Shown here: one piece after another, positions 1-64,000 of the stretch | Layout of the letters: every line of letters starts with the position of its first letter | Position numbering within the stretch: position 1 is the stretch's first letter | NCBI GenBank assembly: GCA_021324775.1 | Contig: JAJPIM010000045.1 | Coordinates: 186,001-250,000 of the forward strand | DNA: 64,000 nt | Origin: Gemmatimonadota bacterium | GTDB taxonomy: Bacteria; Gemmatimonadota; Gemmatimonadetes; Gemmatimonadales; Gemmatimonadaceae | Reading direction: 5' to 3' | The notes under the pieces: generated by a model | Told to the model about the DNA's origin: nothing | Databases searched by the model: none | Seen by the model: only the letters and a program-made list of their open reading frames with translations | Program-made: the position numbers and the translations under genes

Positions 1-209
1 ACCGGCCCGCACCGGCGATCCATACGTTCTAACCCGGTTAGAAGACGGTACGCCGCGCTAAGCGCGACGGACCGCCTGTAACGGCGAGCGAGCCGCAGGT
101 GGATCTCTGATACCCCAGCTTGTTTGGAACGCTTCCGTACAGAAGCCGGGAAAGGATAGGGCTGCGCCATCTCCCCCCGCAAGAACAGGAAAATGAGACT
201 CCCCGCTAA

Positions 210-226
210 GCCCCCCTGCGGGGGGT
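210..226 (-). terminator. Possible terminator hairpin after DUF4126 gene
   Basis: A short GC hairpin (CCCCC, 3-4 nt loop, GGGGG) lies directly after the TGA of the minus-strand gene. It has no clear T-tract, so intrinsic termination is uncertain. The sequence from 1 to 209 shows no gene I can support. Confidence 0.3.
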
Positions 227-642
227 CAAAGAAGGAATGCGAGACTCGCCAGGGCGAGAGCCACTAGATCTTCGACCAGCGCGGCTCGAAGTGCACCGTA
301 CTGGTCAATGGCCCACATGCGCGTCCGATAGCCCGCGAAGGTGCCGGCCGCAGCCGCACAGGCGCCGACGATGGCACCCGCAAGCCTCGCCGTTTCCGAT
401 CCGCCCCCGGCCAACCAGCCGGCGAACGCACCGCTCGCAACTCGCGCGATCAGCGGGCCCGGCTTGGTTCGCGCCGGCGTCGCCGGCAGGAGGTCGATCA
501 CCCACTCACATGCCGCGAGCAGGCTTACGACGGCGCCCGCGACGACATGATGCCGGGCGAGCAGGATGGCGGCCGCGGGTGTCATGGTGCGCAGCCCGGC
601 GGAGAGTCCGAGGGCCGCTGCCACGACGAGAGCAACGATCAA
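226..642 (-). CDS. DUF4126-like small membrane protein
   Basis: This is a hydrophobic protein of about 138 residues with the segment GLRTMTPAAAI near its N-terminus, which resembles DUF4126 membrane proteins, and 3-4 predicted membrane helices ending in LALASLAFLL. Function is unknown. The frame is open upstream to 798, but that part is antisense-like arginine-rich sequence within ligD. I place the start at the TTG at 642, whose TTGA overlaps the ligD stop TGA and implies translational coupling. A GTG about 70 nt further upstream is the alternative. It is the last gene of a ku-ligD operon, so a link to end joining is possible but unproven. Confidence 0.6.
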   Translation of the reverse strand: MIVALVVAAALGLSAGLRTMTPAAAILLARHHVVAGAVVSLLAACEWVIDLLPATPARTKPGPLIARVASGAFAGWLAGGGSETARLAGAIVGACAAAAGTFAGYRTRMWAIDQYGALRAALVEDLVALALASLAFLL

Positions 643-2774
643 GGGGACCGCCCGGCCGCGTGTGATTTGACCATGGCGCGCAGGTCGTTGCCCCGGCGCA
701 TCGCCGCCACCCACAGTGCGCGCCGCCCGCTCAGCTCTGCCGGTGCCGTTTCGATCGTGAACGCGGCCGGCGACAGGCCATCGGTCACCTCCTCCCACCT
801 CAGGGGCATCGAAACCTGCGCGAGTGGGTGCGCTCGCGCCGCGAACACCCCCGCCACCGTCTTGCCCCGGATGTTCTGCAGATAGTCCACGTACACCTGG
901 CGCGCTCCCCGCTCGCGAACGCCCCGTGTGACGGTGGCGCCCGCGGGATACCGGTCCGCCACGGTCGTCGCGACGACCTGCGCCGCCAGCCGCGCCGCAT
1001 CCTCGCTCGTCCCCGGTGCCAGCGGGAGCATGATGTGGATGCCGGTCATCCCGGATGTCTTCGCAACTCCGTGCAGGCCGAGTTCATCGAGGACCTCCTT
1101 GACCCGGCGGGCCACGTCGATGACGCGGGGGAAAGACGCCGTCTTCCCCGGGTCGAGATCGATAATCGCATAGTCGGGGGTCGCGACGTGGCCGACGCGC
1201 GAATGCCAGGGATCGATCGAAATCGCGCCCAGCTGGATCGCGTATAGAACCGTGGCCAGGTCCCCGCCGATGAGGTGACGGATGACGTTGCCGCCTGCTT
1301 CGACATCCGCGGTGCGGACGCCGCGGGGCACGTGCTCTGGGGCCCGGTGCTGGTAGAAGCTCGGCCCCGTGATGCCGTTGGGAAACCGCCGCAGCACGAG
1401 CGGATGGTCGGCGATGGCGGGCAGCAGCCCGGGCGCCATCTGCACGTAGTAGCGCATCACATCGCCTTTCGTGTACGCCCGTGCGCTGCGGGTCTTCGGA
1501 AAAAACACCTTGTCGAGGTGCGAGAGGGCGAGTGTCGTCTCATCTCCGACGACGAGATTGCCCGCGCCCCCCGCTTCGTGCTCGATCGCGCTGAGCTGTT
1601 CGATGAGCCGCTGTCCGCCGCGGTCGCCGGCTCGGGCGCGCGCCGGGCGCTTCGCCTTCCCCGTCCGCTCGGCCGGCGCAGGCGCGCCGGGTTTCTGCAG
1701 GCTCTCCGCTTCGCGGTGCACGGCTACCGGCGGCTTGTCATCACGCAGCCCAAGATATACCGGGTGCCGCAGCTTGCCATCTGTGGTCCACTCGGTGAAA
1801 CGGACCTGCGCAACGAGCACGGGCTTCACCCAGTGCGCGGGTTCGTGTGTGCGCGGCACCGCACCATCGAAAGGCGACCGGGCAACCTCGAGCGCACGCA
1901 GCTTGGCCGAGACACGCCGCAACGCGTCCTGTGTGAAGCCGCCGCCGCAGAGGCCCGCGTACACGAGCCGGTGTCCGCGATAAAATCCCAGTAACAGCGC
2001 ACCCAGATATTCCCGCGACCGGCGCGGGTCCGTGTATCCGCCAATCACGAACTCCTGGGAGTGCTCCAGCTTGAGCTTGCGCCAGGCCTGAGATCGGCGG
2101 CCGGATTCGTACAGGCTGCCCGCGTCCTTCGCGATCACGCCTTCCCACCCCTCGGCGCGGGCGCGCTCGAGCAGCCGGGCCCCGTCGGTGGCGGTCACCA
2201 CCCGCTGGAGATACACGCTCCGAAAACGCGCCCGGCGCCAGAGCCGCCCGAGATCATCGTGCCGGGCGCGCCACGGAGTCCGCAGCAACACTTCCCTTCC
2301 GGCAACGAGCAGGTCGAACACCATCAGGGTGACGCCGGTGCCCGAGGCCGCCCGCCGGGCACTCACGACCTTTGTGCCAGCCTTCCGCGTCACCGCCCGA
2401 TCCGCCCGCCGCATCTCCGTGATCGCCTTGCCACGCTGCTGCAGATCCGAGAAGCGCCCGATCCCGCCGGCCGTACGCGCGACCAACTCTCCGTCGAGCA
2501 CCAGTGAATCGAGGTGTGACTGCTTCGCGAGCGCACGCACCGCGCCGGCCACCTCCGGAAAATCGCCGGTCCTGTCGATCGCGTTTCGCGAGAGGAGCCG
2601 GACGCCCGCCCCATTCACCACGGCCAGGATCCGGATGCCGTCGTATTTGGGCTCGAACACCCACCCCGCACCGCGTGGCATCTCGCTCGCGACGCTGGCG
2701 AGCATCGGATGGATCTCCGGGATGCGAGCCGGCGCGCCGCGCCCCGCAGCGGACCGCTGCTTCGGCGTCGCCAC
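639..2774 (-). CDS. ligD: ATP-dependent DNA ligase LigD (ligase + polymerase domains)
   Basis: This is the bacterial non-homologous end-joining ligase of 711 aa. The ligase domain comes first: motif I EPKYDGIR with nucleotidyl-accepting Lys43, then LDGELVA, then EGVIAK and WRKLK motifs, followed by an OB fold. The primase-polymerase domain follows from about residue 410: IDLDPG supplies the metal-binding DxD, then KTSGMTGIHI and YVDYLQN. No phosphoesterase (3'-processing) domain is present, so this is a two-domain Lig-Pol form; in Pseudomonas LigD the order is PE-Lig-Pol. The start is GTG, 6 nt after the ku stop, so the two are co-transcribed. In the known pathway Ku recruits LigD to double-strand breaks. 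Confidence 0.95.
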   Translation of the reverse strand: MATPKQRSAAGRGAPARIPEIHPMLASVASEMPRGAGWVFEPKYDGIRILAVVNGAGVRLLSRNAIDRTGDFPEVAGAVRALAKQSHLDSLVLDGELVARTAGGIGRFSDLQQRGKAITEMRRADRAVTRKAGTKVVSARRAASGTGVTLMVFDLLVAGREVLLRTPWRARHDDLGRLWRRARFRSVYLQRVVTATDGARLLERARAEGWEGVIAKDAGSLYESGRRSQAWRKLKLEHSQEFVIGGYTDPRRSREYLGALLLGFYRGHRLVYAGLCGGGFTQDALRRVSAKLRALEVARSPFDGAVPRTHEPAHWVKPVLVAQVRFTEWTTDGKLRHPVYLGLRDDKPPVAVHREAESLQKPGAPAPAERTGKAKRPARARAGDRGGQRLIEQLSAIEHEAGGAGNLVVGDETTLALSHLDKVFFPKTRSARAYTKGDVMRYYVQMAPGLLPAIADHPLVLRRFPNGITGPSFYQHRAPEHVPRGVRTADVEAGGNVIRHLIGGDLATVLYAIQLGAISIDPWHSRVGHVATPDYAIIDLDPGKTASFPRVIDVARRVKEVLDELGLHGVAKTSGMTGIHIMLPLAPGTSEDAARLAAQVVATTVADRYPAGATVTRGVRERGARQVYVDYLQNIRGKTVAGVFAARAHPLAQVSMPLRWEEVTDGLSPAAFTIETAPAELSGRRALWVAAMRRGNDLRAMVKSHAAGRSP

Positions 2775-2780
2775 CGGCGG

Positions 2781-3635
2781 CTAAGCCGAACGGCGGGCCG
2801 CCGGTTTTCGGGCCGCTCGCTTCGTCCTGCCAGTTGCCCTTCTCGCCCTGGATTTCGGCTGCCGCGCGAGACTCTCCTTCAGCCTGCTCATGAGGTCGAG
2901 CACTTTCGGCTCGGGGGACACCCCCTCGGGCGCCGCCGTGATCTTCTTGCCTTTGAGCTTCGCCTGTATCATCGCCGTCAGGTGGCGATAGTAGTCATCC
3001 GTGTACTTCTCCGGATTCCATTCCGCAGCCAGCGATTCGATGAGCTGGCGCGCCATGCGCATCTCCTGCGGTGTGACTTTCGCGCGCTGCGCCTTCGGAA
3101 ACTCGATATCGGACACGTCCACGAGTTCGTGCGCGAACCGCATCATCTCCAGCATCAGCGCATCACCCATCGGCTTGATCCCCGCCAGATGCTCCTTCTG
3201 GCGAAGCGTGAACTTCGCGATCCCCACGAGACCGGACTCGCGAATCGCATCCCGCAGGAGCGCGTAGGCCTTCTCGCCGTTCCGGTCAGGACGGAAATAA
3301 TACGGGGTGTCAAAGTATCGCGGATCGATGCTCGCTTCCTTGACGAAGTCGAGGATGTCGATCGTCTTCGAGGCTTCCGGCGCAGCGGCCTTGAGCTCCG
3401 CGGCCGTCAGGACGACGAACTTGTTCTTCGCATATTCGTAGCCTTTGACAATGTCACTCCACGGGACGACCGCATCGTCGGCGCTCGACACGCGCTCATA
3501 GCGGATCGGGGCCAGGTCCTTCTTGCGCAGTTGCCGGAAATGCACGGCGCCCTTGCCGGTGCGCACCGCCGGAAAGAGCTGGACGGGAATGTTGACGAGG
3601 CCAAACGAGATGGATCCCTTCCACAGCGCAGCCAT
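2781..3635 (-). CDS. ku: Ku, non-homologous end-joining protein
   Basis: This 284-aa protein is a bacterial Ku homologue that homodimerises as a ring on DNA ends. It begins MAALWKGSISFGLVNIPVQL, the hallmark Ku N-terminus, and carries the core beta-barrel region (PYYFRPDRNGEKAYALLRDA; AGIKPMGDALMLEMMRFAHE). A lysine/arginine-rich C-terminal tail (TKRAARKPAARRSA) probably contacts DNA. The frame stays open about 160 codons upstream, but that part is antisense to the CoA-transferase gene and unlike Ku, so the ATG at 3635 is chosen. It is directly upstream of ligD in the same operon. The 106-nt gap before it should hold the promoter; none is obvious. Confidence 0.95.
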   Translation of the reverse strand: MAALWKGSISFGLVNIPVQLFPAVRTGKGAVHFRQLRKKDLAPIRYERVSSADDAVVPWSDIVKGYEYAKNKFVVLTAAELKAAAPEASKTIDILDFVKEASIDPRYFDTPYYFRPDRNGEKAYALLRDAIRESGLVGIAKFTLRQKEHLAGIKPMGDALMLEMMRFAHELVDVSDIEFPKAQRAKVTPQEMRMARQLIESLAAEWNPEKYTDDYYRHLTAMIQAKLKGKKITAAPEGVSPEPKVLDLMSRLKESLARQPKSRARRATGRTKRAARKPAARRSA

Positions 3636-3741
3636 GACGGACCTCGAAGCGAATGTCGCGAGTGATCGCGAGCTGACTAGGTGCTTGGTCCGATCGACGC
3701 ACGATCCGTTCCGGCGCTTGGCGGGCCGGGCGAATGCCCGC

Positions 3742-4647
3742 TCACCCGGCGCCCGCACCAGGCGAGCGGACGGCGACGATCGGCAGGTCGTGCTGGACGG
3801 CCCAGACTTCCCAATAGTCCATCGTGTTGCCAAGGAAATGCGATTCGAGCGCATCGCGGTCCCGTTGCGGGTCGCCATTCGGGAAATTGGATGGAGCCGG
3901 ACTACTGGCCAGCCCCGCGGCGCGGCGCATCGCGGACCAACTGTTCGGTTCGAGCGCGGCGACCGCCATCCACCCGTCGCGAGCGCGATAGAGGCCATAG
4001 CCTGGCAGACCGCCGCCAAACAGCGATCCCGGCGTCGTGACGCCGCGCCGAACGGGCTCATTGAACTGGCCGGCCACCTCGGCCAGCGAGACTTCGGCGT
4101 AGCCCGCGCCGCCACCGCGTTCCCGCGCCATCAGGAGAGCGAGACTCGCACTGACCGACCGCTCCGCGCCGGCGAAATCCGCCAGCAGAACAGCAGGCAT
4201 GTGCGGAGGTGCCACGAGTCCCGCCGCCGCCTGGTAGGTCAGATCGTGCCCCGGACGGTTGGCATCGGGAGACGCCGACCCCACGATCGCGACGTAGCAC
4301 AGCCGGGGAAACCGCTCGTGCACGCGCGCCCAACCGAGTCCGAGCCGATCGAGCGACGACGGCCTGGATGATGTGAGCAAGAGGTCGGCTCCATCCAGGA
4401 ACTCCTCGAACGCCGGCCGGCTCTTCGCATCCTTGAGATCGAGGCGTACGACGCGCTGCCCCTCGGCCAGAGCCTCGTACCACGACGGATGGTATGCCGC
4501 GAATGGATCGCCGCCCGGCGGCTCGATCTTCACGACGCCCGCACCGAACGCCATGAGCTGCCGGACCGCCAACGGTCCGGGAAGGTGCGCGGCGAGTGAT
4601 ACGACGCGGAAACCGTCAAGCGCCTGTCTCGTACTTCCGGTCGGCAT
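3742..4647 (-). CDS. CaiB/BaiF-type CoA transferase, AMACR-like, short
   Basis: This 301-aa member of the CaiB/BaiF class III CoA-transferase family has LMAFGAGVVKIEPPGGDPFA in its N-terminal Rossmann-like part. It also has RPGHDLTYQAAAGL, which aligns with the catalytic Asp region (GHDINY) of alpha-methylacyl-CoA racemase, and a following LLADFAG. It therefore looks closer to AMACR than to carnitine CoA transferases. Family members are usually 360-420 aa; this one ends soon after PIVAVRSPGAGAG, so the C-terminal domain is short. Start ATG at 4647. It lies between ku and the divergent polymerase gene with no obvious functional tie. Confidence 0.8.
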   Translation of the reverse strand: MPTGSTRQALDGFRVVSLAAHLPGPLAVRQLMAFGAGVVKIEPPGGDPFAAYHPSWYEALAEGQRVVRLDLKDAKSRPAFEEFLDGADLLLTSSRPSSLDRLGLGWARVHERFPRLCYVAIVGSASPDANRPGHDLTYQAAAGLVAPPHMPAVLLADFAGAERSVSASLALLMARERGGGAGYAEVSLAEVAGQFNEPVRRGVTTPGSLFGGGLPGYGLYRARDGWMAVAALEPNSWSAMRRAAGLASSPAPSNFPNGDPQRDRDALESHFLGNTMDYWEVWAVQHDLPIVAVRSPGAGAG

Positions 4648-4715
4648 GCGACTGATGAATCCGTTTGGGAATTGGCACGATGGAGCACGGGCGATCGTCA
4701 CCGCCGGCGCGACCA

Positions 4716-4722
4716 TATTATA
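4716..4722. promoter_or_regulatory. Possible bidirectional -10 region
   Basis: The divergent gap between the CoA transferase and the family B polymerase holds a TATTATA stretch. It reads as a perfect TATAAT on the minus strand and TATTAT on the plus strand. I could not find a convincing -35 at 16-18 nt in either direction, so this is tentative. Confidence 0.35.
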
Positions 4723-4745
4723 CGCTCCTTGCGACTGATCGCCGA

Positions 4746-7208
4746 ATGACATCCGCGACCGACTTGGTGCGAGACGAATGGTTGTGGGGATGGGACCCCA
4801 CTCCCGGCATCGTCTCGGTCTACGCCTCCCAGGACGGGAGGGCGTCGGTCTGGCGCCGTCTCGCCGAGACGGACGCGCTGGTGCGTGAGGAGGAGCGGTT
4901 TCGCCCCTGGCTCCTCGTCGCGCATCTCCGCGATCTCGCTCTCCTCGGCGCACGGCTCGCCCCGGACGACGCGCCCCGCCACCGCAATGATCCGTTGGTT
5001 CGGCACCGCGAGCTGTCCGGCTCCGGCGCATTGCGGCATTTCGTGAGCGCGCGCGATGGGCGGAGGCTCGTGGCCGCGCTGCTGGATGGCGCGTCACGAC
5101 GCCTGCAGACACCACTGCGCCATCTCAGCCAGTTGCAACGGCTCGAACCAGGCACGGTGCTCGCGCTGCCGCCTGAGGAGCAATACCTCGTCGCCACCGG
5201 CCGCACGTACTTTCAGGATCTGGCGTTCGACCAGGTGCATCGCCTGCAGTTCGACCTGGAGACAACGGGCCTCGACGCGCGCCGCGACCGGATCTTCATG
5301 GTCTCGATCCGCTATCACACGGGCGAGACTGCAGTGCTCGAGGCACGGGATGACGGTGACGCCGGCGAAGCGGATCTCATCCGGACGCTGGTGGCGCGTG
5401 TCGGCGACGCGGATCCCGATGTGATCGAGAACCACAACCTTCACGGCTTCGATCTCCCCTTCCTCGACCGCCGTGCCCGTATTCTCGGTGTTCCCATCTC
5501 ACTCGGACGGGCTGGCGGCCCGGGACTGCGCATGCGCGCGGCGCGCCACGGCGTGTCCGAGAGCGACCGGCCGGATTGGAGCGATCCGGGTTCCCGGCAA
5601 CGGCGCGTCCGCTTCGTCGCGCCGGGCCGTGAGTTGATCGATACGCTCGACGCGGTCCGCCGCTACGACTTCTCGACACGTGAGCTGCCCGGGCACGGCC
5701 TCAAGGCCGTCGCGAAGCATCTGGGCATCGCGCGCGCCGGGCGCGTCTACATCCCGGGGAGCGAGATCTACACCACCTATCGCGCTGAACCGGATCGCGT
5801 TCGCCGGTACGCCACCGATGACGTGGAGGAAGTCGCCGCCCTGTCCCGGATGCTCGGCGGCGCGGCGTATGCCCTGGCGCGCATGGTGCCGCGGCGCTAC
5901 GAGCGGCTCGCCGATGCGGGCCCGGCGACCGGTGTCATCGACCCGTTGCTCGTGCGGGCCTATCTGCGGGCCGGCGCGGCGCTTCCTGCCCACGAACAGG
6001 GCGACGGCACGCCGCACAGCGGAGCGGCCCTGCACCTGTTCGCGTCGGGCGCCGCGCACCGGGTGGTCAAGGCCGACGTCGCGAGTCTCTATCCCTCATT
6101 GATGCGGGTGTATCGCATTGGGCCGGCGCGAGACCGGTTGGGCGTGCTGCTCGCACTCGTGGACCGTCTCGTCGAGCGCCGTCTACTGGCCAAAGCCAAC
6201 GCTCGCACGGCGGCGCCCGGGTCCGCGGAGCAGCACACAGAAGAGGCGACGTCGGCCGCCCTCAAGATCGTGGTCAACTCCGCCTACGGTTACATGGCCG
6301 CGGGCGGCCTCACCCGGTTCGCGGACGTCCACGCCGCCAACGAGGTGACCCGCCGAGGGCGCGAGGTGCTCGCTCTCATGTGCCGCGAACTCGCGGCACG
6401 CGGCGTCACGCTGATCGAGGCGGACACCGACGGCGTCTATTTCGCGGTGCCGGAGAATTGGACGGAGGCGGACGAGCGACGGGTCGTCGGTGAAGTTGCT
6501 ATGCTGCTTCCACGTCTCGTGCAGCTCGAGTTCGAGGGCCGCTACGCGGCGATGCTGTCGCACGAGCCGAAGAACTACGCGCTCCTGGGCTACGACGGCA
6601 CCCTGCTCCTTCGTGGCGTCGCATTCCGGTCGAGCCGTGCGGAGCCGTTTGGCGAGGCGTTTCTCCGGCGTGCCATCCGGCGCGCCTTGCTCGGCGATAC
6701 TGCCGGTGTCCGCGAGATATACCTGGCGACGATCGACGCGCTGCGCAATCGAACGCTGCCCACTCATGACGTCTCGTCGCTGGTGCGCCTCACAAAGTCG
6801 CCGGAGGCATACCAGACCGCACGGGCCACCCGGCGCGAGCTGCCGTACGAGGCACTCCTGGCTGCGGGCCGGGAGCAGTGGGAGTCCGGCGACCGGATCC
6901 GCGTCTACCGGAAACGCAACGGCGAGGCCGGGCTGGTGAGCGGCCTCGTCGCGCCCGGCGACGATATGGGGGCGGCGGCGGATCCGCGCGACTACGACGC
7001 CGAGTTCTACGTCAGACTCCTGCGCACGACATACGCCGAGCGGCTTGCGCGGGCCTTCGGCCCCGAGGATTTCGCCACGCTGTTCGCGGATGCCGATCAA
7101 TACCCGCTGTTCGCCTATCCGCTGGAGTCGATCCACACGGTGCTCGCGCCCACTGGAGCATCACTCACAAACTGGGACGAATCGCTCGAGCCGGCGCAGG
7201 GCGGCTAG
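4746..7208 (+). CDS. Family B DNA polymerase with 3'-5' exonuclease
   Basis: This 820-aa replicative/repair-type family B polymerase has complete active sites. Exonuclease: Exo I FDLETTG (Asp170, Glu172), Exo II NHNLHGFD, Exo III YATDD. Polymerase: motif A KADVASLYPSLM (Asp444), motif B KIVVNSAYGYM, motif C EADTDGVYF (Asp560, Asp562). The spacing between motifs A and B is only about 60 residues, shorter than in archaeal or E. coli Pol II enzymes, which suggests trimmed fingers. The start ATG at 4746 is chosen because the longer frame runs through the divergent promoter region. It sits next to ku-ligD on the opposite strand, consistent with a repair role (inference). Confidence 0.92.
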   Translation: MTSATDLVRDEWLWGWDPTPGIVSVYASQDGRASVWRRLAETDALVREEERFRPWLLVAHLRDLALLGARLAPDDAPRHRNDPLVRHRELSGSGALRHFVSARDGRRLVAALLDGASRRLQTPLRHLSQLQRLEPGTVLALPPEEQYLVATGRTYFQDLAFDQVHRLQFDLETTGLDARRDRIFMVSIRYHTGETAVLEARDDGDAGEADLIRTLVARVGDADPDVIENHNLHGFDLPFLDRRARILGVPISLGRAGGPGLRMRAARHGVSESDRPDWSDPGSRQRRVRFVAPGRELIDTLDAVRRYDFSTRELPGHGLKAVAKHLGIARAGRVYIPGSEIYTTYRAEPDRVRRYATDDVEEVAALSRMLGGAAYALARMVPRRYERLADAGPATGVIDPLLVRAYLRAGAALPAHEQGDGTPHSGAALHLFASGAAHRVVKADVASLYPSLMRVYRIGPARDRLGVLLALVDRLVERRLLAKANARTAAPGSAEQHTEEATSAALKIVVNSAYGYMAAGGLTRFADVHAANEVTRRGREVLALMCRELAARGVTLIEADTDGVYFAVPENWTEADERRVVGEVAMLLPRLVQLEFEGRYAAMLSHEPKNYALLGYDGTLLLRGVAFRSSRAEPFGEAFLRRAIRRALLGDTAGVREIYLATIDALRNRTLPTHDVSSLVRLTKSPEAYQTARATRRELPYEALLAAGREQWESGDRIRVYRKRNGEAGLVSGLVAPGDDMGAAADPRDYDAEFYVRLLRTTYAERLARAFGPEDFATLFADADQYPLFAYPLESIHTVLAPTGASLTNWDESLEPAQGG

Positions 7209-7327
7209 CGGCGCGTCTCCACCGGCGCTCGCCGCGCTGGCGACGGATGCGCGCACTCTCTAGCATTCGCCTGAATGCCACGAGTCCTCGAGATGGTCCG
7301 GCTGCGCCGGTGCAACCGGCGGGCAGC

Positions 7328-8338
7328 ATGACTGGCCCTGCGGCAGGCGGCGGCGCCCCGGACTACGCGGAGGCGCGCGCACGGCTGGCACGCATCCCGT
7401 CAGTCGCGTTGCTCGATGGCCCGACGCCCGTAATGGAGATGCCGAGGCTGCGGGCCGCGCTCGGAGGCGGACCGCGGCTCATCGTCAAGCGGGACGACGC
7501 GATCCCCTTCGGCTTCGGGGGCAACAAGGTCCGCAAGCTCGAGCTCGCGGGAGCCGCCGCGGTGGCGGCTGGTGCCGACACCCTCGTCACGGTCGGCGGG
7601 ATCCAGTCGAATCACGCGCGCGCAACCGCCGCCACGGCGGTGTGGCTCGGACTCCGCTGCCTCATCATCGCCAACGGCCAGCGCCCGGAGAGACTCACCG
7701 GCAACGCCCTCCTCAACGATCTGCTAGGCGCCGACATCGAGTACATCGCGACGCGCGACGAGCGTGAGCCGGCGATGCGCGCCGCGTTGGAGCGCTTGCG
7801 GCACGATGGGCGCGCTCCGTTCGAGGTGCCTCTCGGAACGTCCACGCCACTCGGCGCGCTTGGCTTCGCGAGAGCCATCGGCGAGCTCATCGCGCAGGGT
7901 AGGGTCCCCGATGTGATCGTTCATGCCTCGTCGTCCGGCGGAACACAGGCGGGCATTGTCGCCGGGTGCACCCTGTACGGCCTGTCGACCCGTGTCATCG
8001 GAGTGAGCGCGGACGACCCGGCTGCGTCGATCCAGTCGAAGATCCGGAGCATCATCGCCGGTGCCGGAGCTCTCCTCGGTCTCGATGGCGAAGCGTTCGC
8101 GGACGCGGGGCCGATCGTGGTGGACGATGGGTTCATCGGCGGCGGATACGGCGTGGCCAGCCCGGCGTCCCGCGAAGCGCAGCGCCTCGTCGCACGCACC
8201 GAGGCCCTGTTTGTCGATCACGCATACACGGCCAAGGCTCTGGCCGCACTGATCGCCGGGGTGCGCGGCGGCCGCTTCCGCGACACCGAGACGGTGCTGT
8301 TCTGGCACACGGGCGGCCAGGCCGGCCTTCTCGCCTGA
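7328..8338 (+). CDS. PLP-dependent D-cysteine desulfhydrase / ACC deaminase family enzyme
   Basis: This 336-aa fold-type II PLP enzyme carries VKRDD...FGFGGNKVRKLE, which holds the PLP-binding lysine, and VTVGGIQSNHARATAA, the Ser/Asn-His region of the ACC deaminase/D-cysteine desulfhydrase family. These enzymes release ammonia (with sulfide or an alpha-keto acid) from small amino acids, and sequence alone does not fix the substrate. I use the ATG at 7328; an in-frame ATG at 7247 would add 27 low-complexity residues. An amino-acid permease gene follows 5 nt downstream, which suggests uptake and deamination of an amino acid. Confidence 0.85.
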   Translation: MTGPAAGGGAPDYAEARARLARIPSVALLDGPTPVMEMPRLRAALGGGPRLIVKRDDAIPFGFGGNKVRKLELAGAAAVAAGADTLVTVGGIQSNHARATAATAVWLGLRCLIIANGQRPERLTGNALLNDLLGADIEYIATRDEREPAMRAALERLRHDGRAPFEVPLGTSTPLGALGFARAIGELIAQGRVPDVIVHASSSGGTQAGIVAGCTLYGLSTRVIGVSADDPAASIQSKIRSIIAGAGALLGLDGEAFADAGPIVVDDGFIGGGYGVASPASREAQRLVARTEALFVDHAYTAKALAALIAGVRGGRFRDTETVLFWHTGGQAGLLA

Positions 8339-8343
8339 CGGTC

Positions 8344-9708
8344 ATGCCTCGGGGGAACGGAGTCTCGTTGCCGCGACGTCTGACTCTGCCGGGGGCGCTT
8401 GCCGTCGTGGTCGGGTCGATGATCGGGTCGGGTATCTTCCGCTCGCCCGCCGCCATCGCGAGCCGAGTCCCGACGGCGGCTGCGCTTATGAGTGTGTGGG
8501 TGGCGGGCGGCCTGCTCGCTCTCTGCGGCGCACTCACTCTGGCGGAGATCACGACGGCACTACCGCGGACCGGCGGCATCTACGTGATCGTTCGGGAAGG
8601 CTGGGGCCGGCTGCCGGCCTTTCTGTTCGGATGGGCCGAGGTGGTCATCATTCGTGCGGCGGCGCTGGGAGCGGTGGCGACGACGTTCGCCGAATACACG
8701 CTTCGCACGCTGGGCTACGACCCGCGGATCGCACCCTACGATACGATCGTGCACCAGGTCGCGGCGGTCGCTATCGTCGTGCTGGCCGCCGTCAACATCG
8801 CCGGTGTCCGATCGAGTGCGCTGCTGCTCGAAGTCGCGACGGTGGTGAAGGCCGGCGCACTGCTGCTGATCGCGCTCGGAGCCGTCTGGCTCGCGCCCGC
8901 CCTGGCGCACACGGCGGCCGCCACGCATGCGGCGGCGATCAGCCCGAGCGCGGTCGGATTGGCGCTCGTGGCAGTGCTCTGGGCGTACGACGGATGGGCG
9001 GATCTCAGCTTCGTCGCCGGCGAGGTCGTCGCGCCCGACCGCACGCTGCCGCGCGCGCTGATCGGCGGCACACTCGCGGTCCTCGGCATCTACTGCGCCG
9101 CCAACATGGCCTACCTCGCCGTGCTGCCGATCAGCCAGATCTCGGCGTCCAGGCTCGTCGCGGCGGATGTCGCCGACCGGTTGGTCGGCCATTGGGGTGT
9201 GGCGGTCGTCGGCGTCGCGGTCGTCATCGCGACCGTGAGCACCCTCAATGGATCGCTCCTCACGTGTCCGCGTATCTTCTTCGCGATGGCGGACGACGGC
9301 CTGCTCTTCCGTCCGGTGGCCGCCGTGCACCCGCGCTACCAGACTCCGTACGTGGCGATCGCGCTCGCGGCGCTCCTCGGAGTCGCTTTCGTACTGGCGC
9401 GCACATTCGAGCAACTGGCCGACACATTCATTCTCGCCATCGTGCCCTTCTATGCGCTCGCCGTGGGCGCTGTGTTTCCGCTGCGCCGCCGGGCCGGTTA
9501 TCGTCCGTCGTTCCGGCTGCCGGGGTATCCGGTCGTGCCAGCGCTCTTCGTTCTGACGGCGGCGGGCGTGCTGGGCAGCGCCATAGCGGACCCCGCGAGC
9601 CGCTGGCCGACGCTCGCCGTCATCGGCGTCGTCCTGGCGGGCATCCCGGTGTTCTACTACGTACGCTATCGAGCCGGTCCTGAAATCGTAGCGGAGGCGG
9701 AAGGTTGA
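8344..9708 (+). CDS. APC-family amino acid permease
   Basis: This 454-aa integral membrane transporter has about 12 helices. The first carries GSMIGSGIFRSPAAIA, the substrate-binding unwound segment typical of APC/LAT exchangers. ALPRTGGIYVIVREGWG and LWAYDGWADLSFVAGEV are further family signatures. It should import or exchange amino acids across the inner membrane. It starts 5 nt after the PLP enzyme and its stop overlaps the next start, so these genes are an operon. Confidence 0.88.
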   Translation: MPRGNGVSLPRRLTLPGALAVVVGSMIGSGIFRSPAAIASRVPTAAALMSVWVAGGLLALCGALTLAEITTALPRTGGIYVIVREGWGRLPAFLFGWAEVVIIRAAALGAVATTFAEYTLRTLGYDPRIAPYDTIVHQVAAVAIVVLAAVNIAGVRSSALLLEVATVVKAGALLLIALGAVWLAPALAHTAAATHAAAISPSAVGLALVAVLWAYDGWADLSFVAGEVVAPDRTLPRALIGGTLAVLGIYCAANMAYLAVLPISQISASRLVAADVADRLVGHWGVAVVGVAVVIATVSTLNGSLLTCPRIFFAMADDGLLFRPVAAVHPRYQTPYVAIALAALLGVAFVLARTFEQLADTFILAIVPFYALAVGAVFPLRRRAGYRPSFRLPGYPVVPALFVLTAAGVLGSAIADPASRWPTLAVIGVVLAGIPVFYYVRYRAGPEIVAEAEG

Positions 9709-11822
9709 CCTTCGGGGGCGCCTGGCGATCCGCCAGCGCATTCTGCCTTGCGGTCACCGCATACGGTGGCGGCAGTACGCCGTTGGCCGGAATGTGCTCC
9801 AGTAGCGTCAACTACTGCGCCGAACTGATACCGACGCCCGAGTATCCAGGCGCGCGGGCAGTGCTGGAACTCACCCCCGTGCCATCGCCATTCGATGTCG
9901 CCGTCACACGAGACGGCAAGGCGCGGTACCGGATCGTCATCTCGATCGCAGGGCTTCCACGGCACGCGCCACAGGGCACTGCCACACCCGCCGCGTACAT
10001 CGCGTGGATGACGACGATGGATCTGGACAGCGCCGTCAAGCTTGGTCCGGTCAGCGGCGGACGGACCGTCCTCGGCGAGACCACCCGGGATCAGTTCCGC
10101 ATACTCGTCAGTGCCGAGCGATCGGCGGCGTCGCGGACCCGAACGGGGCCGCTGGTATTTCGTGGCACATCGCCTGGCAGCCGCCTGCTCGCGCATCGCG
10201 ACGCCGTGTCGCCGTTTCTCGCGGCAACGATGATGGCACCGATGCCGGCGATGGGGATGCCAGGCATGGCCAACGGCGCTCCGGGCGATATGATGCCGGA
10301 CATCCCACCGTTCCTGCCTGCCGCTATCGGCGCCACCACCCTCCGGCCCGCGCGGCCTCGCGAGGTCGCGCACCTCCAATCCGGTGACACACTCTCACTC
10401 ACCGCGATGCTCGTGCGCCGCACCGTTGCGGGACGGACATTTACGGCGTACGCGTACAACGGCCAGATTCCCGGCCCGCTGATCGACGTGAGTCAGGGGA
10501 CGCACGTCGTCGTGCGGTTCCACAACGCGACGGACCTGCCCTCGGCGATCCACTGGCACGGCATCCGCCTGGACAGCGCGTCCGACGGCGTCGTCGGGAT
10601 CTCGCAGAACGCCGTCCCGCCCGGCGGGACCTTCACATACCAGGTGCGATTCCCCGACGCGGGGATTTTCTGGTACCACTCGCACGAGCGTGAAGACATT
10701 CAGCAGCCGCTCGGTCTCTACGGCAACATCATCGTGCGGCCCAGGACTTCACCCGCGCTGCGGGTCAACGCCGAGCGGATCCTGGCGGTGGGAGACATGC
10801 TGCTCGCCGATAGTGCACCGGTTCCATTCGGCGCTACCGGGCCGACGCACGTGCTGATGGGGCGGTTCGGCAACGTCATGCTGGCCAACGGTGCGGCCGG
10901 GTATCGGGATTCCGTGCGGCGCGGCGCGGTTGTCCGTTACTACCTGACGAACGTCTCGAACGCCCGCGTGTTGAACCTCGCCTTCGGCGAAGGCCGGGTA
11001 AAGGTCGTGTCGGCGGGGGCCGGGGCGTTCGTGCGACAGGTGTGGGCCAACAGCGTCGTGATCGCGCCGGCCGAGCGGTACGTCGTGGATGTGCGATTTG
11101 CCGATACTGGCCTGGTCGCGGTGACGAATCGCGTACAGGCGCTCGACCATCTGACAGGCGCGATCCGCCCGGAGACCGACACGGTCGCCGTGGTGCGAGT
11201 GGGACACGCCGCCGCCTCACCGGATTACGCCGCCGATTTTGCGGTGCTGCGTCGGGACGACGCGATGAGCGCCGAGATGGTGCGGTACCGGCCCTTGTTC
11301 GCGAGGCCGGCGGACCAGATCCTGACGCTGGCGATGCGTGTCGTTCATTTGCCGTCCAGCATGAACGCGATGCTCGGCGGGGCGTCGGTGCCCGTCGAAT
11401 GGAACGATGGGATGGGAGCAATGAACGCGATGGCGACGTCCAATGACGTCGCGTGGGTGCTCCGGGATTCGGCGACGGGCAAGGAGAACATGGACATCGC
11501 GTGGCACTTCCAGCAGGGCGACGTCGTCAAAGTCCGGATCTATAACGATCCCGTTGGCCCTCACGCGATGGATCATCCGATCCATCTGCACGGGCAGCGG
11601 ATGCTCGTTCTCTCGCGCAACGGCGTGCCGAACCCGTATCTCGCGTGGAAGGATACGGCGCTCATTCCCGCGGGCCAGGTCACGGACCTGTTGTTCGACT
11701 TGTCCAACCCCGGGCGGTGGATGCTACACTGTCACATCGCCGAGCACCGGGGCTCCAAGATGATGATGGTGCTTTCGGTCAAACCCAGGAGGAGGTCGCG
11801 TGAGATACGTGCTGCGTCATAG
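9705..11822 (+). CDS. Multicopper oxidase with extra N-terminal region
   Basis: This 705-aa secreted-type multicopper oxidase has all four copper-ligand clusters: HWHG (His283, His285), YHSHE (His325, His327), HPIHLHG, and HCHIAEHRGSKM near the C-terminus (His675-Cys676-His677). The oxidase proper begins near residue 210. Before it lie about 190 residues I do not recognise and a Met-rich stretch (MMAPMPAMGMPGM...DMMPDI) of the kind that binds Cu(I) in CopA/CueO proteins. TTG start at 9705 overlaps the permease stop (TTGA), with GGAGG upstream. The N-terminus has a weak signal-peptide-like stretch. Copper detoxification or phenol oxidation are both possible. Confidence 0.88.
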   Translation: MTFGGAWRSASAFCLAVTAYGGGSTPLAGMCSSSVNYCAELIPTPEYPGARAVLELTPVPSPFDVAVTRDGKARYRIVISIAGLPRHAPQGTATPAAYIAWMTTMDLDSAVKLGPVSGGRTVLGETTRDQFRILVSAERSAASRTRTGPLVFRGTSPGSRLLAHRDAVSPFLAATMMAPMPAMGMPGMANGAPGDMMPDIPPFLPAAIGATTLRPARPREVAHLQSGDTLSLTAMLVRRTVAGRTFTAYAYNGQIPGPLIDVSQGTHVVVRFHNATDLPSAIHWHGIRLDSASDGVVGISQNAVPPGGTFTYQVRFPDAGIFWYHSHEREDIQQPLGLYGNIIVRPRTSPALRVNAERILAVGDMLLADSAPVPFGATGPTHVLMGRFGNVMLANGAAGYRDSVRRGAVVRYYLTNVSNARVLNLAFGEGRVKVVSAGAGAFVRQVWANSVVIAPAERYVVDVRFADTGLVAVTNRVQALDHLTGAIRPETDTVAVVRVGHAAASPDYAADFAVLRRDDAMSAEMVRYRPLFARPADQILTLAMRVVHLPSSMNAMLGGASVPVEWNDGMGAMNAMATSNDVAWVLRDSATGKENMDIAWHFQQGDVVKVRIYNDPVGPHAMDHPIHLHGQRMLVLSRNGVPNPYLAWKDTALIPAGQVTDLLFDLSNPGRWMLHCHIAEHRGSKMMMVLSVKPRRRSREIRAAS

Positions 11823-13248
11823 CTGGGCGGTTCTGGCCACGATCGCCCTGGCGGGGTTCGCATGGGGGGCGACCGGCGCCCGGGCGCAGTCCCCTGCTGC
11901 GGCGCCGCACGCGCGCTCGCCCTTCGTGTCGATCGATACGGCAGTCGTGGCACTCGAGCATGTCACCGTCATCGACGGCACGGGGGCGGCGGCCCGCGCC
12001 GATCAGACCGTGGTGATCGAGCAAGGGAAGATTCAGTCCGTCGGGCCCAGCGGGACGGCCACGGTACCTGGAGGCGCGCGGGTCCTGGATCTGCCCGGCC
12101 ATACGGTGATCCCGGGCATCGTCGGCCTCCACGACCATATGTACTACGGGTCGTCGGTGGCAGGCACGCGATCGATGCTCACCAGTTATCCGCGCCTGTT
12201 TCTGGCGGCTGGGGTGACGACGATCCGCACGACGGGGAGTCTCGATCCATATCAGGAGATGAACGTCCGGGCCGCGATCGAGCGGGGCACGATCGTCGGG
12301 CCCGACATCATCGTGTCGGGCCCGTACGTCCAGGGCCGGAACAGCAGCGTGAGCTGGATGCACGAGTTGGGCAGTCCGGATGATGCGAGGCGTCTGGTGC
12401 GGTACTGGTCCGAGGAAGGCGTGCCCTGGTTCAAGGCGTACACGCAGATCACGCGGGATGAGCTCCGTGCGGCGATCGATGAAGCGCACCGGCACGGGAT
12501 GAAGGTGACGGCGCATCTCTGCTCGGTCGGGTTCAGGGAGGCCGTGGACATGGGGATCGACAATCTCGAGCACGGGCTGCTGACGGATACCGAGTTCTGG
12601 CCGGGCAAGCAGCCTGACGTTTGCCCCGTCGCGAGCGATTCGGCGCAGTACGACAATCTCGACATCGATGGGCCTGATGTGCGGCGCACGATCGCCGACA
12701 TGGTGTCACACCACGTGGCGATGACTTCGACGCTGGCGGTGTTCGAGTTGGGTTCGCCCAGCCGGATCCCGCTGGACCCGCGGCTGTACGAGGCATTGGC
12801 GCCGGCGGCCGCGACTGTCGTGCGGGCGTGGTACGACACGGCGCAGCACAAGAACGATCATGCCGAGCGTGTGGCGTTCGGCAAGGCGATGGCGTTCGAG
12901 CGGGCGTTCGTGAAAGCGGGTGGGCTGTTGGCTGCCGGGTCCGACCCGTGCTGCCTGACGGAGATCGCGGGTTACGGCGACCAGCGCAACTTCGAATTGC
13001 TCAACGAAGCGGGATTCACGCCGGAGCAAGCGGTGCAGATCATGACGTCGAACGGGGCCAAGGTGCTGGGGATCGGCGACCGGGTGGGCACGATCGCGTC
13101 TGGCAAGCAGGCGGATCTCGTGGTCGTGGACGGTGATGTTGCGAGCCACCCTTCGATTCGCAACGTGACGCTCGTGTTTCGCCGCGGCATCGGGTACGAC
13201 GTGGCCGCGCTGACGACATCGGTGCGCGGGATGGTGGGGCTCAAGTAG
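11800..13248 (+). CDS. Secreted amidohydrolase
   Basis: This 482-aa metal-dependent hydrolase of the imidazolonepropionase/aryldialkylphosphatase-like amidohydrolase group starts with a signal peptide ending in GARAQ. It then carries the metal-binding HxH (PGIVGLHDHMYYG) and the beta-strand Lys/His regions (GVPWFKAYTQ, MKVTAHLCS). The C-terminal composite domain (GTIASGKQADLVVVDGD) is typical. The GTG start at 11800 has an excellent AGGAGG and overlaps the oxidase gene by 23 nt, so it belongs to the same operon. The substrate is unknown; prolidase-like and lactonase-like relatives exist. Confidence 0.87.
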   Translation: MRYVLRHSWAVLATIALAGFAWGATGARAQSPAAAPHARSPFVSIDTAVVALEHVTVIDGTGAAARADQTVVIEQGKIQSVGPSGTATVPGGARVLDLPGHTVIPGIVGLHDHMYYGSSVAGTRSMLTSYPRLFLAAGVTTIRTTGSLDPYQEMNVRAAIERGTIVGPDIIVSGPYVQGRNSSVSWMHELGSPDDARRLVRYWSEEGVPWFKAYTQITRDELRAAIDEAHRHGMKVTAHLCSVGFREAVDMGIDNLEHGLLTDTEFWPGKQPDVCPVASDSAQYDNLDIDGPDVRRTIADMVSHHVAMTSTLAVFELGSPSRIPLDPRLYEALAPAAATVVRAWYDTAQHKNDHAERVAFGKAMAFERAFVKAGGLLAAGSDPCCLTEIAGYGDQRNFELLNEAGFTPEQAVQIMTSNGAKVLGIGDRVGTIASGKQADLVVVDGDVASHPSIRNVTLVFRRGIGYDVAALTTSVRGMVGLK

Positions 13249-13297
13249 ACGGGTCGAAGGGGCGAACGAGCATGGGGCCGATGGCAGGCCGAGTTGA

Positions 13298-13696
13298 TCA
13301 GCCCTGCCAACGGTCGAGGGCCACGATCTGGACCAAATTGCCGCAGGTATCGTTCAGCATGGCGATGGTCGAGCCGGTCACCTTGGTCGGCGGCATGGTG
13401 AACTGCGCGCCCAGTGGTTTGACACGATCGTACTCCCGTTGGACGTCGTCGACGTAGAACATGGCCGCTGGCTGGCCTTGTTCGAACCGTGCCTGCTGGT
13501 AGGTCCGGGCGGCCGGGTTGTCGTTGAGGGCCAGTTGCAACTGCGTGCCGTCCGGCTCCTCGGGTGAGGCAACTGTCAGCCACCTGTACGGGCCGTTGGA
13601 GAAGTCGGCCTTCTTCACGAAGCCGAGAACGTCGGTGTAGAAGCGCAGAGCCTTCTCTTGGTCATTCACGTAGATGCTGGTGAGCTTGATCTTCAC
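13298..13696 (-). CDS. VOC (glyoxalase/bleomycin-resistance) family protein
   Basis: This 132-aa single-module VOC protein has two beta-alpha-beta-beta-beta units: SIYVNDQEKALRFYTDVLGF opens the first and FYVDDVQREYDRVKPLGA the second. It ends MLNDTCGNLVQIVAL, where GN precedes the usual metal-ligand position. Substrate cannot be predicted. It lies convergent to the amidohydrolase gene, with 49 nt between. Confidence 0.88.
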   Translation of the reverse strand: MKIKLTSIYVNDQEKALRFYTDVLGFVKKADFSNGPYRWLTVASPEEPDGTQLQLALNDNPAARTYQQARFEQGQPAAMFYVDDVQREYDRVKPLGAQFTMPPTKVTGSTIAMLNDTCGNLVQIVALDRWQG

Positions 13697-13792
13697 GGCG
13701 ATAACCCTCCTCAGGGTTCGTCACGGCGTTTAGTGTCCGCGCCGGTGCATCGCAGGGGCGGAACGATGTGGCCCTGGCCGAGCGCAGAATGC

Positions 13793-14746
13793 CTAGTCCG
13801 GCGTTCGACGAAATCGTAATACGATGCGCCCAATCGGGCGTTCGTGCTGGCGTCGATGCGCGTCGGCCGCGCGCGCGAGCGGATAGATCGCAGCGATCGG
13901 GACTCGCAGGCGCATCGCATCCACTGCCCGCGCGAGACGCGTGAGCTCTCGCGCGCTGTTACGGGCATCATAGCTGCGGAAGCGAATCCCGCGCCTCCGG
14001 CGCGGCTCCGGCTCGATGCCGTTGGGATAGGCCACCCGTCCGCCCCGTGGCACGACCGCCAGACATCGCTCCAGGTCGTTGCCGCCGGCAAGCGCGAGCA
14101 CCGCGTCGATTCCGTCCGGGGCGACCTTCCACAGCGCGTCAGTCACCATTGGATCTCGCGCATCGACCACTGCGGTTGCGCCCAGCCGCCTGAGGGCTAA
14201 TTGCGCTGATCGTCCCGATCCAGTCGCGATCACGCGCGCGCCGCGATGCTTCGCGAATTGAACGGCCAGCGTGCCAACCGCGCCGGATGCGCCGAAGATC
14301 AGCACTGTCTCGCCACGGCGGACGCTGAGGATGTCGTTCACTCCCCGTAACGCGGTCAGCCCCGGAAACGCGACGGCTGCGGCCTGAAGGAAGTCGAGCC
14401 GCCGCGGCACCCGCGCGACGTGTGCCTCGCTCACGGCGACGTATTGCGCGTAGTACCCGCCCCTGGTGTTATCGACCGATGCGCCGTACACGTGATCGCC
14501 CATCCGGAAGCGTTTGACACGCGACCCCTTCGCCACGACCACGCCGGCACCGTCGGTCCCGATCACGAGCGGGAATCGAGTCCGGCCTTCTTTCCACGAA
14601 CCGTCCCGTATGGACTCGTCCCAACTGCCGACGCCGGCGGCGTGGAGTGCGATCAGAACTTCAGTCGGACCGGGCTCTGGCACGGGAACCCGGCCCAGGT
14701 GCAGGACCGACGGGGGCCCGAATCGATCGATGACGGCGGCCGCCAT
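13793..14746 (-). CDS. Medium-chain dehydrogenase/quinone oxidoreductase-like protein
   Basis: This 317-aa NADP(H)-binding MDR protein has an N-terminal GroES-like domain (VPEPGPTEVLIALHAAGVGSWDE) and PLVIGTDGAGVVVAKG. The nucleotide motif is VLIFGASGAVGTLAVQFAKH. It lacks the structural-zinc cysteines of alcohol dehydrogenases, as expected for quinone oxidoreductases (Qor class). The last 50 residues are arginine-rich. I use ATG at 14746; GTG at 14785 is the alternative. Ribokinase lies 56 nt upstream on the same strand, with no obvious pathway link. Confidence 0.82.
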   Translation of the reverse strand: MAAAVIDRFGPPSVLHLGRVPVPEPGPTEVLIALHAAGVGSWDESIRDGSWKEGRTRFPLVIGTDGAGVVVAKGSRVKRFRMGDHVYGASVDNTRGGYYAQYVAVSEAHVARVPRRLDFLQAAAVAFPGLTALRGVNDILSVRRGETVLIFGASGAVGTLAVQFAKHRGARVIATGSGRSAQLALRRLGATAVVDARDPMVTDALWKVAPDGIDAVLALAGGNDLERCLAVVPRGGRVAYPNGIEPEPRRRRGIRFRSYDARNSARELTRLARAVDAMRLRVPIAAIYPLARAADAHRRQHERPIGRIVLRFRRTPD

Positions 14747-14802
14747 CTCGGCGCCGATGGTTTGCACCTTCCGCGAGGTAGTCACGATTTCGCCTGGGAT
14801 CT

Positions 14803-15774
14803 TCAAGTTTGACGCCACCGCCGCCCCACAGCCGAGGCCACTGCTACGGTTGAGCGCAGCAATTGCCGCACGTCGCTGGCCGTCGGCATCGAGGGCTGTG
14901 CACCGCGTCGGGTAACCGAGACGGCGGCCACGGCGGAGCCGTAGCGGACCGCGTCGGCCAAGGGGTCGCCGCGCGCGAGGGCGACGGCGAGGCCGGCGTT
15001 GAAGGCATCGCCAGCCGCAGTCGAGTCGACCGACCGCACGCGAAAGGCGGGGACGGTGTAGCTCCCGCCATCGGGGGCGGCAACGCAGGACCCGCGGCGG
15101 CCCAGCGTGACGATCACTGTGCCGCAACCTCGCGCTCGCAACGCCATGGCGTAGGCAGCGGCGCTGGCGCGCCTCACCGGCATCGTGGCGTGTGCGCCGC
15201 ACAGGTATGCGGCCTCCGATTCGTTCGGCGTGAGCCACGTGATGCGGCGGAGGAGACGCGGTGGCAGGTCACGCGCCGGAGCCGGGTCGAGCATGACCGG
15301 CACGCCGGCCCGTTGCGCAAGGAGTGTGACGCGGTCGACCGTCTCGAGGGGGATCTCGAGCTGGAGCAGCACCATCGCGCATGAGCGGAGGAGTGTGGCG
15401 AGCGGCTGGACGTCGCGCGGGGTCAGCCGGGCGTTCGCGCCGGGACTCACGACAATGCTGTTCTCGCCGCGGCGGTCGGTGACGATCAGCGCAAGCCCCG
15501 ACGGCATGCGCGGCGTGGTGGCGATGTGTCGCACGCCGACGCCGCCAGCGCGGAGTGCCGCGCGGAGTCGGGTGCCGGTGCTGTCGTCTCCCACGCGGCC
15601 GACCATCCGGACCGGGTGACCCAGCCGAGCGATTCCCATCGCCTGGTTGGCGCCTTTGCCGCCGTGGAAGAAGTGGACGTCCTGGCCCATGACGGTCTGA
15701 CCTGGGACCGGGATGCGATCGACTGCACATACCACGTCCATGTTCACGCTGCCCACAACGAGGATCGGGCGCAT
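14803..15774 (-). CDS. rbsK: Ribokinase (PfkB family)
   Basis: This 323-aa sugar kinase has the ribokinase signatures VGSVNMDVV at the N-terminus, FHGGKGANQAMGIARLG (sugar-binding GGKGxN) and VDSTAAGDAFNAGLAVALA, where DTxAAGD-type sequence provides the anion hole and catalytic Asp; here the threonine of DTTGAGD is replaced by STAAGD. It phosphorylates ribose or a related sugar at O5. The start overlaps the transporter stop by one nucleotide (TGATG), so uptake and phosphorylation are coupled. Confidence 0.9.
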   Translation of the reverse strand: MRPILVVGSVNMDVVCAVDRIPVPGQTVMGQDVHFFHGGKGANQAMGIARLGHPVRMVGRVGDDSTGTRLRAALRAGGVGVRHIATTPRMPSGLALIVTDRRGENSIVVSPGANARLTPRDVQPLATLLRSCAMVLLQLEIPLETVDRVTLLAQRAGVPVMLDPAPARDLPPRLLRRITWLTPNESEAAYLCGAHATMPVRRASAAAYAMALRARGCGTVIVTLGRRGSCVAAPDGGSYTVPAFRVRSVDSTAAGDAFNAGLAVALARGDPLADAVRYGSAVAAVSVTRRGAQPSMPTASDVRQLLRSTVAVASAVGRRWRQT

Positions 15775-16781
15775 CAGGGAGCGGCCGGTTGCCCGACGAT
15801 CGGCGCGATGGCCACCAGGGCCAAGCCCGCAATGAAGCACGGGAACATCCAGGCGAGCAGTCGGCGCGCCGCCGGCGGGGCGCCGGCAAACTCGTGCCAC
15901 ACGAACACGCCCCACGCTGCCGAGACGAGCGTCGCGCCCTGGCCGATCGCGTACGAGATCGCGGGTCCGACGATGTGGGCGTGGGCCGCGACGAAGTTGA
16001 ATACCGTTCCCGTGCTCCAGATGAGCCCCCCGATCAGTCCAGCGATATGCCACCGCGGTGTGCCGCGGGCGTAGTCGCGCATGGTCAGTGGCCCGCCGGC
16101 TGCGAGCGGGTGGCGCATCATGAGATAGTTGACGGGTATCGCGCAGAGAAGGAGGCCGACCGCAAACACGACCGACGCGGCATACGGACCGAGGGCGCCG
16201 TCGCCCGAACTGGCGCGGGTGACGAAGGGGTAGAAGAGTCCCATGAGGGCGCCGCACGCAAGGCAGATGACGATCGCCTTGGCACTGAGTTGCGGGTGGG
16301 CGGTCTCCTTGCGGCGGTAGGCCATGGCATCGAGGATGATCGCCAGCACGATGAGGCCGACGCCACCGAAGAGCAGCGTGGCATTGCCGCGCGGCGAGAG
16401 GACGTAGTTCAGCAGGACGCCGACCACGAGCGCGAGGCCGATGCCAATCGGGAACGCAACAGCCAGCCCTGCCAGTTCGATGGCTGCGACCAAGAGGAGG
16501 TTCGCGATGTTGAAGATCGCGCCAGCCAGCAGCACGTAAAGGATGTTCGCGGATCGGGCTCCGGTGATCGACAGCAGGAAATTCGATGGGCCGGCATGGA
16601 GTGACCCGAGCGTGAGGCCCCACAGGAGGCTCGTGAACAGAACGCCCAGGGCGTAGTCCCAGTAGTACAGTTGGAATCGCCAGCCCGGTGCGAGCTTCAT
16701 CGTGTTGGCCCATGATCCCCAGCACATCATGCTGGTGAGCATGAACAGGAGCGCCACCGGGTACGCTTCGGGCAGATACAC
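15774..16781 (-). CDS. GRP/RhaT-type sugar permease
   Basis: This is a roughly 335-aa protein with ten predicted helices. MLTSMMCWGSWANTMKL near the start and repeated glycine-rich helices (FPIGIGLALVVGVLLNY; GLIGGLIWSTGTVFNFVA; ISYAIGQGATLVSAAWGVFVW) match the glucose/ribose porter branch of the drug/metabolite transporter superfamily. The GTG start at 16781 has a strong AAGGAGG nearby; upstream in-frame sequence is not protein-like. Pairing with ribokinase makes ribose the most likely substrate (inference). Confidence 0.87.
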   Translation of the reverse strand: MYLPEAYPVALLFMLTSMMCWGSWANTMKLAPGWRFQLYYWDYALGVLFTSLLWGLTLGSLHAGPSNFLLSITGARSANILYVLLAGAIFNIANLLLVAAIELAGLAVAFPIGIGLALVVGVLLNYVLSPRGNATLLFGGVGLIVLAIILDAMAYRRKETAHPQLSAKAIVICLACGALMGLFYPFVTRASSGDGALGPYAASVVFAVGLLLCAIPVNYLMMRHPLAAGGPLTMRDYARGTPRWHIAGLIGGLIWSTGTVFNFVAAHAHIVGPAISYAIGQGATLVSAAWGVFVWHEFAGAPPAARRLLAWMFPCFIAGLALVAIAPIVGQPAAP

Positions 16782-16952
16782 GGGCCAACCTCCTTGCGAT
16801 GCACGAGCGCACGCCAATCGTAGTCTTCGCCGGAGGTTGGCACCAGGCGCGCCTGCATCCGGAACCAACGCAAAGACGCCGACCGCGTCTCCGCAATCGG
16901 CGTCCAGAAATCGTTCGGTATCAACGTCTCGCTTCTGTCCTATCTCAGTCAG

Positions 16953-17025
<73 letters not shown>

Positions 17026-17035
17026 GTACGGCCGT

Positions 17036-17063
17036 AACTTATCGCCGGCCCGAGACCCGACAA
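17036..17063 (-). promoter_or_regulatory. Possible sigma70 promoter for tRNA-Gly
   Basis: Reading the minus strand, TTGTCG and TAAGTT are separated by 16 nt. This would start transcription about 4 nt before the mature tRNA-Gly 5' end. The -10 match is only moderate. Confidence 0.4.
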
Positions 17064-17134
17064 GGCCGCGCGCTCGCGCACGCAGACGGAGCGCGTCTGG
17101 CATGTCGCTGAGTGCGCCGGCCGTGCGGCGCGTA

Positions 17135-17851
17135 TCACCCCGCCGGCTGGAACGGCGGCTGCTGTACCGGCGAGACGACGCCAAACGGCGCCGGTGTCGC
17201 GTAGCCATTGAGTCCCGCCACTCCATTGGGCTGGATTCCGTGCACCGGTTCGGTTCCGAAGGGCACGGCTCCGAGCACCCGCCAGTTCGCTGGACGCGGC
17301 GGCGCCTCCTCGCCGGGGCCGTGATAGCGCGTACGGACGACCGGCGCCGGCGAGCCGTCGGGTCTGACATCGGCCGATGCGCCGAGCACGACATCACCGC
17401 CGGACACGCTCTCGACAACGGTCGAGCTGTTTGCACCGGCAGTCGTACTGGCATTTGTAGTGGCTGCCGCGGCAGCCGACGCCGACGCGATGGCCTCCTG
17501 GGCGAGACCGATCGAGCGCAGTGAGGGGCTCGACACTTTCTGGTAGGCGCCCTTGGCGAACTCCGCCAGCGCCGACCGATACGCCGTGGCCGACTCGTGC
17601 GCCAATGCGGACGCGCGATGCGCACTGGCCGGGTCCGTCGCCGCGGCCGGTGCCTCACGCGCCATCGCGACGAACGCGGCGGCCCGGTCGAGATGCTCTC
17701 TCGCGCGCGTTCGCAGAACGTTCTGCGGAATGCTGAGCGATGCGTGAGCCGGCTGGGGTGGCGGCGCCTGCCCCTGAGCCTGCGCGAGAACCGGGAGCAC
17801 CGCCGCCACGAGCACCGCCGCCACGAGCACCGCCACTGAACGCAGTCGCAC
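17135..17851 (-). CDS. Secreted hypothetical protein, Ala-rich
   Basis: This 238-aa protein has a signal peptide (VRLRSVAVLVAAVLVAAVLPVLAQAQ). The mature part is alanine/serine-rich with a likely helical region (residues about 45-140, many SALAHESATAYRSAL-type stretches) and a proline/glycine-rich tail ending QQPPFQPAG. I do not recognise a family. The GTG start at 17851 follows GGAGG with 4 nt spacing. The signal-peptide DNA contains a near-perfect 15-nt repeat (AGCACCGCCGCCACG-type), giving the duplicated VAAVL. Confidence 0.65.
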   Translation of the reverse strand: MRLRSVAVLVAAVLVAAVLPVLAQAQGQAPPPQPAHASLSIPQNVLRTRAREHLDRAAAFVAMAREAPAAATDPASAHRASALAHESATAYRSALAEFAKGAYQKVSSPSLRSIGLAQEAIASASAAAAATTNASTTAGANSSTVVESVSGGDVVLGASADVRPDGSPAPVVRTRYHGPGEEAPPRPANWRVLGAVPFGTEPVHGIQPNGVAGLNGYATPAPFGVVSPVQQPPFQPAG

Positions 17852-17976
17852 AGGACCTCCCGCCGAGAGGATTGCCAACCCTGCCCCGCGAGGCTGGTGC
17901 AGAAAGTTGGCCATGGTACAGCCGGTCCCCGACGCCGTATTCGCCGGTGACAGGTACTACCCCGCCTCTCGAAATA

Positions 17977-18627
17977 TTATGGCTGAGTTTGCCCGATTGC
18001 CAGATGTGCGAGCGCGCGCCATGTGCGTCGCGACGACGCCACAGCAGGGCGCCGCGTCTGCTGCCATCCGAGTCCCTCGGCCGCCAAGCCGAGTATGCAC
18101 TCGTGGATCGTGTCCACGTCGTTGACGTCGCTCGTGGATCCGGGCAACAGACTCGTGACCGCGGCGGGACGACCGTCCCAGGCCATTCGGATGAGCGCCG
18201 GGTCGACCCACCCTGCCGCCGACCGCAGCCCGACAATGCTCGCGAGCGCGGCCAACTCGCCCACCGGGATGACAGCCGAGTCCGGGGACCACGGCAGCAG
18301 CAGGATTGCCGCCAGCGGCGGCCCGTCATCCGGCGGAGTGATCACGATGAGCCGGCTTGGTGGGGAGAGCCGCGCGCTTGCTTGCGCAAGTACGCGCGCG
18401 GCGGGTCCGGCGCCGAATGGCACGCCTCCTGAGTGCAATGCCACTGCCCCCCCACCGGAAGCCACGAACGCGACCGGCCGATCCACCTGCTCTTCGAGCG
18501 CCGCCAGCACGCTCCTCGCCGGACGGGCCATCGACTCCGGCACCGCGTGATAGTGATGCGTGATCCTCCACACGATGCTCGTAGCGTCGAACGCGAGATC
18601 GGTGAACGTCACCACACCCCCCCACAT
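17977..18627 (-). CDS. Hypothetical protein
   Basis: This is a protein of about 216 aa that I do not recognise. It shows alternating hydrophobic strands (PVAFVASGGGAVALHSGG; RLIVITPPDDGPPLAAILLLPW) typical of an alpha/beta soluble domain, and no signal peptide. It could be a degenerate roadblock- or GAF-like sensor, but that is a guess. The ATG at 18627 is preferred because GAGG lies 6 nt upstream; a GTG at 18639 is also possible. It is divergent from the LytS-type kinase gene. Confidence 0.5.
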   Translation of the reverse strand: MWGGVVTFTDLAFDATSIVWRITHHYHAVPESMARPARSVLAALEEQVDRPVAFVASGGGAVALHSGGVPFGAGPAARVLAQASARLSPPSRLIVITPPDDGPPLAAILLLPWSPDSAVIPVGELAALASIVGLRSAAGWVDPALIRMAWDGRPAAVTSLLPGSTSDVNDVDTIHECILGLAAEGLGWQQTRRPAVASSRRTWRALAHLAIGQTQP

Positions 18628-19098
18628 GATCGCCCTCACACGACGTCTCTCGCCTCACTCACACGCCAGCCCGTCGTGCACACGCGGCCACTAACAGCGC
18701 CCGTAGTACCAGGCAAAGCCCCGCTTGTACCAATACCTGGCAACCAATACCAGCAACATCACCCACACCCGCACACCGTACGAAAACGCGTCACCTACAC
18801 CCGCGTGCATCATAGGTGCGAGGCGCTCGGCCGGGGAGAGCGCCCAACCCGCGGAAGTGGGCGTTCATCTCGCCAATCGGCGAGCCGATACCGCGTTTAG
18901 CGGCGTCCGGAACTCTGCTCGTGACAGCGCACGATCCGCTGCCTCATATTGCAAACACCGACGGCTACGCGCCGGGCGCGTGACGCGGTATTCACAATCT
19001 CCCATCTGAGAGTCGTGTCAGGGATCCGTTTGCTCGAGCCGCCAGGCACGCCAACCGTGCGCCCCGTGCTTCCCGATATGTCGCGAGGAGAATGGGGA
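18628..19098. other. Intergenic region without a supportable gene
   Basis: This 471-nt divergent gap lies between the hypothetical gene and the histidine kinase. It has a locally A/C-rich segment with a 9-nt direct repeat ACCAATACC at 18729-18737 and 18743-18751. The kinase frame is open back to a TTG at 18949, but the RBS position argues that translation begins at 19099. Nothing else is supportable here. Confidence 0.5.
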
Positions 19099-20229
19099 AT
19101 GGTCGCGGGACTGCAGCTCGTCTACGAGCTGGCGTCGCTGCGGCCGATCCTCACGTCGAACCGCGCAGCGGGCGTCCCGCTGGCGGTCTCGCACGCGATC
19201 GTGCTGGCCGCGCTCGACGGCGCCCTCTGGATGCTGCTGGTCCCGCTCATCTTCGCGGCGTTCGACCGGACTCCGCTGCGGCGAGGAACCATAGGCCGGA
19301 ATCTGCTGGCTCGCAGCGCCGTCGCCGGCGCGGCGATGGCGCTGCAGGCCGCCGCCTTCTGCGGCGTTCTCATCGCCGGCGGCGGATTCAGTGACCTCGG
19401 CGTCTTCGCCCGCACGTCGCCGCTGCTCAACTTCGGCTACGAGTTCGAGACCAACGTCACCACGATGTTGATGGTGGCGCTCGCCTACGCGGTGCTACTC
19501 CGGGTGCACGCCGTGCGCCACGAGCAGCGCGTGGCCTCCGCGCTGGAACTGTCGCTGGCGGAAGCGCGTTTGCACGCGCTCACCGTCGAGTTGCAGCCGC
19601 ACTTCCTGTTCAACACGCTCAATGGCATCGCGGCGCTCGTCCGGGACGAGCCCGAGACGGCTGAAGCGATGCTCATCCGTCTCAGTGATCTGCTCCGGCT
19701 CACGCTCGGCGTGGGCCACCCGGCCGAGATCTCGCTCGCGGACGAGTTGGAGCGCATGGCCATGTATCTCGACATCCAGCAAATGCGGTTCGGTCCGCGG
19801 CTCACGATTCACGTCGACGTGGATCCCGACGTGGTGTCCGCGGCCGTTCCGCCCTTGGTCCTGCAACCTCTGGTCGAGAACGCGCTCACGCACGGCCTCG
19901 CCCCACGGCGCGGGCCCGGCCGTCTCGACATCAGTTGCCAGCGCCGCGCGGATTGGCTCGTCCTGTCCGTGCAGGACGACGGCGCGGGCCTGCCGCCGCC
20001 GGGCGAGATGCGGGAAGGCACCGGGATCGGCAACACCCGCGCGCGGCTCGCCGCCATGTTCGGCGACTACTACCGTCTCGAGTTGAGCCCGCAGCCGTCG
20101 GGCGGCACGCTGGTGAGGGCCACCGTGCCCTATCGCCACGTCGCCGGAGATGCGCGCCCGGCACTCATCCGGCACTCGCCGAGTCCGGGGATCCGCCCGG
20201 CGGCAGACGCCGCGGAGCCGGCGGCATGA
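19099..20229 (+). CDS. LytS/YehU-family sensor histidine kinase
   Basis: This is a membrane histidine kinase of about 376 aa. Three or four hydrophobic segments span residues 20-145 (AIVLAALDGALWMLLVPLIFAAF; NVTTMLMVALAYAVLL). The His_kinase domain contains LQPHFLFNTLNGIAAL with phospho-accepting His168. It also has the ATPase N-box VENALTHGL and the glycine loops DDGAGLPPPG and GTGIGNTRARLAAMFG. The ATG at 19099 is chosen because AGGAG lies 8 nt upstream. The stop overlaps a mini-ORF (ATGA) that leads into the response regulator. The signal sensed is unknown. Confidence 0.9.
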   Translation: MVAGLQLVYELASLRPILTSNRAAGVPLAVSHAIVLAALDGALWMLLVPLIFAAFDRTPLRRGTIGRNLLARSAVAGAAMALQAAAFCGVLIAGGGFSDLGVFARTSPLLNFGYEFETNVTTMLMVALAYAVLLRVHAVRHEQRVASALELSLAEARLHALTVELQPHFLFNTLNGIAALVRDEPETAEAMLIRLSDLLRLTLGVGHPAEISLADELERMAMYLDIQQMRFGPRLTIHVDVDPDVVSAAVPPLVLQPLVENALTHGLAPRRGPGRLDISCQRRADWLVLSVQDDGAGLPPPGEMREGTGIGNTRARLAAMFGDYYRLELSPQPSGGTLVRATVPYRHVAGDARPALIRHSPSPGIRPAADAAEPAA

Positions 20230-20312
20230 TGTGCGTTGTGACGGGCACCATGATCTGCACCGTGATCTGCACCACGACCGTCCCGCGGCCCCAGTCCGGG
20301 CGCCGGAAATGA
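20226..20312 (+). CDS. 28-codon mini-ORF bridging LytS and LytTR genes
   Basis: This short frame starts at an ATG overlapping the kinase stop (ATGA) and ends at a TGA overlapping the regulator ATG (ATGA). It predicts a peptide with a hydrophobic, Cys/Thr-rich first part (MMCVVTGTMICTVICTTT) and a basic tail (PQSGRRK). The double overlap suggests either a device for re-initiation coupling or a real small membrane or signal peptide. It is too short to prove coding by sequence alone. Confidence 0.4.
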   Translation: MMCVVTGTMICTVICTTTVPRPQSGRRK

Positions 20313-21061
20313 CCGCCATGCGTGTGGTGCTGGTCGACGACGAGCCCCTGGCGTTGCGCCGCCTGCGCGCGATGCTCGCGAAACACGAGGACGTGGAGGT
20401 CCTCGCGGAGTGCGAGGACGCAGCCGTCGCCATCGAAGCGATGCGGACGACCAAGCCCGATGTGGTCTTTCTGGACATCCAGATGCCGGAGGTCGATGGC
20501 TTCCAGCTCCTCGAGGCGCTGTCCGTCGCGCCGGCGCCGGTGCTGATCTTCGTGACCGCGCACGCCGAGCATGCGGTGCGCGCGTTCGACGCCGACGCGG
20601 CGGACTATCTGCTCAAGCCGTTCGACCAGACACGGTTGTCGCGGGCGCTCGACCGCGCACGGACCGCGCTCAGCGTGGATCGCGGCGCGGCCATCGGCAA
20701 CGATCTCCGGGAAGTGCTCGCCTCGCTGCGCGGGCGGTCGAAGTACCTCGAGCGGGTGGCCGTGCAGATCGGCCGCCGTACGATCTTCGTGAAGTCCGCG
20801 AGCATCGACTGGATCGAAGCCGATGGGAATTATCTGCACCTGCACGTCGGCCGCCAGCAGTACGTGATCCGCTCGGGGCTGGGCATTCTGGAGTCGCAGC
20901 TCGACCCGGCGCAGTTCGCTCGCGTACACCGGTCGGCGATCGTCAACCTGGACCGGGTGCAGGAGCTTCGCACCGTCGCGCCGGGAGAATACCGCGTCGT
21001 GCTGACCGACGGGACGGACCTATCGGTCAGCCGCGGCTACCGAGACCGGTTGCCAAGGTAG
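20309..21061 (+). CDS. LytTR-family response regulator
   Basis: This 250-aa regulator pairs a receiver domain (residues 5-120; VLVDDEPLALRRL, phospho-acceptor Asp56 in FLDIQMPEVDG, switch Thr in FVTAHAEHA, Lys in YLLKPFD) with a C-terminal LytTR DNA-binding domain (about 145-245; IDWIEADGNYLHLHV, FARVHRSAIVNLDRV). It is the cognate partner of the upstream LytS-type kinase. Start ATG at 20309; ATG at 20318 is possible. Such regulators bind paired direct repeats; I could not identify the target. Confidence 0.92.
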   Translation: MTAMRVVLVDDEPLALRRLRAMLAKHEDVEVLAECEDAAVAIEAMRTTKPDVVFLDIQMPEVDGFQLLEALSVAPAPVLIFVTAHAEHAVRAFDADAADYLLKPFDQTRLSRALDRARTALSVDRGAAIGNDLREVLASLRGRSKYLERVAVQIGRRTIFVKSASIDWIEADGNYLHLHVGRQQYVIRSGLGILESQLDPAQFARVHRSAIVNLDRVQELRTVAPGEYRVVLTDGTDLSVSRGYRDRLPR

Positions 21062-21187
21062 CAACGCAGTGGTTTGGGTTAGTGGATAGCGGGTGGGAGC
21101 ACCTCGCAGCCGGCGATGGTGCGGCGATGGTGCAATTCCCCGCGAGCGGGCATTCCCAAACCCTAACCACATTCCACTGGCTTTCAG

Positions 21188-21259
21188 AGCCACAGAAGGG
21201 ACTTGAACCCTTGACCGCCCGATTACGAATCGGGTGCTCTACCACTGAGCTACTGTGGC
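21188..21259 (-). tRNA. tRNA-Thr(CGT)
   Basis: The minus-strand cloverleaf has acceptor GCCACAG/CTGTGGC, D arm GCTC...GAGC, anticodon stem CCCGA/TCGGG around TTCGTAA (anticodon CGT), and T arm GGGTTCAAGTCCC. The discriminator is T. CCA is not encoded. It lies downstream of tRNA-Leu, probably in the same transcript. Confidence 0.95.
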
Positions 21260-21325
21260 GAGGAACTGCACGCCCAGGCTACCCTCCTGACACCAAGGGC
21301 CGCGCGGGTGGCGGCCCTCTGGACA

Positions 21326-21407
21326 TGCCCTGGCGCGGACTCGAACCGCGACGCCTTGCGGCACCACCCCCTCAAGATGGCGTGTCTACCAATTTCACCA
21401 CCAGGGC
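21326..21407 (-). tRNA. tRNA-Leu(GAG)
   Basis: This is a class II tRNA with a variable arm. The acceptor is GCCCTGG/CCAGGGC with discriminator A, the anticodon stem CCATC/GGTGG encloses TTGAGGG (anticodon GAG), and a variable loop with TGCCGCAAGGCG precedes the T arm. It is read from the minus strand. Confidence 0.94.
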
Positions 21408-21681
21408 TCTGACGGCGACGTGCACGTGCGTGCAACCTGCGCACTGACAGGGCTTGAGGATCGGAGCGTCTACCGGCCACGCGGCTCTGTCAGCATCCGC
21501 AAACGTAACGGCGCCCCCCCGATTCGAGAAGCCTGGCGCGCCCAGTGCCGCGTCGCCGTGCGGACGAAGCGCCACCGCGCGCCGGCCACGCCTCGTCCCC
21601 GGGACGGCGAGTATGCCGCACCGGTTGGCGGGCGCGCACCCCAGCCTCATGTTTCGGTTCGGGACGCACGGGAGCGAGTAG

Positions 21682-23928
21682 GTGGCGAGGTCCGCGTTAC
21701 GGAAGCAACTGGAGCAGGCACTGCAGGCGCGCTATGTGATCGAGCGCGAGCTCGGACGCGGCGGGATGGCGACGGTGTACCTCGCCCGAGACCTCAAGCA
21801 CGATCGCCAGGTGGCGATCAAGGTGCTGACCCCGGGCGTCGCGGCTTCCCTCGGAGCCGAGCGGTTCTTGCGGGAGATCACGATCGTCGCCCGGCTGGTG
21901 CACCCGCACGTCGTCTCCCTCATCGACTCCGGAGATGCCGGCGGCTTGCTGTACTACGTCGCTCCGTACATCACCGGTGGCTCCCTCCGCGACCGGCTCG
22001 ACCGCGACGGCAAACTTCCGGTCCGCGATGTACGCCGGTTTGTGCGCGAGATTGGCTCGGGACTCGACTACGTCCACCGCAGCGGGTTCGTGCACCGCGA
22101 CATCAAGCCGGCCAACGTGCTGTTCGTCGACGGACACGCGGTCCTCGGGGATTTTGGGGTGGCCAACGTTGGCTGCGAGGACGCGGCCGAGCCGCTGACG
22201 GACAGCGGCGTCGCGGTCGGCACCCCGGCGTACATGAGCCCAGAACAGGCGAGCGGCGAGACGGACCTCGACCGCCGCAGCGACATCTACAGCCTGGCAT
22301 GCGTGGTATACGAGATGCTGGCCGGGGAGCCGCCGTTTCGCGCGTCGGGGGCGCGGGCGCTGATGGCAAAGCACGTCACCGAGACACCACGACCGATTCG
22401 GGTCCTCCGGCCCGAGGTGGGCGCCGGCATGGAAGCAGCCCTCGCGCGGGCGCTGGCCAAGGATCCGGCTCACCGATTCGCCTCCGTCGCGGATTTCGTG
22501 GTGGCATTCGGCGAATCGCAGCCGAGTGGGGGCGGCAGTGTCTCAGGGGCACGATCGCGGTCCATTGCCGTGCTCCCGTTCGTCAATGCGAGCCGGAATC
22601 CGGACAACGAATACTTGAGTGATGGCATCACCGATGAGCTGATCGACGCGCTCGCCAAGGTCGAGGGGCTCCACGTGGTGTCCCGGACCTCTGTCTTTGC
22701 GCTCAAGGGCAAGCTGCCCGACGTGCGCGCCGCCGGCGCGGTGCTCGGTGTCGCCGTGGTGCTCGAGGGAACGGTGCGCAAGGAGGGCAACCGGCTTCGC
22801 ATCACCGTGCAGCTCACCGATACCGGCGACGGCCAGGTGCTCTGGTCGCACCGGTACGATCGGACGCTGGCGGACGTCTTCGCCATGCAGGACGAAATCG
22901 CGCAGACGATCGTGACGAGAGTGCGGGCCACATCGTTGGGTGAGCTGGCCGGTGCGGCGGTGGGCCGTCACACCGCCAACGTCAAGGCCTATGGTCTCTA
23001 CTTGCGGGGTCGGTACGCCTGGAATTCGCGGACTCCTACCGGCGTGACCGACGGGATCAAGTATTTCGAGCAGGCCATCGCCGAAGACCCGCGATATGCG
23101 GCGGCGTATACCGGTCTCGCGGACTCCTACGCGCTGCACGTCGACTATCGCGATGTTCCGGTCGACGAGGGGTTCGCGCGGGCGCGCGCGTATGCGGAGC
23201 AGGCGATCGCGCTCGACGACCGACTCGCGGACGCCCATGCGTCGTTGGCGTGGACGAAGTTCATCTATGATTGGGACTGGGCGGGGGCGGACGTGGAGTT
23301 CCGGCGGGCCATCGAGCTGGACCCCGACTACGCGCCCGCGCACCAATGGTTTGCGTTTCTGCTGGTGTCGCAGGGACGCTTCGACGACGCCCTGGTCGAG
23401 TCGCATACGGCATTGGAGCTGGATTCCGGATCGGTGTCCGCGCGCCGGAGCCTCGGCTGGATGTATTACTACTCCCGCCGATACGAGCGCGCGGTGTATC
23501 ACCTCGAGCGGACCATCGCCCTCAACCCGACCGCCGACGAGACATATCGGATCCTGGGACTCGCGTTGGCGCAGCAGGGCGACTACGCGGCCTCCGAGCA
23601 GGTGCTCCGCGAGGGTGCGGATGTTCCGGTGCACGGGACGTACACGGATGCGGCACTTGGTTACGTTCTGGCGCGCGCCGGGCGGCGCGACGAGGCCACG
23701 CGGATGCTCCGCGAGCTCGAGGCCCGCAGCCGCCGCGGTTACGTCTCGGCCGTGGCGCGCGCGACGCTCCATCTGGGCCTCGGGATGCTCGACGAGGCGA
23801 TTGCCGACACCGAGCAGGCCTACACGGAGCGCCGCGGGTGGCTGGTGTATCTGCGCGTCAATCCAATGCTCGATCCGATGCGAGGCGACCCACGCTTCGA
23901 GTCGATCGCCGGCCGGATGAAGCTGTAG
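21682..23928 (+). CDS. Serine/threonine protein kinase with TolB-N-like and TPR domains
   Basis: This 748-aa protein has a Hanks-type kinase domain (residues about 18-280): glycine loop ELGRGGMATVYLARD, VAIKVL lysine, HRDIKPAN with catalytic Asp140, DFG, and the MSPEQ activation-segment end. Residues about 290-410 form a TolB N-terminal/FlgO-like domain (IAVLPFVNASRNPDNEYLSDG). From about 430 on there are several TPR units (ALDDRLADAHASLAWTKF; AIELDPDYAPAHQWFAFLL). I see no transmembrane helix, so it should be cytoplasmic. GTG start at 21682 after GGGAGCGAG. It is monocistronic, ending at a strong terminator. Confidence 0.92.
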   Translation: MARSALRKQLEQALQARYVIERELGRGGMATVYLARDLKHDRQVAIKVLTPGVAASLGAERFLREITIVARLVHPHVVSLIDSGDAGGLLYYVAPYITGGSLRDRLDRDGKLPVRDVRRFVREIGSGLDYVHRSGFVHRDIKPANVLFVDGHAVLGDFGVANVGCEDAAEPLTDSGVAVGTPAYMSPEQASGETDLDRRSDIYSLACVVYEMLAGEPPFRASGARALMAKHVTETPRPIRVLRPEVGAGMEAALARALAKDPAHRFASVADFVVAFGESQPSGGGSVSGARSRSIAVLPFVNASRNPDNEYLSDGITDELIDALAKVEGLHVVSRTSVFALKGKLPDVRAAGAVLGVAVVLEGTVRKEGNRLRITVQLTDTGDGQVLWSHRYDRTLADVFAMQDEIAQTIVTRVRATSLGELAGAAVGRHTANVKAYGLYLRGRYAWNSRTPTGVTDGIKYFEQAIAEDPRYAAAYTGLADSYALHVDYRDVPVDEGFARARAYAEQAIALDDRLADAHASLAWTKFIYDWDWAGADVEFRRAIELDPDYAPAHQWFAFLLVSQGRFDDALVESHTALELDSGSVSARRSLGWMYYYSRRYERAVYHLERTIALNPTADETYRILGLALAQQGDYAASEQVLREGADVPVHGTYTDAALGYVLARAGRRDEATRMLRELEARSRRGYVSAVARATLHLGLGMLDEAIADTEQAYTERRGWLVYLRVNPMLDPMRGDPRFESIAGRMKL

Positions 23929-23991
23929 CGGCGCCGGCATCGAGCCGGCGCAGGGGGTCACGGACGGCCATGCGCGGGGGCAATTCAATGC

Positions 23992-24021
23992 AAACGGCCA
24001 CCGCAGCAGGGTGGCCGTTTT
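23992..24021 (+). terminator. Rho-independent terminator after the kinase gene
   Basis: This is a perfect 11-bp hairpin (AAACGGCCACC / GGTGGCCGTTT) with a 7-nt loop, followed by a short T run. It lies about 60 nt after the kinase stop, between that gene and the convergent tRNA cluster. Confidence 0.8.
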
Positions 24022-24068
24022 GGCGCGCGCCGATCAATCACTTAGGTGGTACGCACGCTTGCCTGCTA

Positions 24069-24142
24069 CGGGACTGACGGGGCTCGAACCCGCGACCTCC
24101 GGTGTGACAGACCGGCACTCTAACCAGCTGAGCTACAGTCCC
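24069..24142 (-). tRNA. tRNA-Asp(GTC)
   Basis: The minus-strand cloverleaf has acceptor GGGACTG/CAGTCCC with discriminator G, anticodon stem CCGGT/ACCGG around CTGTCAC (anticodon GTC), and T arm CGGGTTCGAGCCCCG. It is the last gene of a five-tRNA cluster. Confidence 0.95.
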
Positions 24143-24220
24143 CTTTTTTCGGCCAGCCTGCGGCCACTGCCCTCGTCCACTTCATTCGTCCTGCACGAAC
24201 GCGCGCTGGCTCTCCTGCAG

Positions 24221-24292
24221 TAGCCCCAACGGGAATCGAACCCGTCTCTCCACCTTGAAAGGGTGACGTCCTGACCGATAGACGATGGGGCC
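24221..24292 (-). tRNA. tRNA-Glu(TTC)
   Basis: The minus-strand cloverleaf has acceptor GGCCCCA/TGGGGCT (position 1-72 is G-T), discriminator A, anticodon loop CTTTCAA (anticodon TTC), and T arm ACGGGTTCGATTCCCGT. It is a cluster member. Confidence 0.94.
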
Positions 24293-24326
24293 GTACACCC
24301 CAGGCGCTCGTTCCCGACTCCCAACA

Positions 24327-24399
24327 TAGCGGTAACGGGATTCGAACCCGTGTTTGAGCCTTGAGAGGGCTCCGTCCTAGTCCCCTAGACGATACCGCC
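24327..24399 (-). tRNA. tRNA-Glu(CTC)
   Basis: The minus-strand cloverleaf has acceptor GGCGGTA/TACCGCT (again a G-T first pair), discriminator A, anticodon stem GAGCC/GGCTC around CTCTCAA (anticodon CTC), and T arm ACGGGTTCGAATCCCGT. It is the second glutamate isoacceptor of the cluster. Confidence 0.94.
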
Positions 24400-24494
24400 C
24401 GCGGATCCCCACGACGAACGCCTGAACCACCTACCCGTCCACCCAGCCAGACGCACAAGCCCGCCGATCACCCGCCCACCGATCGAGCTCCGTA

Positions 24495-24567
24495 CAGGCC
24501 CGGAGGGACTTGAACCCCCAACCGCCGGTTTTGGAGACCGGTGCTCTACCAATTGAGCTACGGACCT
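24495..24567 (-). tRNA. tRNA-Trp(CCA)
   Basis: The minus-strand cloverleaf has acceptor AGGTCCG/CGGGCCT with discriminator G, anticodon stem CCGGT/ACCGG around CTCCAAA (anticodon CCA), and T arm GGGGGTTCAAGTCCCTC. It is a cluster member. Confidence 0.95.
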
Positions 24568-24581
24568 ACTTCCGCGATCAG

Positions 24582-24656
24582 GGTGACTGATGGGAATTGA
24601 ACCCACAACCCCCGGAGCCACAGTCCGGTGCTCTAACCAATTGAGCTACAGTCACC
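24582..24656 (-). tRNA. tRNA-His(GTG)
   Basis: The minus-strand cloverleaf has acceptor GTGACTG/CAGTCAC. The extra 5' G pairs with C73, the histidyl-tRNA identity element, and is encoded in the DNA. The anticodon stem CCGGA/TCCGG encloses CTGTGGC (anticodon GTG). It is the first gene of the cluster. Confidence 0.95.
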
Positions 24657-24697
24657 AGGGAAAGCCGGGACGTGCGAGTCCACGCCGGAGCCCACCC

Positions 24698-24726
24698 ATC
24701 ATAATTCCGCCCCACGCTCGAATCAA
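24698..24726 (-). promoter_or_regulatory. Sigma70 promoter of the tRNA cluster
   Basis: On the minus strand TTGATT and TATGAT are separated by exactly 17 nt, which places the transcript start about 35 nt before tRNA-His. It is one of the best promoter matches in the window and should drive the His-Trp-Glu-Glu-Asp transcript. Confidence 0.7.
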
Positions 24727-24838
24727 TCACGCCGCACGTGCACGGTTCCCGACAGACTCATCGCTGCCCACGGAGGATCAGATCTCGATCGACGCTCGGC
24801 ATCACCTGCCGCCGTGGACGCGCGATCGCGAGTTCTTT

Positions 24839-24925
24839 GTCTACTTTCTACTTTCTGCGCTGCTACTTTCTGCCGTTGGCCTCGTTGAAGGCAGAGAGTA
24901 GCCGTACAGAAAGTAGAAAGTAGAC
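24839..24925. repeat. Long imperfect palindrome, two nested hairpin arms
   Basis: The outer arms GTCTACTTTCTACTTTCTG (24839-24857) and CAGAAAGTAGAAAGTAGAC (24907-24925) are a perfect 19-bp inverted repeat. Inside, GCTACTTTCTGCC pairs with GGCAGAGAGTAGC with a single mismatch (a G-U pair in RNA), around a 15-nt loop. CTACTTTCT occurs three times in the left half. Base composition is much richer in A/T than its surroundings. It lies 56 nt downstream of efp (minus strand) and upstream of the tRNA-cluster promoter, so it may terminate efp or be a mobile palindromic (MITE/REP-like) element. The rest of the 324-nt gap 24657-24980 shows no gene. Confidence 0.85.
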
Positions 24926-24980
24926 TAACAGCAAACGGTGACGTGCGATGTCAGGATGCAACGCCAGCGTGCAGCCCAGG

Positions 24981-25544
24981 TCACTTCGCGCGGTCGACGT
25001 ACTCCCCGGTCGCTGGATTGACTCGGACTTTCTCCCCCGTGCTGATGAACTCAGGCACGTTGACGCTCACGCCGTTCTCCAGCTTGGCCGGCTTCGTGGA
25101 CGCCGTCTTGGTCGCGCTCCTCATCACCGGCGCCGTGTCCGTCACTTCGAGCACCAGTGAGTTCGGAAGCTGAATCCCGATCGGCCGCCCGTTGTAATAC
25201 TCGGCCTGGATCCGCATACCCGGCTGCATCCACTGCGCGCTGTCACCCAGCGCCTCATCGTCCATCTCGATCTGGTCGTAGTTGTCCGTATTCATGAAGT
25301 GGTACGTCCCACCACCCGAATACAGAAACTCGAGATCCTGCGTCTCCATCGACGCACGCTCGACCGAATCCGCGGCGCGGAACCGGTGCTCGAAACTCGA
25401 CCCGCTGCGCAAGTTCTTCAGCTTGGCCTGCACCATCGCCCGCAGATTGCCGGGCGTGTGGTGACGGAACTCGATCACGCGACAGGGATCGCCCTCGAAC
25501 ACCAACACCATCCCGCGCCGGATTTGCGTCGCCGGCATGGCCAT
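24981..25544 (-). CDS. efp: Elongation factor P, variant loop tip
   Basis: This 187-aa three-domain translation factor stimulates peptide-bond formation at proline stretches. The KOW-like N-domain (residues 1-65), the OB domain (NTDNYDQIEMDDEALGD) and the C-terminal domain (NVPEFISTGEKVRVNPATGEYVDRAK) are all intact. The loop tip reads HHTPGNLRAMVQAKLKN: the residue aligning with the modified lysine of E. coli EF-P (PGKGQA) is Asn33, so classic lysylation, rhamnosylation or 5-aminopentanol modification is not expected. Start ATG at 25544 has AAGG 8 nt upstream. A consensus promoter lies about 60 nt upstream. Confidence 0.95.
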   Translation of the reverse strand: MAMPATQIRRGMVLVFEGDPCRVIEFRHHTPGNLRAMVQAKLKNLRSGSSFEHRFRAADSVERASMETQDLEFLYSGGGTYHFMNTDNYDQIEMDDEALGDSAQWMQPGMRIQAEYYNGRPIGIQLPNSLVLEVTDTAPVMRSATKTASTKPAKLENGVSVNVPEFISTGEKVRVNPATGEYVDRAK

Positions 25545-25597
25545 AGTCGGAACCTTGTTTGCAGGGGAGTGAAACGGCTAAACGGATACAGCCTCGT

Positions 25598-25626
25598 ATT
25601 TTACCCCATCATTCGGGGATGGTCAA
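25598..25626 (-). promoter_or_regulatory. Sigma70 promoter of efp
   Basis: On the minus strand TTGACC and TAAAAT are separated by 17 nt, giving an expected leader of roughly 45 nt before the efp start. The spacer itself is a small CCCC...GGGG dyad. Confidence 0.7.
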
Positions 25627-25656
25627 CCTGCCGGGGCAGGAGTTCGTGGCTTTGCG

Positions 25657-26409
25657 CTACGAGGCAGCACGCGCCGCGGCCACCGTCCGCAGCACTGGTT
25701 CGAGCGCCCGCCACATGTTCCCGGCAACGATGCGCTCCCCCCGCATGTTCGGATGCATGCCGTCGGCCTGGTTCAACTCCGGCCGGCCCGCCACCCCGTC
25801 CAGCAGAAAGGGCAGCAGCGTCACCCGTTCCGATCGCGCCACCTCCGGATACACGTCGTGGAACGACCGCGCATACGACGGACCCATGTTGGGAGGCGCT
25901 TCCATCTGCACGAGACAGATCCGGGCCGCGGGACGCGCCTGCTTCACTCGGCGGACGGTTGCCACGATGTTGGCCCGCAGCGAATCCACGTCCAGTCCAC
26001 GCAGCCCATCATTTGCCCCACTCTCCAGGACGAACACGTCGACCGCCCCGCGAAGCAGCCAGTCCACCCGGCGAACTGCTCCGGCCGACGTCTCGCCGCT
26101 CAGCCCCGCATTCTTCACGGTGAACGGCAATCCGGCCGAATCGATCTTCTGCTGCAAGAGCGCGGGATACGACTCATCGGGATCGAGGCCCAGCCCAGCC
26201 GTCAAACTCGTGCCCTCGATCAACACGAGGCGCTGAGCCGCAGCCGGCCGCACGGCGCCGTCACCCGCGGTACTTTGGGGGTCGTGCGCGCGAGCCGGTG
26301 TGCCGCCGCCGCAGGCGCTCGCGCCCGCGACGAGCACCGCCGCGACCCCCGCACGCCCGATCGCCCCATTCGGCCACCGCCCCAACCACGCCCTCGCTCG
26401 GTTCTCCAT
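25657..26409 (-). CDS. TesA-like SGNH hydrolase lipoprotein
   Basis: This 250-aa arylesterase/lysophospholipase-like enzyme has a lipoprotein signal (VLVAGASAC, with the Cys as lipidation site). Catalytic blocks: LIEGTSLTAGLGL (block I, with GTSL in place of GDSL, nucleophile Ser kept), GLSGETSAG (block II), LESGANDGLRG (block III, GxND) and QADGMHPNMRG (block V, Asp and His). The start ATG at 26409 is chosen over a longer frame that runs into the divergent gene. It is divergent from ybbA-ybbP, the same arrangement as tesA-ybbA-ybbP in Escherichia coli. Confidence 0.88.
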   Translation of the reverse strand: MENRARAWLGRWPNGAIGRAGVAAVLVAGASACGGGTPARAHDPQSTAGDGAVRPAAAQRLVLIEGTSLTAGLGLDPDESYPALLQQKIDSAGLPFTVKNAGLSGETSAGAVRRVDWLLRGAVDVFVLESGANDGLRGLDVDSLRANIVATVRRVKQARPAARICLVQMEAPPNMGPSYARSFHDVYPEVARSERVTLLPFLLDGVAGRPELNQADGMHPNMRGERIVAGNMWRALEPVLRTVAAARAAS

Positions 26410-26482
26410 CCGCGCCCGCCCCCCCGCCCCCCCCGGCCCCCCGCGCCCCTTCACGTCTCCGTCACCCGATATTCGGTAACGA

Positions 26483-27199
26483 ATGCTCGCCGCCCGCAAC
26501 CTGACCAAGCAATACCATAGTGGTGAGACTGTCCTCTCGGCACTCGATGCGATCTCCTTCGACATCGCGGATGGCGCCTACGTCGCGGTCGTCGGTCCGT
26601 CCGGCAGCGGCAAGACCACACTCCTCGGCCTCCTCGCGGGTCTCGACACGCCGACCCGCGGAACCACGATTCTCGACGGCACGGATCTGTCGACCCTCAC
26701 CGAAGATGCGCGCGCACGACTTCGCGCCGAAAAAGTGGGGTTCGTGTTTCAGAGTTTTCAGCTCCTGCCGACACTCACGGCGCTCGAAAACGTCGCCGTC
26801 CCCCTCGAGCTCCGCGGCGACCCGCGCGCGGAATCCGCCGCCAGCGACGCGCTCGCCCGCGTCGGCCTCGCCGCCCGCGCCAGTCACTTCCCCGCCCAAC
26901 TCTCCGGCGGCGAACAGCAACGGGTCGCCATCGCTCGCGCATTCGCCAATCACCCCCGCGTGCTGTTCGCGGACGAGCCCACCGGCAACCTCGATGCCGC
27001 GAGCGGCGCCCTCGTGATCGGCCTCCTCGAATCTCTCAACCGCGAATCCGGATCGACGGTCGTGCTGGTCACACACGACCTCGCCCTCGCCGCGCGCGCC
27101 AGCCGCATCATCCGCCTCGGCGACGGCCGCCTCGTCTCCGACTCCGCACCGAACGGCCTGGCTGCGTCACCGCAGCCCGTTCCAACCGCGACCGTATGA
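26483..27199 (+). CDS. ybbA: ABC transporter ATPase, YbbA/LolD type
   Basis: This 238-aa ATPase has Walker A GPSGSGKTT, the Q-loop region FVFQSFQLLPTLTALENV, signature LSGGEQQRVAIARA, Walker B VLFADEPTGNLD and switch HD in VTHDLALA. FQ...LTALENV and ADEPTGNLD are typical of the MacB/LolD/YbbA subgroup, which acts with FtsX-like permeases. The stop overlaps the permease start (ATGA). It probably moves or remodels an envelope lipid or lipoprotein (inference from family). Confidence 0.92.
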   Translation: MLAARNLTKQYHSGETVLSALDAISFDIADGAYVAVVGPSGSGKTTLLGLLAGLDTPTRGTTILDGTDLSTLTEDARARLRAEKVGFVFQSFQLLPTLTALENVAVPLELRGDPRAESAASDALARVGLAARASHFPAQLSGGEQQRVAIARAFANHPRVLFADEPTGNLDAASGALVIGLLESLNRESGSTVVLVTHDLALAARASRIIRLGDGRLVSDSAPNGLAASPQPVPTATV

Positions 27200-27255
27200 C
27201 GGCGGACGGCATGACCGCGGACCGCATGACGGCGGACCGCGTGACCGCGTCTCGC
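27196..27255 (+). repeat. Tandem 15-nt repeat at the ybbP start
   Basis: Three near-identical 15-nt units (ATGACSGCGGACSGC) plus a degenerate fourth (GTGACCGCGTCTCGC) encode MTADG/MTADR/MTADR/VTASR. Each unit starts with a possible initiation codon in frame. Confidence 0.9.
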
Positions 27256-29877
27256 CCGTGGCGGTCTCTCGCCCGGCTCACGTGGCGAGAGAGCCGGACG
27301 ATGCGGAGCCGGCTGCTCCTCTACATGTCGTCTGTATCGCTCGGCATCGGCGCGCTCGTCGCGATCGATTCGTTCTCCGCCAACGTCCTGGCATCGGTCG
27401 CGGACAGCTCTCGTTCGCTGCTCGGCGGCGACCTCGCCCTGCTCTCCCGCCAGCCCCTCGCGGCGTCCGCGGCGCTACTCGCCGACTCGCTCGAGCACAC
27501 GGGAGCGCACGAAGCGCACGTCACGACGTTCCCGTCGATGGCAGCCGTGCACCGCTCCGGCCGGACACGACTCGCACAGATCCGGGCGGTCAGTGACGCC
27601 TATCCGCTCGTTGGCCAAGTAGAGACGGACCCCGCCGGCGCGTGGTCCGCGCTGCGCGCCGGCGACCGCGCCGTCGTCGACCCGTCACTTCTCGCCACGC
27701 TCGACGCGCGGATCGGCGACTCGCTGACGCTCGGCTACACCCGATTCGAGATCGTGGGGACGATCCGTGCCGTCCCCGGGGATGCCGGAATCGCCGCAGC
27801 GATCGGCCCGCGGGTCTTCATCCCGGACCGGGACCTCGCCGCGACACGGCTCCTCGTCGCCGGAGGACGCGCCGACTACAAGACGCTGATCGCTCTCCAG
27901 TCCGGCACGCGACTGGTCCCCGCGCGCTGGCTCGCACGCGAGCGGCGCGGATTGGCGGCTCAGCGCGTTCGCATCCAGACGGTCGCGGATGCCGAAGCCA
28001 ATCTCACCAATGGCATCAAACGGCTGACCGACTTTCTCGGCGTCCTGGGCGTGGTGGCACTGCTGCTGGGCGGGATCGGCGTCGCCAGCGGAATCACCGC
28101 GTTCGTCGCGCGCAAGATCGAGGCGGCGGCCATTCTCCGGTGCCTCGGCGCTACAGGACGCCAGGTGCTCGCCATCTATTTGACACAGGCAGCCGCGATG
28201 GGCCTGGTTGGCGCCGCGATCGGCGTCCTCCTGGGTGCCGGCATCCAGCTCGCGCTGCCCGGCGCGGTCCGCGACTTCCTCCCCATCGGCGTATCCATCG
28301 AGATCGTTCCGCGCGCGATGCTCATCGGGCTTGTCACCGGACTGTGGATCGCGCTGCTCTTCGCGATCCGGCCGCTGCTCGCCCTGCGGCGCGTGTCTCC
28401 GCTCCAGGCGCTCCGCCGGCATGTCGAAACCGCGGCCGCGGGCGGCGCTGCCCGCCGCCGCGATCCCGCCGTGTGGGCGGCCGGAGCTGCCATCGCGGCG
28501 ACGGTTCTTGCGATCGCCGTCGTGCGCGCTCCGACGCCACGCATGGGTATCGCCACGGCTGGTGGAATCGGCGTCGTGCTCGGGATCCTCTGGGTCGCGG
28601 CCGGCGCGCTGGCGGCGCTCGCCCGGCGGCTGCCGCGAGCTCGCTGGCCCTACGTGGTCCGCCAGGGAATCGCCAATCTGCATCGGCCCGCGAACCAGAC
28701 CCGCGCGGTCGTGCTGGCGCTTGGCTTCGGTGTCTTCCTCATCTCGGCGCTCGCGCTGGTGCAGTCGGCGCTTCTGCACGAGTTCGCGGCGACGACCGCG
28801 TCGTCGCGCGCGAATCTGCTGTTCTTCGATGTCCAGGATGACCAGGCGCGGGCCACGGACTCGATCATTCGCGCGGGTGGGTACCAGATCGTCGAGCAGA
28901 CGCCGATCGTGACGATGCGCATCGCCTCGATCAACGGAACACCTGTGTCGGTCGCCAGCACGGAGCCGGCGGATAGCGATACGACCGATAACCGATCCGC
29001 CGGACCAACGCCGCGCCGCGAGCGCCGCCGGTCCGGCGTGCCGCGGCGCGCGGGGTGGGCACTTCGCCGCGAGTACCGGTCGACGTATCGCGACACGCTG
29101 GTATCGTCCGAGCGTATCGTGGCCGGGCACTGGACCGGCCATCGCGCCGGATCCGACTCTATCGCGCCCGTGTCGTTCGAGGCGGAAGTCGCGAAGGAAC
29201 TCGGCGTCACGATCGGCGATCGCGTGACCTGGGACGTGCAGGGCGTCCCCGTCGAGAGCCGAATCACCAGCCTGCGCGAGGTGGACTGGGCACGCTTCGA
29301 GCCCAACTTCTTCGCGGTGTTTCCCGACAGTGTACTCGAGCACGCGCCGAAACAATACGTGTTCCTCGCCGACGTCCCCGGCGCGGCGGCGACGGCAAGC
29401 CTTCAGCGGGAGATCGGAGCCCGATACCCCAACATCTCGAGCGTCGATCTCTCGCTCATTCGCGACACGGTGAACGGGATTCTGCGCAAGATCACACTCG
29501 CGATCCGGTTTCTCACGGTCTTCTGCCTGTTGATGGGTATTCCGGTGCTGTTCAGCGCGGTGGCCGCCACGCGCCGCGACCGCATCCGGGAGAGCGTGTT
29601 GCTCAAGACGCTGGGCGCGTCACGCACGCAGGTCACACGCATCATGGTAGCCGAGTATGCAATGCTGGGACTGCTGGCCAGCATCGCGGGGACGATTCTT
29701 TCGGTTGGCGGGGCGTGGCTTCTCGTGCACTTCATCTTCGAGACTCCGTTCGTGCCCGATGTCACACCGGCGCTCCTCATCGCGCTCGCCAGTGCACTGC
29801 TCACGATCGTCATCGGCGTGGCGGGCAGCCGGTCGGCCTTCGCGTCGACCCCGCTCGAGATGTTGCGCGCCGAATAG
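27196..29877 (+). CDS. ybbP: FtsX-like ABC permease, YbbP type
   Basis: This 893-aa permease has two FtsX domains: helices near residues 30-60, 275-400 (LGVLGVVALLLGGIGVASGITAFVARKIEAAAILRCLGATG), a middle pair about 430-480, 510-540, and the C-terminal FtsX domain (FLTVFCLLMGIPVLFSAVAATRRDRIRESVLLKTLGAS). Large periplasmic loops lie between. It works with the overlapping ybbA ATPase. The first 16 residues come from a tandem 15-nt repeat with several in-frame ATGs (27196, 27211, 27226), so the exact start is ambiguous. Confidence 0.9.
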   Translation: MTADGMTADRMTADRVTASRPWRSLARLTWRESRTMRSRLLLYMSSVSLGIGALVAIDSFSANVLASVADSSRSLLGGDLALLSRQPLAASAALLADSLEHTGAHEAHVTTFPSMAAVHRSGRTRLAQIRAVSDAYPLVGQVETDPAGAWSALRAGDRAVVDPSLLATLDARIGDSLTLGYTRFEIVGTIRAVPGDAGIAAAIGPRVFIPDRDLAATRLLVAGGRADYKTLIALQSGTRLVPARWLARERRGLAAQRVRIQTVADAEANLTNGIKRLTDFLGVLGVVALLLGGIGVASGITAFVARKIEAAAILRCLGATGRQVLAIYLTQAAAMGLVGAAIGVLLGAGIQLALPGAVRDFLPIGVSIEIVPRAMLIGLVTGLWIALLFAIRPLLALRRVSPLQALRRHVETAAAGGAARRRDPAVWAAGAAIAATVLAIAVVRAPTPRMGIATAGGIGVVLGILWVAAGALAALARRLPRARWPYVVRQGIANLHRPANQTRAVVLALGFGVFLISALALVQSALLHEFAATTASSRANLLFFDVQDDQARATDSIIRAGGYQIVEQTPIVTMRIASINGTPVSVASTEPADSDTTDNRSAGPTPRRERRRSGVPRRAGWALRREYRSTYRDTLVSSERIVAGHWTGHRAGSDSIAPVSFEAEVAKELGVTIGDRVTWDVQGVPVESRITSLREVDWARFEPNFFAVFPDSVLEHAPKQYVFLADVPGAAATASLQREIGARYPNISSVDLSLIRDTVNGILRKITLAIRFLTVFCLLMGIPVLFSAVAATRRDRIRESVLLKTLGASRTQVTRIMVAEYAMLGLLASIAGTILSVGGAWLLVHFIFETPFVPDVTPALLIALASALLTIVIGVAGSRSAFASTPLEMLRAE

Positions 29878-30069
29878 CCGTTGAGGCGAGCCAACCGCGG
29901 CAAAGGCGCCTTCTTGCCGCGCAACACGCCCGCCGGCCGGTCATGACAATCCACATCCGTTCGAGAGCGGGCCCGGCCGGGCTGACCCCGGCCAGGCACC
30001 CCGGTTCCCCGCCGCGGTCGCGGTTACACCACTGTGTCCCGGGCGTCCTCCCCGATAAGGAGGCATGGA

Positions 30070-31950
30070 ATGACCGCGACGACGGTTCCCGACATCGAAG
30101 CCCGGCCAATGACGTGGGAGCAATACCACGAGGCGGGTCGTCGCCGTTTTGCAGAGGGAGACGCGGCCGGCGCTGAGCAGGCATTCCGGGGAGCTATCGC
30201 GGAAGCGGAGCAGCCGGGTGGCGATCCCCTCCAGATGGCGTCGAGCCTGAGCAGCCTGGGCCAACTCAAGTACCAGCAGAAGGACTACGCCCAAGCGGAG
30301 GACTGCTTCCGGCGCGCGCTGGAGTTGAGAGAGCATGCGCTCGGCGGGGAGCACCCGACCGTGATCAGCAGCATCAACAACCTCGCCGCGCTATACGTCG
30401 CGCGCGGGGCGCTCGACGATGCGGAGCCGCTGCTGCAGCGGGCGATGGCGGTCACGATCAAGCGGGTCGAAGCCAGCCAGGCCGATCTCGCGGTCAACCT
30501 CAACAACCTGGTGCGCCTGTACGTCAAGCGCGGCGACTATTCGCGCGCTGAGCCGATGTTGACGCAGTTACTGGCGATGAAGCGGCCACTCGGCCCCGAG
30601 CATCCTGAAGTCGCCGCCGTGCTGGTCACGCTCGCGAAATTGCGCCAGTCGATGTCGCAGCCGGACGCCGCCGAGCGAATCTGGCGCCGCGTGCTCGCCG
30701 TTCGTGAGCGCACACTGCCGCCCAACGACACCACGATCGCCGCAACCCTCGACGGCCTCGCTGACGCGTGTGCGGCACAGGGCCGTCTCGCCGACGAGCT
30801 GGAGATGCGCGAACGGTCGCTGGCCATTCGCGAAGTGGCGCAGGGTCCAGACCACCCCTCCATAGCCCCAATACGGACCCGGGTGCAGGAACTCCGGCAG
30901 CTCGCGCCACCCAAGGTGGCCGAGCCGGCAAGCGGTGCTCAAATGCGCGTGTCATCGCCGGGGAACAACGCACCGCGGCGGTCGAGCGGCGCCACCGCGA
31001 ACGTGATCCACGGGCCGCTGGCGCCGACCGTCATGACGAGCCCCGAACGGGCGCGCCTGTCGAACCCCGGCACGACCGTCCTGCCGCCGCTGTCGCCCGC
31101 GGCGCGGGTCTCGGCGCCGGCGAATCGCATATCGGCGCCTGTGAGCCGCGTATCGGCGCCGGCGAGCCGCATATCGGCGCCTGTGAGCCGCGTATCGGCG
31201 CCCGTGAGCCGCGCATCGGGTGAAATGCCGGCACCGCTCACGCCGGTTGGTTCGGCTCCACCTCCGGCTGAAGCCGGCCGGGTGTCGGGGTCTTCGGCGT
31301 CCCGGACCCAGGACATCGAGTTGAGCGTCTCGCCGACTCCGTCGGGGTCCGCGTCGCCTACACAGTCGCCGCCGCGCCACTCGGAAATCAGCGAGATGGC
31401 AACCCGGAAGCGGGCTTTCCATCTGTCGGCGGATCGCGCCGCAGCAGACCTGGCCCAGCCGGTCAAAGTCGTCAACCCTGGACGCGGCAAGAAGATAGCA
31501 ATCGCGGTTGCCGCGGTGATCGCGATCGCGGCCGTCCTGCTGCTTACCATCGGGCGCGACATGCTTGGCGGGCTGTTCGGGGAGCCGTCGGCCACCGCGC
31601 CGGCTGTGGCGTCGTCGCCCGCTCCTGGAGCGGAGGTGCCCGCAAACTCCGCCGCGCCGTCGGGCGCAGCCGGTCAGGGCGCAAGTGGCAGCGCACGAGG
31701 GTCCGCGACGACGGTAGCCAATCCATCGCCCGCCGGCCAGCACACGACCATTCAGGCATCGGTGACCCCGGCGTCGGCGAAGTCCGGCCATCAGAACGCG
31801 GCGGCCGAGCCGGCGCCGGCGTCGAAAGCCGCCGACGCGGGGGTGACAGCTCTGCCCGTGCCGACGGTGAATGTGGACGCTGCGACGCGCTCGATCGATG
31901 AGGCGACGAAAAGCACACCGCAAAAGCCGAAGACCAAACTTCCGTTTTGA
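30070..31950 (+). CDS. TPR protein with repeat linker and C-terminal membrane helix
   Basis: This 626-aa protein has several tetratricopeptide units in its N-terminal half (residues about 15-285; ALELREHALGGEHPTVISSI-type kinesin-light-chain TPRs). A long Pro/Ser-rich linker follows, with five 7-residue repeats of the form SAPxSRx at about 348-382. One transmembrane helix (about 475-498, KKIAIAVAAVIAIAAVLLL) precedes an Ala/Pro-rich tail, presumably periplasmic. Start ATG at 30070 follows AAGGAGG with ideal spacing. It heads a co-directional set with FHA, kinase, BIG2 and TPR proteins, 244 nt ahead of the FHA gene, and may be a cytoplasmic scaffold for the phospho-signalling proteins (inference). 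Confidence 0.82.
   Translation: MTATTVPDIEARPMTWEQYHEAGRRRFAEGDAAGAEQAFRGAIAEAEQPGGDPLQMASSLSSLGQLKYQQKDYAQAEDCFRRALELREHALGGEHPTVISSINNLAALYVARGALDDAEPLLQRAMAVTIKRVEASQADLAVNLNNLVRLYVKRGDYSRAEPMLTQLLAMKRPLGPEHPEVAAVLVTLAKLRQSMSQPDAAERIWRRVLAVRERTLPPNDTTIAATLDGLADACAAQGRLADELEMRERSLAIREVAQGPDHPSIAPIRTRVQELRQLAPPKVAEPASGAQMRVSSPGNNAPRRSSGATANVIHGPLAPTVMTSPERARLSNPGTTVLPPLSPAARVSAPANRISAPVSRVSAPASRISAPVSRVSAPVSRASGEMPAPLTPVGSAPPPAEAGRVSGSSASRTQDIELSVSPTPSGSASPTQSPPRHSEISEMATRKRAFHLSADRAAADLAQPVKVVNPGRGKKIAIAVAAVIAIAAVLLLTIGRDMLGGLFGEPSATAPAVASSPAPGAEVPANSAAPSGAAGQGASGSARGSATTVANPSPAGQHTTIQASVTPASAKSGHQNAAAEPAPASKAADAGVTALPVPTVNVDAATRSIDEATKSTPQKPKTKLPF
31111..31215 (+). repeat. Five tandem 21-nt repeats in the TPR-protein linker
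   Basis: Units begin TCGGCGCC and end GCCGCRTA or similar, and each encodes SAPxxRx. Alternation between the CGGCGAGCCGCATA and CTGTGAGCCGCGTA subtypes suggests a 42-nt higher-order duplication. Confidence 0.9.
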
Positions 31951-32132
31951 CCTCGGGCCGGCTCCAACGACGCGACGTCGGCGGGCCAGGCCGTGGGCAC
32001 GGGTCTCGCGCCGTGAAGCTGTCGAGCGCGAACGGCTGTAACGCCATATGTTTACACGCGTCCGTGCGGTGGTCCCCAGTACGTGGATTGCTCCGCGCGG
32101 GCTGGAGCGTTTCTTTCTACCAAAAGGATCAT

Positions 32133-32144
32133 CCTATCGATAGG
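32133..32144. promoter_or_regulatory. Perfect 12-nt palindrome upstream of FHA gene
   Basis: CCTATCGATAGG is a perfect dyad about 50 nt before the FHA start. A further CCTATC half-site follows at about 32158. The surrounding 120 nt are richer in A/T than the neighbouring genes. This could be an operator or promoter element for the FHA-kinase genes. Confidence 0.35.
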
Positions 32145-32194
32145 CGCGGTCTAATGCCCTATCACGGCCCCTGACCGCGTTTTCCGCGATCCGT

Positions 32195-32980
32195 ATGTTG
32201 TCCCTTCAGCTTGCGCCGATCTTAGCGAACCCCGTCCTGTTCGCTGCCGCTGCCATTTTTCTTCTGGTAGCGGTGGTGTTCGCCGTGGTGCGACTGATTT
32301 TCAGGTGGCGGGCCGCCCGCGAACCCGAGCCCAACGAGCCGCCACCGCTGTTGATTCCGGTGCAGCGGCGCGGGAGCGAGGCGCCCCGCATGCCGCTCCG
32401 CAGTGTGCTCGAGGGGCCGACCGCCCCAGTGGGAGCGGGCCTCACCGGTGCGCCCAACCGCGCCAACATGGCCCTCGGCTACTCCTCGGGCGGCGGACCC
32501 CGCTACGGCACACCGCCGGGCGGCAACGGATCTGCGGCCGCCCTCGCGAGTAGCGCGCCGCCCTCGGCCAGTCCGCCCGCGCGGGGCAATGGCGCGGCAG
32601 CGACGGACAAAGTCGTGCACGAGATCCCGCCGATGGACGGCACGCTGCAGTTTCTGCCGGGCCGCCTCGAGGTGGTCGACGGAGAATCGCCGGGCCGCGA
32701 TATCCGGTTCGTGCGCACGTGGGGTGAAGTGCCGGAGATCACCTTCGGACGCGTCACCGGGCCACCGTACCGCCATGTCCAACTGCGGTCGCAGACCGTC
32801 AGCCGCCAGCACGCACGGATGCAGTACGTCGATGGCCGGTGGAAGCTCACGAACCTCTCGCAGACCAACCCGGTCCTCATCAACGGGCAGGCACTCGACT
32901 CCGCACACGGGCACCGCGTGCTCCGCGACGGGGACCAGATCGAGATGGGGGAGGTGGTCTTCCGCTACCGGGAGCGGTAG
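32195..32980 (+). CDS. Membrane-anchored FHA-domain protein
   Basis: This 261-aa protein has one N-terminal transmembrane helix (VLFAAAAIFLLVAVVFAVVRLIF), a disordered Pro/Gly-rich linker (residues 40-140) and a C-terminal forkhead-associated domain (residues about 150-255). FHA landmarks are FGRVTG (strand 3 Gly-Arg), SRQHARM (Ser and His of the phosphothreonine pocket) and LINGQAL (Asn). FHA domains bind phosphothreonine peptides. The kinase gene begins 3 nt downstream, so the FHA protein is a likely reader or substrate of that kinase. Confidence 0.88.
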   Translation: MLSLQLAPILANPVLFAAAAIFLLVAVVFAVVRLIFRWRAAREPEPNEPPPLLIPVQRRGSEAPRMPLRSVLEGPTAPVGAGLTGAPNRANMALGYSSGGGPRYGTPPGGNGSAAALASSAPPSASPPARGNGAAATDKVVHEIPPMDGTLQFLPGRLEVVDGESPGRDIRFVRTWGEVPEITFGRVTGPPYRHVQLRSQTVSRQHARMQYVDGRWKLTNLSQTNPVLINGQALDSAHGHRVLRDGDQIEMGEVVFRYRER

Positions 32981-32983
32981 GCC

Positions 32984-35521
32984 GTGTCGCAGGACGCCGC
33001 GCTCGTCGAGATCCGCGAGCTCGAATCAGACTACGAAATACTCGGCGAGCTGGGACGCGGCGGGATGGCCGTGGTGTATCTCGCGCGCGACCGGCAACTC
33101 GGGCGGCAAGTCGCGATCAAAGTGATTCACGCGGCCGCCGGCGCCGACGAGCAAATGGTCGCCCGCCAGCTCGCCGAGGCGCGCACCGTTGCGCAGTTAC
33201 AGCATCCGAACGTCGTCGCGATGTACGCCGTCCGGCGCCTGTCGACACTGGGACTCGCGCTCGTGATGCAGTACGTGCCGGGCCGCACGCTCGAGCGTGC
33301 GCTGCGCGAAGATGGAGTCTTCGCGCCCGAACGCGCCGAGGCGGTGCTGAGCGACATCGCGGCCGCGCTGGCGTATGCTCACGCGCGCGGCGTCATCCAC
33401 CGCGACATCAAGCCCGACAACATCTTCCTGAACGACGATACCGGACGCGCACTGCTGTCGGATTTCGGCATCGCGCTGTCGCCCGAGGAGGGCCGCCAGC
33501 AGGCGACGACCGACATGATCGTCGGCACCCCGGCTTACATGTCGCCCGAGCAGATCGACGGCGGTGAGCTGGATGGGCGCAGTGACGTCTTCGGGCTCGG
33601 CTTGATCGGATACGAGATGCTCGCTGGTCCCCGCGGCTGGCTCGAAGAAGGGATCTCCGACGTCATGTACCGCCAGAAGTTCGAGCAGCTCCCGCCGCTC
33701 AACGAAGTCCGGCCGGACACGCCGATCCGGCTCCGCGTGGCGATCGAGCGTGCGTTGGCCAAAGAGCGCGACGAGCGGTGGCCGAGCGCGGCGACGTTTC
33801 TCGACGCGCTCACCGACGACGAATGGGTGCCCGACGCTCCGGCCCCTGGGACGCCGTCCGGAACCGCGACGCCCGGCCCGCAACGCGTCGTAACGTCCAC
33901 CCCCGTGCGGAGTCTCACCCCCGCCGCGACGACGCCGCTCAACACGATGCAGTATCGGCGCGATCCCGAGAGCACGCCGCGTCGCTCGATTCCGTCCTTT
34001 CAGCCACCATCGCGGCCGCCTGGACGACGGTTGGCGGCGCTGATCATCCCGTCGGTGCTCATCGCGGCGGTCGCCGCCGCGATGGTGACGCATCCCGAAT
34101 TCATCGCCCGCGCCACGGGCCTCGGGCACCGGGAGACGGACGACAGTCTGCGGCGCGTGCAGGAGATCGAGTTCCAGAGCATGCGGGATTCCGAGACCCG
34201 GAAGAGCGCCGCCGCGGCTCGCGAGGCTGCCGACAGCGCGGCGGCCGCCGCGACGTCCAGCGCGGATTCGTCCGCGGCGCTCCGGGTCGCCGTGGCCCGG
34301 GATTCGTTGATCGCGATGCGAGATTCGCTGGCGAAGGCTGCCGCCCGCAAGCCGCCACCGGTCGTGGCTTCCGGGTCCGTGACGCGGACCCCCGGGCCGC
34401 CGCGCGACAGTGCGGTCGGGCCGCCACCGCCGCCGGAGCCGATCCATGCGCCCGCACCGCCCGCCGTCGTGGCCGGCGGCACTCACACGTGCGCGCTGAA
34501 CGGCGAGGGAGTGCTCTCGTGCTGGGGAGGCGACGATCGGGGGCAGCTCGGTATCGGGACCACGGCGCGCGAGCCGTCGCCGACGCGGGTCCCGGCCGAC
34601 GTCGCCTACAGCCAGGTGGCGGCCGGCATTGCGCACACCTGCGCCGTCGCGAAGAATGGCGCGGCCTATTGTTGGGGCGACAATACCTATGGCCAACTCG
34701 GGAATGGCCAGGCCGGCGATTCGAGCGGCAGCGGGCACCTGACGCCGACGCGGGTGGCCGGGGCCCACACCTTCCGCATGGTCGCGATCGGGACCACCCA
34801 CTCCTGCGGCCTGACCACCGGGGGGGAGATCTGGTGCTGGGGCCGGAATCTCTACGGCCAAGTCGGCGACGGGAGCACGCAGGACCATGCCACGCCCGTA
34901 CGGGTAGAGAGCACGGCCCGTTTTGTTACCCTGGCCGTGGGGTGGAATCATTCGTGCGCACTGGATACGGTGGGCCAGGCGTTTTGCTGGGGACAGAACG
35001 CTTCAGGGCAGCTAGGCGATGGCACCACCATCGTCCGGGCCGTCCCGACCCCCGTCAGCGGCGGTGGTCTGTTTCGTGCCATCGCTGCCGGCGGTTCGCA
35101 CACCTGCGCACTTTCGACAATCGGGCAGGCATACTGCTGGGGGCGGAACATGGCCGGTCAACTTGGCACGGACGATGGACGCGATCACTCGGTGCCCACC
35201 AAGATCTCGGGCACGGTCGTGTACACGGACATCACCGCCGGGGGCGTGCACAGTTGCGCACTGACCGCCGCGGGCCAAGCTGACTGCTGGGGACGCAACA
35301 GTTACGGCCAACTGGGCGATGGGACCACCACGGATCGCCCGATGCCAGTCAAAGTGCGTGGCGGACAGGCGTTCGTCGCGATCCACGCCAGCGGGGCCCA
35401 TACGTGCGCCACCTCGACGAGCGGCACGGTGTACTGCTGGGGCAACAATAGCGACGGCCAGCTCGGCGACGGGACGACAGGCGACCGGTCAGAACCCACA
35501 CCGGTCATAGGAGCCCGATGA
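32984..35521 (+). CDS. Transmembrane Ser/Thr kinase with RCC1-repeat ectodomain
   Basis: This 845-aa protein has a cytoplasmic Hanks-type kinase (residues about 12-275: ELGRGGMAVVYLARD, VAIKVI, HRDIKPDN with Asp141, DFG, TPAYMSPEQ), a Pro/Thr-rich juxtamembrane linker and one transmembrane helix (about 348-370, LAALIIPSVLIAAVAAAMV). An Ala/Ser-rich, likely helical stalk follows, then seven RCC1/ATS1-type repeats (about 495-840). Each repeat has the form GxxHTCAL...YCWGxNxxGQLGDG, enough for a complete seven-bladed propeller, with paired cysteines per blade. GTG start. Its stop overlaps the BIG2 lipoprotein start. An extracytoplasmic ligand presumably controls kinase activity. Confidence 0.92.
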   Translation: MSQDAALVEIRELESDYEILGELGRGGMAVVYLARDRQLGRQVAIKVIHAAAGADEQMVARQLAEARTVAQLQHPNVVAMYAVRRLSTLGLALVMQYVPGRTLERALREDGVFAPERAEAVLSDIAAALAYAHARGVIHRDIKPDNIFLNDDTGRALLSDFGIALSPEEGRQQATTDMIVGTPAYMSPEQIDGGELDGRSDVFGLGLIGYEMLAGPRGWLEEGISDVMYRQKFEQLPPLNEVRPDTPIRLRVAIERALAKERDERWPSAATFLDALTDDEWVPDAPAPGTPSGTATPGPQRVVTSTPVRSLTPAATTPLNTMQYRRDPESTPRRSIPSFQPPSRPPGRRLAALIIPSVLIAAVAAAMVTHPEFIARATGLGHRETDDSLRRVQEIEFQSMRDSETRKSAAAAREAADSAAAAATSSADSSAALRVAVARDSLIAMRDSLAKAAARKPPPVVASGSVTRTPGPPRDSAVGPPPPPEPIHAPAPPAVVAGGTHTCALNGEGVLSCWGGDDRGQLGIGTTAREPSPTRVPADVAYSQVAAGIAHTCAVAKNGAAYCWGDNTYGQLGNGQAGDSSGSGHLTPTRVAGAHTFRMVAIGTTHSCGLTTGGEIWCWGRNLYGQVGDGSTQDHATPVRVESTARFVTLAVGWNHSCALDTVGQAFCWGQNASGQLGDGTTIVRAVPTPVSGGGLFRAIAAGGSHTCALSTIGQAYCWGRNMAGQLGTDDGRDHSVPTKISGTVVYTDITAGGVHSCALTAAGQADCWGRNSYGQLGDGTTTDRPMPVKVRGGQAFVAIHASGAHTCATSTSGTVYCWGNNSDGQLGDGTTGDRSEPTPVIGAR

Positions 35522-37737
35522 TGTCGACACGCGGATCGATGGCGGGAGCGGTGCTGTTGGCCGCCGGCCTCGTGACCGGCTGCCACAGCACCGACAAGAC
35601 GACTGGGCCCGCGGGGCCGCTCAGCACGATCGTCATCGCACCGGACAGTGCCTCGGTGGCCGTCGGGGCCACGCAGACCTTCACCGCCACGGGGCAGGAC
35701 GCGCAGGGTCACACCGTCCCGGGGCTGACCTTCTTCTGGTCGAGCAACGTCGATTCGCTGGCCACGGTGACTCAGGGCGGCGTGGTGACCGGCGTCGCCG
35801 TCGGGAGATTGCAGGTCGCGGCGAGCGCCCAGGGTAAGTCGGCATTTGCGAACGTCATCGTGACTCCCAAGCCGGTGGGCTCGATCATCGTCACCCCGGC
35901 GCACGCCACGATTCGCGTCGCCACGACGCTCCAGCTCTCCGATACGGTCAAGGACCAGTCGGGCAACGTATTGACCGGACAGACGGTCACGTGGAGCAGC
36001 GACAGCGCCAGCACGGCCTCGGTGGACGGCAACGGCCTGGTGACCGGCCGTCATATCGGCACGGCAACCATCACCGCCACCGCGGGCGGGAAGAGCGCCA
36101 GCGCCGCGATCATCGTCTCCCAGATTCCGGTCCGCTCCATCACCATCACGCCCGCGAATCCCGCGGTCGTCGTCACCCAGACCACGCAGCTCACCGCCAC
36201 GACGTTCGACTCGGCGGGCGATGTCCTCCCGGGGCGCGTCGTGCGGTGGAAGTCGCGCACCCCCGCTGTCGCGACCGTGGACTCGATCGCGGGACTCGTC
36301 ACCGGCGTGAGCCCGGGCACCTCCGAGATCGTGGCGACCAGTGAAGGAGTCCAGGACAGCGTTGTCGCGACGGTGAGTCCGGCGCCGGTGAACTCGGTCG
36401 TGCTGTCGCCGAATGTCTCGCAGTTGCACGTGGGACAGACGCAGCAGATCACTGCAACGGTGACCGATGTGAATGGCAATCCGGTCAGCGGCGCGACGGT
36501 GACGTTCGGGTCGAGCAATACCGGCATCGCGAGCATCTCCAGCAGCACGACGACGAGCGCGCAGATTCTCGCCGGACCCGGAGCAGGCACGGCGACGATC
36601 ACCGGGACCAGCGGAGCCAAGAACGGGACGGCGACGATCATCGTGTCGGCGGTGCCGGTCGATTCCGTCCACGTGGCGGCGCCCCAGGACACGATCACGG
36701 TGGGCCATCAGGAGACCCTGACGGCCACCGCGTTCGACTCGTCGGGCAACGTCCTGACTGGCCGCCCCGTGACGTGGCGTTCGAGCAACAACGCGGTCGC
36801 GACGGTCAATGCGGCCGGCAGCGTCAACACGCTGCAACCTGGCGCCGTCGTCATCTTCGCCACCATCAGCGGGGTGGCCGGCAGCGCGACGCTGCAGATC
36901 AACCCGGTGCCGATTGCTTCGGTGACCATCACGCCGGCCACCGACACCCTGATGGTGGGCGGCCAGCTCCAACTCGCTGACACCGTTCGCGACAGCCTCG
37001 GCAACGTGGTCGCGAACCCCACTGTCACATGGAACACCACGTCCCCGAGCGTTGCGCAAGTCACGTCGAGCGGCGTTGTGATTGCGGAGGGGGTGGGCAC
37101 CGCCACGATCACGGCCACAAGTGGCGGCAAGACCGGCACCAACACGACCGTTGTAACAGCAGCGGTGACGGCGGTGCACGTCGCGCCCGCGCTGGACACA
37201 ATCTTCGCATCCGCGCCGGGCAACACCGTGCAACTCATCGACTCGGTGTTCAGCTCGAGCGGCTATATACCGGGTGCGGCAGTCACGTGGTCGCCCATGA
37301 GTGGTGGCGTCGCCACGGTAAATGCCAGCGGCCTGGTCACCGCCACGAACAGCGCGGACGGCTCCGCGACCATTACCGCGACAAGCGGCGGCCAATCCGG
37401 TTCGGGTACCGTGGTCGTGTTCGGCCACTCGAGCACCGTCACGCCGGGTACGCCGGGATCGTCGGCACTCTCCCTATCGGGCACGAACTCGACGACTGAC
37501 AATGCGATGGTTACGGACGCCTTCGGCACGGACGTCAGTGCATTCCGGATGGTGACATGGACGTCGGGGGATTCCAGCACCGTCAAAGTCAACAACGGCC
37601 TGTCGGCCACCGTCACGGCGGCCACGCCGGTCACGTTTACTGCGGTCAGCACAAACACGAGTCCCGTCACGATCACGGTCACCGCCGTCGACAACGCCAG
37701 CGCGACCAACAGCATTTCCCTCACTGTGGGTCCATGA
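35518..37737 (+). CDS. BIG2-repeat surface lipoprotein
   Basis: This 739-aa lipoprotein has lipobox LVTGC with lipid-attached Cys near residue 22, then seven Ig-like BIG2 repeats. Each opens with V-x-S-I/V-x-V-x-P (at about 35, 120, 205, 290, 380, 460, 545) and contains QLTAT-, V-x-W-x-S and GTATITAT strands. A divergent C-terminal Ig-like segment follows. BIG2 domains act in adhesion or as spacers. Its start overlaps the kinase stop (ATGATG) and its stop overlaps the next gene (ATGA), so it is translationally coupled to both and may be the partner of the kinase's RCC1 ectodomain. Confidence 0.88.
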   Translation: MMSTRGSMAGAVLLAAGLVTGCHSTDKTTGPAGPLSTIVIAPDSASVAVGATQTFTATGQDAQGHTVPGLTFFWSSNVDSLATVTQGGVVTGVAVGRLQVAASAQGKSAFANVIVTPKPVGSIIVTPAHATIRVATTLQLSDTVKDQSGNVLTGQTVTWSSDSASTASVDGNGLVTGRHIGTATITATAGGKSASAAIIVSQIPVRSITITPANPAVVVTQTTQLTATTFDSAGDVLPGRVVRWKSRTPAVATVDSIAGLVTGVSPGTSEIVATSEGVQDSVVATVSPAPVNSVVLSPNVSQLHVGQTQQITATVTDVNGNPVSGATVTFGSSNTGIASISSSTTTSAQILAGPGAGTATITGTSGAKNGTATIIVSAVPVDSVHVAAPQDTITVGHQETLTATAFDSSGNVLTGRPVTWRSSNNAVATVNAAGSVNTLQPGAVVIFATISGVAGSATLQINPVPIASVTITPATDTLMVGGQLQLADTVRDSLGNVVANPTVTWNTTSPSVAQVTSSGVVIAEGVGTATITATSGGKTGTNTTVVTAAVTAVHVAPALDTIFASAPGNTVQLIDSVFSSSGYIPGAAVTWSPMSGGVATVNASGLVTATNSADGSATITATSGGQSGSGTVVVFGHSSTVTPGTPGSSALSLSGTNSTTDNAMVTDAFGTDVSAFRMVTWTSGDSSTVKVNNGLSATVTAATPVTFTAVSTNTSPVTITVTAVDNASATNSISLTVGP

Positions 37738-38897
37738 ACACTCTCGCTCGCAGGGGCCGTGTGGGGTCCGGCATCGTCCTGGCCGCGATGATCGCGGCTC
37801 TCGTTCCGTCTTGCCTGCGTGGCCAGGAGCTGCCGCTCAAGCGTCCGAAGCTGAACCCCATCAGCATCGCGTGCCCGGTGATCCCGGTCCCGCCGCCGAC
37901 CGCCCAGCAGGTGATCGAGGAGGCGAACCGGCTCGCCACGCTGGCGCAGGAGTCATCGATCGAGGGCGACCACCGCGCGGCACGCGATCAGTTCAGGCAG
38001 GCGGCGACGCTCGATCCGCGTGATGCCAGTCTCGCTTACCGGCTGGCCCGCGAGCACGAAGATCTGCAGGAGCGTGACGCCGCAGTGCGGGAGTACTGCC
38101 GCTACCTGGCGCTCGCCCCCAACGCGACGGACGCGGCCCAGATCGGCGACCGCATCGCGAAGCTCCTGCCGGGAGGTACCCTCGCGCACAGCACCGCGGT
38201 GGTTACCCGGTTCAATCTGGCCGTCGCCAGCTACGATGGGCGGAGCTTCGGCACAGCCGCGGACCAATTCGACAGTGTGAACACCGCCGCTCCCGCGCTG
38301 TCGGCCGCGGCATACGACGGAGGCCTCGCCCACGACCAGGATGGCGACGAAGCAGCCGCGATGCACGACTATTCCCGCTACCTGCAACTCGAGCCGAACG
38401 CGTCAGACGCCGCGGCCGTCCGTGCGAGGATGCAGCAGATGCGGCGCGGAGTCCCCAGCGCGACCACGGCGTTCTTCCTCGGGCTCCTCCCCAGTGGCGG
38501 CCAGTTCTACACCCGGCAGCCAGTCCTCGGCATCGTCGTCCTCGCAGGCGCGGCCGGTGGTGTGGTCCTCGCGCTCCAGACACGCACGATTACGCGCGAC
38601 ACGACGTTTACGGGACCATTCGGCGGGACGTACCCGGGCACGTACACCCAAACACAGCGTCAGAACCTCGCTCTCGGCGTCGCCGTGGCCGGCGGCGTGA
38701 CCCTGCTCGGCGCCATCGAAGCCGCGGTCGTCGCACACGGGCGCGGCGCCGGGCTGGATGATGCCGGGGACGCCGGTCGCGGAGCCACGAACACCGCGCT
38801 GCTGCCTCATGTGGGTCCGGTCACGCTGGAATTGCCGACGGTGATCGCCGCATCAGACGGTCTCCGTCTGGCGCTGCCGCTTCATGTGACGTTCTAG
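37734..38897 (+). CDS. Secreted TPR protein with C-terminal membrane segments
   Basis: This 387-aa protein has a signal peptide (ending near CLRGQ), TPR-like repeats (residues about 60-230; HRAARDQFRQAATLDPRDASLAYRLA and AAAMHDYSRYLQLEPNASDA), then two hydrophobic segments (GLLPSGGQFYTRQPVLGIVVLAGAA and LALGVAVAGGVTLLGAIEAAVVA). The GLLPSGGQFYTRQP motif recalls DUF5683-like membrane domains. It is the last gene of the FHA-kinase-BIG2 set, coupled by ATGA. A role in assembling the envelope complex is an inference. Confidence 0.8.
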   Translation: MNTLARRGRVGSGIVLAAMIAALVPSCLRGQELPLKRPKLNPISIACPVIPVPPPTAQQVIEEANRLATLAQESSIEGDHRAARDQFRQAATLDPRDASLAYRLAREHEDLQERDAAVREYCRYLALAPNATDAAQIGDRIAKLLPGGTLAHSTAVVTRFNLAVASYDGRSFGTAADQFDSVNTAAPALSAAAYDGGLAHDQDGDEAAAMHDYSRYLQLEPNASDAAAVRARMQQMRRGVPSATTAFFLGLLPSGGQFYTRQPVLGIVVLAGAAGGVVLALQTRTITRDTTFTGPFGGTYPGTYTQTQRQNLALGVAVAGGVTLLGAIEAAVVAHGRGAGLDDAGDAGRGATNTALLPHVGPVTLELPTVIAASDGLRLALPLHVTF

Positions 38898-38939
38898 TGT
38901 CGTCGTAGGCCGCGGGCTCGAGGTCCGCGGCGCGAGCCG

Positions 38940-39776
38940 TCACCCCGCGTCGCGGAGTTGTTCGCGTCCCGACGCGTGCACTAGCGCGAGTTGCGGCGGC
39001 GCTGGGAGCCCGAGGCGGATGCGCACACGAGCCACGAATCGGTCGACGCCTTGGCGCCGCCACTCGGACAAGGGGGCGCCGGTGATGGCGCGCACGTTGT
39101 TCGTGAAGACCTCGGGATCGGGATAGCGCAGCCGCGCCGCCACGTCCGCCACGGTCAGGCCACCAATCCGCGCGTACTGGAAGCCGCGCAACACGCGCAC
39201 GGCCGTGACGATCGTGCAGCAGGGTGCGAGGCCCGCGCGGTGCAGCCACACATTCGTGTGCTGGCGTGAAAGGCCGGCGGCCGCCGCCAGATCCTGCGCG
39301 GTGCGGAATCGCCATGTCGCACGAAACAGTTCTCGGACGGACTCGCCGATGCTGGGCGGCGCGCCCGCCTGGGCGACCGCATCCAGGATCTGGGCCAGCA
39401 CCGGCTCGTCCGCTGCGCGCGCCGCGATGTCCTCGACGCGAAGCCGCATTCGGTCCGGCGCGTCGTCGAAGCCGGCAAACACGAAGTCGTGGACGCCCGA
39501 ATCGCCGAGGGCGAGTATCGCGCGGCTCGTCTCCGACGAGACGGTCGTGTACACCAGCACCGAGGCGAAATCGCGGATGGTCTGCAGTGCGGCCAGCCCA
39601 TCCCCCGCGTCCGCGCAGCGCGCCGCCGGATCGGCGATCACGACATCGATCGGCCGGCGGCGGACCTCGCCACGCAGTACATGCCACGTCGGGAGGTCGA
39701 GAATCGCATGACACCCCGCCGTGGCCGAGCTCAGGCGCGCCAGCAGCGAGCGCTCCAGACGAGCCGCGATCAGCAT
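38940..39776 (-). CDS. HTH transcriptional regulator, receiver-like N-terminus
   Basis: This 278-aa protein has an N-terminal alpha/beta part (DVVIADPAARCADAGDGLAALQTI; SVLVYTTVSS) that resembles a pseudo-receiver. A C-terminal AraC-like double helix-turn-helix follows: TAQDLAAAAGLSRQHTNVWLHRAGLA and GLTVADVAARLRYPDPEVFTNNVRAITG. It is divergent from the small lipopeptide gene, with 195 nt between, and probably regulates that promoter (inference). Start ATG at 39776. Confidence 0.75.
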   Translation of the reverse strand: MLIAARLERSLLARLSSATAGCHAILDLPTWHVLRGEVRRRPIDVVIADPAARCADAGDGLAALQTIRDFASVLVYTTVSSETSRAILALGDSGVHDFVFAGFDDAPDRMRLRVEDIAARAADEPVLAQILDAVAQAGAPPSIGESVRELFRATWRFRTAQDLAAAAGLSRQHTNVWLHRAGLAPCCTIVTAVRVLRGFQYARIGGLTVADVAARLRYPDPEVFTNNVRAITGAPLSEWRRQGVDRFVARVRIRLGLPAPPQLALVHASGREQLRDAG

Positions 39777-39971
39777 TTATCGCCCCAGACCGCCATGAGC
39801 CACCTCCCGTGGCCGGCGCGCAGCGAATCGCGCTCCAGGCTGCGCTCGAGAGACTGCCTTCCGTTTCGCCACCTCAGGCTTCCGTTCCACCGAAGGCACC
39901 CCGTTTGGCGGCGGCGATCATTCGGCCGTCGTCGAAGACGCTGTGCCCTTTTCCAATTCCGAGGTGTGCTT

Positions 39972-40154
39972 ATGACCCCGACTTCCCGCCGCTCCCTGAT
40001 GCTGATCGCAACGTTGCTCGGCGCCCTCGCCGCCTGCGCTGCTCCCACCGCCCCATCGACGGCCGGCGCAATTCGTGATGCAACCATCAGCTCACCCGCC
40101 GCGCCAGGCACTGGGGCCCGGTGTGGTGTGACCACTGGCTCGGATACCTGCTGA
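39972..40154 (+). CDS. Small secreted lipopeptide (60 aa)
   Basis: MTPTSRRSLMLIATLLGALAAC is a textbook short lipoprotein or secretion signal (arginines, hydrophobic core, LAAC). The mature part is only about 38 residues (APTAPSTAGAIRD...) and ends CGVTTGSDTC, so two cysteines could form a terminal disulfide ring. GAGG sits about 7 nt before the ATG, and a hairpin lies 25 nt after the stop. I recognise no family. Its place between an HTH regulator and a cytoplasmic TPR protein suggests a signalling peptide, but a small structural lipoprotein is equally possible. Confidence 0.6.
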   Translation: MTPTSRRSLMLIATLLGALAACAAPTAPSTAGAIRDATISSPAAPGTGARCGVTTGSDTC

Positions 40155-40178
40155 ACGCTGTAAGCTTGCAGTAAGCTG

Positions 40179-40211
40179 CGGGCCCGATCGCGAAATTCGG
40201 ACACGGGCCCG
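40179..40211 (+). terminator. Hairpin between convergent genes
   Basis: CGGGCCCG occurs at 40179-40186 and 40204-40211. The two can pair around a 17-nt loop, and each is also self-complementary. It lies between the lipopeptide stop and the TPR-protein stop, so it may terminate both. The T-tract is weak (TTGGCTT). Confidence 0.5.
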
Positions 40212-40227
40212 TTGGCTTATCGTCCGA

Positions 40228-41523
40228 TCAGTCCGCGATCGTCGCCAGCGTCCGGGCGTTCGACAGCGCTGCACAGACGTGCGCCAGGCGCTCGGGGATG
40301 GCGACGGCCGGCTCCGTTCGCGGCTCGTAGGTCTCGTCGCAGGCTCGCTTGAGCGCGGCTTCCGCGCGGAAGAGGACCTCGCCAAGCTGGTGTCGCTCGG
40401 CAATCTCAACCACGCGGCGCAATGCCTCGATTGCCGCGGAGCGGCGCTGAAATGCGAGATCACCAAGCGCGCCGTAGTACAGATATTCTGCCTGAAGGCC
40501 CGGCCCCAACGCCACTCCGGTGAGGCTGCGGCGCAGCCGCGTAAAGTCGACCTCGCGGCGATCCAGCGCGGCGATCTCCATCAGGTTGATGGTCGCCACC
40601 CAGTTGGTCAAAGGCTGACGCGCGGTGGCCGCCAGCACCAGGTTCGCGTCGCGGGCCGTTTCGCGATAGCCTGCCGCGAGTGCGATGGCCGCGAGGTCGC
40701 CAAGCACCCGCTCGCGCGCGACCGGATCGTCGATGGCTGACCACGCTTCGTAGGCATAGTCGACGGCCTCCGCGACCCTGCCGCGTCGATGGGCGATATG
40801 CGCGCGGTCATGCCACGCCAGGCCGCGCACTTCGCGCGTGCGCTCCGACACCGCGTCGGCGATCACCTTGGAGAGTTGCAGATCCGCCTCTGGAAGATTA
40901 CCGCGATCCGCCTCGACATCGGCGAGGCCGGTCCGGGCGCGGAGCGCGATGTACTCATCGTCCCACTTGCGGGCGATCGACAGCGCGGAGCGATACTCTG
41001 CTTCGGCAGCCTTCGCATCACCCAACTTCCGCTGGCACGCGCCGCTGCGCAGGGCCGCGACAGCCCCGAGCAGCTCGTCATGACGAGTGCCAGTACCCGG
41101 TGCCCCTGCGGCCCGAACCCGCGCATACACCGCCACTGCCAACGCCCATGTGGACCGCTGGTGCAAGGACCGGCCGTAGGCCATCAGCAGCGGCGCCACG
41201 CTGGTCAGGCTGCCTTCAGGCTCGCGGAGGGATGCGTGGACTAACTGGTGCAGCAACCGGTGTTCCGGCATGTCGCTTGGCACGGCGCGGATGGCCGACT
41301 CAACAGCTTCTCTCTCGGCGTCGAGACTGGAGCCGGAGAAGCCGGACTCGGCCCAGGCGTCGATGTAGCGGAGCGTGACGAGCCCGGCAAAGGCGGCACG
41401 CCACTCGGCTGCCCCTTCGGGCACCGAGCCAAGTGTCACGAAGAACGCCCGATACCTGGCGACTTCGCCCTTGGCGGACCCGGCGTCCGCGGCTGTGCTG
41501 GCCGCAATCCCATCCTGTTTCAC
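40228..41523 (-). CDS. Cytoplasmic TPR protein
   Basis: This 431-aa protein is made almost wholly of TPR-like helical hairpins (RRGRVAEAVDYAYEAWSAI; LGDAKAAEAEYRSALSIARKWDDEYIALRARTG). It has no signal peptide, no membrane helix and no recognisable HTH. The architecture resembles Rap/RRNPP-type peptide receptors without a DNA-binding domain, but also many generic TPR proteins. GTG start at 41523. It is convergent with the small lipopeptide gene and divergent from mntH. Confidence 0.7.
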   Translation of the reverse strand: MKQDGIAASTAADAGSAKGEVARYRAFFVTLGSVPEGAAEWRAAFAGLVTLRYIDAWAESGFSGSSLDAEREAVESAIRAVPSDMPEHRLLHQLVHASLREPEGSLTSVAPLLMAYGRSLHQRSTWALAVAVYARVRAAGAPGTGTRHDELLGAVAALRSGACQRKLGDAKAAEAEYRSALSIARKWDDEYIALRARTGLADVEADRGNLPEADLQLSKVIADAVSERTREVRGLAWHDRAHIAHRRGRVAEAVDYAYEAWSAIDDPVARERVLGDLAAIALAAGYRETARDANLVLAATARQPLTNWVATINLMEIAALDRREVDFTRLRRSLTGVALGPGLQAEYLYYGALGDLAFQRRSAAIEALRRVVEIAERHQLGEVLFRAEAALKRACDETYEPRTEPAVAIPERLAHVCAALSNARTLATIAD

Positions 41524-41637
41524 GGCAATCCAATATGGCCACTTGCCGGGGCCGAGTCACCACCCTCTTCGGCCACCGTACCAGGGACTGGGGTAGGGAC
41601 TAAGCCAGCGAGCGACCCGGGGACCACGCGGTGGCGA

Positions 41638-41648
41638 TTTAGCCTAAA
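41638..41648. promoter_or_regulatory. DtxR/MntR-type operator upstream of mntH
   Basis: TTTAGCCTAAA is a perfect 11-nt dyad ending 17 nt before the mntH start and matches the core (TTAG.CTAA) of DtxR/IdeR/MntR boxes. The regulator of that family is encoded two genes away in the same operon. Metal-dependent autorepression is the natural reading. Confidence 0.7.
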
Positions 41649-41665
41649 CTAATTATCATCTACGT

Positions 41666-43048
41666 GTGGAGCCGATCCGGAGTATACCCGAACTAATCAA
41701 TGATTCCGGTGCCGGTGCCGCCCCGGCGGTCCCCTCGGGCTGGAATCGCGCCCGCCTCACCCCGACGCTCGTCGAGTCGTATCGCACGGTCGTCGTCGAA
41801 GGGTCGTGGTGGCGCAAGGCGCTGGCGTTCGCGGGACCCGGATATCTGGTTGCGGTGGGCTACATGGATCCGGGCAACTGGGCCACGGATCTCGCCGGCG
41901 GCGCGCGGTTCGGCTATTCGCTGCTCAGCGTCATCCTCGTGTCGAACCTCCTGGCGGTGCTCCTGCAGGCCCTGGCGGCGAAGCTCGGCATCGCGACAGG
42001 CCGGGACCTCGCGCAGGCCTGCCGTGACCACTACTCCCGGCGCGTCGGGATCGCACTCTGGCTGATCGCCGAAATCGCCATCACCGCTTGCGATCTCGCG
42101 GAGGTGATCGGGTCGGCCATCGCTCTCAACCTCCTGTTCCACATCCCGATCCCGATCGGCGTTGGCATCACCGCGCTCGACGTGCTCGTCGTGCTCTATC
42201 TCCAGAACCGGGGCTACCGGCGCCTCGAAATCGTCGTCATCACGCTGATCGCCACCATCGCCCTCGCGTTTCTGTTCGAGCTGGTGCTGGCCCACCCCGA
42301 TGCCGGCGCGGTTGCGCGCGGCTTCGTCCCGGCACCCGCGATCCTGACCGATTCGGCGATGCTCTATATCGCGATCTCGATCCTCGGGGCCACGGTGATG
42401 CCCCACAACCTCTATCTCCACTCCTCGATCGTCCAGACGCGGCGCTACGAGGAGACGCCCTCCGGCAAGCACGAGGCGGTTCGCTATGCCGTCCTCGATT
42501 CGACGGTCGCGCTCACGCTCGCGTTCTTCGTCAATGCCGCGATTCTCGTCGTCGCCGGCGCCACGTTTCATTCCTCCGGCCACTCGGGCGTCGCCGAGAT
42601 CCAGGACGCGTACAAGCTCCTCACGCCGTTGCTGGGTGCCAGCGGCGCCAGCGTGGTGTTCGCACTGGCGCTGCTCGCGTCGGGGCAGAACTCGACGCTC
42701 ACCGGCACTCTCGCCGGCCAGATCGTCATGGAAGGATTTCTCAGCATCCGCCTGCGACCCTGGCTCCGCCGCCTCATCACCCGCGGCCTCGCCATCATTC
42801 CGGCCGGCGTAATCGCCGTGCTCTATGGAGAGTCCGGCACCGCCAAGCTGTTGATCCTGAGCCAGGTGATCCTTAGCCTGCAGCTCTCGTTCGCTGTCGT
42901 CCCACTGGTCCAGTTCACATCGGATCGGGCGAAGATGGGAGAGTTTGCCAATGCACGGTGGCTCGCCTGGCTGAGCTGGGCCGCTGCCGGCTTCATCGCC
43001 GTTCTCAACGCGTGGCTCCTCGTGCTGCTGGCCCGTCCAGGCGCGTGA
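41666..43048 (+). CDS. mntH: NRAMP-family Mn2+/divalent metal transporter
   Basis: This 460-aa, roughly 11-helix transporter has the NRAMP metal-site motifs: [11 protein letters not shown] in helix 1 (Asp68 and Asn of DPGN) and [14 protein letters not shown] in helix 6 (MPHN, Met and His). It imports Mn2+ (or Fe2+) with protons. GTG start at 41666; no clear ribosome-binding site is visible between the operator and the start, so the mRNA may be nearly leaderless. mntR follows 30 nt downstream. Confidence 0.93.
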
Positions 43049-43078
43049 GGCCGCTGACTTTCTGATGGGGAGTGAGCC

Positions 43079-43795
43079 GTGATGACACCGTCACAGACCG
43101 CCGTCCGGCCCGACGACGCGCCGGAACCGACCTACACCGGTCCGGTCGAAGATTATCTCAAGACCATCTACGAGCTGGAGCGCGCGACCGGCACCGCGAC
43201 CACCACGGACATCGCTCACCGGTTGGCGATCGCCCCCGCATCGGTCACGGGGATGGTGCGGCGCCTCGCGGATCAGCGGTTGCTGAAGCACGAGCCCTAT
43301 CGGGGCGTCCGTCTGACGCAGGCCGGCCAGCGCGTCGCGCTCCGCACGCTCCGCCGGCATCGCGTGATCGAGACGTTTCTCGCCCGTGTGCTGGGATATC
43401 CATGGGACGCCGTGCACGATGAGGCCGAACGGCTCGAGCACGCGGCGAGCGATGAACTCGTGGACAGGATGGCCACCGCGCTCGACGAGCCGACGGTGGA
43501 CCCGCACGGCGCTCCGATTCCGAGCCGCGACGGTACGGTCAACGACCGGCGCTACGCATCGATCGCGGACCTGCCGCTCGGCCAGCGCGCACGCCTGGTC
43601 TGCGTCAGTGACGACGACCCTGCCCGGCTCCGCTATCTCGCGGAGCTGGGGCTCACGCCTGGCGCGCTGGTGGTCGTCCTGGCACGCGCGCCCTTCGAGG
43701 GGCCTCTGTCCATCCGGGTCGGCGATCCTGGCCGCGCGGCCGATCATGCGATCGGACCCGCGCTCGCGCGCGCCCTGCTGGTCGAACCCTCATGA
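43079..43795 (+). CDS. mntR: DtxR/MntR-family metal-dependent repressor with FeoA domain
   Basis: This 238-aa regulator has an N-terminal winged helix (VEDYLKTIYELERATGTATTTDIAHRLAIAPASVTGMVRRLA) and a dimerisation/metal-binding domain (LRRHRVIETFLARVLGYPWDAVHDEAERLEHAAS, with His/Glu ligands). A C-terminal SH3-like FeoA domain follows (ARLVCVSDDDPARLRYLAELGLTPG). It should bind the dyad at 41638 when loaded with Mn2+ or Fe2+. GTG at 43079 or ATG at 43082. Its stop overlaps the convergent aminopeptidase stop. Confidence 0.92.
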   Translation: MMTPSQTAVRPDDAPEPTYTGPVEDYLKTIYELERATGTATTTDIAHRLAIAPASVTGMVRRLADQRLLKHEPYRGVRLTQAGQRVALRTLRRHRVIETFLARVLGYPWDAVHDEAERLEHAASDELVDRMATALDEPTVDPHGAPIPSRDGTVNDRRYASIADLPLGQRARLVCVSDDDPARLRYLAELGLTPGALVVVLARAPFEGPLSIRVGDPGRAADHAIGPALARALLVEPS

Positions 43796-45811
43796 CACCG
43801 GAGGCGCCGTCCACACGTTGTTCGAACGGTCGATGTCGATGAGCTGGTGATCGGGATCGAGCTCGATCCGCGCAACGTGCTTCCCGATGAACGTGTACCG
43901 CCGCAGATACCGCGTCGTGTTCGTGCTCCACACTTCGGCGGGATAGCGGAAGTCTTCGGTCGTCCCGTCGCCGAATGTGAATCGCGCACGGATGGGGAGC
44001 ACGCCGCGAGCCCGGTTCGCGTAGCGGACGACCACGTAGTCGGTGTCCCCGTGGTGCCGGACGACGACGGTGTCGATGGCCTGGTCGAAGTGGTAGTTGT
44101 TCAGCCAGAACTCGCGCCAGAACCAGTCGAGGCGGTGCCCGCTCACATCCTCCATCGTGCGGAAGAAATCAGCGGGCGCGGGGTGCTTGTACGCCCATCG
44201 CTGGATGTAGCTCTTGAATGCGTCGTCGAATGCGGCGTGCCCCAGGATCTCCTCGCGCAGGAGCTGCAGGCCGACCGACGGCTTGTCGTACGAATTGAGG
44301 CCGAGGAGCTGCGGCGGCACACGGTCGGCCTGCAGCTCGATGGGGATGTCCACTCCGATTGACTCCGCCTTCTGTTCCAGCGCACGCTCTTCGGCCGCCC
44401 GAGCCATCTCGTCGCCGCGTGCGGGATAGCGGCGAGCCTCCGAGAACAGATTGATGAACGTGTTGAGCCCTTCGTCCTGCCAGAAGTGGATTCGCTCGTT
44501 CGAGCCGACGATCATGGGGAACCAGTTGTGTCCGATCTCGTGGGTGACCACGGAGTACAACTGGTACTCGTCGTCGTTGCGATCCTCCATCGCGAGCATC
44601 GGATACTCCATGCCGCTGATGGGGCCCTCGACTGCGGTGATCTGCGGATACGGGTAGGGAAACCAGCGCGTCGAGTATTCCTCGATCGACATGCGGGCCA
44701 TGTCCGCGGCGTCTTTCCATATCGGCGCCGCGCTTGGACGATAGTACGCTTGCGCGAGGATGCCGTGCCACGAGCTCGCATCCCACTGGTAGTTGGGCGC
44801 CGTCGCCCACGCCACGTCACGCACGTTGTGCGCGTGAAACCGCCAGGTCAACGTGCCGGCCGGCCGCGGGCGGGCCGCACCGCTGGACAACTCGTCGGGC
44901 GTCGTGATCGCGACCGGTGTCGCCGACGTCGCCGCCTTGGCGAGGCGCGACCGCTCCGCCACCGTGAGCACCTCGGCGCCATTCTCCAGCGATCCGGTGC
45001 CGGCGACGATGTAGCCGGCGGGCACCGTGACCGCGTACGTGAAGTCCCCGTACTCCAGGTAGAACTCGCCCTGGCCGAGATAGGGCTCCGTGTTCCATCC
45101 GCGGAGATCATCGTAGACCGCGACTCGCGGATACCACTGCGCGAGCTCGTACAGCGCGCCATCCCGCCCCATGCGGTCCGCACCGTGCTCCGGCACCTTG
45201 AAGTGCCACGCGATGTCGAATGTCGCGGATGCGCCCGGCGCGAGCCCCTGGGGAAGGTCGGCCTTGAGTTCCGTGCCTTCGACACGGGTGGTCAACGCGA
45301 CGCGAGTCGCCGCCCCGCGCACGAGATCGAAATGGTCGATCACGTCGCCGCCTTCGAACCCGCGCGCGCCGAACCGCGACTGCTCGGGGAACACGTACGC
45401 GTTGAGCGAGCTGTCCTCGAAGGCGTTCTGTTCGACCTGGAACCAGACGAAATGCAGCGTGTCCGGCGAATGATTCGTGTAATGCAGGCGCAACTGGCCG
45501 GCCAGCGTCTTGGCCGCCGTGTCGAGCGTCGCCTTGATGTCGTAATCGGCGCGGTTCTGCCAGTAGTGCGGCCCCGGCATCCCCGAAGCGGACCGGAACT
45601 CGGTGCCCGGTGGCATCGGCAATGGCGCGAATACCGACGTGTCGCCGACCCCCGTCGCGTCGAATGCAGGGCCTGACCGCGTCGCTCCGGGATCCGCCAT
45701 CTTCTGGTCCTGCGCGCGGACAGTGGCAGGGAGCGCCACGCAGAGTGTGGCGGCAATGAGCGCGCGGTATGTGAGTGTCCGGAACGCGAAGGTGCAATAC
45801 GTGAATGTCAT
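43790..45811 (-). CDS. Secreted M1-family aminopeptidase
   Basis: This is a zinc metallopeptidase of about 673 aa with a signal peptide ending ATVRAQ. The M1 fold is shown by the beta-saddle N-domain (residues about 60-280), GMEYPML (the exopeptidase GxMEN-like motif) and HEIGHNWFP with the downstream Glu in WQDEGLNTF, which supplies the HExxH-x18-E zinc site. It should trim N-terminal residues from extracytoplasmic peptides. The ATG at 45811 is chosen because it begins the signal peptide; the longer frame is not signal-like. Confidence 0.9.
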   Translation of the reverse strand: MTFTYCTFAFRTLTYRALIAATLCVALPATVRAQDQKMADPGATRSGPAFDATGVGDTSVFAPLPMPPGTEFRSASGMPGPHYWQNRADYDIKATLDTAAKTLAGQLRLHYTNHSPDTLHFVWFQVEQNAFEDSSLNAYVFPEQSRFGARGFEGGDVIDHFDLVRGAATRVALTTRVEGTELKADLPQGLAPGASATFDIAWHFKVPEHGADRMGRDGALYELAQWYPRVAVYDDLRGWNTEPYLGQGEFYLEYGDFTYAVTVPAGYIVAGTGSLENGAEVLTVAERSRLAKAATSATPVAITTPDELSSGAARPRPAGTLTWRFHAHNVRDVAWATAPNYQWDASSWHGILAQAYYRPSAAPIWKDAADMARMSIEEYSTRWFPYPYPQITAVEGPISGMEYPMLAMEDRNDDEYQLYSVVTHEIGHNWFPMIVGSNERIHFWQDEGLNTFINLFSEARRYPARGDEMARAAEERALEQKAESIGVDIPIELQADRVPPQLLGLNSYDKPSVGLQLLREEILGHAAFDDAFKSYIQRWAYKHPAPADFFRTMEDVSGHRLDWFWREFWLNNYHFDQAIDTVVVRHHGDTDYVVVRYANRARGVLPIRARFTFGDGTTEDFRYPAEVWSTNTTRYLRRYTFIGKHVARIELDPDHQLIDIDRSNNVWTAPPVS

Positions 45812-46007
45812 GAACGCGCCGAAGGGAGAGAGCGGAGATGGATTTGAAATGGAGCAAACGGGCCTAATAGTACACCGGATACGGGCTCGCCGATCGGGCG
45901 GCTCCGACGGCAATCAGCGACTCGGCTGGATGGCCGCGCGGACCCGGCTCGGATACCCTTGATGCTCGCACCGTCGCCCGCGGACGCGACGATCAGCGCT
46001 CCGCCGT

Positions 46008-46013
46008 ATAATT
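46008..46013 (+). promoter_or_regulatory. Perfect -10 hexamer upstream of the glycine-zipper protein
   Basis: TATAAT lies about 90 nt before the start of the plus-strand gene, in an otherwise GC-rich gap. The -35 position (about 45985-45990) is a poor match, so promoter status is tentative. Confidence 0.35.
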
Positions 46014-46099
46014 TTCCGTGGTCGAGCGTCGATACATGAGCGACTGCTGAGACGATCGGTTACACGCCGGAGCCGGCCTCCGCCCAGAGAGAGCATCGC

Positions 46100-46648
46100 G
46101 TGATGCAGTACCGACATTGCACATCTGATGCCCCGAGTGTGGCGCGCCGCGTCGCACATCTCGTCGTCGCGATCGCGAGCGGTCTCGCGATGGTGGCTGG
46201 TAACGCCGCGGCACAGAGCGACACCACCCCCGTGCTCGGCCCCGTCGCGGTGGGGACGCGGGTTCGCCTTTGGGAACGCGTCGCGAGCGACGTGTCGGTG
46301 CCCGTGATCGGCCGAGTCGGACGGATCGCGCGGGACAGCATCACGCTCGCTGCCGAGGCGGTCGCCACGCCGGTCGAGCTGGCATGGCCCTCTGTGTCGC
46401 GAATCGAGGTTAGTGCCGGCCCTCAGACCGGATCGCGCTCGGCTGGTGCACTGAGAGGCGGCATCATCGGCGCCCTGGGCGGCGCGGTGGCGGGCGTGAT
46501 CCTCGGCAACATGGCCAATCGGAACGCGCCGAAATTCGCCATCGCCGGTTTCGTCATCGCGGGGGGCGCTGGTGCCGGTATCGGCGCCTACGCGCCCGGC
46601 GAACGATGGCAGCCAGCCACGACGACGACGCCCGCCCCGACACGCTGA
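46100..46648 (+). CDS. Secreted protein with glycine-zipper segment
   Basis: This 182-aa protein has a signal peptide (VVAIASGLAMVAGNAAAQ). A small beta-type domain follows (GTRVRLWERV...GRVGRIARDSITLAAE), resembling the SH3-like modules of Gemmatimonadota secreted proteins. Then comes a Gly/Ala-rich hydrophobic stretch (ALRGGIIGALGGAVAGVILGNM and FVIAGGAGAGIGAYAPG), a glycine-zipper that could insert in a membrane. Start GTG at 46100 or ATG at 46103. Function unknown. Confidence 0.65.
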   Translation: MMQYRHCTSDAPSVARRVAHLVVAIASGLAMVAGNAAAQSDTTPVLGPVAVGTRVRLWERVASDVSVPVIGRVGRIARDSITLAAEAVATPVELAWPSVSRIEVSAGPQTGSRSAGALRGGIIGALGGAVAGVILGNMANRNAPKFAIAGFVIAGGAGAGIGAYAPGERWQPATTTTPAPTR

Positions 46649-46751
46649 TCCGGTACCCGGGAGGCGGCCGGCTTCTTCGGCCCGGCGCCGGTATCCAGGT
46701 TTGGAATTCCGCTATCGGCCCGCGTCTTAACTCCCTTGTCCGCGCTCCCTT

Positions 46752-47099
46752 CTACCGGACCGGCGGGACCCTCGCGTGCCACCAGAGGATCAGCCATATG
46801 ATGCACCCGGCGGTTATCGCGGACGCGACCGACGCAATGAATCCTCGGTAGCCAAGCGGGGGACGCGTCAGCGCGGCGGCCAGCAGCGAAAAGGCCAGAC
46901 CGACACCCGCCAACCCCTCGCTGACGCGTAACAGGACCCAGGTCGTCGCCATCGTCCACATGTCGTGCTCGACGCCCAAGACGGCCACGATTCCCACAAG
47001 TCCGCTCACCACGACGATGAAAGTCGCCAGAGCGACCACGACGGGAAGCCCTCGTCGGTCCGGCACCTGCGTGTCGCGCTGGGTCGCTGGTTGTGCCAT
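46752..47099 (-). CDS. Small membrane protein, hypothetical
   Basis: This 115-aa protein has three predicted helices (LPVVVALATFIVVVSGLVGIV; LAGVGLAFSLLAAAL; AITAGCIIWLILWW) and a polar N-terminus. I recognise no family. Start ATG at 47099; the longer frame upstream is not protein-like. It is convergent with the glycine-zipper gene. Confidence 0.6.
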   Translation of the reverse strand: MAQPATQRDTQVPDRRGLPVVVALATFIVVVSGLVGIVAVLGVEHDMWTMATTWVLLRVSEGLAGVGLAFSLLAAALTRPPLGYRGFIASVASAITAGCIIWLILWWHARVPPVR

Positions 47100-47452
47100 G
47101 CGAGGCAAGTATATCGCGGATCCGGCCCCGCGGCGATCCCGGCCACCCGCGTCGCTGTTTGCAGAGCGGAGCCGGGTGAGGGACGCCGGTGCCGCGGCGC
47201 CATCACAAATCCACAACGATCTGACACACTTGCGAAGACGGGTTGCCGCCACAGCTTCCGCGTCTCCCGCCCCGGCACCGGCACCACCAACCTTTGCGAA
47301 TGTGGGGCCGCCGGGAGAACCCGGCATCGCTAGTTCGGCATCACGGGTAAATCGCTGTGGCGCAGCGACTTTCCTGATGCCAGACTCAACCGGCCGATGA
47401 AACGCGATGTCCACTCAGGCGGTCAGTCCCTGAAGCCAGTCAGAGACGATTG
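47100..47452. other. Intergenic region without a supportable gene
   Basis: These 353 nt lie between the small membrane protein start and the WapI-like gene stop. I see no frame, tRNA or strong hairpin that I can support. The promoter of the membrane-protein gene should lie at its left end. Confidence 0.5.
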
Positions 47453-47962
47453 CTACCCAGCCACCTGGTTTGCCGGGTGCGCCGCCAGAATCTCCTGGCA
47501 TCGGCCGATTGCCGCACGCAGCTCTGCCGGGCTCACCACGAACGCGAACCAGTGCCCCTGCCCCGAGCTGTCGGGCGTCAGCTCGGCCCGGACGGTGATC
47601 GGGGTCTCTGGCGACTGCGACTCGACCCGCATCGTCAGGTTGGGGGACTCAGTGGTGAGGTAAGCGGACCCCACCCCGGTCCGGATTAGACCCTCCAGGC
47701 CGCCGCAGAACCGCTCGACCCCCCAACTGGTCATCACAGCCGCGGGGACGACCACCTCCGCACCCATTGCGGTGCATGTGGCGGTCACCGACAGCCAGTT
47801 CGCGTCCCAGGTGTCGTCGCAGTCGTGCGCAGTGCGGCCGTCAATCTCGAGTCTGACCCCGCCGAGCTGGAAGCCCAGCGCCGCGCTGGACGGAGTGCCA
47901 CTCTGGGCACCGGTCTGACGATCGACACCCTTACCTTCCTGCCCGCCCTTTCGCCCGGTCAT
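47453..47962 (-). CDS. WapI-like immunity family protein
   Basis: This protein of about 169 aa has LGGVRLEIDGRTAHDCDDTWDANWLSVTATC followed by FCGGLEGL and a strand-rich second half. This matches the general pattern of WapI-family immunity proteins, which neutralise toxins of WapA/polymorphic-toxin type in other bacteria. The first 25 residues are polar and may not be translated; internal starts are possible. No toxin gene is adjacent, so it is an orphan. The start codon at 47962 is uncertain. Confidence 0.6.
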   Translation of the reverse strand: MTGRKGGQEGKGVDRQTGAQSGTPSSAALGFQLGGVRLEIDGRTAHDCDDTWDANWLSVTATCTAMGAEVVVPAAVMTSWGVERFCGGLEGLIRTGVGSAYLTTESPNLTMRVESQSPETPITVRAELTPDSSGQGHWFAFVVSPAELRAAIGRCQEILAAHPANQVAG

Positions 47963-48205
47963 AGCTGCAACTTATCTGAGCCGGCTGGCGAGACCAGTCC
48001 AAACTTTTGGCGGACTCTTCCATAAAAAATCGCCTGTCAGAGCACGTGCGGCCGTTGCCGCACGACGGCGTCGTTCGTCAGCGGGATGCACCGGCCCCGT
48101 TTGTCCCGGACGCCGCTTCGCTGCAGGATGCACGACGCTGGTTCGACGCAGCATCGCTCGTAAACGGTTCTCAGCACCGTACTGACTCACGCTTCGGGCT
48201 CGCCC

Positions 48206-48946
48206 ATGTCGCCGACTCTCGACGTCTCCTGCACCCACGAACGCCGGCCTGGCACCGCCGCGTGTCTCTATTGCCGCCGCGAAGCGAGGCTCGCGACCCG
48301 GGCGCGCCATCATCGCTTCTTTGCTCGCGCCGGCAGCATCGTACTCGGCCTGGCCGTCGTTGCGATGGCTGGTGTGTCGGGGATGAGAGCTTTCACGGGC
48401 TGGCGCCCGCCGGCCTGGATTCGCAACACGGCATCAGCGGTGATGATCGTGCAGTCGAGAGGTCCCAGCGCATCGCATCTGACGCTGGTGTCGTCGGATG
48501 CTCGCACGCCCGTAACGCATGCGCCGGTCGTCGCGTCGGTCTCGCCGTCGATCCTGGCGCCGGCTGCCCGCGCGCCGGTACCACCGCTCCAGCCGATCGT
48601 GAGTCAGGGCACGACGGTGTTGCCGGACAGCCTCGTCGCGGTGCGAAGAGGTGACAGCGTGACGCTGCACTTCGATACGCCGGGGGCGCGGACACGCCGC
48701 CCGGAGAAGTTCGAGCAAATTGTCCGCTCGACGCTGCCCGTGATTTACGGACCGTCCGTGGGCTCGCTGCTGGCCAGAATTCCGATTGGCCGGCTGGCGC
48801 AGGCCGGGGATCTGCTGACCGAACTGCCGACTCGGGGCGTCCGCCTCTCGCTCGGCGCCGGCTGGATCCTTGGCGTGTGGCCCGAGACGCGCAGCGGCCA
48901 TGACGGCCCGCTCGTCGTCAACTATCGCACGCTGGTGATGCGCTAA
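48206..48946 (+). CDS. Membrane-anchored protein with N-terminal Cys/His motif
   Basis: This 246-aa protein starts with a zinc-binding-like segment CTHERRPGTAACLYC (Cys9, His11, Cys20, Cys23), which resembles half of a B-box-like ribbon. One transmembrane helix (SIVLGLAVVAMAGVSGM) and an extracytoplasmic, proline-rich linker follow. The C-terminal 100 residues (SVTLHFDTPGARTRRPEKFEQIVRSTLP) form an unrecognised domain. Start ATG at 48206. Function unknown. Confidence 0.65.
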   Translation: MSPTLDVSCTHERRPGTAACLYCRREARLATRARHHRFFARAGSIVLGLAVVAMAGVSGMRAFTGWRPPAWIRNTASAVMIVQSRGPSASHLTLVSSDARTPVTHAPVVASVSPSILAPAARAPVPPLQPIVSQGTTVLPDSLVAVRRGDSVTLHFDTPGARTRRPEKFEQIVRSTLPVIYGPSVGSLLARIPIGRLAQAGDLLTELPTRGVRLSLGAGWILGVWPETRSGHDGPLVVNYRTLVMR

Positions 48947-48972
48947 CACCCGCGTGGCTGCGGGCACGCTTC

Positions 48973-49953
48973 TTACCTGGGAACCGCGGGCCCCGTCACG
49001 AAGTCCGGCATGACGTGCTGGACCTGCGGCAGCGCCGCGAGTGTCCTGATCACGGCTGCGAGCGGTCCGCCCCCGCTGTCGGGATTTGCCGGAATGCGAA
49101 GGTAGTAATACGGACTCGGGCCGATTTGCCGCCCGCCGATCACAACGCCCTGCACGAGATCGACCGCCGCCTGGCGCTGCTCCGCGGAAGCGCTGTCGCG
49201 AAACAGAACCCAGAGTTTGTTCCGGACGACCCGGCCCGGTATCCGGGGATCGTTCGTCACGATGTTGTCCGGCGCTCGAGAGTCTTCAAGTTCCTCGAGC
49301 GGGACCTGGTCGGGCGCCGGGACTGGAACGGTGAAGACGTTCGTGCCGGCGCTGTACAGCGTGACGCGGAATCCCGTCACCGCGCGCGGAACCGCCACAC
49401 CGACCATGCGCGGACCCGACATCCCCCCGGGGGGAACCACGGTCGCACCATCCGAGGCCACGACCGGCGGTGCGGATGGGGCGCCAAGCGACTGGTCGAA
49501 CACCCAATGCGCATCGGGGCGGCCCGCCCGCAGGGAATCGCCCGCGATGCTGTCGACGGCCGCGTACCGGAGGGCGCCGCCCGCCGGCGTACCGGCCGTG
49601 ATCGCGAGACTGCCAGGACGCGCCAGCACCGCGGCCGGTGCATGCAGTTGCAGGATCTCGGTGTTGTGCAACGCCACCGGCAACTGCACCACCCGCCGGG
49701 CCGTATCGAATGCCGGCGTCCCCGCGATCGCGACCTGAACGGCCCCGCACGCCGCACCCGCGATCGGCGTGACCGTGACGCCCTGCCGCCCGAGGCGCAC
49801 GTCGAACTCCGCACAACCGGTCTTGGTCGCGGGGGGCGGAATCGCAGCCGAATCGTGGGCGGCCGCCGCGTGATGCGACCGTCCCTTGTCCCGGTCGGGT
49901 GGGGGGACCGCTCCCGCGCACAGGCAGGCGAGCGCAGTTGTCAGGATGAGCAC
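48973..49953 (-). CDS. Lipoprotein with peptidase-propeptide-like C-terminus
   Basis: This 326-aa protein has a short lipoprotein-like signal (LILTTALAC). A middle region of beta-strand character follows (residues 45-210, unrecognised). The C-terminal 85 residues (NKLWVLFRDSASAEQRQAAVD...YYYLRIP...LAALPQVQHVMPDF) closely resemble the inhibitory propeptides of subtilisin-like proteases (I9/fervidolysin N-domain). No protease domain follows and none is encoded nearby. GTG start at 49953. It may be a stand-alone protease inhibitor (inference). Confidence 0.65.
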   Translation of the reverse strand: MLILTTALACLCAGAVPPPDRDKGRSHHAAAAHDSAAIPPPATKTGCAEFDVRLGRQGVTVTPIAGAACGAVQVAIAGTPAFDTARRVVQLPVALHNTEILQLHAPAAVLARPGSLAITAGTPAGGALRYAAVDSIAGDSLRAGRPDAHWVFDQSLGAPSAPPVVASDGATVVPPGGMSGPRMVGVAVPRAVTGFRVTLYSAGTNVFTVPVPAPDQVPLEELEDSRAPDNIVTNDPRIPGRVVRNKLWVLFRDSASAEQRQAAVDLVQGVVIGGRQIGPSPYYYLRIPANPDSGGGPLAAVIRTLAALPQVQHVMPDFVTGPAVPR

Positions 49954-50185
49954 GCGGGATTTTCTCAGGCTGCGTGATGTGGCACACCGCCTCGTGCGGC
50001 GGGCGACACGAAAAATAGCGGCGGAAATATAGCCGGGCTGATCATCTGCCGGCGCACCCTGGCATCCGGACCGTGTGCGCCCATCGGGAGCGCGTCTATG
50101 TTTACTGGCAGGTTCATCAACCGCGAACTGACAGTGCCGGCCGGCGGCACGGTCGCCCCGACCCTCCTATCACAGCGAGGATCGC

Positions 50186-50542
50186 ATGTCTGTCAAACGT
50201 GTCGATGACGTGATCGCCGAACCCGTTTCGGCCGGCACGGGCACCACCCGCCAAGTCCTGATCGGCCCCGAGGAAGGCCCTCACTTCGCGATGCGGCGTT
50301 TCGTCATCGAACCCGGTGGCGGGATGCCGGCACACACCAACACCGTCGAGCATGAGCAGTACGTGTTGGCCGGACGCGCGACGATCGGGATCGGCGCCGA
50401 GACGCGCGAGGTCGGACGGGGCGACATCGTGTACATCGCAGCGGGCACGCCGCACTGGTATCGGGCGCACCCGGGAGAGGCCTTCGAGTTTCTGTGCGTG
50501 GTCCCGAACCTCCCCGACACGATCTCGCTCGTCGGCAGCTGA
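50186..50542 (+). CDS. Cupin-domain protein
   Basis: This 118-aa single cupin carries motif 1 GGGMPAHTNTVEHEQYVLAG (His, His, Glu metal ligands) and motif 2 GDIVYIAAGTPHWYRA (His). Small cupins act as dioxygenases, isomerases or sugar/amino-acid metabolism enzymes; the specific role is unknown. Start ATG has GAGG upstream. Convergent with the APC permease gene. Confidence 0.85.
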   Translation: MSVKRVDDVIAEPVSAGTGTTRQVLIGPEEGPHFAMRRFVIEPGGGMPAHTNTVEHEQYVLAGRATIGIGAETREVGRGDIVYIAAGTPHWYRAHPGEAFEFLCVVPNLPDTISLVGS

Positions 50543-50568
50543 CCGGCTCACCGGCCGAACGCCGGCGC

Positions 50569-51942
50569 TTAGGCTCGATCCGCCGCCGCGGCCGAACCGG
50601 TCACGCCACCGCCGCCGGGCGGCGAACGCCGGCGCCACATGTAGAACGCCGGAGCCCCGAGGAGCACAATCCCGAGTCCGATCGCCGCCCTGAGCGGTTG
50701 CCCGAACATCGTGTTGATCACCAGCGCGAATGCCGACAGAACGAACAGCCCGGGTGTGACCGGATAGCCAGGTACGCGGAATGGACGCGCGACGCCGGGC
50801 CGATGCCGGCGGTACCAGAACACGCCGAGGGCACCGAGTCCGTAGAAGATCCAGCCGCTGAAGATGACGTACGTGAGCAGTTGCTCGTAGGTCCCGGTCG
50901 CTGCCAGCACCATCGCCCATGCCGCACTGGTCAGGATCGCGAAAGCCGGTGTGCCGAAACGCGGATGGACTTCGGCGAGGCGCCGGAAGAAGACTCCGTC
51001 GCGGGCCATGGCGTAGAACACACGCGGCGCGGTGAGTATCACGCTGTTCAGCGCGCTGAGCACCGCGATTTCCGCCACGATCGCGATCGCGCGGCCGGCG
51101 GTTTCGCCAAACGCCGCGCCGACGGCGTCCGCGGCGACGCGATCGGACTGTGCGACACCGGTTCCGCCCAGCACCCGGATATAGGCGATGTTGGCAAGCA
51201 AATACAGCGCAACGACACCTGCGGTGCCGATGACGATGCCGCGCGGAAAGGTCCGCTGCGGATCTTTGGCTTCGCCGGCCGAGAAGGTGACGTACTGCCA
51301 GCCCTCGTAAGCCCAGAGCGTCGCGATCATCGCCAATCCCGCCGCGGAAAACACCGCCAGACCGGTCATCGGCGGAGGCGCGGCCGGAACGACGGCGCCG
51401 GGTGCGCGGCCGACCACGAGCAGCCCGACCGTCATGCCGGCGATCGCCACGATCTTGGTCACGGTCATCCACGTCGTCACGGTGACGCTCTGGCGGGTGC
51501 CGCGCACGTTGAGGAGGGCGCAGACCACGATCACCACCAGCGGAACAACGTGGGTCGCGAGTCCGTTGAGCGGGACCAATTTGCCAAGGTAGAGCGTGGA
51601 GGCGACCGCTAGCGTCGCGACCGATCCGCTCCCGATCACGAAGAACAGCGTCCACCCGTACAGGAACGCGGGCAACGGCCCGAACGCGTCCCGGATGTAT
51701 ACGTACAGCCCGCCGGCCTCCGGCTGCATCGCGCCCAGCTCTCCGTAGGTGAGCGCGCCCAGCAGTGACAGGACGCCTCCGATGACCCAGACCGTGAGCG
51801 CGACAGCGACGCTCGCTCCAACTTCGCGCAGCACGGTCCCGGGGATAATGAAAACCCCCGAGCCGATGACCGTCCCCAATACGATCGCGATCAGGTCCCG
51901 CAAACTGAGAACGCGCGCCAGCGATGACGGGCGGTCGTTCAT
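50569..51942 (-). CDS. APC-family amino acid permease
   Basis: This 457-aa transporter has about 12 helices. VLGTVIGSGVFIIPGTV in helix 1, MQPEAGGLYVYIRDAFG and LWAYEGWQYVTFSAGE are LAT/APC signatures. Start ATG at 51942. It is divergent (77-nt gap) from the RidA-led catabolic operon, so it probably imports the amino-acid-like substrate of that pathway. Confidence 0.88.
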   Translation of the reverse strand: MNDRPSSLARVLSLRDLIAIVLGTVIGSGVFIIPGTVLREVGASVAVALTVWVIGGVLSLLGALTYGELGAMQPEAGGLYVYIRDAFGPLPAFLYGWTLFFVIGSGSVATLAVASTLYLGKLVPLNGLATHVVPLVVIVVCALLNVRGTRQSVTVTTWMTVTKIVAIAGMTVGLLVVGRAPGAVVPAAPPPMTGLAVFSAAGLAMIATLWAYEGWQYVTFSAGEAKDPQRTFPRGIVIGTAGVVALYLLANIAYIRVLGGTGVAQSDRVAADAVGAAFGETAGRAIAIVAEIAVLSALNSVILTAPRVFYAMARDGVFFRRLAEVHPRFGTPAFAILTSAAWAMVLAATGTYEQLLTYVIFSGWIFYGLGALGVFWYRRHRPGVARPFRVPGYPVTPGLFVLSAFALVINTMFGQPLRAAIGLGIVLLGAPAFYMWRRRSPPGGGGVTGSAAAADRA

Positions 51943-52019
51943 CGCTCGGCCCTGCGGGCAGCGAGCTGCATGGGACTCCATATTTGGGTTTGGCTTCAAC
52001 CACGGGAGACACGACGATA

Positions 52020-52406
52020 ATGCGTCAGGCCATCATGGTGGAAGGTGCCGCTCGTCCGGGCGGCTGTTATTCGCACGCGGTCGTTGCAAATGGATTCATC
52101 TATGTCGCGGGCCAGGGACCCGCACACCCCGGGACCGGGGCTGTTCCCGATGCGTTCGCCGCGCAGGTCCGCCAGACGCTGGAGAATCTGCAGTTCGTGC
52201 TCCGCGGGACCGGCGCCAGTCTGGCCGACGTCGTGAAGGTGAACACCTACCTGAGCGACGTGACGCGCTTCGCCGAATACGACGCGATTTACCGTGAGTT
52301 CTTTCCCAAGGAACCACCGGCACGCACGACGATCGGCTGCCAGTTGAAGAGCATTCAGGTCGAGATCGACTGCGTCGCGGTGGCACCAGCCAAGCCGGCC
52401 CGATAG
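52020..52406 (+). CDS. RidA-family enamine/imine deaminase
   Basis: This 128-aa YjgF/YER057c/UK114 trimeric protein hydrolyses reactive enamines or imines made by PLP enzymes and amino-acid oxidases. The family signatures are VANGFIYVAGQGPAHPGTG, RQTLENLQFVLRGTGASLADVVKVNTYLSD and the C-terminal PPARTTIGCQLK, with the catalytic Arg. The operon includes enzymes expected to form imino acids. Start ATG at 52020. Confidence 0.9.
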   Translation: MRQAIMVEGAARPGGCYSHAVVANGFIYVAGQGPAHPGTGAVPDAFAAQVRQTLENLQFVLRGTGASLADVVKVNTYLSDVTRFAEYDAIYREFFPKEPPARTTIGCQLKSIQVEIDCVAVAPAKPAR

Positions 52407-52415
52407 CCGGTCCGC

Positions 52416-53288
52416 ATGATCGGCGTGGACTGGGGAATCAGCAGCATGCGGGCCTACCGCCTGCACGGCGGGCGGGTGTCCGATCGCCGCGAGCAGCCGG
52501 CCGGCATCCTCACGGTGCCGGACGGCCGCTTCGAGCAGACGCTGCGCGAGTGCGTCGGCCAATGGCTGGCGGACGGTGAGGACCGCGTGTTGCTCTCGGG
52601 AATGATCGGCAGCCGCCAGGGATGGAGGGAATCCAGGACAGTCGCGTGCCCCGCCGGGATTGCCGATCTCGCAGCCGCCCTCACCACCGTGCCGTTCGAC
52701 GGCGCGGCCGTGCGGATCGTCCCCGGCATCGCGACTACCGATGCCGACGGCATCCCCGAGTTCATGCGAGGCGAAGAGACACAGATCATGGGAACGGACA
52801 TCGGCACCGGCGTGGCGTGCCTCCCGGGCAGCCACAGCAAGTGGGCCACGATGGCGGAGGGGCGCATCGTCGCATTCGCGACCTACATGACCGGTGAAGC
52901 GTTCGCCGCGATTCGCGACCACACGATCTTGTCCCGCCAGATTCGCGACCGGGATGCGCAGCCCTGTGACGACGTGTTCGACGCCGGCGTAGCGCGGTCC
53001 GCCGAGTCCGGAGGCTTGCTCCACCACCTCTTCGGCGTGCGGTCGCTCGGGCTCGCGGGCTTGATGGCGGACGCGGAGGCCGGACTGTACCTGTCGGGAC
53101 TCATGATCGGACACGAGGTGCGTGCAGCACTGCAGTCGGCCGGCACGGTATCGGTGATCGGCTCGCCTGCCCTGTCCGCGCTCTATGTGCGAGCAATCGT
53201 GGCGTGCGGCGGCACCGCGCGCCTCGCAGATCCGGACGCCGCGGCGCCAGGACTCGCGATGATCGGGGAGCAGGCCGCATGGAACTGA
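52416..53288 (+). CDS. dgoK: 2-dehydro-3-deoxygalactonokinase
   Basis: This 290-aa member of COG3734 opens with the phosphate-1 motif MIGVDWGISSMRAYRL (Asp/Gly of the ASKHA fold). It continues with GMIGSRQGWRE and LPGSHSKWATMAEGRI, which are typical of DgoK. It phosphorylates 2-keto-3-deoxygalactonate in the De Ley-Doudoroff pathway. The next gene is the cognate aldolase, overlapping by 10 nt. Start ATG at 52416, 9 nt after ridA. Confidence 0.88.
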   Translation: MIGVDWGISSMRAYRLHGGRVSDRREQPAGILTVPDGRFEQTLRECVGQWLADGEDRVLLSGMIGSRQGWRESRTVACPAGIADLAAALTTVPFDGAAVRIVPGIATTDADGIPEFMRGEETQIMGTDIGTGVACLPGSHSKWATMAEGRIVAFATYMTGEAFAAIRDHTILSRQIRDRDAQPCDDVFDAGVARSAESGGLLHHLFGVRSLGLAGLMADAEAGLYLSGLMIGHEVRAALQSAGTVSVIGSPALSALYVRAIVACGGTARLADPDAAAPGLAMIGEQAAWN

Positions 53289-53917
53289 TATCGTGGTTCC
53301 GGCGCTGCCCTATCGTGGCCGTCCTGCGGGGCGTGCAGCCCGGCGAGTCGGAGGCGATCGTCGGGGCACTGGACGCATCGGGCATGGTGATCGCGGAGGT
53401 CCCGATGAACTCGCCAGACCCGCTCGGCAGCATCCGCCGGCTCCATGCGCGCTTCGGCGAACGCATGCTGATCGGCGCGGGCACGGTCATGCGCACGGCG
53501 CAGGTCGATGAGATCGCGCAGGCCGGAGGCCGGCTGATCGTCACCCCGCACGCGGATCCCGCGATCGTGCGGGCTGCGCGGGACGCGGGCCTGTATGCGA
53601 TGCCCGGTTTCTTCACGCCCGCCGAGGCGTTTGCGATGCTGGACGCGGGTGCGCACGCGCTCAAGATGTTTCCAGCCGAAGCGGCCAGTCCCCGCGTGCT
53701 CAAGGCCCTGCGCGCGGTGTTGCCCGCGAGTGCGCACGTTGTGCCCGTGGGCGGCATCGATGCACGCAACCTCGGGCCATGGCTGGCCGCCGGGGCGAGC
53801 GCAGTCGGCGTCGGCTCGTCGCTGTACCGGCCTGGCGATGACGCGGCAACGGTCGCGGGCCACGCACGGTCGCTGGTCGCGGCGGTTGCCGCTGCCCGTG
53901 CGGTGGCGCAATGCTGA
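53279..53917 (+). CDS. dgoA: 2-dehydro-3-deoxy-6-phosphogalactonate aldolase
   Basis: This 212-aa KDPG/KDPGal aldolase-family TIM barrel has VAVLRGVQPGES, EVPMNSPDPLGSI, IGAGTVM, PGFFTPAEAF and ALKMFPAE with the Schiff-base Lys129. EVPMNSP and the kinase partner point to the DgoA (galactonate) rather than the Eda (gluconate) form. Products are pyruvate and glyceraldehyde-3-phosphate. Start ATG at 53279, overlapping dgoK. Confidence 0.9.
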   Translation: MELISWFRRCPIVAVLRGVQPGESEAIVGALDASGMVIAEVPMNSPDPLGSIRRLHARFGERMLIGAGTVMRTAQVDEIAQAGGRLIVTPHADPAIVRAARDAGLYAMPGFFTPAEAFAMLDAGAHALKMFPAEAASPRVLKALRAVLPASAHVVPVGGIDARNLGPWLAAGASAVGVGSSLYRPGDDAATVAGHARSLVAAVAAARAVAQC

Positions 53918-54030
53918 TGCGGCGTGCCGCTGCCGTTTCGCCCACGCGCTTGCGACGCTCGTTCGCACCCGCAATGATGAACAGTTGCGGGGCGGTTCGT
54001 TCGCCCACCACCGATGCACGAGGACTCCGC

Positions 54031-55368
54031 ATGGTTCGACCGCTTGGCTTGCTCATCGCGATCGCGGCCGTCGCGACCCCGGTACTCCGGGCGCAGTCCC
54101 CGGTTGATTCCGGCCTGATGTCGTATATCGCCGCGATCAAGGCGATCGACAATCACGCGCACCCGCTGTTGCCGGTCGTGCCGGGCGGCGCGCCCGACAC
54201 CGACTACGATGCCCTGCCGCTGGGCGCCATTCCGGCGTTTCCCCTTCCCGCCGGCCTGCGCGGAGACAACCCCGCCAATATCGCCGCGTGGCATGCACTC
54301 TACGGTTACCCGTTCGACGACACGAGCGCCGCGCACATCAAGACACTTCTCGAGCTGAAGGCGGGAGTTGCCCGCGATCGCGGCGACCGCGCTGCCGAGT
54401 GGGCGCTCGACCAGATGGGGACCGATGTCATGCTCGCCAACCGGGTCGCGATGGGCCGCGGGCTCGGGCCACCGAGGTTCCGCTGGGTCGCGTTCGTCGA
54501 CGCGCTGCTGTTGCCGCTCAACACCGCGCGCGAAGCGGCAGCGACCCCCGATACGCGGCCACTGTACCCGCGTGAAGAGCGGCTATTGCGCCGATATCTC
54601 ACCGCGCTATCGCAGTCCTCCCTGCCACCGACGCTCGACGGCTATGTGTCGTCCATCGTGACGCCGACGCTCGAGCGGATGAAGCGTGATGGAGCCGTCG
54701 CGGTGAAATTCGAAGCCGCGTATCTCCGGCCCCTCGACTTCGGCAACCCGCCCGCGGCGGCCGCGGCCGCCGTCTATGCGCGCTACGTGCATGGTGGACT
54801 GCCGGCGCACGCCGAATACCGGCTGCTCCAGGACTATCTGTTCCGCACGATCGCCCGCGAGGCTGGCCGGCTGGGACTGCCCGTCCACATCCACTGCATG
54901 TACCTCGCGGGCGGATTCTACCGGGTGAGCGGAAGCCGCCCGATGCAGCTCGAGGATGTGTTCAACGATCCGGCCCTGCGGCACACGACGTTCGTGCTGC
55001 TTCACGGTGGCTGGCCGTTCGTGGGTGAGACGCTCGCGATGATCGGTAAACCCAACGTCTATGCCGATTTCTCGCTGATGACCGGGGTACTGTCGCCGCA
55101 TACGCTGGCCGGCGTGCTGCGCGAGTGGCTCGAGGAGTATCCTGAGAAGGTGTTGTATGGCAGCGATGCTTTCGCCGACCATAACGACGATCCGGTCGGC
55201 TGGGCCGACGAGGGCTGGGTGTCCGCACGCACGGGCCGCCGCGCACTGGCGAACGCCCTCACGGCAATGATGCGCGATGGAGACATCACCCGGGAGCGGG
55301 CACAAGAGATTGCGCGGATGGTCCTCCGGACCAACGCTGGCTCCCTCTACGGCATCGGCACGCCGTGA
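54031..55368 (+). CDS. Secreted amidohydrolase-family protein
   Basis: This 445-aa protein has a signal peptide (MVRPLGLLIAIAAVATPVLRAQ). The mature protein carries the metal-binding HxH (AIDNHAHPLLPV), AVKFEAAYLRPL (a Lys position), HIHCMY and GSDAFADHND, which give the ligand set of the amidohydrolase_2 group. It ends RMVLRTNAGSLYGIG, as such proteins usually do. It sits inside the dgo/hydroxyproline operon, 113 nt after dgoA. It may release the operon's substrate outside the cytoplasm, but this is inference. Its stop overlaps the epimerase start (GTGA). Confidence 0.82.
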   Translation: MVRPLGLLIAIAAVATPVLRAQSPVDSGLMSYIAAIKAIDNHAHPLLPVVPGGAPDTDYDALPLGAIPAFPLPAGLRGDNPANIAAWHALYGYPFDDTSAAHIKTLLELKAGVARDRGDRAAEWALDQMGTDVMLANRVAMGRGLGPPRFRWVAFVDALLLPLNTAREAAATPDTRPLYPREERLLRRYLTALSQSSLPPTLDGYVSSIVTPTLERMKRDGAVAVKFEAAYLRPLDFGNPPAAAAAAVYARYVHGGLPAHAEYRLLQDYLFRTIAREAGRLGLPVHIHCMYLAGGFYRVSGSRPMQLEDVFNDPALRHTTFVLLHGGWPFVGETLAMIGKPNVYADFSLMTGVLSPHTLAGVLREWLEEYPEKVLYGSDAFADHNDDPVGWADEGWVSARTGRRALANALTAMMRDGDITRERAQEIARMVLRTNAGSLYGIGTP

Positions 55369-56381
55369 CACGAGAGCAGTCCGAGACGGACGTAAGCCTG
55401 TCGGTCGTCGACTCGCACACCGAGGGCGAACCGACCCGCGTGATTCTGGATGGGTGGCCGGCTCTCCACGGCCGGACGATGGCCGAACGCCAGCGCGATG
55501 TCAGCCTGCGCTTCGGTCACCTCCGGCGCGCGGTCATCGGCGAGCCCCGCGGGAGCGGGATCGCCGTCGGGGCGCTCGTCACGCCTCCTGTCGAACGCGG
55601 ATCGGTGTGCGGGGTCGTGTTCTTCAACGATGCCGGCCTCCTGGGGATGTGCGGGCACGGAACGATCGGATTGGTCCACACTCTCGCGCACCTGGGGGGC
55701 GTCAATGACCGCCGCGTTCGCATCGATACCCCCGTGGGCACGGTCGAAGCGACGCTGGAGGATGACGGTTCGGTCGCGATCGAGAACGTGCCGGCCCGCG
55801 TCCACGCCCTGGATGTCCGGGTCCGTGTCCCCGGGGCCGGATGGGTGGCCGGTGACGTGGCGTGGGGCGGGAACTGGTTTTTCCTGACGCACGGTGCGGA
55901 GGTTCATCTGGACACCGATACATCGTCTCGCACTGACTCGGCGGCGATCCCGCTCGACCTGTCCCACGCAGGACGGCTGATACAGCGAGCCACCGCGATT
56001 CGCGACGCGCTGAGTGCCGCGGGCATCCACGGGACGGAGGGGGCGATCATCGATCATGTCGAGATCGTCGGTCCGGCCGCGCGAGCCGATGCGGATGCGA
56101 GGAACTTCGTCCTGTGTCCGGGCAGCGCCTACGATCGCTCGCCCTGCGGCACCGGAACGTCGGCCGCGATGGCCGTCCGGCATGCCCGGGGACAGCTCGC
56201 GATCGGCGCACGGTGGCGACAGGAGAGCATCACGGGGACGGTGTTCACCGGGTGGCTGGCCCGGCGCGGCGACGACATCGTCCCTTTCGTTCAGGGACGC
56301 GCCTGGATTACTGGAGAAACTGTGCTGCGATTCCCGCCCGACGATCCGTTTCGATGGGGCATTCCCGAGGCTGCCGCCTGA
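55365..56381 (+). CDS. Proline racemase-family hydroxyproline 2-epimerase
   Basis: This 338-aa member of the proline racemase family keeps both catalytic cysteines: Cys96 in GMCGHGT and Cys261 in SPCGTGTSA. This argues for a racemase/epimerase rather than the Ser/Thr-containing dehydratase form. HTEGEPTRVILDGWP and PFVQGRAWITG are further family marks. trans-4-Hydroxy-L-proline 2-epimerase is the best guess from the neighbours. GTG start, coupled to the amidohydrolase; its stop overlaps the lyase start (TGATG). Confidence 0.88.
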   Translation: MTREQSETDVSLSVVDSHTEGEPTRVILDGWPALHGRTMAERQRDVSLRFGHLRRAVIGEPRGSGIAVGALVTPPVERGSVCGVVFFNDAGLLGMCGHGTIGLVHTLAHLGGVNDRRVRIDTPVGTVEATLEDDGSVAIENVPARVHALDVRVRVPGAGWVAGDVAWGGNWFFLTHGAEVHLDTDTSSRTDSAAIPLDLSHAGRLIQRATAIRDALSAAGIHGTEGAIIDHVEIVGPAARADADARNFVLCPGSAYDRSPCGTGTSAAMAVRHARGQLAIGARWRQESITGTVFTGWLARRGDDIVPFVQGRAWITGETVLRFPPDDPFRWGIPEAAA

Positions 56382-57280
56382 TGCGGGCCAATGACTGGCG
56401 CGGCGTCATGCCCGCGATCACGACACCTTTCGATGAGACGCTGGCGGTGGACCCGGCGGCGCTCGGCCAGCACGTCGATTGGCTCATCGGCGCCGGCTGC
56501 ACCGGCATCATCACGCTTGGCTCCCTCGGCGAGGCCCCTGCGCTGACGACGCTGGAAAAAGTGGACATCGTCCGCACCTGCGTTCGTGTGGCGCGCGGCC
56601 GGGTCCCAGTCGTGGCCGGGGTCTCTGCGTACGCCACTCCGGATGGGGTTGCGCTGGCGCGAGATTTCGCGGCCGCGGGCGCCGACGGTCTCATGGTATT
56701 GCCGCCGTACGTCTATCGCGGCGACCGCCGGGAAACCCGGGCGCATCTGAGCGCCGTGCTGGAGGCGACGCCTCTGTCCTGCATGCTCTACAACAATCCG
56801 ATCGCCTACGGCACCGACATCACGCCCGACGAGATCGGCGAGCTGGCGGCGAGCCACGCCAACCTGCACGCGGTCAAGGAATCGAGTGGCGATGTCCGCC
56901 GCGTGTCCGGGATCCAGGCGATGGTCGGCGACCGCTTGCGGATTCTGGCCGGCATGGACGACGCGATCGTGGAGAGCGTGGGCGTCGGTGCGGTGGGATG
57001 GATCGCGGGGCTGGTGAACGCGTTCCCGGCGGAGTCGGTCCGCCTGCTCGAGCTGGCGATGTCGGGCCGCCGCGCGAAGGCGGCCGCGCTCTATGCGTGG
57101 TTCCTCCCGCTGCTCCGCCTCGACACGGTCCCCAAGTTCGTGCAGCACATCAAGCTGGTGCAGCAGGAGATCGGACGGGGGCACGAGCGTGTGCGGCCAC
57201 CGCGCCTCGTGCTGCACGGCGCCGAGCGAGACGAGACGCTGCGGCTCATCCGGCACGCGGTAGCGACCCGGCCGGCCTGA
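56381..57280 (+). CDS. DHDPS-family lyase, possible pyrroline-hydroxycarboxylate deaminase
   Basis: This 299-aa class I aldolase-superfamily barrel has GCTGIITLGSLGEAPALT, YNNP with Tyr137 and VKESSGD with Schiff-base Lys166. In hydroxyproline degradation an enzyme of this family deaminates 1-pyrroline-4-hydroxy-2-carboxylate to 2-oxoglutarate semialdehyde. Coupling to the epimerase supports that reading, but other 2-keto-acid substrates are possible. Start ATG at 56381. Confidence 0.85.
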   Translation: MRANDWRGVMPAITTPFDETLAVDPAALGQHVDWLIGAGCTGIITLGSLGEAPALTTLEKVDIVRTCVRVARGRVPVVAGVSAYATPDGVALARDFAAAGADGLMVLPPYVYRGDRRETRAHLSAVLEATPLSCMLYNNPIAYGTDITPDEIGELAASHANLHAVKESSGDVRRVSGIQAMVGDRLRILAGMDDAIVESVGVGAVGWIAGLVNAFPAESVRLLELAMSGRRAKAAALYAWFLPLLRLDTVPKFVQHIKLVQQEIGRGHERVRPPRLVLHGAERDETLRLIRHAVATRPA

Positions 57281-57319
57281 CCGGCGATGGGATCGGGCCC
57301 GCGCTCCGGCTGGCGCCGA

Positions 57320-58801
57320 CTACGAGGCGTCGCCCGCGGCGGCCAACGCGGCCCGCGCCGCGTGGTAGCCGCACATCCCGTGTACGGCGCCGCCAGGCGG
57401 GGTGGACGCCGAGCAGATGAACATGCCCGGGACGCCGGTCGCGTAGGGCACGCGGCGCGGGACGGGCCGGAACATGATCTGGCCGAGCGTATTGGCGCCG
57501 CCACCGAGGTCGCCGCCCACGAGATTGGCGTCGTAGGCTTCGAGCCCCGCGGGGGACATCACGGAGCGCGCGGCAATCACGTCGCGGAACCCAGGCGCGA
57601 AGCGCTCGATCTGCGCTTCGATGCGAGGCACCATGTCGGTGTCCGATCCGTTCGGGACGTGGCAGTAGCCCCATGCCGTGTGGCACCCCGCCGGCGCCCG
57701 TGCCGGATCGAACAGCGACGGCTGCACGACCAGCACGAACGGCCGGTCGGCGTGCGTCCCGTGCCACGCGGCCGCTTCTGACACGACCATCTCGGCGAGC
57801 GAGCCGCTCACGTGCACGGTGGCCGCCTGCGCGACCATCGGGTCGCGCCACGGAATCGGCCCCGAAAGCGCCCAATCCACCTTGAACGCGCCCGGTCCGT
57901 AGCGGAACCGCGAGAGCGCGCCGCGCTCGCGCTCGCCCAGGCGGCCGGCCGCGACAGCGACGACCTGGCGCGGCGTCAGATCGAGCATCAGAACATCGGT
58001 CGGCGGCAGCTCGGTCAGCGACCGCACCCGCGCGCCGGTCACGACCGTCCCGCCGATCGATTCGAGATACGATACGAGGGCCCGCGAGATCGTCCCACTT
58101 CCGCCGCGCGGGATCGGCCAACCGACGGCGTGCGCGGCCGCACCCAGCACCACACCGAACGCCGCCGACCCGGCCCATGTCAGCGGCAGGATGCTGTGGG
58201 CGGCGAGTCCTCCGAACAGCGCCCGCGTACGCGCGCCGCTGAACGACGTGTTGGCGATCGTGAGCGCGGGCGGGAGCCCGTAGCGCGCGAAGCGCGCCAT
58301 GAGCACCGGATGGCGCGGCAACCGCACGGGCGCGGTCGGCGCCAGCAGGTCGTCGCAGAATGGCACCCAGTGTTCCGCGAACGGCTCCATCATCGCGCGG
58401 TATCGCCGGCCGTCTCGGCCATCCAGTCCGTCGGCGGTCTGCTGGAGGTCGCGGTAGAGGAGCACCGGCGGACCGTCGTCCATCACCTGCGCCATCGCCA
58501 CGGGCGGTTGGATCCACTCCACGCCGTGAGCCGCCAGCGGGACGCTCCGAAAGAACGGGGAGGACACCGCGAACGGGTGCACGGCCGATCCCATGTCGTG
58601 TAGATAACCCGGCAGGGTCAACGCCGCCGATCGGACTCCGCCCCCGGGCACATCGGCCGCCTCGCGCACGACGACCGACCAGCCGGCGCGCGCCATCTCG
58701 ATGGCAGCCGACAGTCCGTTGGGACCTGAGCCGACTACGATCGCGTGGCGCGCGCCGGCCTGAGCGCCGCCGCCGCGACTATCCGATCCGGCACTGGGCA
58801 T
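57320..58801 (-). CDS. FAD-dependent oxidoreductase, phytoene desaturase/PYROXD2-like
   Basis: This 493-aa flavoprotein has the dinucleotide fold AIVVGSGPNGLSAAIEMARAGWSVVVREA. It also has GGVRSAALTLPGYLHDMGSAVHPF, a second dinucleotide-fold Gly pair (WPIPRGGSGTISRAL) and C-terminal GMFICSASTPPGGAVHGMCGYHAA. This places it with PYROXD2/CrtI-like amine-oxidase-family proteins. The substrate is unknown and no carotenoid genes are near. Start ATG at 58801. It is convergent with the lyase gene. Confidence 0.85.
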   Translation of the reverse strand: MPSAGSDSRGGGAQAGARHAIVVGSGPNGLSAAIEMARAGWSVVVREAADVPGGGVRSAALTLPGYLHDMGSAVHPFAVSSPFFRSVPLAAHGVEWIQPPVAMAQVMDDGPPVLLYRDLQQTADGLDGRDGRRYRAMMEPFAEHWVPFCDDLLAPTAPVRLPRHPVLMARFARYGLPPALTIANTSFSGARTRALFGGLAAHSILPLTWAGSAAFGVVLGAAAHAVGWPIPRGGSGTISRALVSYLESIGGTVVTGARVRSLTELPPTDVLMLDLTPRQVVAVAAGRLGERERGALSRFRYGPGAFKVDWALSGPIPWRDPMVAQAATVHVSGSLAEMVVSEAAAWHGTHADRPFVLVVQPSLFDPARAPAGCHTAWGYCHVPNGSDTDMVPRIEAQIERFAPGFRDVIAARSVMSPAGLEAYDANLVGGDLGGGANTLGQIMFRPVPRRVPYATGVPGMFICSASTPPGGAVHGMCGYHAARAALAAAGDAS

Positions 58802-58943
58802 GTGTGGCCCTGCTGGCTGGCACGAAACCGCGATGACGCAGACCGGCGCGGCGCCCCGCCCCGGTATACGTCTCCTTCACTGGGCCTGATGATGGCGACT
58901 CGCGTCGCCCCCGCACAGGGCCTCTGATCGCGCCCGGCCGGCG

Positions 58944-60737
58944 CTACGCGTTCGCCAGTGCCTTGACCGTCGCCGCCATCGCGCGAACCCGGACGGGATC
59001 CGCCGACTTGGCCGCATCGTGATCCAGCCGTGATGCCAGTTTCGTGAGGGCCGCCTTCTGCGGCTTCCCGCTCAACTGCTCGGCCGCGTCGAGATCGTGC
59101 GCGATCGAGGCCGACTGCGCCTCGTCCACACCGTGCATGCGCACGAGCTGGTCGAGATACGCGCGCGCGACGACGAATGCCGGCGGCCATACCAGCTTCG
59201 GCTGGTCCGACGGATTGGACACGTCGAAGTGCACGAGCTTCGCCGCATCGATCTCGTTCTGCGAGAGGTTCTCGCTCGCCTTCAGATCGAAGATGTCGAG
59301 CCCGCGGCCGATCTCGGATCCATAGATATGCCCATTGAACCAGTAGGCGTTCCAGAAGCCCGCGATGTACAGCTTGGCCGAGTCCATCGGACCGCGATCG
59401 AAGAACGCGATCTCCTTCGGGTGCGCCGCATCGGTGAAGTCGAACACCGACACACCACCCTGATACCAGCCCTGGGCCATGACATCGCGTCCCGGGATCG
59501 GAATCAGCGACCCGTTGTGCGCCACGCAGTTCTCCGTTTCGGTCTGCGGGGCCGGCATCTTGAAGAAGCCGCCCAACTGCATCTTGTCATCGGAACCGAT
59601 CGTGTAGATCGCGTCCGCGCCCCACTTGATGGGGTCTGTCGCCCGGCAGCGCGGTGCGACACCGCCGCCCCACTCATCCGTGAAGAGCACTTTCTTGCCG
59701 TCGTTGCTGAACGTCGCCGAGTGCCAGTAGGCGAAATTCGGATCGCTCACCTCGGCGATGCGCTTGGGCTGGGACGGGTTGCGGATGTCGAGCAGGATCC
59801 CGTTCCCCGAGCAGGCGCCGGCCGCGAGACCGATCGCGGGATAGGCGGTGATGTCGTGGCACTGGTCGGTGCGGGCCGTGCTGTGCACCGTGTCCTTCGG
59901 GTTCATTTCCTTGGCGAGCCCATCGACCGCGCCGGTCTTGGCGTCGGCGAAGATGCGCGGCGAGCTGACCACCTTGGCATCCTGCGGCGACGCGAGCGGC
60001 ACCCGGATGACCTCGATACGGAACAGCGAGGTGTTCGGATCCGTCTCAGGCTCGGCGCCCGAACAGCCCGCGAGCTCTGCGCCGGGCCGGACCGTGCTGG
60101 TACCGGATACATAAACCCAGAGGATACCCGCGTCCTTGGGATCGGGAACCAGCGTGTGCGTGTGCGATCCTCGGCATGTCTGGACGTCCACGATCTTCTT
60201 CGGGTGATCGATGTCGGAGACGTCGAAGATGCGAACGCCGCGGAACCGCTCGGCGCTGACGGTGTCCTTGACGCCCTGCGTGCCGCAATCGACGCGGCCG
60301 CGGGTCTCCTCGACTGACATGAACATCAGGTTGCCGTAGATCGACGGGTCGCCCTGGCCACCGGGGCACACCATCGTCGTGCGCAGTGAGGGATGCGTGG
60401 GATCGGACACGTCCCAGATCTGCAGGCCGTGGAAGTTGCCCTGGAAGACGTAATGCCCGCTGAACGCGAGGTCCGAATCCAGGTAGGCGAAGTCGCCCAG
60501 ATTGTCCGGGTTGTAGAAGCCTTCCGGCTTCTGGCCGTGGCCGATGAGCGCCATGCCACTCGCCGCTTCACCGGCATCCTTCCAGCCCGCCTTGAGGCCG
60601 ACGCGGGGGTCGGCCTTCGCATTCGTGGCCTGGGCCCCGGCGGCGGTCACGGCCGCCGCGGTCGCGATCAGTCCCGCCGCGAGTGACAGCGACCATGTTC
60701 GCGCCATCGCTGCGCGTGTGGGTGTGCGTCCGATCAT
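58944..60737 (-). CDS. Secreted LVIVD-repeat beta-propeller protein
   Basis: This protein of about 597 aa has a signal peptide (LSLAAGLIATAAAVTAAGAQA) and several LVIVD-type repeats: LQIWDVSDPTHPSL, VRIFDVSDIDHPKK, GILLDIRNPSQPKR, VSVFDFTDAAHPKE and LDIFDLKASE. Such repeats build a propeller often found in surface or secreted proteins. Cysteines (VDCGTQG, ENCVAHN) may form disulfides. Start ATG at 60737. It is the last gene of the hydrolase-DUF305 operon, 86 nt after DUF305. Confidence 0.85.
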   Translation of the reverse strand: MIGRTPTRAAMARTWSLSLAAGLIATAAAVTAAGAQATNAKADPRVGLKAGWKDAGEAASGMALIGHGQKPEGFYNPDNLGDFAYLDSDLAFSGHYVFQGNFHGLQIWDVSDPTHPSLRTTMVCPGGQGDPSIYGNLMFMSVEETRGRVDCGTQGVKDTVSAERFRGVRIFDVSDIDHPKKIVDVQTCRGSHTHTLVPDPKDAGILWVYVSGTSTVRPGAELAGCSGAEPETDPNTSLFRIEVIRVPLASPQDAKVVSSPRIFADAKTGAVDGLAKEMNPKDTVHSTARTDQCHDITAYPAIGLAAGACSGNGILLDIRNPSQPKRIAEVSDPNFAYWHSATFSNDGKKVLFTDEWGGGVAPRCRATDPIKWGADAIYTIGSDDKMQLGGFFKMPAPQTETENCVAHNGSLIPIPGRDVMAQGWYQGGVSVFDFTDAAHPKEIAFFDRGPMDSAKLYIAGFWNAYWFNGHIYGSEIGRGLDIFDLKASENLSQNEIDAAKLVHFDVSNPSDQPKLVWPPAFVVARAYLDQLVRMHGVDEAQSASIAHDLDAAEQLSGKPQKAALTKLASRLDHDAAKSADPVRVRAMAATVKALANA

Positions 60738-60823
60738 GGATTCAGATCTCCCGTTGCATTGCATGGAGGTAGTCGTGCCGGTCATGTGGTGGTACGGTGG
60801 TCGCTTCCCGAGGCCCGCCGTGG

Positions 60824-61423
60824 TCACGGCTTGCTCCCGCTCGCGGGCATGGCATCCAGCAGCGCCTGCATTCGCCTGATCTCGGCGCGCTGATCCGCAT
60901 CGACATTCGATGCGAACTGGAAGATCTCCGATGTCTGCGCCGCGCCGTTCGTGGCTAACAATTGCTTGACCATCACGAGTGCCCCCTCGTGATGGCGGAT
61001 CATGCCTTCGAGGAACATACGGTCGAATGCCGGACCTTTGGCCGCGGCCAGCGCCGACATTTGCGCCGGTGTCAGCATGCCGGGCATCAGCATGTCCCCC
61101 ATCGCCATTCCCGGCATGGCCATGTGGCCCAGCGAATCAGGCGCCATCTCGTGATGGTCCCGAAGCCACGTCTGCATCATCCGGATCTCGTCTCGTTGCG
61201 AGATGGCGATCCGTTGCCCGAGTAGCGGCATTTTCGGGTCGGCCGAACGGTCCGCGATCAGGTTGACCATCTGGATGGCCTGAGCGTGGTGCATGATCAT
61301 GCCCTGCATGAAGTGCACATCGGCGGTGTCATTGCCGGCGGCTGCGGCCTGTGCAGCCGCCGTGGGACCGGCAATGGCCGGCCCCACGGCGAGCAGCATT
61401 CCGGCCAGCGCGTGCCTGATCAT
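60824..61423 (-). CDS. DUF305 / CopM-like Met-His-rich secreted protein
   Basis: This 199-aa protein has a signal peptide (MLLAVGPAIAGPTAAAQ) and two DUF305 helical repeats: DVHFMQGMIMHHAQAIQMV and DRMFLEGMIRHHEGALVMV. A methionine-rich linker (GHMAMPGMAMGDMLMPGM) lies between. Met/His helices of this family bind copper or silver in the periplasm. Start ATG at 61423, 4 nt after the upstream hydrolase stop, so it belongs to the same operon. Confidence 0.88.
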   Translation of the reverse strand: MIRHALAGMLLAVGPAIAGPTAAAQAAAAGNDTADVHFMQGMIMHHAQAIQMVNLIADRSADPKMPLLGQRIAISQRDEIRMMQTWLRDHHEMAPDSLGHMAMPGMAMGDMLMPGMLTPAQMSALAAAKGPAFDRMFLEGMIRHHEGALVMVKQLLATNGAAQTSEIFQFASNVDADQRAEIRRMQALLDAMPASGSKP

Positions 61424-61427
61424 CTGG

Positions 61428-63398
61428 TTACTGCCCCGCACCCGCCGTCGCCACCTGCCCCGGCTTATGCTTGACGACGGTGATGGTCACACCCGACGGG
61501 TACTGCTTCGAGTGGTGAATCGCGTTGTGCGCCACCAGGGTCTGCGTCTCGTCGTAGTTGTGACCGCCGGTGTTCAGGTTCCGGTCGAAGCGTGGGAAGT
61601 TACTGCTCGACACTTCCAGCCGGATGCGGTGGCCAGCCGCGAAGTAGTTGCTCGTGTTCATCGGACTGAGCACCACCTTGTACACCTTGCCCGGCTCCAT
61701 CCACACCTGCTTGTCGTATCCGTCGCGGTAGCGGACCCGCTGGATCGTCTCGTCCAGGTTGTATGCCGCGCCGTCGGGGCCGACGTCGATCACCTTGACG
61801 GTGAAGTCCGTATCCTTTCGGTCCGACGACACATAGAGTGTGACGGTGATCGGCCCGCTGACCTCCATGCCTTCCTTGAGCGCAGGCGTGGTGTAGACGA
61901 GGATGTCGGGCCGCACTTCCATCTTGCGCTGGTCCATCGCGCCGCCGGCGAGTCCGGGCTGGCAGCAGACGTTGCCGCCGTACGATGGGACGGGGTTGAG
62001 CGGATCGTACGTGAAGCCGTCCGGCTTGTCCGAGCCGGGAGCCTTGGGCGTCAGCACGCCGTCGCCGGACATGGTGTTCGCCTTGCCGTCGCTGGCCAGG
62101 TAGAACGAGAGCGGCTCCGCGCCACGGGGCGGCCAGGTGTCGGACGACTGCCAGGTGTTGGAACCCATCGTGAAGTAGCGAACATGCGGCAGCGTGTCCA
62201 GCAGCCCGTTCTTGTCGCCCTTCAGGAAATGGTCGAACCACCCGTAGGTGAGGGCGTCGTAGTCGTAGCGCGCATCGCCCACGCTCCGCTCGCCGACGAC
62301 CGTGTTCTCGGTCGCCCGCTTGTACTGGCAGTGCAGTGTGGGCGCGATGATCGCGTACTGATCCTTCGAGGTGGACGTCTGCCGCACGTGGTTGAACAGC
62401 GCCAGGTTGGGACCGACTGAGACGTCGTACCAGGTCATGAAGTACAGGCCCGGCATGTTGATCGTGGTGTTGTCGTGGTACAACCCGCCCCGGTACCACG
62501 CCGAATCGTCCGGCGTCCGCTGGATCATGCGCCCGCCAGTGGCCACCGGCATCGAGTCGGCGAAGATGCCGCGCGGCGCGTCGACGGCCTTCATGATGTC
62601 CTGCTCCGGCAGGTGCTTGAATGCCTCCAGCCAGTCCACGTGCGGCATCTGGGCCGCCAGGTCGAACATCCGGGACTCGCGAACCAGGTCGTCCTGCGAC
62701 GTATTCGCCGCGAACTGCGGACGGACCTGATTCTGCTCACCGTAGAGCCAGTCGATGAACAGCATCTGCACCGCGCCGCCGCGGTACCAGTTGCCCTGCT
62801 CGTAGTAAGGCTTGACCCGGCCTACGCCCGCGCCGAAGCTCTCGGGAATGATCGTCGCCAGCCCCGGCGGTGACATGGCGGCGACCGCCATCTGCCATTC
62901 GGCGGTCGATGAGCACCCGATGAGCCCGACCTTCCCGTTCGCCCACGACTGCGAGCTCACCCACTTGATCATGTCGTAGCCGTCGGTGGTCGGCGGCCCC
63001 AGAATGTCGTAGTTGCCTTCAGAGAAGAAGTGCCCGCGCTCGTTCTGGCCGACGTACGCATACCCGCGCTTGACCGCATCGAGGATCGAGGTCATGTCAC
63101 TCGGCGCGTTGTTGCGGACATCCCAGAAATTGAAGTTGTACGGCGTCCGAACGAAGATGATCGGCACCGGTCCCGACGCGCTTTTCGGACGGTAGATGTC
63201 GGTGGCCAGGCGCACGCCATCGCGCATCGGCACCATCACCTTCCGGTCGATCACGGCGACCGACTCCAGCTCCTTCTCGACGGCGAACCGCTGGGCGATG
63301 CCCGCGGAGTCGAGCAGGCGCTGCTGCGCGGCCACCGGCTGCGCGGCGGCCACGACCCCCGCCGCGGCAACGGCCAGGCGGCGGACTAGGCGATCCAT
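61428..63398 (-). CDS. Secreted CocE/NonD-family alpha/beta hydrolase
   Basis: This 656-aa hydrolase of the X-Pro dipeptidyl-peptidase/cocaine-esterase family has a signal peptide ending AQPVAAQ. The alpha/beta core follows ([25 protein letters not shown]), with nucleophile region [16 protein letters not shown] near residue 162 in place of the usual GxSYxG. The C-terminal jelly-roll ([54 protein letters not shown]) is complete. Start ATG at 63398 has GGGAGAGAG upstream. It is first gene of the operon with DUF305 and LVIVD genes. Confidence 0.9.
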
Positions 63399-63433
63399 GT
63401 GACTCTCTCCCATACTGAAGCAACGGATACGAG

Positions 63434-63458
63434 CGCACGCCGGCGGCCCCGGCGTGCG
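63434..63458. terminator. GC hairpin between two minus-strand genes
   Basis: A perfect 10-bp inverted repeat (CGCACGCCGG / CCGGCGTGCG) with a 5-nt loop sits in the 177-nt gap between the small membrane protein and the CocE gene. It could terminate the upstream transcript. No T-tract is present. The rest of the gap holds no gene. Confidence 0.4.
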
Positions 63459-63575
63459 GCGCCATTATGGCACCCGGAACTACGCGGCGCTAGCGGCTCG
63501 CGCTGCGATGGCCGCGTTGCTCGGGGGCGATCCGCCACTGCCAGAGTGAGAGGCAGTCCCGATTCCCGGGACACT

Positions 63576-63788
63576 TTACTCGACGCCGCCCCGGCGCTTC
63601 CGCGCGTGCTCTGCCGCGTGCCGCGCCCGTCCCTCCGCCGACGCGGCGTTGCCTGCCGCTTCGACCCGATGCAAGCGCCGCCGGACGACGATGTACCCCA
63701 CCACGACGCACACGGCGATCGCCGCCCATACGAACCAGAGCCAGTTGCCACGCACCAGATCTCCCACGCTCACCGACGCTCCGATCAT
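63576..63788 (-). CDS. Small single-helix membrane protein
   Basis: This 70-aa protein has one transmembrane helix (WLWFVWAAIAVCVVVGYIVV), a basic juxtamembrane segment (RRRLHR) and an Ala/Arg-rich cytoplasmic helix. I recognise no family. Its start overlaps the stop of the upstream partial gene (ATGA), so the two are translationally coupled. Confidence 0.65.
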   Translation of the reverse strand: MIGASVSVGDLVRGNWLWFVWAAIAVCVVVGYIVVRRRLHRVEAAGNAASAEGRARHAAEHARKRRGGVE

Positions 63789-64000
63789 CGCGCACGCTCC
63801 TTCGCCAATTGCTCGATCTCCGGCGACTCGATGATCGGCCGGTCGTACCCGCTGAGCGCTACCACGATCATCGCGCGCCCCACGTTCACGGTTGTCGTCG
63901 TGAACCGCGGCGCCAGCCGCCGCAACAGCGGATACAGCGGCGCCAGCACGCTATACATGGCCTGATAGATCGCCGTCTTGGACCGGACGCCCTTGAGCGG
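63785..64000 (-). CDS. C-terminus of SDR/NAD-dependent epimerase-like protein (partial)
   Basis: Only the last 71 residues lie in the window. They read LKGVRSKTAIYQAMYSVLAPLYPLLRRLAPRFTTTTVNVGRAMIVVA..., which resembles the C-terminal region of YbjT-like NAD(P)-binding epimerase/oxidoreductases. The 5' part lies beyond the right edge. It is coupled to the small membrane protein by ATGA. Confidence 0.6.
   Translation of the reverse strand, partial: PLKGVRSKTAIYQAMYSVLAPLYPLLRRLAPRFTTTTVNVGRAMIVVALSGYDRPIIESPEIEQLAKERAR

Follow-up and report, generated by a model that had tools for sequence, protein, structure and literature searches.

A four-gene operon that is common to many Gemmatimonadota, and previously undescribed within the open-access literature, looks like a complete envelope-to-cytoplasm switch. 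In the window, by which we mean the whole 64,000-nucleotide stretch of DNA analysed, its genes form a single tight operon (32195-38897) that encodes an FHA protein, a transmembrane (TM) Ser/Thr kinase with an RCC1 propeller (kinase-TM-RCC1), a BIG2 repeat lipoprotein and a TPR protein (TPR2). The gene content, gene order, conservation, domains, linker motif and gene fusions described below are direct observations. To our knowledge, the input partners, the reader and the eraser of a bacterial Ser/Thr kinase are seldom encoded together at a conserved locus. Across the class, the linked parts provide a natural series that runs from a free FHA protein through FHA with a PP2C phosphatase to an FHA-PP2C fusion, and a second series in which the Ig domains of the sensor are supplied in cis or in trans. 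These series, and the singling out of one residue (T321) as the probable connection from kinase to reader, open the way to testing directly, in a phylum that has received little study, by what means an FHA adaptor locates its kinase.

Organization of the operon and its proteins

The FHA gene (32195-32980, plus strand) is followed after 3 nt by the GTG start of the kinase gene (32984-35521, plus strand), which overlaps the BIG2 gene (35518-37737, plus strand) by 4 nt. This in turn overlaps TPR2 (37734-38897, plus strand), the conserved last gene of the operon, by a further 4 nt. ORF and Pfam analysis confirmed the reading frames, the domains, the 3-nt gap and both overlaps reported in the initial annotation, which had also placed an upstream gene, TPR1 (30070-31950), in a five-gene unit. 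TPR1 is 244 nt upstream of FHA and occurs near the operon only within the same genus and, in divergent orientation, in G009. As it stands beside the operon in the closest relatives only, it was rejected as a fifth member and lies outside the conserved unit, whose core is four genes. An ABC/FtsX transporter (26483-29877) was considered as a TagST-like input and left out of the system, since its second occurrence beside the operon is in G002 alone (the G001 contig stops before that gene). Elsewhere in the window, five tRNA genes (Asp, Glu, Glu, Trp and His) are clustered at 24069-24655 on the minus strand.

The FHA protein comprises an N-terminal TM segment, a Pro-rich linker and a C-terminal cytosolic FHA domain (Pfam PF00498, E 5e-12). 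Its pThr-binding residues (G185/R186, S203/R204, H206 and N225) are intact in an alignment of 20 orthologs, and GarA is among its nearest solved structures. A Pfam scan of the kinase identified a Pkinase domain (E 9e-45) and seven RCC1 repeats (E 7e-70), with a single TM segment near residues 350-369, and alignment of 13 orthologs showed that the catalytic residues of the Hanks domain are intact. The AF2 model features a folded kinase domain (residues 1-283), a disordered linker (284-352) and then the TM helix, beyond which are a long periplasmic helix (372-453) and a complete seven-bladed propeller (495-840). The exported propeller (34466-35503, plus strand; assigned from Pfam, the ortholog alignment and the AF2 model) has two Cys residues in each blade, ten residues apart and invariant in the 13 orthologs, consistent with a single disulfide forming within each blade if the compartment is oxidising. 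The closest named records of this kinase derive from Gemmatimonadetes MAGs (80% and 62% identity), and the window genome contains 37 kinase-domain matches in total.

The BIG2 protein carries seven Big_2 stretches (E 2e-57) and a lipobox (VTGC), and its orthologs also adjoin the kinase gene. In every BIG2 N-terminus read, a hydrophobic stretch ends at a lipobox-like Cys, where 13 of 30 were called under a strict script rule and the remainder by eye. BIG2 length is very variable and reaches at least 3975 aa at L150 (3-11927), where the gene lies immediately 3' of the kinase and is clipped by the end of the retrieved sequence. TPR2 features a signal peptide, a TPR superhelix and a hydrophobic hairpin, and comparison of its model with PDB folds returned only generic TPR proteins. 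On these sequence features, RCC1, BIG2 and TPR2 are predicted to be outside the inner membrane, with the kinase and FHA domains inside.

Conservation within the family

Of 179 family genomes searched with an FHA profile, 58 have orthologs, and these span 17 of 35 genera. In at least 46 of these 58 genomes the FHA gene is directly followed by the same kinase on the same strand, an order far beyond chance. Among the other 12, one (G110) reflects a contig break, while 11 have an FHA gene with no adjoining kinase among the matches listed. At the loci examined, the full FHA-kinase-BIG2-TPR2 order is present in 19 genomes (18 plus the window) from 11 genera, and 12 further loci encode BIG2 before the contig or retrieved sequence stops ahead of TPR2. 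Two loci have TPR2 but no BIG2 after the kinase (L129 and L166), and four feature the FHA-kinase pair with neither gene following (L130, L132, L148 and L173). Junctions between genes in the operon loci are 0-4 nt. The check proposed in the initial annotation, recurrence of the gene order in other genomes, thus bore out four genes and not TPR1. The initial annotation had also stated beforehand that genes usually found apart in relatives would weigh against a joint system; FHA, kinase and BIG2 instead stay together, and the parts of this conserved, tightly packed operon fit the roles which that annotation gave them: the kinase as sensor, FHA as phosphothreonine reader and BIG2 with TPR as an exported arm.

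Related modules in other families

In the phylum sample FHA was identified in 70 of 395 genomes, some of which belong to three further families of the class (f4, f5 and f6). In f4 and f6 loci and part of those in f5, FHA and kinase are separated by a PP2C phosphatase gene, and in eight f5 loci FHA and PP2C are fused. The kinase ectodomains of f4 and f5 contain Big_1 Ig-like domains ahead of RCC1, and there is also a separate BIG/Ig-like gene, which in f5 stands upstream of FHA-PP2C and at two f4 loci follows downstream of TPR2 (the neighbour in L253 is a weak match). The f6 kinases (L245, 4843-6909; L255, 3030-4862), which have FHA and PP2C beside them, carry TonB_C outside the membrane and lack RCC1. 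In a tree that also includes 30 further kinases from the window genome, the 56 operon kinases all fall into a single clade (support 0.905), so one lineage has retained FHA as its reader and exchanged its sensor. BIG-RCC1 fusions also occur in other exported proteins (L225, L227-L230, L234, L236, L241, L244 and L178), an independent sign that BIG and RCC1 work together.

No PP2C gene was found at the window locus or at any f1 locus examined. Gene content thus suggests that the phosphatase, part of the module in f4-f6, is no longer in the operon in the family of the window, where three PP2C genes of the window genome, all away from the operon, could reset the system. One PP2C gene of the window genome (G000, C32:140230-141962), which adjoins a two-FHA-domain protein approximately 76 kb upstream of the operon, could be where the missing phosphatase comes from. 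Neither the PP2C proteins of the other families nor the linker motif described below had been noticed in the initial annotation.

A conserved threonine in the kinase linker

The linker between the kinase domain and the TM segment is variable in sequence and predicted to be disordered and cytosolic. An alignment-free count located the motif T-[VIML]-x-[FYMIL] in this linker in 45 of the 46 kinases paired with a free FHA protein, the sole exception being L245, while shuffled linkers gave an average of 3.8 and a maximum of 9. This count was preferred over an aligned Thr in 46/46 rows, which include two FHA-less rows where the match may have been forced by the aligner. The strict form T-[VIML]-x-[FY]-x-R is present in 35/46 of the free-FHA kinases, and in about 31 other kinases of the window genome it was found once (L202). 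Where FHA and PP2C are fused, only one kinase in eight has the motif (L249), although this contrast between free and fused FHA may reflect just one or two evolutionary events. The motif was not seen in the inspected portion of the L159 linker, which belongs to an FHA-less second copy in G018.

In the window kinase the motif reads T-M-Q-Y-R-R, and the codon of its threonine, Thr321, is at 33944-33946 on the plus strand, within the linker that is disordered in the model. FHA domains recognise pThr and often also the residue at +3. Given that the motif combines a Thr with a conserved aromatic residue at +3, and that the pThr-binding residues of the FHA domain are intact, we propose T321 as a candidate autophosphorylation site on which FHA docks.

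Comparison with known systems

The closest known system is the T6SS threonine-phosphorylation pathway (PpkA/PppA/Fha), which consists of the PpkA kinase, the PppA PP2C phosphatase and Fha, with input via TagQRST or RtkS. Both systems have a TM Ser/Thr kinase and an FHA reader in one locus (along with PP2C in f4-f6), as well as exported partners that could act on the periplasmic domain of the kinase, and the STK-FHA linkage that is a trait of the T6SS pathway is the one seen here in at least 46 of 58 genomes. In contrast to that pathway, the present operon has an RCC1 ectodomain, BIG2 and TPR2 as partners, a small TM protein as FHA and, at the window locus, no PP2C. Membership of a T6SS was rejected, as the sheath gene (VipA) had no match in G000 or in eight other operon-bearing genomes (G001, G002, G007, G009, G013, G027, G030 and G031).

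A kinase with one TM segment and an extracytoplasmic beta-propeller is also found in PknD of Mycobacterium tuberculosis, but there the propeller is NHL-type, whereas here it is a seven-bladed RCC1 propeller and the operon encodes FHA, BIG2 and TPR2. Pfam scanning found no NHL repeats in the window kinase and no PASTA repeats (PknB/StkP type) in its ectodomain. While propeller kinases are known (PknD), we know of none of the RCC1 type. The step proposed here, in which an FHA protein reads a phosphorylated kinase, resembles PknB-GarA; however, GarA is a soluble metabolic regulator that docks elsewhere on PknB, unlike a membrane-tethered FHA with a juxtamembrane docking motif. Eukaryotic NEK8/NEK9 likewise join kinase and RCC1 domains in one chain, but are cytosolic and have no TM segment, and this resemblance is probably convergent. 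A search of the open-access literature returned no description of this operon. To that extent the architecture does lack a named system, as originally suggested, but it is of a known kind, since FHA-PP2C-STK switches are already known from T6SS.

Proposed mechanism and alternatives

We lean, with modest confidence, towards the operon being one envelope-to-cytoplasm switch in which RCC1, BIG2 and TPR2 control the kinase and FHA binds phospho-Thr321. BIG2 and TPR2 would act with the RCC1 propeller outside the inner membrane, either as the sensor or as partners that hold the kinase on or off. The input may be a ligand, contact or envelope damage that alters the RCC1/BIG2/TPR2 assembly, and this would change kinase clustering and autophosphorylation, with T321 in the flexible juxtamembrane linker as one putative site. 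The membrane-tethered FHA would then bind pT321 and lock the active kinase in clusters, or might instead present the kinase to substrates or a phosphatase. In related families, PP2C on or beside FHA would reset the switch. RtkS, and probably TagR, bind the periplasmic domain of PpkA (PMC6082577), and in a similar way the exported BIG2 and TPR2 partners probably set kinase activity here. The periplasmic complex, T321 phosphorylation, FHA binding, the signal and the output are those parts of this switch that we infer. Several observations count against it: the four loci without BIG2 and TPR2 and the two without BIG2, the 11 genomes whose FHA is kinase-less among the matches listed, the absence of a phosphatase from the window locus, and the two motif exceptions, L249 (fused FHA, motif present) and L245 (free FHA, motif absent). 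More tentatively, and with some doubt, the operon could belong to a system that monitors the envelope across the class Gemmatimonadetes. In such a system BIG2 and TPR2 would gate an RCC1 kinase, a juxtamembrane pThr of that kinase would recruit a tethered FHA, the phosphatase would be optional and the sensors (RCC1, BIG-RCC1 or TonB_C) would be interchangeable.

The same phospho-switch could operate with an FHA that reads pThr of another protein, while the linker Thr serves a different partner. There is a precedent in the Agrobacterium T6SS, where Fha binds pThr of TssL (PMC3953482), and the 11 genomes with no kinase beside FHA among the matches listed are also compatible with this. Such a target is nevertheless rather unlikely, as the motif is near-invariant with free FHA, mostly missing with fused FHA and rare in the remaining kinases of the window genome. 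A less probable alternative is a locus devoted mainly to adhesion or a surface structure. What matters functionally would then be BIG2 and TPR2, with the kinase and FHA governing how these two are exported or assembled instead of sensing through them. The highly variable size of BIG2, typical for surface adhesins, would suit this, as would TPR2 being the exported partner that is kept best, but four loci retain FHA-kinase without either protein, and the f4 and f5 kinase ectodomains themselves contain BIG domains.

It is very improbable that the genes are mere neighbours through inherited synteny with no joint function. Several genera have a typA-like neighbour in common, and simple inheritance therefore accounts for some of the synteny, but in other genera the operon order persists among different flanking genes, and the 0-4 nt junctions, the gene fusions and a motif that tracks FHA type all argue for a functional link. 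Least credible of all is a UV-B sensor, even though, among solved structures, UVR8 matches the propeller best (E 4e-53). The chromophore motif of UVR8 is a repeated GWRHT, in place of which the window propeller has a single GWNHS blade whose Trp is not conserved in relatives, and a UVR8-like light sensor was therefore rejected.

Variant loci

Several loci feature other arrangements of these genes. L131 and L133 (genera g21 and g32) keep an FHA ortholog with no operon kinase found nearby, and a single protein of G170 (L160, 1880-4669) has the order kinase-BIG2-TM-RCC1 with no FHA found beside it. The system is split in G018, with FHA-kinase at L130 and a second kinase-RCC1, FHA-less and accompanied by BIG2 and TPR2, at L159. 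In G017 (L124), a second kinase-RCC1 gene follows TPR2. A tandem FHA pair precedes the kinase at nine loci from several genera (L157, L158, L162, L163, L169, L170, L172, L176 and L127).
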